From contig CAJNOJ010000160.1 in NCBI GenBank assembly GCA_905250025.1, positions 124,001 to 188,000 on the forward strand: a stretch of DNA of 64,000 nt. Direction: 5' to 3'. The notes below the pieces were generated by a model. That model was not told the origin of the DNA and ran no database searches. It saw only the letters and a program-made list of their open reading frames with translations. The DNA is from Adineta ricciae (taxonomy: Eukaryota; Rotifera; Eurotatoria; Adinetida; Adinetidae). Positions 1 through 64,000 of this stretch are shown piece by piece. The position numbers were made by a program, and so were the translations under genes. Numbering within the stretch: position 1 is the stretch's first letter; every line of letters begins with the position of its first letter.

Positions 1-465
1 CAGCAAATTCAGTCGAAAAACACTGCCAACGGCAAACGACCGGCAAAATCCATGATGAAACGATTGTTTCGTTTGTTAGATGTAAATCAAGATAAACAAT
101 TAGATTTCGAAGAATTCTTTGTATTTAATATTCTTATTAATCAAGGTTTCGTTGAAGATAAATTACGATTGATTCTGAATCTCTACGACAAAGACAAGGA
201 GAAATATTTAACCAAAGAACAATTGAATAATGTTCTCAATGACATGTTCGATCTATTGGATATTCCAACAGCTAAAGAAGATTTACTGCAACGGATTGAA
301 ACGATCTTAACACGTGCAAATTTCAATACACAGAGTAGCAAATTCAGTTGGCATGCATTTAGTTCGCATGTTCTCAACAATCAATCTCTATTCAATCTTC
401 TCATATCCAACCAGACAGTTGCCGATTTCGATGATAATTTCGGTTATATAATAACACGATTTTAA
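1..465 (+). CDS. EF-hand calcium-binding protein, 3' end only
   Basis: The frame is open from the first base of the window, so the gene starts upstream and only the last 154 residues are visible. Two EF-hand-like loops can be seen. The first (DVNQDKQLDFEE) is a good canonical 12-residue loop. The second (DKDKEKYLTKEQ) is weaker but keeps Asp at positions 1 and 3 and a Gln at position 12. The spacing of the two loops resembles calcineurin B / neuronal calcium sensor type proteins. The C-terminal part is predicted soluble and helical with no recognised domain. A Ca2+ sensor or EF-hand regulatory domain is likely; the exact family cannot be named because the N-terminal part lies outside the window. 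Confidence 0.75.
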   Translation, partial: QQIQSKNTANGKRPAKSMMKRLFRLLDVNQDKQLDFEEFFVFNILINQGFVEDKLRLILNLYDKDKEKYLTKEQLNNVLNDMFDLLDIPTAKEDLLQRIETILTRANFNTQSSKFSWHAFSSHVLNNQSLFNLLISNQTVADFDDNFGYIITRF

Positions 466-730
466 ATACTTTGCTCTTTTCTGTTCAGACAAATCATCTC
501 GGTGTATCGATTTTTTTTCTTTCGCACAGTGATAATATAAGCTACATTACCTGAATTCTATCTCACCAAACACATATCAAAGTCCTTGCTACTAGTCGTA
601 CTTTTCTTTCTCCCTCCGCTAATACAATGAACGAAAAACACACATGTGTGAATCGATGCATATCACTCTTATCCATGATATATACGTACATACTTCATGT
701 GTGTTTCCTTCACTAATCAATAAAGTCGAC

Positions 731-1469
731 ATGTCTACGCCGTCGTCCATGAAAAAACTTATTGATACTGCACATATTATCGAGCCGATGGGAACACATC
801 TCCATTCGATCATTTGGTTCCATGGATTCGGCGATAGTTCAGAGGGCTGTAAAGACATCTTTAGTCAAATTCAACCTCCGAATACAAGAATTGTTCTGCC
901 AAATGCACCTAAACGATGGCATACGATTCAAGGTCAACAACATTTCGTACAAAGTTGGTATGGGGAAGAGGCAGCAACTGTCGAACACGGTTTGCCCATC
1001 GTGAAATGGATCAATGAATTAATCGATGGTGAGATCGAGCTCGTTAAAGATTCAACACAGCTTATTATCGGTGGTTTCAGGTATTTGTCTTCGATAAAAG
1101 GAAACATTCGGTTCAAAAAGTTTGCATTTCTTTTTTTGTAGTCAAGGCGCTTGCTTAGCATTAATGACTGGTCTGAGATTTCCGAAACTATTGGGCGGAA
1201 TCATTTGTTGTAGTGGTCATGTTGCATATCTCGATAGAATTCAAGAATTTCTAGGTGAGCATGCACGACAAGTGCCGATTTTAGTCTTACATGGTAAGGA
1301 TGATGATCGAATCTGCTGGGACGAAGTCAAACCAGGTTTCGACCTATTGCGACAACATGGCCTTCAAGATAATTTACAAATTGTTGTCGAAGATCGAGTT
1401 GGACATATAATTAGTCGACGAGGATTTAATCAAATTATCATGTTCTTTGTTAAACAATTTAAATTATAG
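731..1469 (+). CDS. Acyl-protein thioesterase / lysophospholipase (LYPLA family)
   Basis: Two exons, 731..1080 and 1142..1469, with a 61-bp GT-AG intron, giving 225 residues, the usual size for this family. The intron interrupts the nucleophile motif: joined, it reads GGFSQGA, the classic GxSxG elbow. Upstream is the oxyanion motif WFHGFGDS. The likely acid Asp is in HGKDDDRICWD and the catalytic His in RVGHII. Members remove palmitate from S-acylated proteins in the cytosol and hydrolyse lysophospholipids. I chose the ATG at 731 because the family begins shortly before the WFHG motif; an in-frame ATG at 644 lies in sequence that does not look coding. An AATAAA-type poly(A) signal lies about 65 bp past the stop. 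Confidence 0.9.
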
Positions 1470-1586
1470 AAAGAAAGACTTTTTGACGATATTGTTTTAT
1501 CTTTGCTTCATCATAATGAGTCATGTTTTATTTGAAAATAAACAAAGATAAAAAATACGACTAGCACCGACGTTTTCATTTCATGT

Positions 1587-2291
1587 ATGACATTTTCAAA
1601 GATTCCGACGCCTCGGGTCGATCCCGTAACCGGTGAAACGTATTACACCCGAGAAGATGCGATGAATTTAAGTCCTCAGCAATACGAAGAATGGGTTTAT
1701 TCAAATAAAACAGTACATGTGAACGAAGTTCGTTTGTACGAACAGAAATTTTGGAATATTCTACTAACAAAATCTCCGCCATTCCTACCGTTACTATTTT
1801 GGCCGTTCGTTATTTACTATCTGACAACACCAATGACATTCCTTCGATTCATGTGGATATGCACCGGATTGCTCCTTTGGTTTCCAATGGAATATGTATT
1901 TCATCGCTTTCTTTTTCATCTACCAGTCGTCGGCATCCGTTCCCAAAAATTTCATTTTTTCCTACACGGAATTCATCATGTTGCCCCAACTGATCTCTGG
2001 CATGTCTTTTCTCCAGTTTATGAACTAGGCGCACAAGCTTTTCTTATCTGGTGTGTGTTCAACATTCTCCATGTGCCTGATCCTAATGCATTAGTATCGG
2101 GTTTACTGATTAATTACATTCGATATGATTCGATTCATTATTTAATTCATGCATACACACCAGATCAAATTGGGAAAATACCTTTCGCGGGAGGTTATTT
2201 GAAACAATGTGCCATTCATCATCGTCAACATCATTTTTCTAATCCGAGAAAACATTTCACTATCAGTTTTGTTTCGTCCTTTCTCGATTAA
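1587..2291 (+). CDS. Fatty acid 2-hydroxylase-like membrane di-iron enzyme without cytochrome b5 domain
   Basis: Single-exon gene of 234 residues. It carries the histidine boxes of the fatty acid hydroxylase superfamily: HRFLFH, HGIHH, HYLIH and HHRQHH, which bind two irons at the cytosolic face of the ER. Hydrophobic stretches before HRFLFH and between the second and third boxes are the expected membrane helices. FA2H proteins 2-hydroxylate fatty acids for sphingolipids. The animal enzyme normally has an N-terminal cytochrome b5 domain; here the first 50 residues are short and hydrophilic and lack a heme-binding motif, so this is the b5-less form. The protein stops soon after the last His box, a slightly short C-terminus. 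The start ATG lies only 118 bp past the thioesterase stop. Confidence 0.85.
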   Translation: MTFSKIPTPRVDPVTGETYYTREDAMNLSPQQYEEWVYSNKTVHVNEVRLYEQKFWNILLTKSPPFLPLLFWPFVIYYLTTPMTFLRFMWICTGLLLWFPMEYVFHRFLFHLPVVGIRSQKFHFFLHGIHHVAPTDLWHVFSPVYELGAQAFLIWCVFNILHVPDPNALVSGLLINYIRYDSIHYLIHAYTPDQIGKIPFAGGYLKQCAIHHRQHHFSNPRKHFTISFVSSFLD

Positions 2292-2829
2292 ATCGATAAA
2301 CATGACGCATGAGTCATCAAAAGCGTAATGAACACGTCATGGATATCTTGTCGGCCGTATTGCGAAGATAGTAACCAAATTTTACTGAACGTTATTTACT
2401 TTCGTTTGATTTCTTATCTCGAATTTTCATTCTGTTGTCACATGTGACGGACAGTGATCAGGCATGTTCGTCTAACGAACCACACCTCTCTTCTGTTTTG
2501 ATATCAAACCTCTAATCTAACATGCTTACAACATATCTTACTCTCAGAACTAAACAACAACATGCAAGAAAAGAAAATTCAAAGAAAAGAAAACGTTAAG
2601 TGAAGATACATATATATATTCATGCAGCAGAAGAATGAAAGATAGATAAGGACGATTAAAATATGTAAGATGCTTTATTTACACACTCTGATACAAATAA
2701 TGTCAGTAGTCACTTTCATTCACGTGCTTAGAAAATATTCGCAGTACGTAGATGATAAATCTCTTTCTATAAAATATACGCGATACATTTTTTCTTCTAT
2801 AGCACTATTCAGACGAGAAAATTTCAACC
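2292..2829. other. Intergenic, hydroxylase 3' side and aminotransferase promoter
   Basis: No convincing coding sequence on either strand. It contains a short TA-rich run near 2610 and AT-rich sequence leading to the aminotransferase ATG. It probably holds the 3' UTR of the hydroxylase and the promoter of the next gene. Confidence 0.6.
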
Positions 2830-4467
2830 ATGGAGAAGCCGATGACTAACGGAATGAAAGGAACTTGGCTACCGATTCAAGCATCACGTAGCGCAAGAAA
2901 TACAATCAATCCCATCAGACGTATTGTTGATCGAATGAAAATAAGTCCTAATCCAGCTAAAGAGATGATTTCGTTATCAATTGGTGATCCAACGCATTAT
3001 GGAAATATGTTGCCGCCTGTTGAAGCTCTGGAAGCGATTGTCGAAGCTGTACAATTACCGACGTGTCATGGCTATGCACCATCGTTCGGTACATTAGATG
3101 CACGAAGAGCAGTCGCTCAGTTTTGGTCTCGATCTAATTACATTGTCAAACCTGAAGTATAAGGAAATCTATCATGAAAAGCAAACATTTTCTCGGTTGT
3201 TTTTATCGTAGGATGTTATTTTAACTAGTGGTTGTTCTCATGCATTAGAAATGTGTGTTGATGGTCTGGCTGATTCAGGTGATAATATTCTACTTCCAAG
3301 ACCTGGTTTTTCACTTTATGTAACACTATGTCAATCGCTTGGTATTGAACCTCGATTTTATGATTTATTGGTAAATTGAAGCAATGTTTTGTTGCATGTC
3401 TTGTTCGAGTTTGAATTTCAGCCGAATGAACAATGGCGGGCTGATTTAAGTCATCTGGAATCATTGATCGACGACCGAACACGGGCTGTTCTAATTAATA
3501 ATCCCAGTAATCCATGCGGTGCTGTTTATTCGGAAGAACATCTTCGCCAACTGATAAATATTTGTGAAAGAAATCATTTGCCTATCATTGCCGATGAAAT
3601 CTATGCGGATATGGTAAGATTTTCGAGATGAACAAAACTGAACGTTTCAGTTGATCTCCATTGCAGATCTTCAGTGGTAACCAATTTCATTTTCTTGGAA
3701 TGCTCTCCGAAAATGTTCCTGTACTTTCATGCGGCGGCATTTCGAAGCGATTTATCTGTCCAGGTTGGCGTGTTGGCTGGATTGTAATTCATGATAGACA
3801 TAATCTTTTTAAAGGTATACTTCCCTCCGTCAACAAATATGATTTTTCAGAAAATATCTTTATCTTCAGACACGATTAAACCAGGTTTAATGGATTTATC
3901 CAGTCGTATCCTCGGTCCGAACTCAGTCACACAAGCAGCCATGTCTCATATTCTTTCTGAAACACCTGATTCTTACTACGATGATATTCTTCAACAACTT
4001 CAGGTAACTCCATTTTTTTCAACAACATGCAATACATTTCTTTCTCGTCTCAAAATTGATTTAGAACAATGCAGAATTCGTTTATAATTCGCTTTTAGAA
4101 GCGCCAGGTCTCCGTCCAACTATGCCGCAAGGTAAAATCGCTCTCTTCTCTTTGCTTTTCCATTCTATATTTCGATTCTTTAGGTGCAATGTACATGCTG
4201 ATCGCAATTAATCCATCAGCTTTTCTTGATATTCAAGACGATAAAGAATTTTTTACAAAACTACTCTGTGAAGAATCGATTTCATGTCTCCCTGCCTCCG
4301 TAAACGAAATCTTAGCATCGAAAACATTACCTCTTCGTGTTTTTCTTTAGGTATTTGGTATTGATAATTTTATTCGTATCGTTCTTACAACGCCGATGGA
4401 GAAGACAGAAGAAGCATGTCAACGAATACTCGAATTCTGTCACCGCCATGCAAAAACGATTGCGTGA
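2830..4467 (+). CDS. TAT: Tyrosine aminotransferase
   Basis: Eight exons: 2830..3156, 3212..3370, 3422..3613, 3667..3814, 3870..4003, 4065..4131, 4184..4299 and 4351..4467; introns are 51-61 bp and all frames join. The protein is a fold-type I PLP aminotransferase. Visible landmarks are [14 protein letters not shown] near the N-terminus, [12 protein letters not shown], the NNPSNPCG substrate/PLP loop, ADEIYADM with the PLP-binding Asp and Tyr, the Schiff-base lysine in [15 protein letters not shown], and GAMYMLIAI near the C-terminus. These match vertebrate tyrosine aminotransferase closely and in order. It catalyses tyrosine to 4-hydroxyphenylpyruvate, the first step of tyrosine breakdown in the cytosol. 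Kynurenine/alanine aminotransferases are less likely because of the SCGG(I/L)(S/A)KR motif. Confidence 0.93.
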
Positions 4468-4610
4468 TGCATTTTTCTTTGTTCACCGTTTGATTTTACA
4501 AATAAAAAAAAGGAAAAAATTACTAGGCGCCGTTATTCACATAAATCCCTAGTCAACTAAAATATCTCCAATAGTTCAGTTTACCTCTCAAACGTAGAGA
4601 TACTTCTCCG

Positions 4611-5124
4611 ATGAAACTTCTCCTCTTTATCTTTCTTCTCACCCGACCTGAACAATATTTTTTCCATCAATTCATTCGCAATGACACTCGTCGACAAGCA
4701 ATCGAAGAGAAATCCTCAGTCAAACCCATGATCTCCAATAAAGTTTTTCTCATCATTATCGCTTGTCTTTTCCTAGTTGTAGTTGCCACGTAAGTCATTT
4801 TACATTCTCAATCGATCATTCTCTAATACGATTATAATTAGAATCTTAACAGTTTATTTGACCAAAGATCAAATGAAAGATTTTGTCATTCAAATGCGCC
4901 GCAAACATCGCGGTCCGACTATTCATCAATTCAATCCTCATGGTGTCATGTCCGATCAACAGAAATCAGCTGCGCATGACAAAGTTCCAGTTGGACATGC
5001 GAATACGAAACGCGAACGAACATCAATGCATGCCTTTATGAATCTGTCGAGTAAACCTCAGCAAAACTCCTTTTCCGATTATCGACACTCTCAATCCGCC
5101 GCAGATCTTTTTCTCTATCGATGA
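4611..5124 (+). CDS. Small single-pass membrane protein, unknown function
   Basis: Two exons, 4611..4789 and 4842..5124, joined by a 52-bp GT-AG intron (GTAAGT donor), giving 153 residues. A hydrophobic stretch begins the protein (KLLLFIFLL), and a strong membrane helix (KVFLIIIACLFLVVVAT plus the start of exon 2) spans about residues 44-68. The remaining 85 residues are polar and basic, with a C-terminal Ser/Gln-rich tail. The intron falls inside the membrane helix and restores the frame, which supports a real gene. A Met just before the main helix (4729) is a possible alternative start that would drop the first hydrophobic segment. I do not recognise a family. Confidence 0.6.
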
Positions 5125-5336
5125 AAGTAATCATGTTGAGAATTACTTTGTGAATATTCTTTCAATATTAATCATTTAACAATTTGTCGTGTCGAAATAC
5201 ACACACAAATCAAAAGAAGAAAAAAAAATAATAAGAACTTTCGCAAAAAAAAACAAACAAGAAAAATTTTTCGTACACATCAACAATATTCTTAAATAAG
5301 GAGAGCACATATTCGATTTGAAAATTATACAGATAA

Positions 5337-8300
5337 TTAACTAATAATACAATCTTTCTTCCTTCGTCCTCCACTACTTTTCTTGTCCTTTTTATTCAAT
5401 GTCATTGATTTCTTCATTAACGATGGATTGATTGTATTCACTCCAAGACCACATTCATCCACATAACTAATTTTTGTTCCGTAGTTAATCGGCTTTCGTA
5501 GACGATTACCGTGGATGTCGTATTGGTAATAAATTGAATTCAAATCATCTTCTTCATCGTCGTCATCGTCGGATGATGATGATGAAGATGAACGACGTAT
5601 TGACGAAGCATTTTTCTTCGATCGATAACTCATTGTTGGTGAGCGTTTGTATGTTTTGTCCTTTTCATCATCAACAAATCGTACATGATGTTGTTTGGTG
5701 AAACGTGCTGAGCCGTTCAATGAACGCGAACGCGGAAATTGTGTCGTCGTACTCAATTTTGGTCGAGAAATAGGATACATGATTTCGTTGGAATCGAAGT
5801 TCTTTACTCGACTTGGCTGATCGATTAATGTTTCTTGGGATATGGTTGGATAGACTTTCGTTTTTGGTTTCGAGACAGATTTGTTACTTAGATCGGGTAG
5901 CGATGCGCGTGACGATTTCGATGTGGAACATCGAGCTATTTCTAAGGTAGCACCGTGTCGATCAAGTTGTTCAAGATTTAAGTCATTATAGAATTGAATT
6001 GGTTCACGTGAACGACTGCGCGTGATATTGATCTGTTGTTGATGATGTGACGCGTTCGGAGGCGATGTTTGATATTGAAGAAACACTTGTGGTTGTTGAT
6101 GGCGATTGTAACGACGGCTGCCTGTGCCATCAGACATATAACCACTCGTATAGTCACGTTTGGACTTTTGCATACCAGCACCATCGGAGACGTAGCCTGT
6201 TTGATCTTTGACTCGTCGAGGCGGTTGCTGATGAGATGGAAGTTTTGGACGAGGAGGAAGAACTCGTACATGTTGATTTGTATGTGTATATGACGTGGGA
6301 ATAATATCAGGACCTTGTTGATATTTGCTCTGTTGGAGTAGTTTCGAATTGATCGAACGGTTGTTTCGTTGGGATGCACATTCATTGGAACAAAACAATG
6401 CTCCGTAACGTGGGAAAAAGCCACGATTATGAAGTGGAATTCGACATGTATAGCAATAAAAACATGCGTCCGTTGCATGCCAGTGTTGGGACTCGTGTGC
6501 CATTTGAGGTTGGTCAGTTTCAATGCGTTCACCGCATGTGTCACAATATTCTGCATACATGGTTTCAAAGCAATTCAAACAAAAGGGTTGACTTTGACGC
6601 ATTACATAACGATCTCCACCCAAGCGCTTCTTACAATTCGAACAACAAAAATGATCCATATGCCAACTGTAACCTTCAGCTTCCGTGCATTCATCACTGA
6701 AGATAATCTACACAGATAAACAAGAAAACAAATTAGTTCACATCATAGTAGTCAATTACACTAAACGCGTTCATCTAGCATGATAAACAAAACATCGAGA
6801 CTTTTGACATATGTAAACACATGTCGAACATAAGTATATCAATGAACTATGAATTTGTCATCACTCAATACCTTACGTCGAAGTGGTAATGGTCTTTTAT
6901 CCATAAATGTGTATTGTCAAGCAAGTAACCTAATAATTTTCAACTGTTTTTACTCCTACATCGACGTATGTGTATATATACACGTATTCGAGTGTCTACC
7001 GGTTCTCCTCTATGATTATTTTTTAATGATTATACAATCAATTATAATTTCTTTTGAAGAGCAATTGTTCGTTTTTTCTATTCTAATGATTGATTATCAT
7101 TCTTCTTGCCTTACCTCATCACATGCTGTACATCGTGGTTTGTACAGTTCAGCATGATGTCGACCGCAATAAAGTTGACCGTCTTTGTGGAAATAGATTA
7201 GATTAACGAGGAATTCTTTACATTGAGTACAAGTAAAACATTGAGGATGCCAAAGACCAGTACGACCGGCTCGCTCGGCAAATACACATATCGAACCTGA
7301 ATCAATCAGTTTTTGACACTAGAAAAAGCAAAAGTAATTATGAGTGGAAGATATATGATTATTCTTATCATTTTATCTGTTTTTGATTTCACACTTAGTG
7401 TTAGTCGAAATGTCAAACTCACTTGTTGCTTCGTTTAATCAGTGAACTTTTACTTTGTCTATCCGTCGACCAACAATTAACTAGTCTATCGTTTGATGAT
7501 GATTTTCTTTCATGATGCATATCTATTTGTACTACATTGTTATCATTTCATCTGATTTTCTTTTGCCTCTCGAGAAAGATTGATCGACATCAAAAAGGTT
7601 GAACACTTCTACTTAACGAAAACGCCTCTTTTAACGCTTGCGCGATCAGAGTGGAAAAATCTTCCCACCACCGTGTGCTTCTAACCTTAGATGTCAAAAG
7701 TTTGAAATCGGATATGATCTCTTGATCTTATGTCATCATCGATTTGAACGTGTTCAAATTTGAGTGTTGAACTTACTCCACGACATGGCATAGGCGATTG
7801 TGTTAATGGTAATTGTCTTGCTGAACCACGACCAAGTGCATTATGTCGTTGTTGTTCATTGAATATTCTCAATTCGTTTTTTTCATCTTCATTTAATACA
7901 CGACAATATTTTGGATCTGAATCATGAGGGGGTAATTGTTCTTCAAGCATTCGCTATTACATAAGAATGAACATAATCAATAAAAGAAACTGAAGCAAAT
8001 CAGGTGAACTTTTTCAATTACCGTTCGATATTTCTCTCCAATCGAATTAAGAAATGGAACTTTGTCCTCAGGAAAACATTTGAAAAATTGTCGAACCTAC
8101 AAATGTACGAGTCGATCAATGTAATCATCTAATCTTCCATAGTACATACTTGTTCTGCTTTGAGGCCAGGGGGACACCAGGCATATTCTTCCAGAGCACA
8201 ACCTGAATCATCGTCACTATTCGATAAACGTGAATGTTGTTGATGTAGCATGTTCTTTGTTTCGTATTCGTTAAGATTAATTTGAGTATCTATACAAGCT
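5337..8300 (-). CDS. prickle: Prickle, PET and triple-LIM planar cell polarity protein
   Basis: Exons on the minus strand: 8150..8300 (first ATG at 8251), 8022..8096, 7777..7953, 7115..7318 and 5337..6707; about 642 residues from that ATG. The N-terminus holds [14 protein letters not shown] and the PET domain ([25 protein letters not shown]), followed by three LIM domains starting at [11 protein letters not shown], rich in paired Cys and His ([11 protein letters not shown]). The tail is Ser/Arg-rich and ends in CIIS, a CaaX prenylation box that vertebrate Prickle also carries. Prickle acts at the cell cortex with Van Gogh in planar polarity. The first exon shown begins after a good acceptor, so an upstream, probably mostly non-coding, 5' exon is likely; I could not place it. 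Confidence 0.93.
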
Positions 8301-10571
8301 CTAAAAAAAGAACAGTAAATGAATAAATACAAAGTAATACATCATGTCTGTCTGAATGTATGCATGTCTCATTCATGCATTCAAACGAAGAAAGGAGAAA
8401 AAGAATAGGGAGAGATAAATCTTTGTCATCTTTCATAAGACGTGAGAACAAAACGAACGATTATGTATGGACTAGTAAATCATCGAGATAAGATGTTGAA
8501 CTATTTCAAACGATGAAATAGCTGTTGTCGCATTCAATGAAAATGTTTCACGAAGGTTAAAAGGGATAAAAATGAAATGAGAGAACGAACGAACGAAGAT
8601 AGAATTCTCCTTGCACATAGCTGTTAACATTTTTTTCTATATTAAATTGATGTACGTTCGATAAAAAATTATAATAATTGGATAATAGGTCTACCTCTAC
8701 TTCGAATACAATTAGATCGAAAAGAATATTTATACATATCGGTTATCTAAAGTGCACATCTAAAAATGCCTCAACAGCTTTCTTTTTTTTCTTCAACATA
8801 TTTCTAATAACTTGTTTAAAGTTATGATGCAATCGTATGAGAAGATGAGCAGATGCCCTCTCTCCCTCTCTCTCTTGTTAGCGGACGTGCGAAAGATTTT
8901 GTGGAATAGTTGACAAGCAACAAATCGAGCAAAAAATAAGTTCCTTTTAACGATACTTAACGAGGAATGATGGTAGTGACGACAGCAGGCTTTTTTCAGT
9001 TAATGAGACTAACTCTGCGTTCTGTATGCTTCTTGGGAATAGAAAAATAAGGTACCTAATGAACGATAATCGCCTAGCAAAAGATTGCATGTATGAATAG
9101 TTAACGTTGGACGAAGAAAAAAAAAAAGAAAGAAACGATATATATGCATAATCGTTCAATCATTACTAGGAGAAGAAAGTTTTTGACAGATCTTTGAGTC
9201 TTTTGTTTACTTTACCTTTATGCGTTCTTGTCATGCTGTGAAGATATTGATTTTCAAATCTCTGTCGACGTCTTTTGTTTAAATTGAAACAAAATACACG
9301 CGTCGTTCTTTTCCCGTCTTCGTTCGTCTGAAACTGCGAATAAGCTGGCTAGGAAACGAACTGGACGTGTAGATATGAACAAAGACACAATGTTGCTCGT
9401 TCAATGACGATTGATTCGATCGTTAGAAGAAAGAAAGAGAAAAACACATATGCGCGTGTGATCGTTCGTTCGCCTGCTATAGCTACTGTACAAACAAAAT
9501 GATGCTGACTCGTTCGTTTCTTTTTCTCTTCGATGTGATGGAGAACGTCGTTGCGCCGAACGTTGAAAATTTGCCGTTTTCGTTCGCTCATCGAACGAAA
9601 GAGAGAAAAGGAAAAGAGAAAAGTTTGTTCAACGATTCGTTGCTTGTGCAAACAGCTGGCGATCGACGTAGCGCCATGCTTTGATCTTACTGTCTCGCAT
9701 TATTTTCGAGCGTGAACATTTTTTTCCTCGCCACCCCTTGTGGTCATCAGTCGTATTAAATGGAAAAGAAGTGTGACATATCAAAACAAAAAAATATAAA
9801 GCAGACACTATCATTAGAGAAAGGCATAGACAAACAAAAGCACTTGACTCGGACGATGTTTTTCTTCGGATGAAAGTATTTCGGTTTTTTCTAGTTGAAG
9901 AGATGTGTTACGTGTCAACAAGGAGTTCATATATCCGTTTTAGAAGTATGAATTAGCATATAGATTCGATTTCTTTTCCTTCTCTATTCAAACTCAAAGA
10001 ATTTCTCGTCGTCATTTGAAGAATGTGTGACTAAATTTCTATGCAAGTGAATACTTAATGATCAACATGAAAGTTTGTTCTTCTTCATTGCTAATCATTC
10101 ACATAAGTTTTCATGCGTTGAGTTTGGCTTGAAGCAAGATGCTTATCGAAAGCATTCATTAGTTGTACTCGTACCTTGATATTCACTTTGTATAAAAGGA
10201 AATATGTTCTCTTAGGGCACAAACAACCATCATTAGAAAGAGAAGAGTGAATATGAAATAACGATGCTCATCTTATTGAGTCATATATATCGATATGTAG
10301 ACGAAAATGAATGACTAAATCGTTTGTCTAATGAAAGCAAATGATTTTCTCTACAATGTTTGGTGAACTAAATTTATTATGTGGTTCTTTTTCCTTTTGT
10401 TTTAAAACCAAAACATAAACTGATGGACAGATGACTAAAAGAAAAGGGTTTGTAAGAAAAATAGCACAGAGGTAGCTCTAGGATGATACAAAGTAAGAAA
10501 GAAAGAAAGAAGTAATTCACAATTATTTGTCTTCTTGTTCCAGCTATATAATAGATATCAGAAAATAATTA
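8301..10571. promoter_or_regulatory. 2.3-kb non-coding region upstream of prickle
   Basis: No supported coding sequence. On the minus strand this is the upstream side of prickle and contains its 5' UTR, any first exon and the promoter; its far end is the 3' UTR of PFKFB. Between about 9290 and 9620 the palindrome-like words CGTTCG and CGAACG recur roughly six times, and AACGAACGAACGAA occurs near 8586. A CT-rich run (CCCTCTCTCCCTCTCTCTCTTG) lies near 8860. No protein similarity was seen in any frame. Confidence 0.5.
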
Positions 10572-13090
<2,519 letters not shown>

Positions 13091-14551
13091 CTCGAAAGAT
13101 TGTTGTTTTTTTTTTCAGGAAGATAAAAACAAGAAATGAATGTGCTATGCAATATGTCTCGTACTCAATGACAATCGAATACTTGTTTTGAAACGAGAGA
13201 AAAAGAAGAGGCGAGATTCTGATGGCCTTATTCTTTTTTCATTCCTGTATAGAAGTGAAAAGAAACAGTTTTCGTTCGGTATGAAGAGTATCATGTACTG
13301 AATAATTACATTAACAACAAACTGAATTTGCACGATGAAATTGTTTTCTTCGTAATTAAAACAAGACGAACGAGTGAAGTATTAGTCTGTACACTACAAT
13401 CTTAGAATGTAGTTATTTGTGTGTGTGTGTGTGTGCGTATGCACATCAGAAAAGGCATAGTGTGCTATGTCGACAAAGCAGAAGCTGAAGAACGCTATAA
13501 AATACTTGTCACATGATTACCTATGTAAGGAGGAGATGAAGAACGTGATGATTTAGGTTAATTAGAGACGTCGTAATAGCAGAAACTAAAATGCTGAGCA
13601 AAAGAATATTACCTATCAGTGAACTTTACTTCCTTGCCTAGAATGGGAGATGAAAAACAAGTCGACAAGTCATCGAGATAGAAATCAGATAGATGATAAT
13701 CAATTTGAGATAAAAATCGAATCGAGACATTTACCTTTGGAGGGTATTGGTACATTTTCATATGTTATTGGACGATCCACGTGCACCGATGATGGTGAAA
13801 TGAGATTAGCCGGGCTAGAACAATTACAGACATATGCGTATTCATTCCAAAATGATCTCATCATATAATTTCCAATATATCTCGGCCAACAAGCACAAAA
13901 TCTGCCGATACGAACTATTCTTTATTCGATAAGCCTTTACTCGTCTCAATTCGAATCGAAAGACATCCTTTAATGACACAAACTGATATCATACATTCAT
14001 TTTCAGACGAGCAATCACACACACAAGACTAGCATGATATTTTCGGTGATATAAACATACATTGCATACGTAGTGAATGAAAAGCATGATATACTTACTT
14101 CATTGTTGTCTTATTTTTGTTGTTGTTCGTTTGTTTACAATACAAAATCAAAATCTGAATTGAAGACAACCGTTGGTTTTTTTCTATGTCATATCTTTCG
14201 ATATTTTTTCTCGGTAAAAAGGAATGAAAAAATATGTATTGTGAGAGTATTTATTTTTTTTCTGCTCGTAATGATTGACATGTATATAGTTTATTTACAT
14301 ACGTTGGTGGTGCGAAAAGAAAAGACAAAAAATAGATTTCTATGTATGTGTATATATATATGTAAACACATATATATTTGATATTAAGAAGACGTATTGA
14401 AAGAATATTAACGCAGAATGATAGAAGCAAAGATCACACTAGTTGGGTTTTTAGTTTGATAAGTTAGTACATAACAATTCACGCTGGCACTGTTCTTGAA
14501 TATGTGCATGTGAAGAAAGAGGGCGAGGAAAACAACCGAAACGAACCATTC
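13091..14551. other. Intergenic, PFKFB 5' side and YOD1 3' side
   Basis: No convincing gene. It holds a GT dinucleotide repeat at about 13419-13435 and long AT-rich stretches. Short open frames near 13650 and 14073 have no domain, biased composition and no splice support, so I treat them as chance. The end next to 13090 should contain the PFKFB promoter. Confidence 0.55.
13419..13437. repeat. GT dinucleotide microsatellite
   Basis: Uninterrupted run of GT units followed by GCGT, upstream of the PFKFB start. Confidence 0.9.
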
Positions 14552-15812
14552 TCAAATTTTGATATGCATTAAATGGGATTCACTACTTGTTCCCGATGAA
14601 GTCTTTTTAAACGAGGTGGATTGCGGGATATCATCAGTGGTGGATGTGTTATATTGCTGAGCGAGATCTTTTGCCAGGGCCAGAATTTCTTCATCGTTAT
14701 GATGAAATTTCGTTTGGATCAGTTCTTTCTGTTGAACAACATCAAATGTAACCAAATATACTAAAGAAGAAAACATCGATGATGTCTTAGAAGTACGGTC
14801 ATTCGCACTCCTATTTACACGCCACCAGTAAGATTTCATCTACTCTCGAACTACTTCGTACGCATAGGAGGTCAACGTGTCGTGTGTACAATCGACGTAG
14901 ACTAACTTACCAGGATCGTAGTGTAAATTGTCATACAAAAGAAAAACCCGATAGGGAAAATGTCGATCTTCGCCGAAGTAATCAATTCGTCCTCCGCATT
15001 CGGTATTAATAACACAAATTTCAATTTCATATTCTTGTGTCAGTATTGCTAGTTCGATACCACCACCCCATGAATCGTCTGCAGCAGAAGAGAATACTAG
15101 CAAAGAGAAAGTGAAATGAACACATACCTCTTCGAATCCATTTCGAGTATTCGGAATTTGTTTGGCCGAGCATGGCTTCTGAATAGGTGATGTGATCCGA
15201 TTCGATTTTATTCGCCACTAAATTTCGTAGATATTTATTGGATTCTAAATCTAATTTTCCTGAATGTAGAACAAAGTAAATCGATGAAAATAAACAACTA
15301 TGATCAGCCGGCACAGCAAATCGTATAAGTTGACCGATGAGAGACTTCTTTGTTGATAAATTATTGGTTGTCTTCGCCGGAATAGAACTTGACGTCAACG
15401 AATCCGATGTATGTACCGATGATGCTGTCGGATGAAAGTAGTCCGACTTATCAAAAGCACTGGCCGTGTGATTATCATTAGTTGAGATTTCATCATTATC
15501 TTGTTGTTGACAAAGAATAAGTTCACTTAAATCAATGTACAATTCTTCGTCACTCGACAAACCGTACTTGTCAAGTGTAACAGACACATCATAGTGTGCG
15601 CTATTGAAACTATTGTTCATCGGATAGAGTAATGAGCAGCCATTAGGTCCATTGCGATAAATAGAAATATGGAGTAACTGATCTACTGTTAAATGCAAGT
15701 CTTGCGCAATTTGTTTTAATAAGTCAAGAATACGGTATCGAGCAGCGATTTGCATACGATGAAATTTATTTGGTTTTAAACAAATAAGAATTCGTAATAA
15801 GGGACCAGCCAT
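14552..15812 (-). CDS. YOD1: OTU-family deubiquitinase YOD1/OTU1, lacking the C-terminal zinc finger
   Basis: Three exons on the minus strand, 15128..15812, 14911..15078 and 14552..14760, giving 353 residues. The first 90 residues form the UBX-like domain that binds p97/VCP in this family. After a Ser/Thr-rich linker comes the OTU protease core: VPADHSCLFSSIY with catalytic Asp and Cys, [42 protein letters not shown], and YDNLHYDP with the catalytic His. YOD1 trims ubiquitin chains from p97 clients in ER-associated degradation. Animal and yeast members usually end in a C2H2 zinc finger; here the last exon has no Cys and ends in a Ser/Thr-rich tail. If the second intron were retained, translation would stop 26 codons after HYDP. 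Confidence 0.9.
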
Positions 15813-16839
15813 GGATAGATTCAGTCAATGATTTATTCAAGATATCTGCAAGAAAACGATTGATTTCTATTTATTTCTGTATTCACGTGCCTATTTGTAC
15901 TGAAACACGACGTTTGTTGTTTATTATTTGATCGATTGCCATACTGATTGTCATTAGTCCTTATTAGCCAGTCAGATTTGACTTATTGGCCGCTGTCAAT
16001 GCCAGAGAATACTCCTAAATCGATGCACAGTCATCTTTGGTGCACAATAAACATATTGACAATCTTTTACTCATAAAAATATTATATTCGGATTCGGCTA
16101 ACGAGAGAGGACGCCACAGTCACACTAATATGGTCCGAGTCGAAAGCTTAAATAGAATCGACTATTCTTCGCTTCTACAATCCGCTCATATGTTTCTACA
16201 AGCATGATCTTTACAATAGTTTATATTATCCACATCGTCAACCAACAAACATGACTGTTGGATATTGTATAAACATAATTAGTTAAATTTCATCCGATAT
16301 ACTCACAAAACAACATTTCTTTTCAATTGAACTTCTCATTTCGAACAAAGACATTATTCATTGACATGATCGTGTGCGATCTAATGTATTATTTATACAT
16401 GATTAGTTCTTCTCGAAGGATTGGATATAACTACAAAAAAATTAACTTAACCTTGCCTCGACAATTCAGTGTAACATTAATGACCTTTCATCAATAGTAC
16501 ATTAGTTTGTATGAAGTATATGTCATAGAATAGAATTTACCATTGAAAAACCTTGGATGATTTAATCTGATCGCTCGTATTGACAAAAACTCGGTTAGAT
16601 GACATTCGGAGTCTTTATTCAATAGAAATTTTGATGAATAATCGATGAAAAAGTTGAGTTGTCAAATTCATTCGAAGGAAATTTATCAAAATGAAAACAA
16701 CAATGACTACGTGTTACGATCTGATATATCTATACAAAGTGCATTTCAATCGATCATTGTACATATGAAATCTTGAAAATAATACACATACACAAAGGAA
16801 GAATTTCATAAAAAAATAGAAACGTTTACATGGATTCTT
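15813..16839. other. Intergenic, YOD1 promoter side and Pellino 3' side
   Basis: About 1 kb of AT-rich sequence with no supported coding region on either strand. Both flanking genes are on the minus strand, so it should hold the YOD1 promoter and the Pellino 3' UTR. Confidence 0.6.
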
Positions 16840-19120
16840 TTACTGTCTATGTATGGAATCTTGAAAGATTAAACGAACGAACGGTTTCGTTTCCGATAGT
16901 GCTATTGAACAAAATGGACATATGGATTTCAAACCTTTTGTTCCTGAAAGAAAGCAAAGCAATCTGTAAAAACAAGAAACGTTCACGCTAATCGCCTTAC
17001 CATAAGGCACTTTGATCTTTGACCAATACAATGCTGTGGATTGAGAAGTCATATGTCCGCAGGGTTGAAAAGCATAGGATGTGGTTGATTCATTATCTGT
17101 ATCTGGTATAACATAAAATGCAGATTCAATGCCGGGAATAATGGGGATGAGTGGACCAATTGTTCGACAAAGTGGACATTCTCGAGATTCTTTATTGTCA
17201 TTTCTTACGCCCCATTTGTGATTTCCATGAACATGTCCGCATGAAACATACACAAATGCATTCGGAGATGATGATGAAGTTGTCGAAGATAATGGATGAG
17301 TTTTGATAATTAACGTGTTCAATCCAACAGGACATTGTGGCTTTTTCGAGTTCAACTGATCTAATTCAAGTTCAAGTAAACGACGGGTCTAAAAATAAAT
17401 TGAATTGAATATTCGAGGAAGATTATTCAGGTCAAGAATATTTACCGGTGTCTTTTTAAGTCCTTCAACCGATCTCCAAAGCAGAGTAGCACCACATAAA
17501 TCAATCAGACTACCATCATTTAAAATATTATCCGTTGTCGATGGAGGCTAAAGCGAAAAAAATCAACTCTTCTATCTTCAATGATATATCTATCGATAAA
17601 TTTACTGTTAATTGATAGTTAAATTTTAGTCGTCCTTCCCCTAAATCGAAAACACTTCCACAGACTGATACTTCTTTCCATTTGCTTGGTTTTGAATTCG
17701 TATCAAATTGATCTCCATCGAGATGCATCACTAGAATACCATTCGTTGTCACACCATCCATTTCATTCTGATCATTCTTCCATTTGATAGATTTCTCCTA
17801 TTAGATCGAATATCAAGTAAAACTAAACATTCTGAAAAACAAAATCACATACGCCAAGAAAGATATTTTTCGACGCATCGAAGCCGGCAGCGTAAATTCG
17901 CGCTGTATATGGTGGATGCCGTGAAACAACAATACGACACGCATATCGTGAAATAGTCGACTGGGGTACGGTTAAATCATCGAATGTTTTCGCTCCAGCA
18001 ACAGTATCCATAACAATACAATCGATTTGATTTTCAGATGATCGGCCGATCTAAAAGCAAGTTTACAAGATGCTTCCGAATAATACCACAAAAAAGATTT
18101 TCACTCACCTGAAACATATCAGAATCTTCATCGTGAGAATATTGTACAACGACAGTTTGATTTCGTGACAACGTATACGATATCGAATGAAAATCAGCTT
18201 GGGTCAATTTCTAAAAAAGGAACACGACAGTGTAATACATCTGGTACAGACATCTTCGACATCATAGTTGCATTTGAATAAGGAGTATGTATGAATCCGC
18301 TTATTTACACGAAGCCTATTGCTCTTTGATAGTTTCACACGCAATATGTGTACAATCAATCCACACTCGTCTAACATTCAATCAATATCGATTACACACA
18401 CATGATTGCATCACCATCGTCCCTCTTATTCCTTTCTGCCTATCACCATAACCTCAAGCTATTTGAAGTCAAAGATATTATTACTTTTCTTTTCAAAATC
18501 AATACTACTGTGTTTTTTTTTTCGATTACCTGTACTTCATCAGCATTTTTACAAAGATGTTGTCGTTGCGCTTTCAAACCATTGGCATGCGAACGTTGTC
18601 TTAATTGAAATTTACTTTTTCGTCTCCCACGATCACCTCCAGGAATCTGTCCATTGTATCTAAGAAAATAAAATTCAATAAATATATGCATAAGTACGTT
18701 TGAAGATAGACATAATAACCCGATCTGAAGGTCTGTCATATGATAGTCTCTATTTTCTATTCACTACTAGCCTTGAATGTATATGATCATGCTTATTGTT
18801 ATCGAACGATTAGACAGATTGTTCAAGGCCAGTCAATTAGTTTGACATCTTTTGTGAAAGAAAACGTTCAGACGAAAAGATGGACTTTAAGTGTTCAACT
18901 CATGATAAACAATCATTCTCTCACTCTTTATCTCTAGATAGTTGATAAATATTGACCGTACAATCGATTGGACTCTCCTATTAACAAATTCTGTTCAACT
19001 GGAAAGAATTTTGCACAATAATTTCAATGAAAAATTCTTTGTAGCATACCCAAGAATAACTAATTCACCATAGTTGATTTGTTGTGGAGACGGTTCTTCG
19101 TTTGTGTTAATGTCCGGCAT
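16840..19120 (-). CDS. Pellino: Pellino E3 ubiquitin ligase
   Basis: Eight exons on the minus strand: 19050..19120, 18530..18659, 18109..18210, 17853..18050, 17606..17797, 17446..17547, 17001..17388 and 16840..16943, giving 428 residues (human PELI1 has 418). The N-terminus matches the family start (YGELVILGYNG, GDRGRRKSKF). The FHA-like phosphopeptide-binding domain includes SISYTLSRNQTVVVQY, MFQIGRSSENQID and STISRYACRI. The RING-like C-terminus has CPVGLNTL, VSCGHVHGNHKWG, RECPLCRT, PCGHMTSQ and ICPFC. Pellino adds ubiquitin to IRAK/Pelle kinases in Toll/IL-1 receptor signalling in the cytosol. The first intron is long (390 bp). All joins keep frame and every Cys/His pair of the RING-like region is present, so the protein should be active. 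Confidence 0.96.
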
Positions 19121-19922
19121 TGCATATGATGTGGACAAAGCAAAACAAAACAAAAAGTGCACTCCGATAGACAGCGAACAATTCTTAGGTATAATAGTAG
19201 TAGTCCTGTGATAGAAAAGGAAAAAAAATAGTGGTCGAATGATTCGTTTTATACGAAGAGAAAGGGACTATATTCTTCTTCTTCGTCCTCTTTTTTTTCC
19301 TCTGTCTACTGCTGATGCTACTCGACGAACGAGCGAGCGAGCAAGAGGGCATATGTATGTGAGGTTATACAGCATAGATGTATATTCAAAAAGCAAGTAA
19401 AGAACAAAAAATGAAGTCTCCCCTTTCGCCATCGACGACGACGATAGAAAGAAAAAAAGAAGAAGAAGAATTGTACGTTTGTCATTCTATATATAATTAG
19501 AAATGAACACGAAAAGTGATGATGAACATATGGAAAAAGTTCTCGCCTTTAGTTTTTTGTTTAAATTCAATTTTCTCTTCGTACAATGTTTTCATACAGC
19601 AAGCCAAAAGAAAATCACGATTTGTACATGCTCTGATGATAAACAATTAGATCTTTCTTATTTAAGATTTTCAAACGATCATCAAATGTATTTCAAAGGA
19701 CAAATACTATTTAGCCCATTATACCTCATACCTATTCGTTTCGGTTAGTTAGTTGCACGCATACGGTATGTAGGTGTAATTATAGAAAGTGATTCATGAA
19801 CAATATGCTTGCTATCATGCTGACGCATTTGCATACCTATCTACATATATATACGTACATATACAGTTGTTTTGTCATTGTTGTTTTATTTTCATCATAA
19901 CAAACTAAAAGCACAAGCAAAA
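19121..19922. promoter_or_regulatory. Divergent intergenic region between Pellino and msrA
   Basis: Pellino reads left and msrA reads right from this 0.8-kb region, so it should contain both promoters. It includes a purine-rich run near 19445-19470 and an 81-codon open frame at 19503-19748 without recognisable domain, which I do not call as a gene. Confidence 0.5.
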
Positions 19923-20384
19923 ATGCAAGTTGCGACGTTTGCCGGTGGTTGTTTTTGGCGTATGCAATCGATCTTTTCTCGAGTTCCTGGTGTCGTAGGA
20001 ACTGTTGTTGGTTATGCCGGTGGTCATGTAGCTAATCCCACCTACCATCAAGTTCGTTCGGGAACGACAGGCCATGCCGAAACAGTTCAAGTCACATACG
20101 ATCCCAACTACGTTTCGTACGCTACTCTACTGCAAACTTTCTTTTCAAGCCATGATTCGTCGCAACTTAATCGACAAGGTAACGACGTCGGTACAAATTA
20201 TCGATCACTGATTTTCTATCACGATGGAAGCCAAGCACAACAAGCTATAGATTATATCAATTATTTAAGGAGCACGGGAGTACCGGTTGTGACACAAGTT
20301 ATACCCTATCAAGCATTTTATCCAGCCGAATCGTACCATCAATTTTTTGAAGCACGTCAGCATTTGTACCAACGCACTTATTAA
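19923..20384 (+). CDS. msrA: Peptide methionine sulfoxide reductase A, intronless, bacterial-like
   Basis: A single exon of 153 residues starting at the ATG at 19923; in-frame sequence upstream has no further ATG. MsrA signatures are FAGGCFW with the nucleophilic Cys at residue 10, VGYAGG, PTYHQV, GTTGHAETVQV with the catalytic Glu, HDSSQLNRQGNDVGTNYRS with the catalytic Asp and Tyr, and FYPAESYHQFF. The enzyme reduces methionine-S-sulfoxide. The FAGGCFWxM and LNRQGNDVGTxYRS wording resembles bacterial MsrA more than the GMGCFWGAE form of animals. It contains one Cys only, so no resolving Cys is available in the chain, and the acidic residue that usually follows GCFWxx is Gln. No signal peptide is seen, so a cytosolic location is likely. 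Origin by gene transfer is inference. Confidence 0.92.
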   Translation: MQVATFAGGCFWRMQSIFSRVPGVVGTVVGYAGGHVANPTYHQVRSGTTGHAETVQVTYDPNYVSYATLLQTFFSSHDSSQLNRQGNDVGTNYRSLIFYHDGSQAQQAIDYINYLRSTGVPVVTQVIPYQAFYPAESYHQFFEARQHLYQRTY

Positions 20385-22062
20385 CACTAGTTTCGATTTT
20401 TTAAATAAAATTTTTTTCTTCAATAATCATTCGTAGCTAATCATATATGAACATTTCTCTTGATATATAAAGATGTAATAGTACGGAATAATAATCATCA
20501 TCTCCTTCTATTATACATGCATTCCGCTGTGTACGATGAACAGATTATATATTCTTCTCGTAAGAACATGCGTTATCATTAGAATTTCAGTGCGTACAAA
20601 ATCAATCGTGTATTCATTGACCTTGAGTTTTGGACAAAGCTAAAACACCTCAAGATAGTTAGAATGACCTAGTTTGCCAATCATATAAGTAAACGGTTGG
20701 AGAAGTCTCGATCGATCTCGAACGAAAGATAAATTGTAAGCAAAAAGATAAGACGTTGTTACGAGATAATAATTACATCGATTATCCAACATGTTTATTC
20801 GACTTTGTAATGGTGTTATTGATTTCTGTTTCTGCTTTAATGCTCGAAATGATCATTGGTAGATTCTTTTGTGTTTTTCTTCTGCTTCAATCAAACTGAT
20901 CAGCTTTGTTTCGACCTTCAGGTAATAACAATTAATCGACAATACCTATTTACAAATGTTTTCGGTCACTCCCATTGGTTGTCACGAAGAGAACTAGTTC
21001 TCAAAGAACGCATCGTTGCTAATTATTTCAACTCATTTTCATTTCGAATGACACAACTGAACCTTTCATTATCCAAATTAATAAATATCTACTCAACGCA
21101 TTCTACTTTATACTTTGTCTGTTAACACATTTAAAGAATCGCAGACATTTAAGAATGTTTTTCTCTACAGAAAAATCATAATACCACATCACAACAATAT
21201 ACAAAGAGTTCCAACCGAAAAAAGAAGAAGTTACAGATAAAATATTAGGCATTTTTGTCTCTTCTTGGATAATAATAATCAGATATAGAAAAAGCGTCGC
21301 TTTTTTTTCCCTTTGTATTTCTGTTGTCCTCGCGTATGGCCTTATCATCCATACTAATACGATTCCTCAATCATACCTCAGAACAGAAGAACATCAATTG
21401 GGAAAATGTTAGTCTTGTGTTAAGCACATATATTGCCATCATCGTTGTTGTTCGAAGACGTAAATATTTTTAGATCCTCTCCGCCTTCGCTTACAATCAC
21501 AATTTTGTCTAATCTCGTACAGAAAGAGAAGAAGGAGAGGAAGAACTAACAAAATCAAACAAAGGAGAGAGAGAGAAAAAAATACTATCGTCGAACTATC
21601 TATATGCTCATTATCAATAGGCATATGGATGACGAATAAATATCTGAAGAAAAGCAAAAGAAGCTAAATCTATCTATTTCTTGCATACACGCATTCATAC
21701 ATGTATACAAATCTATACGTAACTAGTAGAACCGCATTTTCCCTCTCTCTCTCTCTCTGCCGTTGCCATCTCTTTATCCAATCGCAAAAAGGAATATGTG
21801 TCGAAGATCGAGAGAGTACCTTCTCTGTCTTCTATCTATCGAAGATTTATTGTTGCTGTTGTTTTCATTCGCAATATGGACATGTATTTTTCTTCTCTAA
21901 GGCTGTTAGCTAACCTAGACACAATTATTTCCGTCTTCGTCTTCGAATAACATTCTTATTATCTATATCATTCAGTGATCGTATTATTAACCTTGAATCG
22001 GATTTTTCAGATTTCTTGTATTCGTCTAATTTTCTTGAACGAAAAGTTTCGAACCGGTCAAA
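20385..22062. promoter_or_regulatory. Non-coding region upstream of tropomyosin
   Basis: About 1.7 kb without a supported gene. It includes the msrA 3' UTR (AATAAA-like sequence just after the stop at about 20402), long AT-rich sequence, and a CT repeat near 21740-21757. The end near 22062 should hold the main tropomyosin promoter and 5' UTR. Short open frames here have no domain. Confidence 0.5.
21740..21758. repeat. CT dinucleotide repeat
   Basis: Run of CT units about 320 bp before the tropomyosin start exon. Confidence 0.7.
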
Positions 22063-25000
22063 ATGTCATCCAATGCAAATACAACAGCCACGATGGATTC
22101 CATCAAAAAGAAAATGCAATCGATGAAACTCGAAAAAGAGAATGCGGTTGATCGTGCTGAACAAGCCGAACAAAAACAAAAAGATCTCGAAGAAAAACTT
22201 AAAGCCGTATGTGACATTGACTGTTCCGTACAAAAAATTCATATTCATTTCGTTTGTTTTAGTCAGAAGAAGAAAGCAACAGTTTACAGAAAAAGATCCA
22301 ACAAATCGAAGCAGAACTTGATGCTGCTCAAGAACAATTAGGTGAAGCTAATGGCAAATTAGAAGCCAAAGAAAAAGCTGCTACCGATGTAAGTCTTCCA
22401 TTTGTGTCCTACTTTCAAGTATCTACTAGCCGATCGATCGCGACTGATACCAAGGACATGCGATACCGATCAGTTGAGTCATTTGCTCCTCGCATCTCTG
22501 AAAAGTTATACCATTCCACAGTTACTCGTACCAGTATCGTTTCCGAGAGACAAACTACTGCATCACAAAACGGTTGCCCATTCCTAACGGAATACTTCAC
22601 ATTCTTTCTTCATTGCAGTTACCTTTCCGAAAATGACGAAATGAATTCTAACTAGGTGGCGCAGACAGCTCTGTAGTGGTCAAGAAGTAACCAATGCTTA
22701 TGACATCTATATGAATCACCGATGCGGAGGCGTTGTGAGCATGACGTATGGTAAATCAAGAGTAGGATTGAGTTTTGTAACTCACACACGCACATACATA
22801 ATCACAGTATAAAAAATAAAAAGAAAACATGTCAGCCAACTTAAACAATGGTACTTTACGATCGTTGCATCGCGCACCTCAGCAAAGTCCGAGTTCTTCA
22901 TCAACGAGCGAGTCAGGCAATTCAGTGATTGACACTATTCGAAAACGTATGCAACAAATAAAAGATGAATTGGCTAAGTCGCAAGATGATTTGCATGCTT
23001 ATCAGATTGAACGTGAACGTGAAAAGCATGCACGAGAACAAGTGTGCTACGTCTACGATTAACAAAAGCACGCTTTGTTTTTCATGTGTTTGTTTAGGCT
23101 GAAGGAGAAATAGGTGGTCTTCAACGTCGTATTCAATTAGTCGAAGAAGATCTGGAACGTACAGAAGAACGTCTAACACAAGCAACACAGAAACTCGACG
23201 AAGCTTCGCATGCTGCTGACGAAAGTGAACGGTAAGTATGAAAACTGCTCATCGACGAAATATTGATCTTCTTCATAGAATAATTAGTCATTTGCTAACT
23301 TATAAATCGAAACTAAACAAATGAACGAAAAAGAAACACTTAAATCTTTTAGAAAACGTCTTATTCTCGATGGCAAAGTATCTGGCTTTGGAGACAGATA
23401 CGAAACACTTGAACAGCTACTCAAAGAGGCAAAACAATTGGGTCATCTGAATGAGAGAAAATACGAAGAGGTAGACAAGTAGAAAAATGATTTAACTAAC
23501 CGAATTACTAATATTTGATTGCTGATTTTACTAATCTTGCACATACATACGATTTTCTTTTATTTCTGTCTTTTGCTATTGAGTGAGAAATAAGGTCTAA
23601 TCTGTTCTTTGCTTGCTTTGTTCTAACTTCTATTTATGTTTATTTTTTTTCTTCTTTCAATTCCAAGTGGTCGCAAAGGTCTTGAACAACGTACTTTTCA
23701 AGATGACGAACGTATTGCCACACTTGAACAGCAATTGGCCGAAGCACAACTTATAGCTGAGGATTCCGATCGAAAATATGACGAGGTGATTAAGAACTTC
23801 CTCTTGATGATAACGAGAGACTATTCTTGAGACTATGAGAAAACTAAATTGAGTCCTTTTCCATGTGAGTCCAGGTTGCTCGTCGTATTGCCATTATGGA
23901 AGTCGATTTGGAACGTGCTGAAGATCGTGCTGAAGCTGCTGAAGCGTAAGAATGTCTGCGTGTCTTCTTCGAACCTTTCGCACGATGATTTCTTTGCTCT
24001 ACTAATCCATAGTTTTTCGTTTTTCATGCATGTGATTTGCAGTGATAAAGTTTTGGTTTGATTTTTCAGGTCGCACGAAAATTGAAAGTGCGAGAAAGTG
24101 AATTGGAAAGAATCGATGATCGCGCCCAGAGAACCGAAGCGTATGCATGACAAGCATTCGATTTTCTTACCTGCATGTGTTTGTGTCTTTCGTTTTTGTT
24201 TTGTCTTGTAGTAAAATAGCACAATATGAACAAGATTGGAAGCATTTGCATTATGAATTACGCTCGAAAGAAATCTTTTTAACTAAGGTAAAATGATGAT
24301 CTCATTTGAACACTTTGTTTAGGAAAACTCTTGAACTTGAAGAAGAACTCAAAGTTGTCGGTAACAATATGAAATCACTTGAAAACTCTGAACAAGAGGT
24401 AGTTGACTGAGAATGTTATATGGCAACCGATTTGACTTCAAATGAATGATCTCCCCAACCTTTTGCTTGGTTTTACATTTCCACATGAAATCATCGGAGA
24501 TTGACTTTTTTCTATATTTCTTACTTTAGGCTATCCAACGTGAGGAAAGTTATGAAGAACAAATTCGTGATTTGACAACACGTCTTAAAGATGTAAGTAT
24601 CGATAGGAAAGAGTCTCTTTTTTCGAAACAAAAAAAGAAACCAAATGAAAACTTGCATGAGTGTGCAAAGAAACGACATCATTCTATCAATCATATGAGT
24701 ATAGGCTGAACAACGTGCTGATCTTGCTGAACGTACAATGGCCAAATTACAAAAGGAGGTCGATCGCCTCGAAGGTAATATTAGATAAACATTTCTCTAT
24801 ATATTGCACATCTGGTCTGGTAGTTTTGCATGGTTTTTGATCTTCTATATTTATTCTCTCTATATATGGCTGCATGTAACTTAGTTCTGTATGTATATAT
24901 CTAGACCGAAGACAAAGCTGAGAACAGTGAACGTACAATGTGCGTCTTACAGAGACGAATAAATCAATTGAAAGGTATTATTTTCTAATCTGCCATGTTT

Positions 25001-25673
25001 ATCAGATAGATTATGACAGTTTGAGATACATATGTCTACCAGTGAGAACAGTTCGAATTACATTCCAAACATGTCTATACATCTTAAATAAAGGCAATTA
25101 TTGAGTTGTTAACAGTAAAAATCGAAGGTTAGAAAAACTCGACGATGTTAGTTGGTTCTTTTCTGTTTTGATAAAACTTCGGTGATAACATGTAGAACTT
25201 AGTATGATTGAATTAACCTAATCTACTAATAAACATGCATGTTTTTATCCTTGTCTTGATTTTGACCTGCATCCGTGTGTTTCAGGTGAGATAACATCCG
25301 AGAATGTACGCAGCAAAAGTTTGCAATGTGAAATGGATTCGATGATCAACGATCTTCAGAATGTGCTTTGATACGTGTTGTTGTGTTGTTGCTGTGTATA
25401 TGTTACGAATATTCCAGTTTTTCTCTTGATTTGTTCGTCTTACAATTATTATCCTTACCATTATTATTCTTATCATTGTTTTGTATGTGTAAATTTATTG
25501 ATCAATATTTTTAATCGTAAGCGAATGTTCGCATTTTCACCCGCTTCCTTCCCGTATGAAAATATGCTAATGTATCATTTATTTCCATAGACGAATTACT
25601 TGCCGAAAAAGAGAAGTACAAGGGTGTCAGCGACGAACTCGATATGACATTAAACGAATTGTCGGGTTATTAA
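22063..25673 (+). CDS. TPM: Tropomyosin gene with two start exons and five alternative exon pairs
   Basis: Tropomyosin is a coiled-coil dimer that runs along actin filaments. Start exon 1a is 22063..22206 (the conserved start MDSIKKKMQ is at 22093; an in-frame ATG lies 10 codons before), then exon 2 22263..22388. Shared exons are 3 (23098..23231) and 7 (24530..24592). Alternative pairs are 4a 23353..23470 / 4b 23668..23785, 5a 23875..23945 / 5b 24070..24140, 6a 24212..24287 / 6b 24323..24398, 8a 24705..24774 / 8b 24905..24974, and terminal 9a 25286..25371 / 9b 25591..25673. Lengths 134, 118, 71, 76, 63, 70 and 83 nt equal those of vertebrate exons 3-9, and one choice of each from 22093 with 9b encodes exactly 284 residues. 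Heptad periodicity is clear in every exon. Including both members of an internal pair breaks the frame, so pairs should be mutually exclusive. Confidence 0.95.
22389..22828 (+). promoter_or_regulatory. Intron 2 with probable internal tropomyosin promoter
   Basis: 440 bp between exon 2 and the internal start exon, much longer than most introns here. No coding sequence is supported. Position alone suggests it carries the promoter for the short isoforms. Confidence 0.45.
22829..23041 (+). CDS. TPM: Alternative first exon of tropomyosin (short isoforms)
   Basis: A 71-codon exon with its own ATG at 22829, ending at a GTGTGC donor in phase 0, exactly the phase required by exon 3. It lies between exons 2 and 3, the same position as exon 1b of vertebrate tropomyosin genes, where an internal promoter makes short isoforms. 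About 30 Ser/Gln/Pro-rich residues come first, then a coiled coil ([20 protein letters not shown]). The promoter would lie in 22389..22828. Confidence 0.85.
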
Positions 25674-26192
25674 TCAATGATATAAAACTATTTTGGTGGT
25701 GGCGACAACAACAACAGCAGCAACTAGCAATTTTTTTTTCTACATGTTTTTCCTGTTTTGTCTATTATACCTATATAACCTTTCTGTGAATTTTCATGTG
25801 CGCGACAGTGCCCGGGGGACACAAAGTTGCTTTCTTTCTTTTTTTATTCAACTACCGTAACCAAACAATGGTTCTTTGTTTTTCTTTCTAATTAGATCAT
25901 GCACACTTATACACATTTTTTCATCTTTTCTCTTGAAATTTATCATATTATGTCTCTCTAACTAGTTCAGTCTTCTTCTTCTTTTTCTTTTCATTCTTCA
26001 AACTATTTCAAATCGTACAAATAAAAGACAAGCATCAAAACCCTGACAATTATTCATGTCGCCAGTAAAAGTCAACTTCGATGATGTAAGCACACAAAAG
26101 AACAAAGATAAACACGATCTTACTTGACTTTGATAAGACAATAGTGTACGCAGGAATTTACGATTACACACTGAGACAGATACTTCGAAAGG
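25674..26192. other. Tropomyosin 3' UTR and promoter of the TIR-domain gene
   Basis: No coding sequence. It starts with CAA/CAG-rich sequence near 25705 and is otherwise T-rich. An AATAAA sits near 26020. Confidence 0.55.
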
Positions 26193-28750
26193 ATGTATGC
26201 AAATCTTGAACAGCAATTAGAAACTATCGAACGAAATAGTATAGGATGGAAGTCATTAACTTTCTACGATCGATCGTTATTACAACAATTAAGTACATGT
26301 CTACAATCGTGCTTAGCAATCACACCGGAAGATTCGTTTTTGAATCTGGTTATGAATCAACGTACACAAGTTTTTGACATGTTCGAATGCATATCTACAC
26401 ATTTATTCAAACAATGGAACCATCACAAACGTTCATTAGTCAATGAACAGATGAATTACTTGACGCTCGTAGGAAAATTCAATCGACGAATAGCATTGAC
26501 CTTGCAAAACGATAATGATGATCCTTATAGTAATGAAGATGATGACGAACAAAAGAACAGCAATCTTGAACAGCAAAAACGTGTTCGAGAGTTGTTATTT
26601 GATAATAATAATGATCTATTTGTTCTACTTGTGGATATGTTGCCACGAATAAGTGAACATGATTTCGATTTCATCGATATGATTCTACCATGGTACGAAT
26701 CTTACATATTTTTCGAGCATAGTTATATCGATTCGACATTAGATGACAAGTTTCTTAGTTTTAACCAACAAATTATTCAATGTTTGAAGTCCAACGAATA
26801 CGAACGAAGTTTACTAATATTCGAACATGATCAAACGCTGATAACAACTGTTCGTCATCGATTTTATTTAGGCATATGCACAATGGCGATGGGTGTTCAC
26901 GTTAATTGTGACGATAACGAATGTGATGACGCAAAAAACCTATTAGAGTCGTATCTGTCACGTTATATTACATTTATACATCATCTTCTTCAAGATGATC
27001 AAATCAATTCATTGAATAATTTAATTTGTATAACGGGTATTATATCATATTTAGTTAATTATACACTAATTATCGAGAATGATACTAACCGGCAGTTTCT
27101 GATTGATTTGTTTGTGCTAGTTTTGAATGAAAAGTTCTATGGAAGCATTTTTGCTAATTGGTCAACGTATGAAACGATTCTAATGGATTCAGTGATATGT
27201 TATTTGATTATTTATTGTTATGATGATCGTTTATTAGTTGCCGAGATGATTCGAACGGATAAAAATTATGTTAAAAAACTCGAACATTTGATAGATCAGG
27301 CTCAAAATGCTGGTAATCGTCGTATAGCAATCATGACACAGTTGTTCCTACTCATTCTAACAAGTTGTACAAAGAATTATGATTTAGCAGAGAAATTCTT
27401 TCTCTTGTGTTTAACATATATTCAAATGTCATTGGATAATACACAGTCGTACCATTATAATCGCATACCGATGAGTTTATTTTTCAAAAGTATTTTACAT
27501 ATTATGAAGTACGAACCGATTCAAGAGATCATTGCTCAACACTATCTGAATTTATTCACGGATATTCTTATTAATTATGAAAAGAAGTGTTTACATGAAA
27601 ACATTATTTATCGTGAGTGTGCGATGATTGCATGTACGATCCTATGGTCATTGTCGTTCAATGAAAACATTCGAAAACAGTTGAAGCATTGTGATAAAGA
27701 CTTCTTCGATGTTTTACAAGCGATTAACACGAATACAAATGAATCGACGGTGAAACAAGCGACATGTGGGTTACTCTACAATCTAAATCGATTAGTTTTT
27801 GATCGAGTAAGTTCACATAATTTAGTTTTAGATGTACAGTATGCTCAGCTGAATCGTATTTCACATTATCAATCCCGTAGGGATTGCGCACTAATCGCTT
27901 TTTTACATAGAATTCTTCGACAGCAAATGATAATTTCGGGAAGACAATCGGAATCAGTTATGATTCGTCTGATCAAGCAACCGTCGTAATGATCGAACAG
28001 GAACTAAATAAAAGTGGCTATCGTGTATGGACAAATTATGATCATATGGACGATCAATTCGTTCCCACATTTGTCTCACTGATGACCAGTACACAATATT
28101 TAATTGTTTGCCTTAGTGATATGTATCGAATGAATAATCGTTGTCGTACCGAACTTCTCTATGCGACAGCGTCAGGTCATCATGTTCTTTCGTGGAAAGT
28201 CCAAATTCCTACGAATGATCCAGAAGAGAACGAGCGCGTTCGCGTTCGTGCTGTTGAGACGTTGCTAAAACGTATTACATCAATTGGCACCACTAGTCAA
28301 CAGGGTGCAGAACTAGGAGAAGTAGCGATTCATATGGAGAAACACTCGACACCGACGAATTTCAATCGTCGTCGACGAACGAAACAAATCATGAACGTAG
28401 AAAACTGGACGAACGCAGAAGTCTTAGCATGGTGCGAACCATTAAACATGCCGGGTTTTTCGAAACTATTCGCACGTTTTGATGGTCAAAGTGTACTTAA
28501 ACTGTACGAATTCTGCAAACAGAATTCTACTGAAACCGTCGCAGTTTTAAATAACGATTTGCATAACATATGTAAACAAGAGAATGAAGTTGACATTCAA
28601 ATATCCGTCCATGAATTTATACGTTTTCAAATCGAAGTGGAAAAATTGATCACACCATCGATCATGAGAGGTTCGGCATTATCACTATCGTCATGGAAAT
28701 CGAGTCTACCGAAAAAACGATTGAAGATTCGCACGTGTTCTATTCTTTAG
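26193..28750 (+). CDS. Helical-repeat, TIR and SAM-like protein with C-terminal CaaX box
   Basis: Two exons, 26193..27806 and 27911..28750, with a GTAAGT donor and a TTTTTTACATAG acceptor, giving about 817 residues. Residues 1 to about 538 are all-helical and look like ARM/HEAT-type repeats. Exon 2 opens with a TIR domain: KTIGISYDSSDQATVV (strand A), GYRVWTNYDHM, YLIVCLSDMYRMNNRCRTELLYA. The Glu of RCRTE sits where TIR NADases have their catalytic Glu. A SAM-like segment follows (VENWTNAEVLAWCEPLNM onwards). The chain ends KKRLKIRTCSIL: a polybasic stretch and a CaaX box with Leu last, the pattern for geranylgeranylation. SARM1 has the same kinds of domains but in the order ARM-SAM-SAM-TIR. 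A signalling or NAD-cleaving role at a membrane is inference. Confidence 0.8.
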
Positions 28751-29335
28751 GAGATTTGCGATTTGTTCCTATAATAAATATTTCTCTCAAGGAAAACTTT
28801 GCGACTTGCTCGGAACAAATCATTTCAACGAGTAAACGTTCTTTTGTGTTTTTTTTTTCTTTATTCAATCAGTGAACTTTTCACATACAGTAATAAAAAA
28901 CGGATCATTTCTGCTTGTCTTTTAACGTCTGACAGAAGTGTCTTTCTCAGTTTTTGACTCGGATGACGAACAAAGAAAACGACAAAAGTAGATAACACAC
29001 CGGACAGAAATCGAGAACAAATAAAGGAAGATGCTGAATTTTTCTTGTTTGCTTTTTTTTTTCAATAAAAACTTATAATGAGTTAAAGAGAAACCAAGAA
29101 GGATAGAAAAAGAAACAACAAGCACTGAATAGAGAGGCAGAAATAAATTGGAGGCAAAAAAAAGACAAGAAAAAATAGGCAGACAAAAAGAATATGTATG
29201 TTGATAGTTAGTTGCTTTTTGGTTTTGTACAGTTACACAAGAAAGAAAGAAAAAAAAGAAAAGGAATCTCTAGTGCATACATCGATGTATGTCCAGAATA
29301 ATATAACAAATCGTTCATTTTAGTTTTTTATAGTT
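28751..29335. other. Convergent intergenic region between the TIR gene and RAD23
   Basis: About 0.6 kb between two converging 3' ends. It has A- and T-rich runs and no supported coding sequence. Confidence 0.6.
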
Positions 29336-30745
29336 TTAATCGAAACTGCTCAAAAGATAATTAGCCGCCAATTCTTCGTTACGATCACAAGCAAGAAACG
29401 CTTCGATAACTCGGTTACGTTCGAAACCCATATCTTGTAACTAGATAAACAGATAACATTGATCAGCTAAAATGAAAATTGTCGGTGACATACTCTGTTT
29501 ATTGCTTGTTGATCTTGAGGTGATAGTGTAATAGTCACGGTACCAGGTGGACCTTGACCACCAGCAACTCCGGCACCAACACCGCCCTGCGATGCATCAT
29601 CGTCATCACCTCCATCGTCGCCTTCATCAGCTTGGTTTAATAATTCAAGAAATTCTTGCGGTCGTTGCTCAATCAACTGAAATTAATGATTATATATAGA
29701 AGTCTATTCTTTTTACAGCTAAAAGTTTTACTTGAAATAATTCTGGCTGTGTGGCTTGTAATGTTTGCATCAATGTTTGAAGTTGGTCAGGATTTTGTTG
29801 AATCAACTGACGAAGCGCTTGAAATTGTGGACTTTGACTTAATTCAACTAGATCGTCTTGAGAGAAAAACAAATTCAAAACAAATAACCGTGAAAAGGGA
29901 CTCAGGCTGCTGTATGTAATCATTACCTTCACCGCCTCGTCGGCCACCTGTTGAACTTTCTGAACCACTTGGAGTTTGTCCAGATCCACCTTCTGGGTTT
30001 GCTGCTGACGGTTCGCTGATGTTAGGAATGTTACCCTAGAAAATATAAACTTGCTCATCTTCAACAGGAGATTTGTTCAATTTACTGTAATCAAATACTC
30101 GGCGGCACGTTCCACATGATAAAAACTAGCACGTAGGGCAAGCTCGGCTTGTGCCCGGTCGAAGCCCATATCAGTCAATTCACGTAGAGCTTTTTCTCGT
30201 GATTCAGCAGATAAGAATGAATCTTGAGAAGCAGCAGGTGTAGTTCCACTTGCTGGAGCTGGTCGAGTTGGCTGTTGTTGTGGAGCGGCAGGAGCTGGTG
30301 TTGGTGTTGCAACAGTAGGTGTACGAGTTTGTGCACTAAAATAATCATTTTTATATGCCAATCGTTGACAATCACAATTCTGAACATACCTCGCAGCTCC
30401 CGAAGGATTGCTGGGTGCAGCAGCAGCAGCAGCACTTCCTGCTTGAGGTTTAGTTGGTGCTTGTTTGACAACAACAAGAAAGCTGTCTGAAGTGATTGAA
30501 TAAAATTCCAATGTTTTCGAATCTTCGAGAATCTTTCCCGAAAAAATCAATTTAACCGCATCAGCCTCATATTTATCCTTGAGATCTTTTGCTGCTATTT
30601 TTTCTTTTATTGTTCTTACCTACAAACATAAACGAAACAATGAAATTATGGAAAATGGTTTCGTTTAAGCCATTATTACCGTGTCAGATAGTTCGCATTC
30701 AATTGCAAATTTTTCATTTGAAAGAGTCTTTATTTGAAGTTGCAT
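29336..30745 (-). CDS. RAD23: RAD23, UV excision repair and proteasome shuttle factor
   Basis: Seven exons on the minus strand: 30680..30745, 30390..30619, 30086..30335, 29927..30035, 29732..29856, 29494..29676 and 29336..29440, giving 355 residues. The N-terminal ubiquitin-like domain ([27 protein letters not shown]) is followed by an Ala/Pro/Gln-rich linker, a first UBA domain ([27 protein letters not shown]), the XPC-binding STI1-like region ([40 protein letters not shown]), an acidic Gly-rich linker, and the second UBA ([20 protein letters not shown]). RAD23 stabilises XPC in nucleotide excision repair and delivers ubiquitinated proteins to the proteasome. Order and spacing match the family fully. 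Start 30745 gives the UBL its normal length. Confidence 0.96.
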
Positions 30746-31680
30746 TATTGATAACTACGTTGAAGAGAAAACAGAAATGAAGTAGACAATGTTCTAGAAC
30801 AGAAGATTATTTATAGATGTTGCTGCATGAATATGTAAAACAAACTTCGATGAATCAGTCTTGTATAGATGAAAAAAAAACAACAACGTATGCATAGATT
30901 ATGGAACAATCCATGTTTTCTACTTAACATCATATACAGTAGCGACAAATAAATACAAAGTCAGTATTTTTATACGTAGTGGAAAAATTGAACCCAGAGA
31001 CGATTTAGGATGTTTAAAAATAGATATCTCATAGAATTACAATAGATTTTCGGATGAATTTTATAATTAAATTTCAGACGAATGATGGCGCTATGTCACA
31101 GTCTTTTATGTTTATTATCAATAAAGAATTGAATAAGTTACGAACGTGCAAGAACATGGGAGGAATTGATGTCTTATCTCAATACGAAATGAACTCATTA
31201 TTTCTTGAAAGTAATAAAAACTAAAAGGAATGTAAAAGAAAAACATGTGACACTATCATCTTTTCGATATATTCATTGTCTTTGAACAACTGATGCCAGG
31301 TAATAGTTTGAATAAGATGAATGGCCAACTAATTATATATTTTCAACTTGTTTTTACGAATTGTATTCTACTTAAGGATTCGCAATCTATCCATTCATTT
31401 AACATTTCAATTTTACGAAAACTTGAATATCTATTTTCAATTACTGATGACCATTTGACTTAACCACATGTATGTATAACTTGAAATTTGAATTCAACAT
31501 TCAAGTTTGACACTACTGCTAGCAAACTGCATCTCATATTATCCGTATAATCATCAGTGCTCAGCCAGAAATACAGATTAAAACTTCATCACCGAATGGC
31601 ATCATATGTTCTTTTCACATTGTCTTATTAACGAAACCTCTTGAATACATTCAATCATTGTCGGAGCAATCAATCACAAA
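30746..31680. other. Intergenic, RAD23 promoter side
   Basis: About 0.9 kb of AT-rich sequence with no supported coding sequence; it should include the RAD23 promoter at its left end. Confidence 0.5.
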
Positions 31681-32320
31681 TCAGAGTTCTAATTGTTCAC
31701 GTAGTGAAACATCTTCTATTTGAATATCAACACCCTGATCAGAAAGAGAAGTATTTTGTTCTTTTGTGCATTAATGTCATATCCGGTCCACTAGCGGTGA
31801 AATCCAGATGAAGAACATATAGAGGTACAAATGGATCAGATTTTCCGTGTAATTACAAATGTCAAACATGCGATAGTCTTTATAAATAAAAGTCCCTGAT
31901 GAACCTTTAACGTTAATAGGTTAATTGAGTAGAAGTTTCTCTAGAGACTGAGTCACTTTTCCGTTTAGATAAACTTTAACAGCCGGATCAAGATTACTAA
32001 GAATAACTAGATTTGATACACCTGTCAAGTCAACCTATAGCCCTCGCTGGAATAAACTATGCACATCAAGCCAATCGAGGAGAGATCATGCGATAAAACC
32101 AGCCAATCATCTTTGATCAATGATAAATGCATAAGTGAATGAAACATCTATCAATAATTTCGTGATTCATAGTAAGAGAAATATTTAATGTGAGTTCCTT
32201 CAATCGAATCACGTTGAAACATGATCCTAAATAGAATATGAACAAATGTTCTGAAAGAAATTTCACATTTTTCTTCACGGTTGTGATTAATTTAGAGGGT
32301 GCCACAATCGCCACGTCTCA
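31681..32320 (-). pseudogene. Decayed gene fragment, unrecognised family
   Basis: On the minus strand one frame reads as protein-like sequence interrupted by isolated stops: DVSFTYAFIIDQR stop LAGFIA stop SLLDWLDVHSLFQRGL stop VDLTGVSNLVILSNLDPAVK and so on to TQSLEKLLLN, and then after a further stop NVKGSSGTFIYKDYRMFD. A different frame continues FVPLYVLHLDFTASGPD, and the end reads GVDIQIEDVSLREQLEL before a stop at 31681. Upstream, around 32315-32160, comes VAPSKLITTVKKNVKFLSEH and RLKELTLNISLTMNHE. Three of the stops are TGA or TAG codons within otherwise continuous coding-like sequence, and at least one frameshift is needed. I do not recognise the parent protein. Simple chance open frames are possible but the composition is unlike the flanking non-coding DNA. 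Confidence 0.5.
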
Positions 32321-32474
32321 TTGAAACAAAGACCTTTTATTTTCGACCAATGAAATGCTTACAATACAATCACATTTGATGATGGGTTATTTGAATTGTT
32401 GAATGATTGTCTTCTCGTCGTTTTGATGTCGATAGATATGTTAAGTGTTTAGAAGACAAAAAAAGTCGCAAAAA

Positions 32475-35400
32475 ATGAGCGAAGAAAAAGAAGATCCGAT
32501 ATTGGCTGCTCCAAACCCTGTCAAAGATGAATCAATACCAATGGAAACAAATGAAAATGAAAAGCAATCGACTAATACTGATTCGATATCAGATGAAAAA
32601 GAGAAAATAACACTCAGTTATGATGAACGACGACTTAGTTTATTAAGTAACCCAACCTACGGTGTTATTCTCGCTTTTTTGGAGAAATTTCGCAGTAATA
32701 TTGATATTCAAGATTATCCATGGCATTTGCTAGAAGAAAATCTTTTAAATGACCAAGAGAGCGGTAGGAATTATTTGATTTCACTCGCTTTTACCATTTT
32801 CCTCTTCGACTTTGTAGTTAGTCGACGTTTAGTTGATTTTCATCTAACTTTATTGAAACGTATATCACTGGGTAAAGGTGCACAACGAGATAAATTCAAT
32901 GCAATTATTACCAAAGTAAGATGTCGATTATGCTAGATGAAAAAACGTTTGTCTATTTAGTTTGCGTATCGATTTGATCTCGACGATGGTGAATATCTGA
33001 AAACGAATGGATATTCCAATGCACAAATTGATATTAAACTCCGTATTTTAAAGGCAAGAATAGAGAGGAATCTTTTCTTATTTGAATAGCTGTATTTAGA
33101 ACCTACTGGAATCACAATTCGATCACAATCAAGCGTTCAGAACAGCTCTAGGAGAGAAACCATCGTTTGAGGTTCGCTCGCAGCCATTCGGTCGTGATCG
33201 TTCTGGTGCATTCTATTGGCTATTTATGGTAAGATAAAGATGCCTTACGTGAATTTGATGGGAAGTTTTGATTTTGTAGGATGCTGAATGTTTTGTAAGA
33301 TTATTTCGAGAAGATGTCGATGATGATCGAACTTGGACAAGTATTGCCACGTTAGTTGAAGTTTCTGTCAATTTCTTTAGTTAATTTATTTGAATATATG
33401 TGTGTCTTTTTAGAGATAAAGATCAGTTAGAAAATTTTATCAAACTTCTCATCACAGATCATGTTGTTCGAAAGAAATTTCCTGGTAAAATCTTCTTTCA
33501 AAACGTTCAGTCATTGATTTTTTTGTTTTTACAGAATGGAAATTCGCTCACGAACCATTCAATTCATTGGAATCATCGAATGACTTTCAAGATCGTTACG
33601 TGCCAGCTCCCGTCATTGTCAAAGAGGAGGATGTCAAACCTCCCACTCCACCACCAGTATCTCCTGCAGGTAAAGGAAGGCGCACTAGAACGAAACGGAT
33701 CTATCGTTGTCACTGTTTAGCTCCTCGGATCAAAACTGAAAAAAATGTCCGTGGGAAATCGAAGAAAACCGTTTCTCCTGCGCCTGTAGTAAAAAATGAA
33801 GTACACTCTGATCAAGAATCATCAAATTCAGACGATAAAACTGATCGACGATTGCCTGATGAATCAATCGAAGATACCAGTGCAAATGTTGTATCTCAAG
33901 AAATCAACAACAATCAAGAAGATGAAGAATTAAAGAGCCCATCGAAGAAAGTACGCAGTCGACGGAAATCTGCGACTTGGAGTAAGAAGAAACGACGAAC
34001 AATATCTCATACACCGAAGAAAGAGCAGCAACAATCAGAAGTTCTTCCAAACAAATCACCGATAAAAGGAAGAAAACGTAAAGAAATCATCATGGACGAA
34101 GACGATGTGCAAGTGGCAAAAAAGAATGATGAAACTAGTCAAGATAAAGATACTATACCAATACTAATGGATGATGATTCAAATTGCAATGATTTACCTA
34201 TTGCTTTGCGCCGTTCTAGACGCGTTCGAAAACCACCTACGAATGAACTTTCAGCAATTACATCTAGCCCTGCGAAATCCACTTCCCAAGTAAGTCTTCA
34301 GTCCAGCAAGAGGCCTCAATTGACTGAACCAATTGTTTCTGTTTAGACTCCAAGTAAAAAGAAGCTAACGAATGGCAGAGGAAAAAACTCTAGTCAAACA
34401 CCCGTTAAAGTATTCTCTCAATCAGTTAAAAGTAAAAGTAAAAAGCGTGGCAAAGGTCGTCGTCGACGTGGTAAAAAATCATCGGCAAACGGCGCTTCAT
34501 CATCAAGTGAAGAAGAACAACAAGCATCTGAAGAGGAAGAAGATGAATACAACTCCGATGATTATCTACCAACTAGTAAACAATTAGATGAGCTCGACGA
34601 TGAGAATCTATTGGAAGAAGAAGATAATGATGACGACGACGAATTCGTTCCTCGTCGTTCAGCGAAAACTGTCGCTAAGCGTCGTGGTCAAATGAATGAA
34701 AACAATACTGAAGATCTTCAATCAGGATCAAGTGCATGTTGTGTGTGTGCAAAAACTGATCGACCAGAAGCATTGCTATTATGCGACGATTGTGACGATC
34801 CCTACCATTTAGAATGTCTGAAACCCATTCTATTAGCTGTTCCGGAAGGCGATTGGTATTGTCCATTATGCGAACACAAACGTTTTTCTGATAAATTAGT
34901 AGAACGATTTATTCAGTTGATCAAAGACTATGAAGAACTAGAAGTCAAACGAAAACAATGTATGTCCAAACGAACAAATCGTTTAGCAAATGTTATGCTA
35001 AATCTGGATCGAATGGTCAAACGATCATCGAAAAAACGACGAACAAATGGCATTGTTTATAGTGACGAAGAAAATGAAGACGAAGAAGAAGAAAATAACG
35101 ACGAGGACAATAAGTCCGAAGAAGAGCAGGAAGAAGAAGAAGAAGAAGAAGAAAATAATGATGACGATGATGACGATAGCGTTTATGGATTTAAAGATGA
35201 TGGTGGCTTTGATAGAAGAGCAAAACGCAAACAGTCATCAGCATCATCTCGAGGTCGAAAGGATCGTTATCGTGTTGAAGAATCCGAGAAACTCGGAGTT
35301 AGATCTTGTCGACGTAAGCCACAAAACTATCGCTTTGATGATTATGATAAAAAGATGAAAGAAGCTATTTTGCAACCTGGTGCAAACGAAGAAGATTTAG

Positions 35401-36820
35401 ATAAAGATTTCGGTAGAGTTGCTCGATACAATTTTCATGAATGAAAAGTTTAACATGATTTTAGATGAGTCAGATGAAGATGACGAGAAGACAACATCGA
35501 GACAACATCATGGTCATGAGCAAGACGAAGATTTTGAGACGACTGACCCTAAAAATGACGACGAATTTGCGCCAGAAGAAAACAAGTGAGTGATTTCTTC
35601 CAGAAAAAATCATTATCTCGATCGTGTAATCCGAATAGTTCGGATGGTAGTGACAGTGAAGAAGAAGATGATTACAATGACGCTGATGAAACAAGTGATG
35701 ATGATAATTGGCGAAGTAAACGACGATCATCAACGAGAAAGAAGCCCACTATCAAGTAAAATTCTAAATGATGATACTGTACTTGAAATCAACATTTTCT
35801 TCTTGAAATTTAGATCAAATCGTCGTAAATCGAGAAATAAATCTGACGATGACGATGATGATTCACGTATGTTAAGCACGAATGATATGTTGTCACTTTA
35901 CTGATGAATCCGTTTTGATTTTAGTTTCTGAGTCTGAGTTAAGTCGTTTCCAAACAGCGAAAACAACAACAGACTATGATTTAAACGAAAGTGGAAACGA
36001 TGATCGACGACGATCGTCGCGAACAACGACACAAAAAAGTTATACTAAACAACAAGACGATAGTAACGATGATGAAGATATGGAAGATCTGTATGAAAAC
36101 GGTCAACCACCACCCCGACGTATGCGATATAAGAAACGTCGTGGTAGTGATGAATCATTCATTGACGACGATGATGATTACGAGAAGCTTCAACGTAAGC
36201 GTAAAATAGTCAAATATGGCAAAGTTGCCTCAAGGTCAAGTATAAACGACCATTTGAAAAACTTTGTCGACGACGGTGAGGAAGAAGAAGAAGAGGAACA
36301 CGAAGAAGAAGGAAAACAATCAGGTAGGAATTCGAGATTACTGGTTCAATGAATTAAACTTCAATGTTTCCAGCGTCAGCATCACAAGACGGAGTCAAAG
36401 ACGATACAAATGATGAATCAAAATCAGCAACGAAACCACCGCAGAAGGAATACAATGAACAACAACCATCAGACGATGATGATTTTCCAGACGAACAAGA
36501 AATTCTCAAAGCAAATGGCTTCTTAAAACTACAGAAAACTCTTACTGCACCAGTAAGTCACTTCTATCTCCATAAGATTAGACTCATAAAACATTTCTCT
36601 TTCTCCGAAGAAGCCTCCTGGTTTTCGACCACCTTTTGGCGCACCTACTCATTCATATCAACATGCAATTGTTGATCCCACAGCACGTTTTGCCATGATT
36701 CGTCCACCAGTTCGGCCAACAATGAACAATGGTTATCCATTCAATGGACACGACCCCAATCTAGGCGGCGTACTTCCTCAACCGAGTGAAATCAATGGTC
36801 ATAATGGTCCCACATCATGA
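32475..36820 (+). CDS. RSF1: Remodeling and spacing factor 1 (RSF1), PHD-finger chromatin protein
   Basis: Fourteen exons: 32475..32763, 32818..32915, 32961..33053, 33100..33228, 33280..33350, 33414..33484, 33535..34289, 34347..35412, 35465..35585, 35639..35755, 35814..35866, 35925..36323, 36374..36552 and 36611..36820, giving 1216 residues. The N-terminal helical region (YGVILAFLEKFRSNIDIQDY, LVDFHLTLLKRI, FGRDRSGAFYW) matches the WHIM-type region of RSF1. The PHD finger is CCVCAKTDRPEALLLCDDCD, YHLECLKP, GDWYCPLCEHK, followed by the family-specific RRKPQNYRFDDYDKKMKEAI. The rest is highly acidic and Lys/Arg-rich. RSF1 pairs with the ISWI ATPase SNF2H to space nucleosomes in the nucleus. Intron 33054..33099 has a GC donor. 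Intron 32764..32817 is a multiple of three without a stop, so retention would add 18 hydrophobic residues. Confidence 0.92.
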
Positions 36821-37263
36821 CAACTCCTCCAAAGTCAAACTGATCTAGAAAAAGCATCGATACTAAATGATCTTGTCTTTTCTTCTTACTCATTCATGTA
36901 CAATACTCATTTCCTGTTGTTTATTGTCAAGACTGAATGTGATCGTATGAAACACATTTAGAAAGTAAAACAAAATGTAGTGTTTTTTTTGTCGATATGT
37001 ATTGTATTATTATTATTATTATTATTATGGGCACATGTGTTGCCTTCAATTAGTTATTCAGTTTGTTGTTGCGCGCATGCTTGTACAATTTCTTTTTTTT
37101 CTCTTCTCTTTTGGTCAACAAATCACAGACACGCATATACAATATATACATCCTATGAAACGTCGATGATCTCTGTTTTCTTTCTTTCTTTTTTCAATAA
37201 TCTTCGTAGTTTTCCTTTCCATTTTCTTGAATAATTCTTATTCTAGATAATGCTGAGACAATA
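36821..37263. other. Intergenic with ATT repeat
   Basis: No coding sequence. It contains a TAT/ATT trinucleotide run at about 37005-37028 and T-rich sequence leading to the glucosyltransferase ATG. Confidence 0.6.
37005..37028. repeat. ATT trinucleotide microsatellite
   Basis: Eight tandem TAT/ATT units between RSF1 and UGGT. Confidence 0.85.
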
Positions 37264-40200
37264 ATGAATTATCAAAGAATTTTCTTAGTCTTTATTTTAT
37301 TTATTATTCATTGTCACGGTGTCAAAGATAAATTTGTTTCCATTACACTTGATGCCAAATGGCTAGATACTCCATTGCATCAAGAAGCAAGGTATTACAC
37401 AAAAATTTGACTCGACAAACCTGTAATCTTTCATTTCTGCTTTAGTGAATTTCTTGCGACACAGAATAAACAATATTTTTGGTCATTGATCAACGATGTT
37501 AGCTCATTTGACTCATTCACACCGGACGCACGTATGATACGAGCGAACATGTCGATTGTTTATATTTATGTTTTTCTTTCTAGTTGGTTCAGCAAAGAAT
37601 TATCATGACCAACTGCTGTCGTTTAGTAGTCGATATTTAAATACTATAACTAATAACTTATTACGCATGGCACTTGCTCTTCGATCTTACTCACCAGGTG
37701 TTCAAATGATGCGTCGAATGGCACATGATACCGGTATGACACGGCAATGTTCAACATTCGTAGATATACATGGTATTTACACGTGTAATGTCGAAGAAGT
37801 CGAAACACTAGTTGAATCTGTCGGTGATCGGTAAGTAAATGACGAATCTGATTTCAATGATTTCGGTGTATTCGTATTTAGATCGAAATTTTTATTGCCA
37901 TTCGATCATCACTTTCCTGGCAAGTCGGATGATGAAAATAAACCGGTTGCAACTGTTGTTCTCTACGGTGATTTTGGTAATCAGAATGAATTTCGATCAT
38001 TTCACAGTAAACTTTCTTCATTGGCATTGAATGGAAAGATTGATTATGTTCTTCGTCATAACAGCCAGGTAAGTTCGTTGGCAGTTGACAACGAATTCGA
38101 TGCTCGAACTATTTTAGTCGTCAAACGAAAATCGACGAAAAGTTCGTTTAGCTGGCTATGGAGTCGAACTACAAATTAAAAGTACAGAGTACAAAGCAAC
38201 AGACGATTCAAAAGTAAGTTTAGATTGGATTTATTCATTGTGAAACAATCGATGCGTATCGTTTTTAGATTCGTGATGATCAAACGAATGTAACTGCTGC
38301 TAATGAAGAAAAACAAGAAGAAGCAATTCATGGTTTTATTTTTTCGAAACTCAAAGGTACGAGACGATTTTCATGTACGATCAGTTTATCGCGTGTTTCT
38401 AGAACTTCATCCTGAGAAACAAACAGAATTAAATGAATTTCGTACTTATCTTCTTGATGGTTCGGATCCAATGACACCATTGAAAGCATGGCAAATGCAA
38501 GATCTCAGTTTACAGTGTGCATTCCGTGCATTATCTGAAAAAACACCCGAAGCAGCATTTAACACATTAGTAGAATTATCTCAAAACTTTCCATCCCGTG
38601 CTCGGTAAGGATCAATCATCGATTTGCATTGAAAATCGAATAAATTCTTTTCTATTCAGTCTTTTATCGAAAGTCAAGATCGACTCGTCATTTCGTGATG
38701 CTCATCGATCAAATCAAGATGAATTTCGTAATCAGATGGAACTTGAAGCTGGTCATTCTAGTTTATTTATTAATTCAATTCCTCAATCATTGGACACAAT
38801 TGATCTCTATGTTTTACTTAATACACTATTGAACGAAGGACAAATGATGGAACGTCTTCATATGATTGGTTTAAACAAAACTCATACACGACAATTACTT
38901 ACCAATGAATTAAATATCCAAGCGATCAATTATATTTTAGATTTTCGTCATCCAGCAATCTTTTGGTTGAATGATCTGGAGAAAGACTCACAATATTCTA
39001 AATGGCCTTCGAGTTACTACGATTTGTTACGTAACAACTTCTTCGGTGGTCTTCGTACAATACGAAAAAATCTTTACAATCTCGTTTTGGTCATCGATCC
39101 ATCAGACATCGATACTTCGTATGAATTGATGAAAAATATTGAAGCGTATTTCGTTCATGAATTACCTATACGGATTGGTGTCGTGTTTATTACTTCTGAT
39201 GAATATAGTATTCAACTTTATCGCGCATTTCGATATCTTCTGAAGCAACATGGAAATCCCGCACGCGCATTGTCTTTTGTGAACGAGTTATACAAAAGTA
39301 AAAACACGGATGTGAAACAGGTCTTTTCGAAGAAAGCGAAATATTCCGGCAGTTTGACATCGATTTTTGACGATCCGAATCCATTCGAGACTGAACGTCT
39401 AGAAATGAACGCATATTTCGAACAGAGCGGTCTTTCCCGTGGTAATCCGCACGTTCTATTCAATGGAAATCCGTTGACTGCTGATGAATTGCTACCTACT
39501 GCATTTGAAGATGTCATCACAACACGAATGTTAAGAATGCAATTCGATATTCAACAACAAGTTTACCACGGTCAATTGCGAGATTCCGATAATATCATCG
39601 AGTTATTAAATACTAAACCCAACGTAGTTAAACGTTTAAATCAACGAATCTTTGGACAAACAGGATCGATGCCAACTGTTTATATCGATTTGTCAATGAC
39701 TGATGGTCAAGCAAAAGATGTGTTCGATGCGGAAAAGTTTCGAACGTTATCTGTTCGAGAGCAAGCAGCAGTTATCATGTCGAGTATGATCTATCTAGGC
39801 AAAAAGGATGAATTAGGACAACCACTCTATCCGATTACACTGTGGATCGCATGTGATCTTGATCGACCTGAGGGACGGCAATTGTTTTTGAATGCATTGC
39901 TTTACTTGAAGAGTCATACACATGCTAGATTAGGTTTACTGGTAAGTGAATGTAGTTGAAGTCAGAATTATATATAGTTTATTATGTGAATATTTCAGGC
40001 ATCATTCGATTCGGAATCTAATCTGGGTAGCCATCCGATCACCAAAGCTGTTTATACTGCTACAAAATTGCTTTCACCACCGATCGCCCGTACATTTATT
40101 ACGAAATTACTGAAGGATGAAAGTGTTATTGAAGATTTACTAGCAAAACGAAAATCTTGGTCAGATGTAACTGTCAGTGGTTTAAGTGGTGAAACACTTG

Positions 40201-42375
40201 AACAAGAACTAGCTACATTCGATGATAATATTTTCCGTTCGCATTCGATTTTTATCGAACAAGGTCTGAATTTACCTCGTGGTTCACGAGCTGTTCTTGT
40301 CAATGGACGCATTCTCGGACCACTACATAACAATGAACAGTTTACCGAAGATGATTTCATTCTTTTGGATAAACATCTATCAACAACCATCAACGATCGT
40401 CTCGTTCGTATGGTAAACAAATTACAACTGTCAAACGATCCATCTGAACTCTCCAATCTTCTCATGCGTATATCATCGATTGTTAGTCAAAATGATAAGA
40501 GTTCAACGCCTGTCACACGAAAACAAACACCACGTATATCAACCACATCCAAGGCGGTACTTCACCTTCCAGCCGCCCACGCTGACGAGCCAGCCTTCTT
40601 AGTCGAAGCCATTATTGATCCAGCATCTCGTGACGGACAACGCTTATTAGCTTTACTGTCCGCTCTACGTCAATCAGTCAATATTGATCTGACTATTTAT
40701 TTTAACTGTAAATTACAATTATCCGAAATGCCGTTGAAGAGTTTCTATCGTTACGTTTATGATATCAATTTACAACAAATGCCCAGTGCATTGTTCCAGT
40801 ACGTACCTGAAACACCCATCTTAACATTAGGTATGGTCACACCAGAATCGTGGATGGTTGAAGCAGTTACATCGCCGTATGATTTGGATAACATACACTT
40901 GAAAAATGTGCCCGTTGGTGTAAGTGCCAATTTTGAATTACAATATTTACTCATTGAAGGACAATGTTTTGACGAAACTCAAAGTTATCCACGTGGTTTA
41001 CAATTGATTTTGGGAACAAATCGAACGAAAAATATGTTCGATACTATTGTTATGGCGAATCTGGGTTATTTCCAACTGAAAGCATTTCCAGGTGTATGGC
41101 ATTTAAATTTACGTGAAGGTCGTTCCGACGATATCTACACAATCGCATCGCACGATAATACCGATTCGTCGACACGAACGAGTCAACCAGTGATCGTTGC
41201 TATACGTTCATTTGATGCACGATGGATCAAAGTTTATGTTGCAAGAAAACCCGGCAAAGAAAATGACAAATTGCTCGAAGATGATGGATCTGAAGATGCT
41301 TCGGCTGGCGGTGGTAGTATATGGGATTCATTCAGTTTTGGAGGCTCACCATCGGGATCGGTTGGAACAAAAATCGACGAAGTATCCGATGATACGATCA
41401 ATATTTTCTCAGTTGCTAGTGGTCATCTGTACGAACGGCTATTGCGTATTATGATGCTAAGTGTTCTCAAGAATACGAAGAAACCAGTGAAGTTTTGGTT
41501 CTTGAAAAACTTTCTCTCACCTATATTTACCAGTTTCTTACCTTATTACGCTCAACATTATAACTTTACTTATGAACTTGTTCAATATAAATGGCCAAAA
41601 TGGTTAACAGTTTATCCCACAGAAAAACAGCGTGTTATTTGGGGTTATAAAATCCTTTTCTTAGATGTCTTGTTTCCATTGGATTTGAAAAAGGTTATTT
41701 TCGTCGACGCGGATCAAGTCGTCCGAGCTGATATGGCTGAGCTGCGTGATCTAGACTTACACGGTAAATATTCCGTGTTCTCATACAGAGTTTTATTGAC
41801 TTTTATTCCGTTTAGGTGCACCGTACGGTTATGTTCCATTCTGTGAAAATCGTCGTGAAATGGATGGTTATCGATTTTGGAAATCGGGGTACTGGGCTAG
41901 CCATTTAGGCCATCGACGTTATCATATCTCAGCACTTTATGTCATTGATTTGAAGAAGTTCCGTAAGATAGCTGCTGGTGATCGTCTTCGTGGTCAATAT
42001 TACGGTTTAAGTCAAGATCCGAATTCATTATCGAATCTTGATCAAGATTTACCGAACAATATGATTCATCAAGTCAACATTTATTCTTTACCTGAAGAAT
42101 GGCTCTGGTGTGAAACATGGTGTAATGATGAATCGAAGAAACGTGCCAAAACAATTGATCTGTGCAACAATCCACAAACCAAAGAATCGAAATTAACAGC
42201 AGCAACACGTATCATTTCGGAATGGACAGACTATGATCAAGAAATAAAAAATCTAATCAATCAATGGGAGGAAGCCGGCAAGCCAAAAGTGACCTTAACA
42301 TCAACAGCAACCACCGATGCAAAGATTGTTGACCATGGAGATTCAATTCATACACATGATCCTACTGACTTGTGA
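37264..42375 (+). CDS. UGGT: UDP-glucose:glycoprotein glucosyltransferase
   Basis: Ten exons: 37264..37391, 37446..37531, 37584..37830, 37882..38068, 38118..38213, 38269..38356, 38403..38604, 38660..39941, 39999..41763 and 41816..42375, giving 1546 residues (human UGGT1 about 1555). A signal peptide begins the protein ([19 protein letters not shown]). The long N-terminal thioredoxin-like folding sensor includes [18 protein letters not shown]. The C-terminal GT24 catalytic domain has [13 protein letters not shown] with the DxD metal site, [54 protein letters not shown] and EWLWCETWC. The enzyme re-glucosylates misfolded glycoproteins in the ER so that calnexin/calreticulin can rebind. The chain ends HTHDPTDL, not a standard KDEL-type signal. 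Confidence 0.97.
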
Positions 42376-42869
42376 TAAACTAAATTCGAGTGCTTTTTGT
42401 TTGCGTTTTTTTACAAAAAAGACATACATTCCCTAGAACTTTCTTTTCGTTTTTTCCTCCCTCTCTTTTCTTTGCTCATGCTTTTTATGTTTTCAACCTT
42501 TGTTCTTTCTTTGACTATCTATCTCTTGTTGTTAAGCCGTTCATTATAGTGACTGGTTGTTATCTCAAATATATTTTGTTTTGTTCGTTTCCGATGCTGA
42601 TTATCCACAAGAAGAAAACAAATATGTTCGTTTTGTTTTTCATGTACGTGAATGAATAACATTGATAAAGGATTTGTAGACAACGCATATGATTCTTTTG
42701 CTTTCGTATAGCATGATCAGAAGGTGAAGAGTGAAATACAAAGCTGTTTTATTATCAAATAAATAAATATCAATTAGAAAAGTGAAGTTTACAACATATT
42801 GAACAACTTCATGAAAAGAAAGAGATGCTGGATTCAATATATGTTGGTTATTCATTCGAAGGATTGCGA
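42376..42869. other. Convergent intergenic region between UGGT and the GH13 gene
   Basis: About 0.5 kb between two 3' ends. It is T-rich on the left and has AATAAATAAAT-like poly(A) sequence near 42760 for one of the genes. No coding sequence is supported. Confidence 0.6.
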
Positions 42870-45719
42870 TCATTCGTTTTGTTCTGTTGAAGTTGAATCC
42901 GATTGAGGTTTAGGTGCTGGTGGTTGCCAATGGTCACCAAGCCAAACAAGAATTTTAGCTTCACGTTCAGCTAAATCAAGAAAAACTTCATTATGTTCAA
43001 CTTTGACATCATAATTAAATGTCCATTCATGCCACCAACCATTGGTAGGCATATTCGGCACGCGATAATGCGCTAGAATTAGAGAGCAGAAGAATTGACT
43101 CGATTCAACCGAAATAAAACACACTTACCAAGATAATGTCCAGATAAATTCACAACAACAACTACACGTTCGCCTGATTCAGACCTAAAGAAAAAGAGTC
43201 GATCGGTGAATATAGAGGATGTTCTATACCATCTTTGGTAGGCTAAGACTTTGGCATTGTGATCTTCATGAATGAAATTAAGATTGGTTTGAAAAAATGC
43301 TTTATTTTCTTTTCGTAGAAGTACTAAACCATGGTAGAATGCCAAAAGATTTTTATTCAATTCATTGGCATTATCTTCGCGATCTGCAATCAATGACCAG
43401 TCGACTTTCGCCGTATCCGGTGTCTTCTCTTTGTATCTAATATTAAACAGAACATCACCTATTGAAATGCAAGTGCAAACAAGCCATTACTCTCCAATTT
43501 CTTCGCCCATCCAAATCATCGGAATGCCGATGCTTGTCATTTGAATAACAACACCAAGACGAATGCGTTTGAACGCTTCTGCACCAAAAATACTTCGTTC
43601 TTTACCTAATTCGACGAGCATGCGGTCATGATCATGATTTCCAATGTAATTAACAACATTTGTCACACCCAAAAATCCCTGTTGTCGACAATCGATAACG
43701 GATTTCAATCGGCCAATGTCTGTATTATCATGAAGCAAGACATCACGTAATGCCCAATAGAAACTATCATGCCAACCTAAAGAGATCTTTTGTTTTAATA
43801 ATCTGTCACTGTGTGCTCTTACATCCATCCATGGGTCCATCAATGTTGGTGATGCAAGGTTCGTCTGGTAGGAATTCAGCGACACAATAGAATGGCTTTG
43901 GTCCAGCTGCTTTCTTCGATTCTCGTACAACCCAGTGAAGAAAATCAAAATTTTGAATTTGACGTGCAGCATCAAATCGGATACCATCGATATGGAATTC
44001 TTCAACCATATAACGAATAGAATCACCAACAAATTTACGTGCCGGCCAGATATTATACTTTGGATCATAGAAACCTATTCAATAATACGTAAAGACTGCC
44101 GAGAGCTTCGCATAACAACTCACTATAGTTCCACTCAGGTCCCCATGACACTAAAGTAAAACAATGATGTCAATTGAAGGTGATTTCAAATCACTTTACT
44201 TGTTACGTCTTTTGGATTATGATGATACCAGTAATCGTGATCGATTTGAGTTAACGGCGAAGAACAATCCGAATGATTGTATACCTAAATATCGCTTAAA
44301 CGTGTATACCATCTGTCAGAAGTATCATTAGATCAACTTACACCATCTAGGAGAACTCGAATGCCATTCTTATGCATTTCATCGATCATTTCTTTCAAAT
44401 CTGCTGTTGTACCATAGCTTGTTTCAATTGCAAAGTAATATCTTGGATTATACCTAGAGAAAATGACCAATTACATCATTAACTAACAATAGCAAGACAA
44501 ACATACCCCCTAGAGAAATTCCGTTTGTTAAAGAAATACACGTGTATTTATTTTAATCTCAACACTAGTATTTTGTCTTACCAAGAATGATTTCCTAAAA
44601 AGTTGACAAGAGAGTTCATTTTTAACTTATGTTTTTCTTTTCCATATCATTCATATTTACCAGGATATTCTTTGATTGGCATGAGTTCAACTAGAATCAA
44701 TCATGCTGAGCTGGTCAACATTGAAGAGTTAGAAGAAAACATACTTGCATTGACGCCAAGTGCTTTCAAATAATCGATTTTCTGTGTAACATGTTTGAAC
44801 TGTCCACGACATAGTGGATCATCGTCTCCAGAAGCAAAATCACCGACATGAAGTTCATAAATAACAAGTTCTTCATCTGGTGGCAATGGACAATGATCAT
44901 ATTTCCATTCATATTCATCTAGTTATACCGAAAGTTTGACCAAATCTACAACTGAAAACTTATTCTTACCAATGATACGTTTGCCATTCTTGATCGTCAG
45001 TATACCAACGGCTTTGTGCGCGTCATCTAAAATAAATTGAAACATCAGTATTGTTTGCCTTTTGAGAAAATTGATTTACCCGTTCCACGTTCATCGACAT
45101 CAGTTGCATAGGGATCAACGAATGTATACCAAATTTCCGTAAAAGTAGCTTCGTGCTCACGTTGACGATTTCGTTCTCGAATCTCATCAATAAGTCGGGC
45201 ATGTGCTTCAGTTTTTTCCTGTTTTTCTTCTTGTGCTGAAAAAACAGACACCATAAGTTTTCACAAGAAGAATCCGAACCAAATAATAAATCGTTTACTC
45301 ATTTCTTTGTATTCATCATCGTCATAGTTTGGTAGTGCAGGCTCTGGTTCTTTCTCAAACCAAGATTTCGTTTGGACTAATAACAAGAGAAACCGAGCAT
45401 GGAAAGTTTTTTGAGGCCACTTGAAAATATGTCCATACTTTTGAATTGATAATGGAAAATACCATCGGCGAGATCAAGAGTTGCTCGAAAATAGCCGTCA
45501 GATTCGTCTTTTTCCATCACTAGACGAATACCAAGGATTTTAAAAAATACACTTTCATACGAAGAAAAGCTTACATATATCGACACCAAACATTCGAACA
45601 TTGGCATTTTTCAACTATTAAAATCGATTGACAAATTCGAAATACGACTGATAAATACATACCCGTAATGCTGCTTGTTTATTATACGGCGCGAATAATG
45701 TGAAAGTAAATGGTGCCAT
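42870..45719 (-). CDS. GH13 alpha-glucan enzyme, branching-enzyme/TreZ-like, bacterial-like
   Basis: Eighteen exons on the minus strand: 45663..45719, 45575..45614, 45439..45519, 45299..45376, 45080..45235, 44970..45026, 44745..44918, 44661..44690, 44582..44594, 44507..44509, 44342..44453, 44200..44284, 44124..44150, 43823..44074, 43491..43776, 43230..43436, 43129..43184 and 42870..43072; 638 residues. The first 150 residues look like a CBM48/E-set domain. The (beta/alpha)8 core follows: VIYELHVGDF, PGNHSWGYNPRYYF, VLLDGVYNHSD (region I), DGIRFDAARQ with the nucleophile Asp (II), YCVAEFLPDEP with the acid Glu (III) and NYIGNHDHDR (IV). The C-terminal all-beta domain ends the chain. All catalytic residues are present. 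Substrate (glycogen, maltodextrin) cannot be settled; the wording resembles bacterial enzymes more than animal GBE1. Two very small exons sit at the SWGYNP motif. Confidence 0.85.
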
Positions 45720-46516
45720 CGTAGCAAGATCTGAAATAGGAATGATTCTTTTTTTTTAAATCATGTAATGACAAAGTTCCAATAGAGAGTCTCGCGAACA
45801 ACTGTTAGAAGATTTGTTTTGAAGACTGATTTCAGAGTATTATTATTGGAATGTTTCATAGAACAACTCTTCGTTATTGATTTCTAAATAAACCGATTAT
45901 ATATCAACCGAGGTATTGATGATGAATTTCAGTTGGACAGACAAGTTGAAACAGTACATATTGAAATGTTTGTACTACAGGTCAAAGGTCTCTCTTCTTT
46001 TCTTTGACGATAACACTACCAGAATTATGTAATTTATCTCGACCTCTTCATACTTGCCTCTCGATGTGAATACTGATTTGTTTCTACTTACATTCAATCT
46101 GGTACGAGGGGCAGATGTGAAAAGACTGAATCCAACTACTGATTTGACTATTGCAAATAGTAAGAGAGAGAACATCGATGCGATACAACGAAATGAAATC
46201 TGGACGTATATATATATCGACAGAAGAGATGCATAAAATCATCGTCGATTATTTGTACACGTTATAGTATGGCGAGAGATAACGTTTACGCCAATCAGAT
46301 TCGAGCGAGAAGTTACGTCTGGACAAATGATACAAAACATTTTCTGTTCTTTCTTTATATATGAATAAATGAGGAAATACTTCTGTTGAAAACGAATACG
46401 AGCCACAAGGTGAGAAAACAAACACATACATAGACAAATAGTAGTGAGAAACTAGGACGAATCTTGGTTTAACATCAGAAAGACAGACTAACACAAATAA
46501 TCATCACAATTAATCA
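45720..46516. other. Intergenic, GH13 gene promoter side
   Basis: 0.8 kb between two minus-strand genes with no supported coding sequence. It should hold the GH13 promoter and the MAP2K 3' UTR. Short open frames on both strands near 46000-46250 overlap each other and lack domains. Confidence 0.55.
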
Positions 46517-48083
46517 TTAATAATCATCAGGTATATCGGGAATCTTTGCAATAACATTTCGAACCATCTCAGCTTCTTCGCTAGTTATATCCGCGGGTAA
46601 AGATTTCATTGCTGGACATGCCTGAATATCATCGTAAGTCGCGGGTCTATCCGCTTGTTTTATTCTCAATCTAAACAAAAAGAAACATAGATTTTCTCAC
46701 AGCTGACTTCATTTTTGTAAACGCTTGGTTTTTCTTTGTCCTCGACTATGACTTACAGCCAAACGATCAATTGTTGTAGTTCTATTGAAAGATTTGTTGG
46801 CGGTTCTGGTGACCATGTCATGATTGCACTCATTATTCCTAATGCATTCATTTTCGCAAATGGATGTTGACCAGTTGCTATTTCCAACTAAAAGCAAATC
46901 GACTAGAGACATGTAACACAGTATAATTGAATTTACCGTAGAGAGACCTAATGCCCACATGTCTGATCTAATACCATAACCTTCCGGTGCTTGAGCCGCA
47001 TCAATTCGTTCAGGCTAGAAGCAATGCAGCTTAATGCGGGATTCGGTTTTAAAGCAATGAAAACTTACTGCTAGGTAAACTTGTGTGCCTTTCATCATAG
47101 TATGTGCGACAGAGTTCGTTAATTGACCAGATATTCCGAAATCACAAATTTTAAAAATAACCGGATTTTGCTTAACAAGAATATTCGATGGTTTCACATC
47201 CCGATGAAGTATACCTTTTGATTTAAGAAATTGCAATGCATCCACGATCTGAAAATCGACAATGTGTCATTCGATATATCATCAAAAACATAAGTTTGTT
47301 CTGTTTTACATGATTGACCATTCGTTTTAGTAGAATATCGAGATGCTGCGTTTCTTTCATCTTATGCATAGTTGTATAGAACTTTTCCATAGATGTATCA
47401 CATGCTTCCATGCAGATGACAACTTGATTTTCTTTCTGTTGAATGGAAAAAGTAAACAACCAATGAGACGGTAGAAAAGGCAAGTTTTTTTTTACGAACT
47501 TTGTCAATAAGTCCTGCATAGAATCGAATCACATGAGGAAAATTACATGAACCAACTGTACGAATTGTTTTCAAATCGGTCGTAGCTGTATAGTCCGCTG
47601 CATTGTTTGTGCTCGGTATTAAACCTAGACGCTATTTAAAGAAAAACAAACAAGAATGCTTCCTCCACCAGAAAATTGACTTCTTCTTCGAACGGCATAC
47701 TTTCACAGCCATTTTTATATCTCGATGATTTTCGACTTCGGCAAGCATTACACTTCCGTAATTTCCAAATCCCAATTTTCGTATATCAATTAACTTATTT
47801 ACATTGATAGTTACATCCTCGCCATTGTAATTGATAACTGCCTCTTCACCGACATCAGGTAGCCTAAATGAATGCAAAAAACTCGAACAATTTTGAGTAG
47901 AGAAGTTTATATTTACATGTAAGTGTTGTCCGCTGCTTGTTCAACTTGTTCGCCAGTATAATCTGGAAACTCGACTCGAACTGAAATGATAATGTGCAAA
48001 AACAATGAAAAAGTCTTATCTTCTTATCTTGACGTACATTTAAACTTCTCCTTTCGATTTTGTCTCGATGTTCCTTTCGACAT
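46517..48083 (-). CDS. Dual-specificity MAP kinase kinase (MAP2K)
   Basis: Nine exons on the minus strand: 48038..48083, 47917..47980, 47701..47863, 47500..47631, 47310..47435, 47069..47248, 46937..47014, 46757..46887 and 46517..46670, giving 357 residues. The kinase core has the glycine loop LGFGNYGSV, the ATP-site Lys in [20 protein letters not shown] typical of MKK3/4/6, the catalytic loop [21 protein letters not shown] and LAPERIDAA. The activation loop keeps both MAP2K phosphorylation sites in NSVAHT. It should phosphorylate a p38- or JNK-type MAP kinase; MKK4 versus MKK3/6 cannot be decided. The usual DAGCxPYMAPE is replaced by [11 protein letters not shown]. The N-terminus is only about 60 residues and I see no clear MAPK docking site. 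Confidence 0.88.
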
Positions 48084-48299
48084 TTTACAAATAGAAAATA
48101 CACACGAAACCCTTCTCTGTGATGTTTTGGTACAACCACACACAATAATGAATCATACATTCCTTAAACGATCAAACTAACCAATTGTAGAGCAAACGAA
48201 AAGCCTCTATTCCTTCTTTTCATTGGTGATTGATTCCGTATGAAGACAGAAGAACAACGAGTAATAGAACACGTTTCCTTTTGCTAGATTGTGTTGCAG
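48084..48299. promoter_or_regulatory. Divergent promoter region between MAP2K and NFXL1
   Basis: Only about 216 bp separate the two start codons, which face away from each other, so this is a compact shared or back-to-back promoter. No coding sequence. Confidence 0.55.
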
Positions 48300-51200
48300 A
48301 TGACTGATGCGTATGTTTTACAATGATTTCTCCGAATTTTCACGTTGAATTTTGTTTGTTTCATAGAAAACAACGATTCGATCAAATTGCTAGGACTAAT
48401 AAAGAAAATATCCGACGAATACTATCTAGCAACGACCATCAACTCAATTCCGATTCTGTCGACGATGGCAATTTTATTGAAGAAATTTTACATAAAACTC
48501 AAAGCTCGTTCAATTCTGGTAGAGAAACAGTTTCCGATGTCTACCACCATCTGACTTCCATTCTAATTAGGTTCATCGGATGATCTTGGTCGTACATACC
48601 AATATTTGATTGATTCGTTATCATCAGATGGTAATATCTGTTTGATCTGTATTGATGTGATACAAAAGAAAGATGCAGTTCGTAGATAGTCATTTGTATT
48701 GCTTTTATCTTAATCTATTTTCTAAAGATTTGGAATTGTTCATGTTGTTATTCACCATTCCATATTGTTTGTATCCAACAGTGGATTAAGGATAGTGCAT
48801 ATCAATCATCAATAGCAAATACCAATGCGACTCATACTTGGCATTGGTAAAATAGTTTTTTCGAAACGAGTAAAAATTTTTTTTTGTTTCTCATTCCATA
48901 GTCCGAAATGTCGAACAGAATTCGATCAAAAAGACAATCCTAAACGTTACCTATGTTACTGTCAAAAAGAAATCGATCCACAATTTGATCCATGGCTAAT
49001 TCCTCATTCGTGTGGACAAACATGTGGTAAAGCGTTGGTACCTGAGTGTGGTCATAAATGTTTATTGCTATGCCATCCCGGACCGTGTCCACCTTGTCCG
49101 AAACAAGTCAATATTCGTTGCTACTGCAATCAAGGAACCCCAACAGCACGCCGATGTGGTTTTAAAGGTTGGTCATGTGGGAGATTATGTTCGAAATTAT
49201 TGTCTTGTCAACAACATCGATGCGAACAAGTATTGTGCGATTTCTATGAAAAACTGAATGTTGAGATCGTTCGAATAGGCTTGTCATCCGGGAGAATGTT
49301 TGCCATGTCAAAAAACCAGTGTCCGATCATGTCAATGTGGAAAGACTAAAGCAGTGCGAAATTGCAACGAATCGAATTTTCAATGTGATCAGGTAAATCG
49401 ATGATGTTTTATTTCTCATACCGAATCATTATTGAAATCTGGAAACAATTTTAGCCATGCGGTCGGTTACTGAATTGTCAGATTCATCATTGCAAACGAA
49501 TATGTCATAAGGGAGACTGCGGTTCTTGTCCTCGACAAGGTCTACGAACATGTCCATGTGGCAAAACAAGTGAGAATATGTGTCTAAATGAATAACATTT
49601 TTGCAATGTTTTGTCCTTCTTTATTAATGTAGAATACGAAAATCTACCATGTTCAGAAGATGTTCCAACATGTGGCGATACTTGCGATAAAAAACTTGAT
49701 TGTGGTCTTCATCGATGTTTGCATCGATGTCATACTGATGATTGTGAATCAGTAAGATGAACCGCGGAATGTTTTCTCTTCGTTGATAGAAACATTTTCA
49801 TTTAAAGTGCCGACAAGTGACGATGAAACGATGCCGATGTGGCTTAAAAGAAAAGTCTATTCCATGCTGTCAAGAATTTCTCTGTGAAAGTAAATGTATA
49901 CGTATGCGAGAATGTGGGAAACATCCATGTAAACGTAAAGTATGAAACAAGAAAATTTTCTTCGGAATTTCCATACAATCTAGAACTGCTCATCTAGTGT
50001 TGTGATGGAAATTGTCCACCGTGTCAAACTGTTTGTGGTAAAACGCTCAATTGTCGCAATCATAAATGCCTTAGCGAATGTCATCGTGGCCAATGTTATC
50101 CATGCTCGCACAAAGTTGATGTTACTTGTGCATGTGGACACACGTCAATAACTGTTCCATGTGGTTGTGAGAAACAAACACGAAAGCCACGTTGCAATCA
50201 ACTATGTTTGTAAGTTTCGCTTAATGTTCAATAAATCTGAAGGAGTTGTATATTACGATGTAGAAAACTATCAACTTGTCATCATACTGAACGTGAGCCA
50301 CATTTGTGCCATTTTGATGAATGTCCACCGTGCAAACAGCTATGTAATGTATTACTCAAAGATTGTTCACACGTATGTCCGGCAGTTTGTCACGACTCGG
50401 TGCTAGTCAAAGAAGAAGTCAGTGCATCAAACACGCCATGGGGAATGAAAGAGAGAGAAAAATTTGTTAGCAAAACGTTACCCTGTCCACCATGTCAAGT
50501 GCCAATGACTATATCTTGCTTTGGCCAACATACAGTATGATCGAAATTCGGTTCTTTAGTGAAAATATACATTTACCTTATTTTTCTAGTCGCAAACATT
50601 TCCATGTTCAAAAGCCAAACCGTTCTGTTGTGGTCAACTATGTAGTCGAGTCTTAAAATGCCAGAATCACCTGTGCAATCTGCCCTGTCATGTGGTAACC
50701 GGTGCTAGTAATCAAACAGATGTAGGAAAATTCTCGTATGAATAGCATCTTTTTTTCAATGAATACCATCTATTAGGCGGGGGTTGAATGTATCAAGTGC
50801 GAAGAAATGTGTACTAAAGAACGACCACTTGGCTGTCAGCATTCCTGTCCGTTAGCTTGCCATCCAAATAAATGTCCACCATGTAAACAACGTCTACGAA
50901 TGCGCTGCCATTGCAATACCCAAGTGATCTATAGCGATTGTCAGACATTCACAAGCGCAAGCGAAGAAGAAAAAGAAAAAATCAAGTCATGCAGAAAACC
51001 TTGTCCGAAAAAAGTAAATCTCATTTAGCGCATAAACACTTCATTTTCCTCCTTCAATTAGATTCCTTGTGGTCATTCGTGCACGTACCCTTGTCATTCC
51101 GGCGCTTGTTTGCCGGTCACTGACTGTGTTGAGCCAGTTCAAGTTCGCTGCACATGCAAACGCATTCAACAGCAAATTCCGTGCTGTGCAACCAAAGGAG

Positions 51201-51526
51201 CTAAAAACTATCGACTACCATGCGACGACACATGTGCTGAATTGAAAAAGAGTCGACTGGCAACACCACCAACTCCTCCGGCGGTACAAACAACTACCGA
51301 AGAAGCAAAACCATTGATTGAGGCTGAAACTCCAATAACCAAACGAAAGAATCGAAAAGCTAACACCAATACCGAGACAGCGCCAACCGGCAGCACCACA
51401 CCAACAGCCAAAAAATCCCGGGCACGTGGTTTTGTTTGGACATTGAATAAAGTTATTGTTTTATTCGGGCTTTTTTCTTTTATAATTGTTTCATTGATTA
51501 TTTATATGTTTAAACATATCGCTTAA
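48300..51526 (+). CDS. NFXL1: NFXL1, NF-X1-type zinc finger protein with C-terminal membrane anchor
   Basis: Fourteen exons: 48300..48310, 48367..48518, 48571..48677, 48728..48846, 48902..49229, 49279..49392, 49455..49569, 49633..49751, 49808..49939, 49998..50209, 50264..50534, 50590..50721, 50777..51013 and 51062..51526, giving 837 residues. The N-terminus holds a RING/PHD-like Cys cluster ([34 protein letters not shown]). Then come many NF-X1 fingers of the type [17 protein letters not shown]. The order of conserved blocks ([62 protein letters not shown]) follows human NFXL1. After a Lys/Thr-rich linker a C-terminal membrane helix ([20 protein letters not shown]) ends the protein, also as in NFXL1. 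The molecular role is poorly known: RNA/DNA binding or E3 ligase activity is proposed for the family. An alternative start at 48323 would skip the 11-nt first exon. Confidence 0.93.
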
Positions 51527-51574
51527 CTTCTTCAGGAATATCGGTTCTATTTGTTTTAGATTTCGTTCTTTTTC

Positions 51575-52625
51575 ATGTCTTGCTCAGCGACATCCTCTGA
51601 TAATCAACAATATGCAAGACAATTCGCTGATTATCTAGAATATGGAATTGACTTTCCTGAACTATCCCAAATTCGACAATTAGATATATTATTGCAAGGT
51701 TGAGTAGCAACACGGTCAAAGTCTCCGTTCTTATCGAGTTTTACATATTTTAGATTGCCATTGTCGTATCCAGGAGATCGCTGAAAATTTGCGGACCAAC
51801 AATAATAATTCTGACGAGCAAACGGTAAATAAAATGACACTGTTGATCAATACTGACTTTTCCATGTTAATTTAGCGATTGCAAACAATGCTAATCAATG
51901 CGTTGGTACAAGCTAAATCTATTGGTGATAAGAAAATGGAACTTAGTCAGCAAATGCTCGATGCTACCGAGCGACAATCAAGAAAACTGCAGATTGCTTG
52001 TCAAAATAATAGTAACTTTGATCACCTGACTTTGTATTTCTCAATCAAACTTCTGTTATCCTAGTTGAATCAATGACTCAACAAAATGTGTTGCCCGACG
52101 TGAACAGTGCCGATTCTGAGAATGAATACGATTCCGAATCTGGTTTGTTAAACGCTTTTCTCAGCAAGAAATACACTCTGTATTTAGATCGTCATCGTTC
52201 ATTGTGGAAACGAAAGACACCCATCGGTCCATCTGCGAACGTTAAACGTCGTTGTGTGATCAATTCTGAACCGTCAGAAAAGTCGATGAATAGCGAGCGT
52301 GACAGACGAAAAGTCGTTCAACGAACCGTGAATGCTAATCTACAACCAAACTCAACAAGTGCCGGAAGACGGTTACGATTAAATAATGACTCATCTAGTT
52401 CTCAATCCGACGAAACAACTTATTGTTTATGTTCTCAAGTAAGACGAGCTGAAAAGATTGAATTTGCATGGATTTTCCATTTGCTTTTAGCTCTCTTATG
52501 GTTCAATGATTCTATGTGATAGTAAAACTTGTGACATCAAATGGTTTCATTTTAACTGTGTTCAGTTGACGACAAAACCGAAAGGAAAATGGTTTTGCCC
52601 GAATTGTCGAGAAAATCGAATTTAA
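51575..52625 (+). CDS. ING-family (inhibitor of growth) PHD-finger protein
   Basis: Five exons: 51575..51698, 51754..51824, 51876..52011, 52065..52438 and 52491..52625, giving 279 residues. The N-terminal ING domain is helical ([20 protein letters not shown], then [20 protein letters not shown]). A Ser/Arg/Asn-rich middle part follows. The C-terminal PHD finger has the ING pattern [36 protein letters not shown] and NC, which reads the H3K4me3 mark. ING proteins are subunits of histone acetyltransferase or deacetylase complexes. ING4/5 versus ING1/2/3 is not settled; the [12 protein letters not shown] wording is shared. The start lies only 49 bp after the NFXL1 stop. Confidence 0.92.
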
Positions 52626-53220
52626 ACAATAAAATTTCCTTTGTATACAAACGACACCACCCGCTGACGTTGTTAAGATAGAAATAACATGGAGTGCTCA
52701 CATCTGCACACAGTTTCAAAGAGAAGAAAATGACAGCTGATGCAAGAGAAAATCATGAGAATCTACTTGCAATGAAACTAATTATACTTTTGTAAAGTTT
52801 ATAATATCAGTGAGAGCGGAGATATGTCAGTGACAAAAGTTCTGATCAAGTCAAGAATATTTCACATGTCAAAAGTAGTGTTGAAATAAAATGTTCTATG
52901 TTTAGTATACACAAACTAGTCAAGAATAAAGAAAAATGATTAGTAGTAATACATATGGAAATTCCATTGGGATTTCTTCCATCATCTATTTGGTTACGAA
53001 GAGAGATGTATAAAGCATGAATTCTTGTTTTCTTTATTGATGGCTGAATTAAGAATAGAGAAAAAAAGAGATCGAGGTGTTATTAAAATAGTTGCTAAGA
53101 TGAATAGAATATAGTTTGACAAACTACAAGAAGCAACAAGACATTGAATAACAAAATAAACTTGTTGAACTAAAATGTGCGTGTGTGTTTTCGTATGAGT
53201 TCATTTGAATTTCTTCGAAT
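52626..53220. other. Convergent intergenic region between ING gene and thioredoxin
   Basis: About 0.6 kb of AT-rich sequence between two 3' ends, with an AATAAA shortly after the ING stop at about 52629. No coding sequence is supported. Confidence 0.6.
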
Positions 53221-53605
53221 TTATTGACGATGTTTATCAATATCGGCTTTCAATTGATCGACATTGGCACCAACGACTCGGTGAACTTCTTTGCCGTCTT
53301 TGAAGAAGACGAATGTTGGCATGGCTTCAACATTAAATTCTTGAGAAACAGCTTCGGCCTGGTCAACATCGCACTTGAGGAAAACTACGTTATCTTTATA
53401 ATCACCTGAACTCCAATCTTCAATCTTTGGTGCAATACGTAAACATGGTCCACACCATCTAAAAACACACTCGTCATCATTACAATTATCTCTTCAACTG
53501 AAATTCTTACGTAGCAAAGAAATCTAAGACAATTAGTTTGCCTTTGTTTTTGTCGCTGGTAAATTCAGCTTGAAGTTCTTCGATTGTGGTAATAGCATGA
53601 ACCAT
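53221..53605 (-). CDS. TXN: Thioredoxin
   Basis: Two exons on the minus strand, 53511..53605 and 53221..53458, giving 110 residues, normal for cytosolic thioredoxin. The active site reads FFATWCGPC and the 52-bp intron splits it just before WCGPC. Other landmarks are LIVLDFF, VVFLKCDVDQAEAV, the cis-Pro motif EAMPTFVFFKDG and VVGANVDQL. It has no signal peptide or transit peptide, so a cytosolic/nuclear disulfide reductase fed by thioredoxin reductase. It could reduce the single-Cys MsrA encoded at 19.9 kb, but that link is inference. Confidence 0.97.
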
Positions 53606-54704
53606 GTTCGAGGTATGGGATTCTAATCGATATAATCTAGGAAGAAATTAAGTTGTTATGCTTTGCACAATTGTGAAAAGAAATGTATCTTGTAATTTCT
53701 CGACAAAAAGAAAGTTTGAAGAAGAGAAACAACAGTCCCGTCAGTTATGTTTTTTTTCTCTTCATGTTCTCTTTCCTTCTATCTAGAGCATATTGGCCTT
53801 TTAAACGAAAGAAACGTATTTACCACTCGACGAGATGAAAATGATTCGATCGCTAACGAAAATCTGATCTCATATCGTCGCCGAAGAAATGGAATTGTAA
53901 ATACGAACGAAACGAAAGAATGTATAGTCGAACAAAAGCAAAAACTATCTGTACCAATCGATGACGACTATAAAACTGCTAGTCTGCCACCATTTTTCCT
54001 CACTGACATTTTTTTATCTCGAATACCAACAATATAAGTTTTATATGCAGGAGTTCTGCGTTTTTCCACTATGCAGCTTTGCAGTTCGTTCGTCGGCGAA
54101 TTCTTTCAATCGTCTAAATCAACAACTCGAAATAAAACGTCATATTTTTTTATTAAACAGATAGAAGCAGTATTCTGCCCAAGAAAGTTTTACACGAGAT
54201 CAAATTTCCACGACTGACAACTAGTGCCATCTAACTCGTAGTGCCTTTTGTTATCGTAAAGAGTGAGTGAACTAAAAACTTCGATCGAGGATTAAAGCTC
54301 GTAATAGAAATCAATCGATGAAATTAAGCTAGTAGAAGACAGAAGACTTGAAATTCAGATATAATAGTGAATGCTTTTTTTGGTACATGACAATCACGTT
54401 CGTTTTTACTGGATTTTTATGTCTGTAAAGATTTAATCGAAAAACACCAGACCTGGATCAACACCAATCATAGTTGTTTTGTCACTTTTCATTGTTAAAT
54501 TATACTCTTTTACGTATACTTATGTGTTCTGGCACACCCTTTGCTCCTTATTTCGATAATCAAACATGCATGGCGCACCAAAATAAAAGGACAGGAAGGA
54601 AAAGAAATACTTTTTTGTATCCAATAACCTTACAAAAATAGACTCGCTTATGTAACCAACAGCACGAGCAATACATATATTCGTTGATATCAAGCAGTTA
54701 AACG
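53606..54704. promoter_or_regulatory. Divergent intergenic region between thioredoxin and membrane protein gene
   Basis: 1.1 kb holding both promoters. A 96-codon open frame at 53747..54037 has no domain, no conserved motif and no splice support and is not called. Confidence 0.5.
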
Positions 54705-55959
54705 ATGGCAGATTCTTCAGATCCAAACAGAGGTATGTTGTACTAATCGTATCAACAATATTCATCATATCAAACATCTTTTCGTCATAGACAATCTCAT
54801 CATGGAAGAATTTCAGACTAAACATTACTTTCGTCATAGTTGGTGGCGTATATTGCTGATTGTAACGGCATTTTTGAGTTTTATTCTTACTTGTATCTTC
54901 AATGGGTTAGCCAGTCGTGGTCCGAATGGTAATAACCATAGTGTTTAAAATCATCGCGCAATCTTCGAACCGTTCGTTTGTATTTAGGAGTGTTCACACG
55001 GCAAACTGGAAGAGTGAGTGATGAAAATCCAACAGAATTTACACCTGCTGGTATGTGTTACTAAGTCTCGAGAAAAATCCAACTTATGAATGCATTTTTA
55101 TCTCTCAGGTTGGACATTTAGTATTTGGGGTATAATTTATTTCTGGCAAGCAGCATGGTTAATCTATGCTATAAGTCGAATTCCAAGAAAATCAAATATT
55201 AATTATCTGTATATTCATCCAAATACACTGCATTTCACTGTTTTCATCATTTATATAATTAATATGACTTTGAATATTATATGGCTTGTCGTATGGGATC
55301 GAGGATATTTTGGAGTGAGTATTTGTATCGAATCAAACTTATATCATGGATTTGACTTTGTTCTAGTGGTCATTCTTTATTCTTCTTTCGATGTTTATCA
55401 CTATCATTGTACCAATGGCTATTACTCATATTCTTCTGGAAAGAAATCGACAAACTTACGTCAATTCTAATCGGTAAGGACAAATGTATTTTCTATAAAG
55501 AAAAAACATTTCGTTTTGAATAAAAGAACGTTAGATATTTGGTTTGTGCGTATATTTGTTCATAATGGTTTGGCTATCTATGGAACATGGCTTTATCTAG
55601 CAACACTATTGAATTTGACGGTATGGATTTCGCAAATCTATAACAAGAACGCATCATCAGTTACAGATGCGTCAACAGCTGCTCTTAGTCTCGTGCTAAT
55701 TGCAATTTTCGTCTATTATATTTGTGAAAATATCATCTTCTATTCGTCAATGGCATATACATTCCTTCCGTGGTTTGTTCTCATATTCGCTCTGACAGGG
55801 ATAATCTCAAAAAATGCTCAACGATCCGATGTTTCTCATCGGAACAAAACATTCGCAATCGCTCTTCTCATTATTTGCTGCATTTTATTCTTTGTGCGTT
55901 CGATCCTATTCATCGTACGTTATGTGAAAAAACAAATTCCAACTGTTCAGGATCCCTAA
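54705..55959 (+). CDS. Polytopic membrane protein with about six helices, unrecognised family
   Basis: Six exons: 54705..54732, 54791..54928, 54988..55050, 55109..55314, 55367..55473 and 55527..55959, giving 324 residues. After a short polar N-terminus come hydrophobic segments at about residues 25-45 (ILLIVTAFLSFILTCIF), 77-97 (the SIWGIIYFWQAAWLIYAI region), 120-140, 150-170, and then four more hydrophobic stretches in the last exon. A Trp-rich motif EFTPAGWTFSIWGIIYFWQA is the most distinctive part. This Trp-rich first core helix recalls TspO/MBR-type proteins, but the match is not enough for a call. The last acceptor (GAATAAAAG) is weak, though frame and hydrophobicity continue across it. 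Function is unknown. Confidence 0.7.
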
Positions 55960-56662
55960 TGTGCAAATAAATGATTGTCATAGATGACAGTATAGATATT
56001 TGATCAATGCAAAGAAATCAGTTGAAAAGAAAAACGAAATACTATTTTGCATATTTAAAGTGACCAGATCAAAGAAAAAAAAAGGATATCTAAATTTGTC
56101 TTCATAGAGAATTCCACTTTCTTAATTTATTCTTATTGATATTTACACATTCATCTTTAGTACAGATAAAGGTTGAGTATGCGAATATTAGATGAACGAA
56201 ATCATTTGCGCATCATCCTTTAAAAGTTGTGTTGCCAACTTTACTTGCGATACCTCGTGGGTCATCGTTCAAGAAAAATTTCCATGTGAAATCTATCATT
56301 TTCAGTGAAGGATGACATCATAGATTAAACGGCGACGTCAATAGTATCGATCTCGGCATATATCAAGTTATGATTGAACGAATTTGTCGTTAACCATTGA
56401 CAAGGAAACAAGATAAATTGTTTTAATACTTTATACTCTCGCTATTTTATTACTTTGTAAGCCTTATCTATTCTCAGACAAATTATTTTTTGTTGTCTAT
56501 ATGTATTTTTTTTTCGATTTTTGTCTGTTTCTCAATATCTATAATTGCGTTTTCTATTAGAATGAAAATTCATTAAAATAAACATATCGATGAAATAGGA
56601 AAAAAAAATGATGTACATGAATTAGGAAAAAAAAATTTGCCGACCAAACTGGACTAAAATGA
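55960..56662. other. Convergent intergenic region between membrane protein gene and Eps8
   Basis: 0.7 kb between two 3' ends. It is very AT-rich with AAATAAATG just after the left stop. No coding sequence is supported. Confidence 0.6.
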
Positions 56663-59095
56663 TTATACTATTGGTCGTAGTTCAATTTCAACTTCTTCGA
56701 CAATATTATTTGGTACATGACCAACTTTACCAAGAAAATTCTTCGCTCGCCACCATTTCTTCGAACTGTCTTCAATTTCAATCAATTCACCACGATGAAC
56801 AGTCAATTCTTTCGAGTTCTGACCGTTACGATCAATTTTAACTGCACATATTCTATCGAACACAAACAAAGAGGTAAATTCTTTCTCACTTGTTACTTCA
56901 TTCACTCTTACTTGGCTCCAGCACGTTTCCGGTCAATAGCCCATGCATGTTCATTTTGCATATTACTGTTATAATTATCTAACACGCCCTTTTTAGGTGA
57001 ATGGTTGATAGTTGAAGCATCAAAATGTGTCACAGGCGTTGGTGATGGTTGACGAACAAATGTTGTGTTGTAATTAGTTATTAAACCGTTATTGTTCGTG
57101 GTTGTTTGCTAAATCACACAAAAGAAAACGATTGAAATTTTCAAGATCTTTTTCTCCATACGCGACTGGCCGTCGTCCAAACGGATTGTTGTTTTTCATC
57201 GAATTGTGTGAATGGATGAGTAGTTGTCGTACGCTCAGTTGTGCGTGTAGATGAGATTAGCTGTGGCTGAGATTGTCCAATAGGTACATCCTGTATCCAG
57301 GCAGCTCGACCTTCATAGAATATTGGTCGATAGTCAGAAAACTTCGGCGTTGTTTCATCTCTACAAAAGTAAATATAGGAAGTGAATATTTTCGACGGAA
57401 ATTCGGCTACGTACGCTGCTCGAACCCATGCTGGACCAAGATTACGTAAAATTTCATGTTCTTTTGATGTTAAGCAATTCAACAATAGTTCTTTTGCTTC
57501 TCTTGTCAATGCTGGTATCCAAATGTCTTGTGTTATCTGTGAATGATTGGCGTGTTTTGAACGTAATGTATACAGAATGAATTGTAATGGTGATAATAGA
57601 TAATGGACTAATTCGGGTGCATTCGGATTATGAATAATGTGTTTGAGTTCGCCTAATAGATTAAACGAATGCTTGAATTTTTGTAAAATATCGATAAAAT
57701 AACGATCATCTGGCAGTTTTTCTACCATTTGTTTGAGACCAGCTAGATAACAAATGGAAAAACGAATGAAACATGATTAAAGGAAGAAAGAGGGATTCGT
57801 ACTCGTGGGTTTCTTTTCTTTTCGTCGATAGTCACGTTCCAATTCTTTGGTATATTCCATAACTGCTTCAAGATAACGTACAAATAATTCAATATCATCA
57901 AAACATTTGTTCAATTCTTCCGTTAAATGTTTATAATAATCCGTGGCAGCTAAAGTCGTTTGTTGAGTGACTGTTCGAATCTGTTGACTGCCATGCATGT
58001 ACGTTGGATCTATTGAAAAAGTAACAAGCGTAAAATAAACACTCGAAATGCTCATTATTACTATTCAAATGTGTTGATTCTGTGATCAGATGTTGCATTA
58101 AACCAGGTCCATGATTACCGTAATATCTATCGGTAACATGCTGATCAAATGTACCACGTGTTTCCATTGTAGCACTAAATCAATCAATCAATGAAAAAAA
58201 GAGTCATTCGTTGCTGAAGGTGACATCAGCTACGTGTCAATGGGTTTTGAATTGGGAATTTACCTTTTGGAATGTTTCAATGGTTTACCAGTAGCGGTTC
58301 GAATACTATCAACAAGTACTCGTGCTTCATTATTTGAACATTTAAATACAACAACAGGAGAGCCATCGGTACTAGTTGAACTACTAGCGTGACTTGTTGT
58401 TGATGTTAAATGTCGATCAACTAGACGATACATAAAGATATCATTCAAGGTATCAGGTACATCAGCATGTACACATGTTGGATCGACATTTTCAAGTGGA
58501 ATTGTTTCAGCGATGATCTAGATTACGAAAACCAAATAGATGTTTCGAACGTGATCAATCGAGTTTACTTGTGTTCCGCGATCGAAAATAACCAATGACC
58601 GATCGGTAACGTACAACGAGCATGGCTTGTTGATAAAACTTTGAGTTTGTTCCTTTTGACGTAATTTACTAGTCACTTCTGCCGAATAGAAAGCATCTAA
58701 ATACGGAAAAAAACGATCTCTGATGACTGAACGCAATTGAACCCAATCCACGTACTTCGTTTGTCGTCAATTCGAACAATTGCTAACAAAGAAGCATCAA
58801 CACGAAGTGCTCGTGACAAATCCGGATTGTGTCCATTCGAGTGTGAACGTGACGATTGAGTCTCAGTCAATAGATTGTTTGTCAGAAAAGGTGAATTCAC
58901 GTGATCTAAACGAAAAACTCGGTTATTTTCAATGAGTTAGCGGTAAAATCGAAAAATATGCTTTTTCTTCCTCTACGGCAAACATTCGACTAAAATACAC
59001 GTACCATGGTACTGTTCAGTGAAGCGATAACGCGGTAAAGAATAGTTGACAGGTGGACCGGCATGCGATATGGATGGATTTTGAAAATATGTCAT
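56663..59095 (-). CDS. EPS8: Eps8-like PTB and SH3 adaptor lacking the C-terminal effector region
   Basis: Ten exons on the minus strand: 59005..59095, 58756..58905, 58569..58696, 58264..58517, 58062..58174, 57803..58009, 57415..57742, 57162..57360, 56912..57108 and 56663..56852, giving 618 residues. The PTB domain runs from ASLLAIVRIDDKRNAFYSAE through LYVTDRSLVIFDRGTQ and PVVVFKCSNNEARVLVDSIR. A helical middle region (DIELFVRYLEAVMEYTKELE, DILQKFKHSFNLLGELKHII) aligns with the same region of Eps8. The SH3 domain (VKIDRNGQNSKELTVHRGEL, KKWWRAKNFLGKVGHVPNNI) ends the protein. Eps8 links receptor signalling to actin through Abi1 and Sos1 and caps barbed ends with a C-terminal effector domain. 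Here the chain stops about 11 residues after the SH3, so the capping/bundling region is missing. Confidence 0.88.
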
Positions 59096-59938
59096 TTTAA
59101 GTCGATTTTTTTACTTCGCTTACTATGTGTGTGTGTGTTTTTCTTCTTATCGAATAAATAATCGGAGTTCAATACTGATTGATTCAATAAGGTAGAGAGA
59201 AAAAGAGACGGATGTTGATAATCGACGTACGTCGTTGGTCGAACTCTTGATTCCTTCGGTTTTTTTTTCTTCTCTTTTATCACTCTCTTGAATTTTCTTT
59301 TCTTCTCTATATCTCTGCTTATGCGTGTGTATGTTTGACGGATAGAAAAAACGAAAAGTAATAATTGTACTGTTTATAACTAGTAGAGTGCCCCTTCCTC
59401 TTGAAGAGACAGACGACGCCGATCAGTTTAGCGAATTTGAAGAAGGAAAAAGAAATAAAATGGAAGAAAGAGAGAGAGAGAAAGAGAAGTAAACGAAGAG
59501 AAAAAAAACTTGACAAAATTTTGTCCAAATAAAAGAACGTCGAGTGATGCAAAAGGAACTACATTCCTTCCTACGTATCGGTCAAATAATTTAAGATAGA
59601 AGCGAAAAAAGAGCGAAAATCAAAACGGAAGAATAGATATCTTCTTGCTCTTCTACTTGTCATGCTCTATTCTTCACACATAGATGACGGAAACTCAACA
59701 TATCTATGTGGGCGAGTGGTATTGTTTATCGCTAAATCAAAAGCAAAATAGCAAGCAATACGAGCAAACACTAATCATACAATCAATAAATGAAAAAAGT
59801 CTATATGTCCTCAGAAAAGTACATGTGAAACATAAAAAACAAAAGAACAAATTATAGTTAACTTACCAATGAGGTTACTATTAAGAATTAAGGACATAGA
59901 AAAAGGTACTCAGAAGAGAAGACTTCAAAATCCCGTAC

Positions 59939-60110
59939 CTGATGATTTCCACTGGTCTTTGTGCTGCTTCATTGTACGTGTAGGCATCGAATTTCTGTAA
60001 AACAAAAAAAAAAGAAAGAAATAATACAATAGAAAAGAAAAAGTTATCGAATGGAATATACCTATCGAACTCAGGATGAAGTCCTCGGCGAAGATGACTG
60101 AGCATAATGA
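59939..60110 (-). other. Candidate 5' exons upstream of Eps8
   Basis: Minus-strand sequence shows acceptor CTTCTAG, then a frame reading MLSHLRRGLHPEFD, donor GTATAT, a T-rich tract with acceptor TTTTACAG, then RNSMPTRTMKQHKDQWKSS and donor GTACGG. The frame joins across the inferred intron. They could be upstream Eps8 exons (5' UTR or an alternative N-terminus) or part of an unrelated small transcript. I cannot connect them in frame to the first Eps8 exon. Confidence 0.3.
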
Positions 60111-61037
60111 TCTAGAAGTAAGAAACAAGTTTTCGTTTGACAAATGTTTTAGACAGTAAGTGTTGTATAAACATGTTCATTCGTATGTATATGAAAAACA
60201 TTCTCGCAAGTAAACAATGTCATGTCGCCTACGGTAGAACAAAGGAAAAGTTAATCTTCGTTTGAACAAGACACCAATGTAACTTCAAGTCAAATAGAAT
60301 TAACCTTAAACATGAACAGCGATGACCTTTTACTCTCGTATACAGTAAGTTCTCTCCTAGCCTTGACATTCAATCCAATTGATTGAGTTGGATTTTATTT
60401 AACATAAACTTTATTAAGGAATGTACAGATATTTCTCACGGAGAACATACCTCATCAGCTGATCAATTGAGTGAAAATGCGCAAGTATCAAGGTTAAAAT
60501 AGATGCAAACGAAATGCAGACGAAAACGGAAAGTGAATGAAGAAGAGAAGCCAAAGACATACTCTTAAGAACACATTCTGTCCGCGTGCTCGAATATGTA
60601 TATAGAGACAAGAAAAACATCTGTTGTTTGTATTTTGAAATGAAAATATTAGTTTCTTTTTCCTATACGGCTCAATACATAGGAGAAAAATCAATCGAAA
60701 ACGACAATTCCAGTCATGATCGATCGGTGAATCACCAACACATATATTATATATGTATTCGAGCGGTTTAAGATTCTTATTTGCTGTAAGAAGAGAAGAA
60801 TTACACGAAAAGATCAAATATCTTTATGTTTTCTTATTTCAAGATGTTCGAAATAACCAAAGAAAAACGATATTCGATATCGATTGGAATTAATTCACAA
60901 CGATTACCATTATGATGAAATATGCTATGTCAGTATAACAGTGCAGCTATCTCTCAGACGAAAAGAACACATCGAACTTGCATACGTGCGTCTGAACTAG
61001 AAAATATTTGAACTAAGATAAGTGTTCGTGAAACGAG

Positions 61038-61059
61038 AGAGAGAGAGGGAGAGAGAGTC
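61038..61059. repeat. GA-rich simple repeat
   Basis: GA dinucleotide units with one GGG interruption, about 350 bp before the V-ATPase subunit C start. Confidence 0.75.
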
Positions 61060-61408
61060 AAGCAGACGGATCGAACGAAAAATTCTCGTCAATAGTCCGT
61101 TGTGAATGATTAGCGAGTGTATAATCTGACGTACAATTGTCTAGTGGTTTGAGTGATACGAAAGAAAATTTTCTTCAAATATTTTTAAGTTTCAATCATT
61201 TTTTTTATTCTTCCGTGCGAATTTTTTTTCGCAAGTCTTGAAAAAATTCCCATTGGTCGATACTTTCAACTAATGAGATCTAAGGGAATTATCAAACCGC
61301 CATCATCATCATAAGTATGGAGTTCTTCTAGTTGTTTAGTCACTTGTTTTCGATTATTTACAAAATAGAACAAAACTTCGTTATAGATCTAGTTTTACTC
61401 TTTGCATC

Positions 61409-62977
61409 ATGTCAAGCGAATATTGGATCATATCTGTGCCAGGCAAGTCATCAGCACGACAAAACTATGATGAAGTTTGCCGTGTAACTGGCCGCGATCA
61501 GTTATCACAGAATTTTATGTTCAACATTCCTGATTTAAAGGTGAATTGACGGATTCAAATGAACACTTTTTATTGAGAAATTTCTAGGTTGGTACATTGG
61601 ATTCACTTGTGGCACTTTCCGATGATCTGACTCGCATTGACGGTTACATCGAAGGGTAAACAAACTGTCGGAACTGTTCTCATTGTATAAGAAAATGTTT
61701 AGAGTGACTAAGAAGTTAACCCAATTCTTCTTTCATGATGTACTCGAAGATGATCGCAATCGGCTTGCTGAAAATCTTGTCGTGGGACAAAACGGTGGTA
61801 AGATTCACTTGATTTTCTTTATTGACACTCATCAATTCACTTCATTAGTTAATCCAATACATTATGTCACTGATTTTCAATGGGACCATGCGAAATATCC
61901 AATCAAATTACCATTGAGAAGTCTTTCGGAAATCATCTCCAAAGTATGTCGGATGAGCAGGCATGTTTTGCGAAAGAACAGTTGTATTGTAGGCAGCGAC
62001 ACATATTGAAAGCGAACTGAAACTTCGTAGTCAATCGTACAACAACGTCAAACAGACACTGGATTCGTTGGAAAAGAAGCAAAGGTGAGTTCTGGAATCT
62101 AATGTTCTCCAACTCAGTACTTTTGTTTAGTGGAAGCTTATTGACACGAAGTTTAAATGATGTTTTGAAGAAAGAACATTTCATCTTGGGCAGTGAATAC
62201 TTAAAAACTTTATTAGTTTGCGTACCAAAGCCTTTAATGAATGATTGGTATGCAAAATATGAATCCTTATGTACAATGATTGTACCACGTACAACAGAAT
62301 TGATAACACAAGATCAAGATTATGCATTATTTTCTGTTACACTCTTCCAAAAAACTGAAGATACCTTCCGACACAAATGCCGAGAGAATAAGTACGTAGA
62401 TATGCTCATGTGAGGTGAGAAATATGTGTTGTTGAGAATGTTTTAGATTTACCGTACGAGATTTCACGTACGATGAAAAAGCAGTGGCGAATGAACGAGA
62501 AAAGATTCACGAACTCGAAACTGAACGACAAAAACTCTATGCAAACCTTGTTCGTTGGCTGAAGATCAATTTTGGAGAAATTTTCTCTGCTTGGATTCAT
62601 ATTAAAGCATTACGAGTCTTCGTCGAATCGGTCCTTCGGTAGATTCGTTACTTGAGCACTGATTCTCAAAGGAACATCCATATTTTTCTTTTCAGATATG
62701 GTTTGCCAGTTAATTTCACTGCCATGGTTATTCATCCATTGAAGAAATCACCAAAACGCTTACGTGATGAACTTGACAAACTTTTCGGCTACCTCGATCA
62801 ATCAGGTCAATCAAGGCAAGATGAAGTAAACGACTTGTTTTTCTCCAAAATTCCCAAAAACATACTTCCTCGTTTTAGCAAATTGACATTCCCGGTGTAT
62901 TTTCTTCTCAACAAGAGTATTATCCATACGTTTATTTTAAACTCGATCTTGATTATATCGAAATGAGCACAAAATAG
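61409..62977 (+). CDS. ATP6V1C: V-type proton ATPase subunit C
   Basis: Nine exons: 61409..61540, 61588..61655, 61703..61797, 61849..61943, 61993..62084, 62131..62391, 62447..62638, 62696..62825 and 62879..62977, giving 387 residues (human ATP6V1C1 has 382). Diagnostic stretches are EYWIISVPGKSSARQNYDEV, VTDFQWDHAKYPIKLPLRSL, GSLLTRSLNDVLKKEHFILG, FRHKCRENKFTVRDFTYDE, FSAWIHIKALRVFVESVLR, RYGLPVNFTAMVIHPLKKS and EYYPYVYFKLDLDY. Subunit C bridges the peripheral stalks of the cytosolic V1 sector and is released when the pump disassembles. All exon joins keep frame, and no residue block is missing. Confidence 0.97.
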
Positions 62978-63611
62978 AAACCAGTACATGTATTTCACCT
63001 TTTTATTTTTCGTGCAATTCGTTCCATTCCTAAGTATATATGTGATCAGTATCATCAGTATCATCATCATCATCATATTTTTCTTTCCCTTCTATTTATT
63101 TTCAATATATATTTTATCAAAAGCAATTACTTGTATCACCTTCGTATTCAGCTTATGAACTAACTTTTTTCGTTCGTAGATGTTACCTCGAATAATGTGC
63201 AATGTATTTTCTTTTTCTTCGAACATAATAAATAATTTTATGCATTTATGCGTCTGAATGATTCGAAACTGACTCGTAAGAATTTCCGTTCTCGCTGAGA
63301 ACATTGAAGTGCGTCAAGTGTGTTGACTTAGCAAAGTGTAACTGATATGCCTACATATTCAGGTCCAGTAATTGTGTAGAAATGCGAAGAAAACAATAAA
63401 TAAACTTTTATTATCTTAAATCAATAGGATTAATGGCGAATAAAGAAGAGGATTAACAATGAAGATCGGTTTAAAAAAATAACAGCAGGATAAATAGCAA
63501 GAGGAAGTTTATCGCTAAAGGCAAACAGATATCAGACTCTAGAACAACGAAAAACCTATGTTGAATATGGATTCTGCTTCTGATATTACCAGAATATGTT
63601 GCAAATTAAGA
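62978..63611. other. Convergent intergenic region between ATP6V1C and the PKC gene
   Basis: 0.6 kb between two 3' ends. It contains an ATC/CAT trinucleotide run near 63055-63080 and AATAAATAAAC-like poly(A) sequence near 63395. No coding sequence is supported. Confidence 0.6.
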
Positions 63612-63782
63612 TCAAGTGACATGTTTAGATGTGGGCGTTGCTGAAAATGCTTGATTAACAAATGAAAATGAATCGAATTCGCTTTGATCTATTGTCATAA
63701 TGAGTTGTTTGTCAGTAGGTGTAAATTGTAATGGTTCGAGTGTGAAATGTCCGTCAAAATTTAAAGTGTCGTGATACGATGT
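63612..63782 (-). CDS. Protein kinase C, last exon only
   Basis: A 57-codon terminal exon on the minus strand begins after an acceptor (TTTATTGTAG) in phase 0 and ends in TGA. It reads NFDGHFTLEPLQFTPTDKQL and then IDQSEFDSFSFVNQAFS. This is the C-terminal AGC-kinase tail of conventional/novel PKC: the turn motif Thr is in FTPTD, and the hydrophobic motif is FSFVN with its phosphorylatable Ser. The NFD...DQSEF...FVN wording matches conventional PKC. The rest of the gene lies beyond the right edge; 63783..64000 looks like intron. The isoform cannot be decided from the tail alone. Confidence 0.85.
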   Translation of the reverse strand, partial: TSYHDTLNFDGHFTLEPLQFTPTDKQLIMTIDQSEFDSFSFVNQAFSATPTSKHVT

Positions 63783-64000
63783 CTACAATAAACAGCAACA
63801 TATCATCTACTTTTCAAATGTCGCATTTCATCTTCACAAGACAATTCGAATCGATTATTTTCAATATTTTATGTCAAGAAAATTTCTTTTGAAAATACAT
63901 GTCATCGACATCATTGATAGCAAATGAATTAGAACATGAGAACATACACAGATACACATAAGCTAGATGAACACAAAAAGTCGATATTGACACGTTGTAA
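63783..64000 (-). other. PKC intron, partial
   Basis: 218 bp of AT-rich sequence upstream of the terminal PKC exon without coding sequence on the minus strand, consistent with an intron that continues past the window. Confidence 0.5.

Follow-up and report, generated by a model that had tools for sequence, protein, structure and literature searches.

Irimia et al. 2010 reportedly described the 'internal paralogs' of metazoan tropomyosin as mutually exclusive tandem exons that have diverged into long-type and short-type sets, and in some lineages the sets are said to have split into separate genes. In vertebrate TPM1, exons 6 and 9 are paired and a short start precedes exon 3, with exon lengths equal to those of the gene described here; to our knowledge TPM1 has no pairs at exons 4, 5, and 8. 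In addition to its N-terminal event, lev-11 of Caenorhabditis elegans is reported to have six others that involve tandem exons, and Drosophila three more; the lev-11 events are described as apparently unrelated to the human and fly ones (PMC9741552). Like the gene described here, lev-11 is one gene with two promoters, several alternative tandem exons, and long and short isoforms (PMC10512467, PMC9741552). The lev-11 exon names E3b, E4a, E5a, E7a-c, and E9b imply variants, and lev-11 differs in its exon boundaries, with E7 encoding 47 aa (PMC10512467). This class of gene is already known, and lev-11 is reported to have more such events (PMC9741552).

The window analyzed is a stretch of 64,000 nt from Adineta ricciae (contig CAJNOJ010000160.1, positions 124,001 to 188,000 of the forward strand), and all coordinates below refer to it. 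The gene occupies positions 22063-25673, all of its features are on the + strand, and 15/15 exons are intact. The long form starts with exon 1a (22063..22206, 144 nt), followed by exon 2 (22263..22388, 126 nt), which belongs to the long form only; the two have 92% and 88% aa identity, respectively, to those of a second gene in the same genome (C2). The short form starts with exon 1b (22829..23041, 213 nt), directly 5' of exon 3 (23098..23231, 134 nt). The two annotated start exons are confirmed, and exons 1a+2 and 1b all enter exon 3 in phase 0. Exon 3 is common to both forms, as is exon 7 (24530..24592, 63 nt; 21/21 aa identical to C2).

Exons 4, 5, 6, 8, and 9 are each present as a tandem pair of one conserved and one diverged copy, with internal lengths of 118/118, 71/71, 76/76, and 70/70 nt as annotated. 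These internal lengths are equal to those of the vertebrate exons. The conserved copies, assigned to the long/muscle set, are 4b (23668..23785; 38/39 aa identical to C2), 5a (23875..23945; 23/23 aa), 6b (24323..24398; 23/25 aa), 8a (24705..24774; 23/23 aa), and the C-terminal 9b (25591..25673, 83 nt including the stop; 25/26 aa). Among the diverged copies, 4a (23353..23470) and 5b (24070..24140) were assigned to the short set from exon anatomy, identities, and trees. To the same set were assigned 6a (24212..24287), which is separated from 6b by 35 nt, and the C-terminal 9a (25286..25371, 86 nt including the stop). The remaining diverged copy, 8b (24905..24974), is perhaps a later copy of 8a (tree, not significant). 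The order of the copies alternates (diverged-conserved at 4, 6, and 9; conserved-diverged at 5 and 8), for which the chance is 1 in 16. Every copy in pairs 4, 5, 6, and 8 has an AG acceptor and a GT donor, and both exon 9 copies have an AG acceptor and their own stop. The initial annotation of intact splice sites in every copy thus stands for the four internal pairs but not for donors at 9a and 9b, both of which are terminal exons without a donor. An AATAAA poly(A) signal at 26020..26025 is probably common to 9a and 9b transcripts, since none of nine poly(A)-signal hexamers tested was found in the 9a-9b interval. A possible additional small exon around 25105-25150 was not retained, as by eye the exon-9 phase runs into a stop there. 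The layout, with pairs at 4, 5, and 8, had been called unusual; this holds against vertebrates but not against lev-11 and Drosophila, for which several tandem-exon events are reported (PMC9741552).

The identity of the gene was upheld by Pfam PF00261 (Tropomyosin), which matched the long exon set at 289 bits and the short set at 171.4 bits (curated cut-off, 38.6), and by the heptad register. The heptad repeat is continuous, and 66/82 a/d positions of the long form are core-type, counted from residue 11 on. Core heptad positions are kept at 29/40 in the diverged copies and 32/40 in the conserved copies, in the same register. All five diverged exons were stop-free in 3/20000 mononucleotide shuffles, and their heptad core fit was matched in 0/20000 within-exon permutations. 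In the diverged copies the coiled-coil register is preserved, and both their stop-free state and their heptad fit exceed chance. Scans of viral and prokaryote contigs confirmed no relative outside this genome.

The copies are of equal length within pairs 4, 5, 6, and 8, and these lengths are not divisible by 3. Joining both copies of any one of these pairs, one pair at a time in the long-form background, leads to an early stop, so that exclusivity at pairs 4, 5, 6, and 8 is enforced by the frame, as the annotation had proposed. With both exon 9 copies included, translation stops at the 9a stop, which would provide exclusivity at that pair, and the 35-nt gap in pair 6 is too short for an intron and probably adds to exclusivity there. 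With two starts, the short one right before exon 3, and tandem copies that are unusable together, the gene has the features of a dual-start tropomyosin gene.

An allele of the gene was sought in the genome, and only the window itself and C2 were found. C2 is a duplicate of the gene, located in a segment collinear with window positions 5335-62979, and its exons are 1a, 2, 3, 4b-, 5a-, 6b-, 7, 8a-, and 9b-type, with conserved copies only. No match to any diverged-copy peptide at E below 0.05 was found elsewhere in C2, and no 1b was found. Between the alternative exons of C2 and the window, dN is 0.019 and dS is 0.49. C2 also has an unrelated, alternative extra first exon of 191 codons, which encodes a Ser/Thr-rich head and runs in phase into the tropomyosin body. 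This head had no Pfam match and one weak PDB match only (E 0.025), and in outline it may be likened to Drosophila Tm1-I/C, an atypical tropomyosin for which large disordered domains are reported (PMC10512467).

Short-only genes were found at C26/C90 (alleles) and C115, with starts of the 1b type only and the exons 1b, 3, 4+5 fused, 6, 7, 8x/8y, and 9, where 8x/8y is their single alternative pair. Their 1b exons have 34-38% aa identity to that of the window (E 2.7e-9 and 3.0e-10), and 1a and exon-2 queries matched only the 1b region. The dS between the two short-only duplicates is about 0.87. Allele and duplicate divergences resemble the values published for bdelloids, and the genome looks like a degenerate tetraploid. 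As a telomere-repeat test for bdelloids, (TGTGGG)6 is uninformative: it is present on five contigs, but its reversed control (24 overlapping versus 22 matches) reads the identical repeat in a shifted register.

Taken with the trees described below, these exon sets make it probable that the window gene consists of two 'internal paralogs', one long/muscle and one short, that share exons 3 and 7; the exon anatomy is shown, and the joining of copies and the tissues are inferred. Start 1a would lead to a long, muscle-type protein (1a-2-3-4b-5a-6b-7-8a-9b), and start 1b would lead to a short, non-muscle-type protein (1b-3-4a-5b-6a-7-8b-9a), with exons 3 and 7 alone common to both. After the regional duplication, C2 would have kept the long-type set while losing start 1b together with each of the five diverged copies, and the tree suggests that the separate short-only genes arose earlier. 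The gene is like the metazoan internal paralogs in having a long and a short start, exons duplicated in tandem, and divergence into two sets. It differs in that one genome holds the composite gene alongside both a long-type duplicate and short-only genes, and in its pairs at 4, 5, 6, 8, and 9.

The RBFOX motif TGCATG was found on the + strand at 24027..24032 (37 nt before 5b), 24144..24149 (starting 4 nt past the end of 5b and 62 nt before 6a), 24172..24177 (34 nt before 6a), 24654..24659 (45 nt before 8a), 24827..24832 and 24871..24876 (72 and 28 nt before 8b), and 25236..25241 (44 nt before 9a). These 7 sites compare with 0.34 expected in the 1321 nt of intron sequence between exon 3 and 9a (0/5000 dinucleotide shuffles), where TGCATG is top-ranked among hexamers seen at least 4 times. 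The 1321 nt leave out the intron stretches 1a-2, 2-1b, 1b-3, and 9a-9b, none of which holds TGCATG; one further TGCATG lies inside exon 1b. At four of the five diverged copies (5b, 6a, 8b, and 9a), a site is located 28-44 nt before the acceptor. Within 45 nt upstream, sites are found at 4/5 diverged versus 1/5 conserved copies, numbers that are too few for significance; the exception is 8a, a conserved copy. In each short-only gene, 3/3 intronic TGCATG lie in the two introns adjoining 8y, and both duplicates keep two in the 8x-8y intron. In C2, both intronic TGCATG are in the intron that corresponds to the place of 5b and 6a in the window gene.

RBFOX RRM exons are present at two loci (C36 and C4). 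The joined C36 RRM had RBFOX1 as its best PDB match (E 2.5e-35); the five best matches were fox-1 homologs, and the sixth was ASD-1. RBFOX bound upstream of an exon is reported to promote its skipping (PMC5840707, PMC3585155, PMC2880598). C. elegans egl-15 5A/5B and mammalian FGFR2 exons 8/9 are described as having UGCAUG just upstream of one copy with RBFOX present, as here (PMC3585155, PMC2880598); they are single pairs, whereas the putative RBFOX sites of the window gene would span four. A likeness to vertebrate TPM1 is that RBFOX2 is reported to repress non-muscle exon 6a in rat cells, in that its depletion raises this exon of Tpm1 (PMC8419188). RBFox1 is also said to enhance a muscle TPM1 transcript via UGCAUG (PMC12905364), a statement that agrees in outline with the step proposed here but concerns enhancement, not repression. 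By motif position and these published rules, RBFOX on UGCAUG just 5' of the diverged copies may repress them in muscle, which would probably tie pairs 5, 6, 8, and 9, as one trans-acting factor would flip several pairs together. We hold this coordination step tentatively, at a little under even confidence.

No TGCATG was found near pair 4, and a check of this pair for GCATG, GCACG, and TGCTG found one TGCTG only, in the 4a-4b intron, and thus nothing that would account for this pair. The site before 8a misfits a simple rule of repressing the diverged copy, as do the two sites just 3' of 5b, a position from which RBFOX would be predicted to favor inclusion of that exon. Pair 4 and these misfits favor a two-isoform gene, with a core that overlaps the reading given above, in which promoter choice or a non-RBFOX factor decides and TGCATG has another role. 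This is rather unlikely, given that the TGCATG enrichment is strong and recurs at the single pair of the short-only genes, whose two duplicates (dS about 0.87) both keep two sites in the 8x-8y intron.

A combinatorial gene, in which pairs are chosen independently and many of the 64 combinations are made in different cells, is an unlikely reading. All 64/64 exon combinations are open through to the terminal stop, as the initial annotation had claimed, but this is a coding possibility only, and in the paralogs the exons fall into two sets that are largely coherent, with no diverged copy or 1b found in C2 and no 1a or 2 found in the short-only genes. Trees of exons 4+5+6+9 placed the short-only genes together with the window's diverged copies (delta lnL 13.9; bootstrap 100%, 200 replicates), and the alternatives had AU p values of 0.0054 and 0.0052. 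Taken singly, each of exons 4, 5, 6, and 9 favors this tree as well, and only exon 9 by itself rejects one alternative (AU p 0.017). In a parametric bootstrap with one of the two rival trees simulated, 0/100 reached 13.87, with a maximum of 6.4. The diverged branch is long, at about 1.1 substitutions per site, and evolves much faster than the conserved copies. By raw identity, exon 9a is identical at 12/26 and 11/26 aa to the short-only genes, at 7/26 to each of 9b and C2, and at 6/24 to TPM1; short-only exon 4 is closer to 4b (18/39) than to 4a (15/39); and for short-only exon 6 the two copies come out nearly even (7-8 versus 7-9 of 25). Exon 8, for which 8y and not 8x was used, falls outside the pattern and tends to place 8b as a more recent duplicate of 8a, not as a short-set exon (not significant). 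The association of copies with long or short forms is favored by paralog exon sets and trees at 4+5+6+9, not at 8, and the exon-8 pair kept in the short-only genes indicates that the exon 8 copy can be chosen independently of the long or short form. Independent choice is also favored by pair 4 being without TGCATG and by rat heart Tpm1, for which several full-length isoforms that differ in their exon linkages are reported (PMC8419188). Overall, the initial observation is confirmed, the 64-isoform reading is not favored, and the initial interpretation of the gene as a whole is partly supported. A reading in which only the long form is made and the diverged copies are decaying or no longer in use is highly improbable: these copies evolve fast and 0/5 are present in C2, but they are stop-free, with exact lengths at four internal pairs, canonical splice sites, heptad register retained over a long branch, an intact 1b start, and TGCATG adjoining four of them.

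Under the two-set reading, a single RBFOX code may switch four pairs and make a 64-way gene behave as a two-state one, in a genome that keeps the composite gene together with its long-type duplicate and the short-only genes; we regard this combined picture as possible, just short of probable. It touches on the coordination of several far-apart splicing decisions within a transcript and on the way in which isoforms turn into genes of their own, with a composite gene, a one-set duplicate, independent short-only genes, and a concrete, mutable candidate cis code in one genome. The case yields predictions that are open to a simple transcript-level test. If true, one animal would show the path by which isoforms of a single gene become distinct genes.

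The tropomyosin gene of the window is intact and lies on the + strand. A script reconstructed the exon coordinates together with their phases and splice sites, placing, all on the + strand, the long start exons 1a (22063-22206) and 2 (22263-22388), the short start exon 1b (22829-23041), the common exons 3 (23098-23231) and 7 (24530-24592), and the tandem copies 4a (23353-23470), 4b (23668-23785), 5a (23875-23945), 5b (24070-24140), 6a (24212-24287), 6b (24323-24398), 8a (24705-24774), 8b (24905-24974), 9a (25286-25371) and 9b (25591-25673). The initial annotation had allowed for up to 64 coding combinations, and all 64 were open. Its further claim, that using both copies of a pair breaks the frame, held for pairs 4, 5, 6 and 8, where an early stop follows; with both copies of exon 9, translation stops at the 9a stop. 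The 35-nt gap between 6a and 6b is shorter than all introns modelled in the five genes worked out here (46 nt or more), so pair 6 is probably exclusive through space alone; the remaining internal pairs (4, 5 and 8) are guarded by frame. Both copies of exon 9 are terminal. The interval from 9a to 9b contains none of nine poly(A) signal variants, and there is an AATAAA at 26020, so 9a transcripts probably run on to a common end.

Copies were classified by comparison with a solved TPM1 chain and with a duplicate gene on contig C2. Residue identity to C2 was 38/39 for 4b, 23/23 for 5a, 23/25 for 6b, 23/23 for 8a and 25/26 for 9b (conserved copies); 4a, 5b, 6a, 8b and 9a were diverged by the same comparison. 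Judged from sequence, the conserved copies are under strong constraint (dN 0.019, dS 0.49, window vs C2; exons 3+7, dN 0.065, dS 0.72; exons 1a+2, dN 0.072, dS 0.99). For the diverged copies, no close relative turned up. Read in the required phase they contain no stop before that of 9a, and 4a, 5b, 6a and 8b match their partners exactly in length; all five were open in 3 of 20000 mononucleotide shuffles. In the whole-protein register, core heptad positions are kept at 29 of 40 in the diverged copies and at 32 of 40 in the conserved ones; the diverged value was reached in 0 of 20000 within-exon permutations. Both proteins pass Pfam Tropomyosin (long set 289 bits, short set 171 bits, cut-off 38.6). 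In the internal-paralog concept, reportedly introduced by Irimia et al. (2010), form-specific sequence is said to make up as much as 77% of the long and short forms; in the window gene it makes up 77.7% of the long and 76.3% of the short coding sequence. Across 23353-25673, diverged (D) and conserved (C) copies follow one another in alternating order (D-C, C-D, D-C, exon 7, C-D, D-C), so that neighbouring exons of the same set adjoin in blocks, an arrangement with a chance of 1 in 16. The muscle form has 10 residues ahead of the canonical Met, both in the window (22063-22092) and in C2 exon 1a. The 4 nucleotide differences that separate the two genes in these codons are all synonymous, so the extension is conserved and probably translated, which would be unusual for a head-to-tail polymer.

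In G000, the genome to which the window belongs (130 Mb, 1033 contigs), a family search yielded 14 matches. Those on C160 (window), C2, C26, C90 and C115 were worked out as tropomyosin genes, and matches on C137 (two), C40 and C59 were left out. The C2 gene has exons 1a, 2 and 3 and single copies of exons 4-9, every one conserved-type, with introns of 46-66 nt from exon 3 onward except for 134 nt between exons 5 and 6; diverged-copy peptides matched it at conserved exons only (E below 0.05). Because it is collinear with window 5335-62979 (25 blocks), the C2 segment represents a duplication of the entire region. The LIM-domain gene and tropomyosin are separated by ~15.4 kb in the window (6620-22060, including a peptide methionine sulfoxide reductase, PF01625, and other reading frames) vs ~120 nt in C2. 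Just downstream of tropomyosin (26175-28750) there are two overlapping frames, possibly one gene: an open frame of 604 aa, present once in the genome and with no Pfam match over the 600 aa scanned, and another that encodes a TIR domain (PF13676). At the 1b position C2 carries an unrelated alternative first exon of 191 codons, so the gene is long-type in its body and not necessarily long-only. Located between exons 2 and 3 (573 nt, G000:C2:1313692-1314264), this exon is in phase with exon 3; the Ser/Thr-rich head of 191 residues that it encodes is reminiscent of the atypical Drosophila Tm1-I/C. The head matched only itself in the genome, had no Pfam match and gave a single weak PDB match (E 0.025); its 198-codon open frame was reached by 1 of 5000 mononucleotide shuffles.

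The genes on C26 and C90 are alleles (94% identity across 9.1 kb, coding dS 0.116), and C115 is their duplicate (coding dS 0.87). All three encode short tropomyosins only, from 1b, 3, a fused 4+5 exon, 6, 7, an 8x/8y pair and a single 9, and all exons are open. This exon-8 pair is their own, perhaps duplicated independently of 8a/8b; between the short-only duplicates 8x evolved faster than 8y (dN 0.245 vs 0.040, 23 codons each). The short-gene alleles were assembled separately, whereas the allele of the window gene, which a DNA search of G000 did not find, is collapsed, lost or missing. The allelic dS (~0.12) and duplicate dS (~0.5-1.0), with collinearity, resemble bdelloid homologs and ohnologs, for which PMC5916493 gives mean dS of 0.14 and 1.27 in Adineta ricciae and dS of 0.05 and 0.61 in A. 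vaga. On these grounds the animal would be a bdelloid rotifer, probably Adineta-like.

Exon trees were compared over three topologies with six rows (window conserved set, window diverged set, C2, C26, C115 and TPM1), without C90 as the allele of C26 and with 8y representing short-only exon 8. The diverged set grouped with the short-only genes over exons 4+5+6+9 (111 residues; delta lnL 13.9; alternatives at AU p 0.0054 and 0.0052; 100% of 200 bootstraps). Taken singly, these four exons all preferred this tree, and one alternative was rejected by exon 9 only (AU p 0.017). Exon 8 by itself preferred 8b with 8a, not significantly, and with all five exons the grouping held (AU p 0.026 and 0.007). 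Contrary to the tree, short-only exon 4 is nearer 4b in raw identity (18/39 vs 15/39 for 4a), and the exon 6 identities are about tied, not pointing to the diverged copy. The length of the diverged branch prompted a simulation of 100 alignments under one rival tree, which places the diverged set with the conserved; the diverged and short-only grouping was favoured by >0.01 in 22 of them, with a maximum of 6.4, and none reached 13.87.

TGCATG was spotted by eye before counting. In the introns between exons 3 and 9a it ranked first in enrichment among hexamers with at least 4 occurrences, with 7 in 1321 nt vs an expectation of 0.34 based on the remainder of the window; dinucleotide shuffles gave a mean of 0.34 and reached 7 in 0 of 5000. 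This count omits stretches 1a-2, 2-1b, 1b-3 and 9a-9b, all TGCATG-free; one further site lies inside exon 1b. Sites lie 37, 34, 28 and 44 nt upstream of the acceptors of 5b, 6a, 8b and 9a, with others 45 nt upstream of 8a, 72 nt upstream of 8b and immediately past 5b (62 nt ahead of 6a); none was found at pair 4 or before 6b, 7 or 9b. In C26, C90 and C115 the intronic sites number exactly 3 per gene and are confined to the two introns flanking 8y (3 reached in 4, 4 and 0 of 5000 shuffles of these introns, respectively), and two in the 8x-8y intron are kept in both short-only duplicates. Both intronic sites of C2 lie in the intron corresponding to the location of 5b and 6a, which suggests that these exons were lost rather than never there. 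RBFOX-type RRM exons are present on C36 and C4; the joined C36 RRM matched RBFOX1 (E 2.5e-35) and C. elegans ASD-1 (E 1.1e-28) above other RRMs (best 60 of 78 matches). In published work, RBFOX binding upstream leads to exon skipping and downstream to inclusion (PMC5840707), egl-15 exon 5B is repressed by ASD-1/FOX-1 via an upstream UGCAUG (PMC3585155), FGFR2 exon 9 behaves likewise (PMC2880598), and rat Tpm1 non-muscle exon 6a rises upon RBFOX2 depletion (PMC8419188). From the site positions and these published rules we propose that RBFOX would repress the diverged copies in muscle, both direction and tissue being inferred. The sites before 8a and after 5b do not fit a simple repression version.

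Tandem alternative exons are a known, recurrent theme in tropomyosins; PMC9741552 counts 13 such events across four human genes, 7 across two fly genes and, besides the N-terminal one, six in lev-11, apparently unrelated between phyla with the N-terminal one excepted. Among the titles listed on rotifer or bdelloid tropomyosin, none concerned this gene. Less ordinary are the presence of composite, long-type and short-only genes side by side in one genome and the RBFOX marks repeated across genes.
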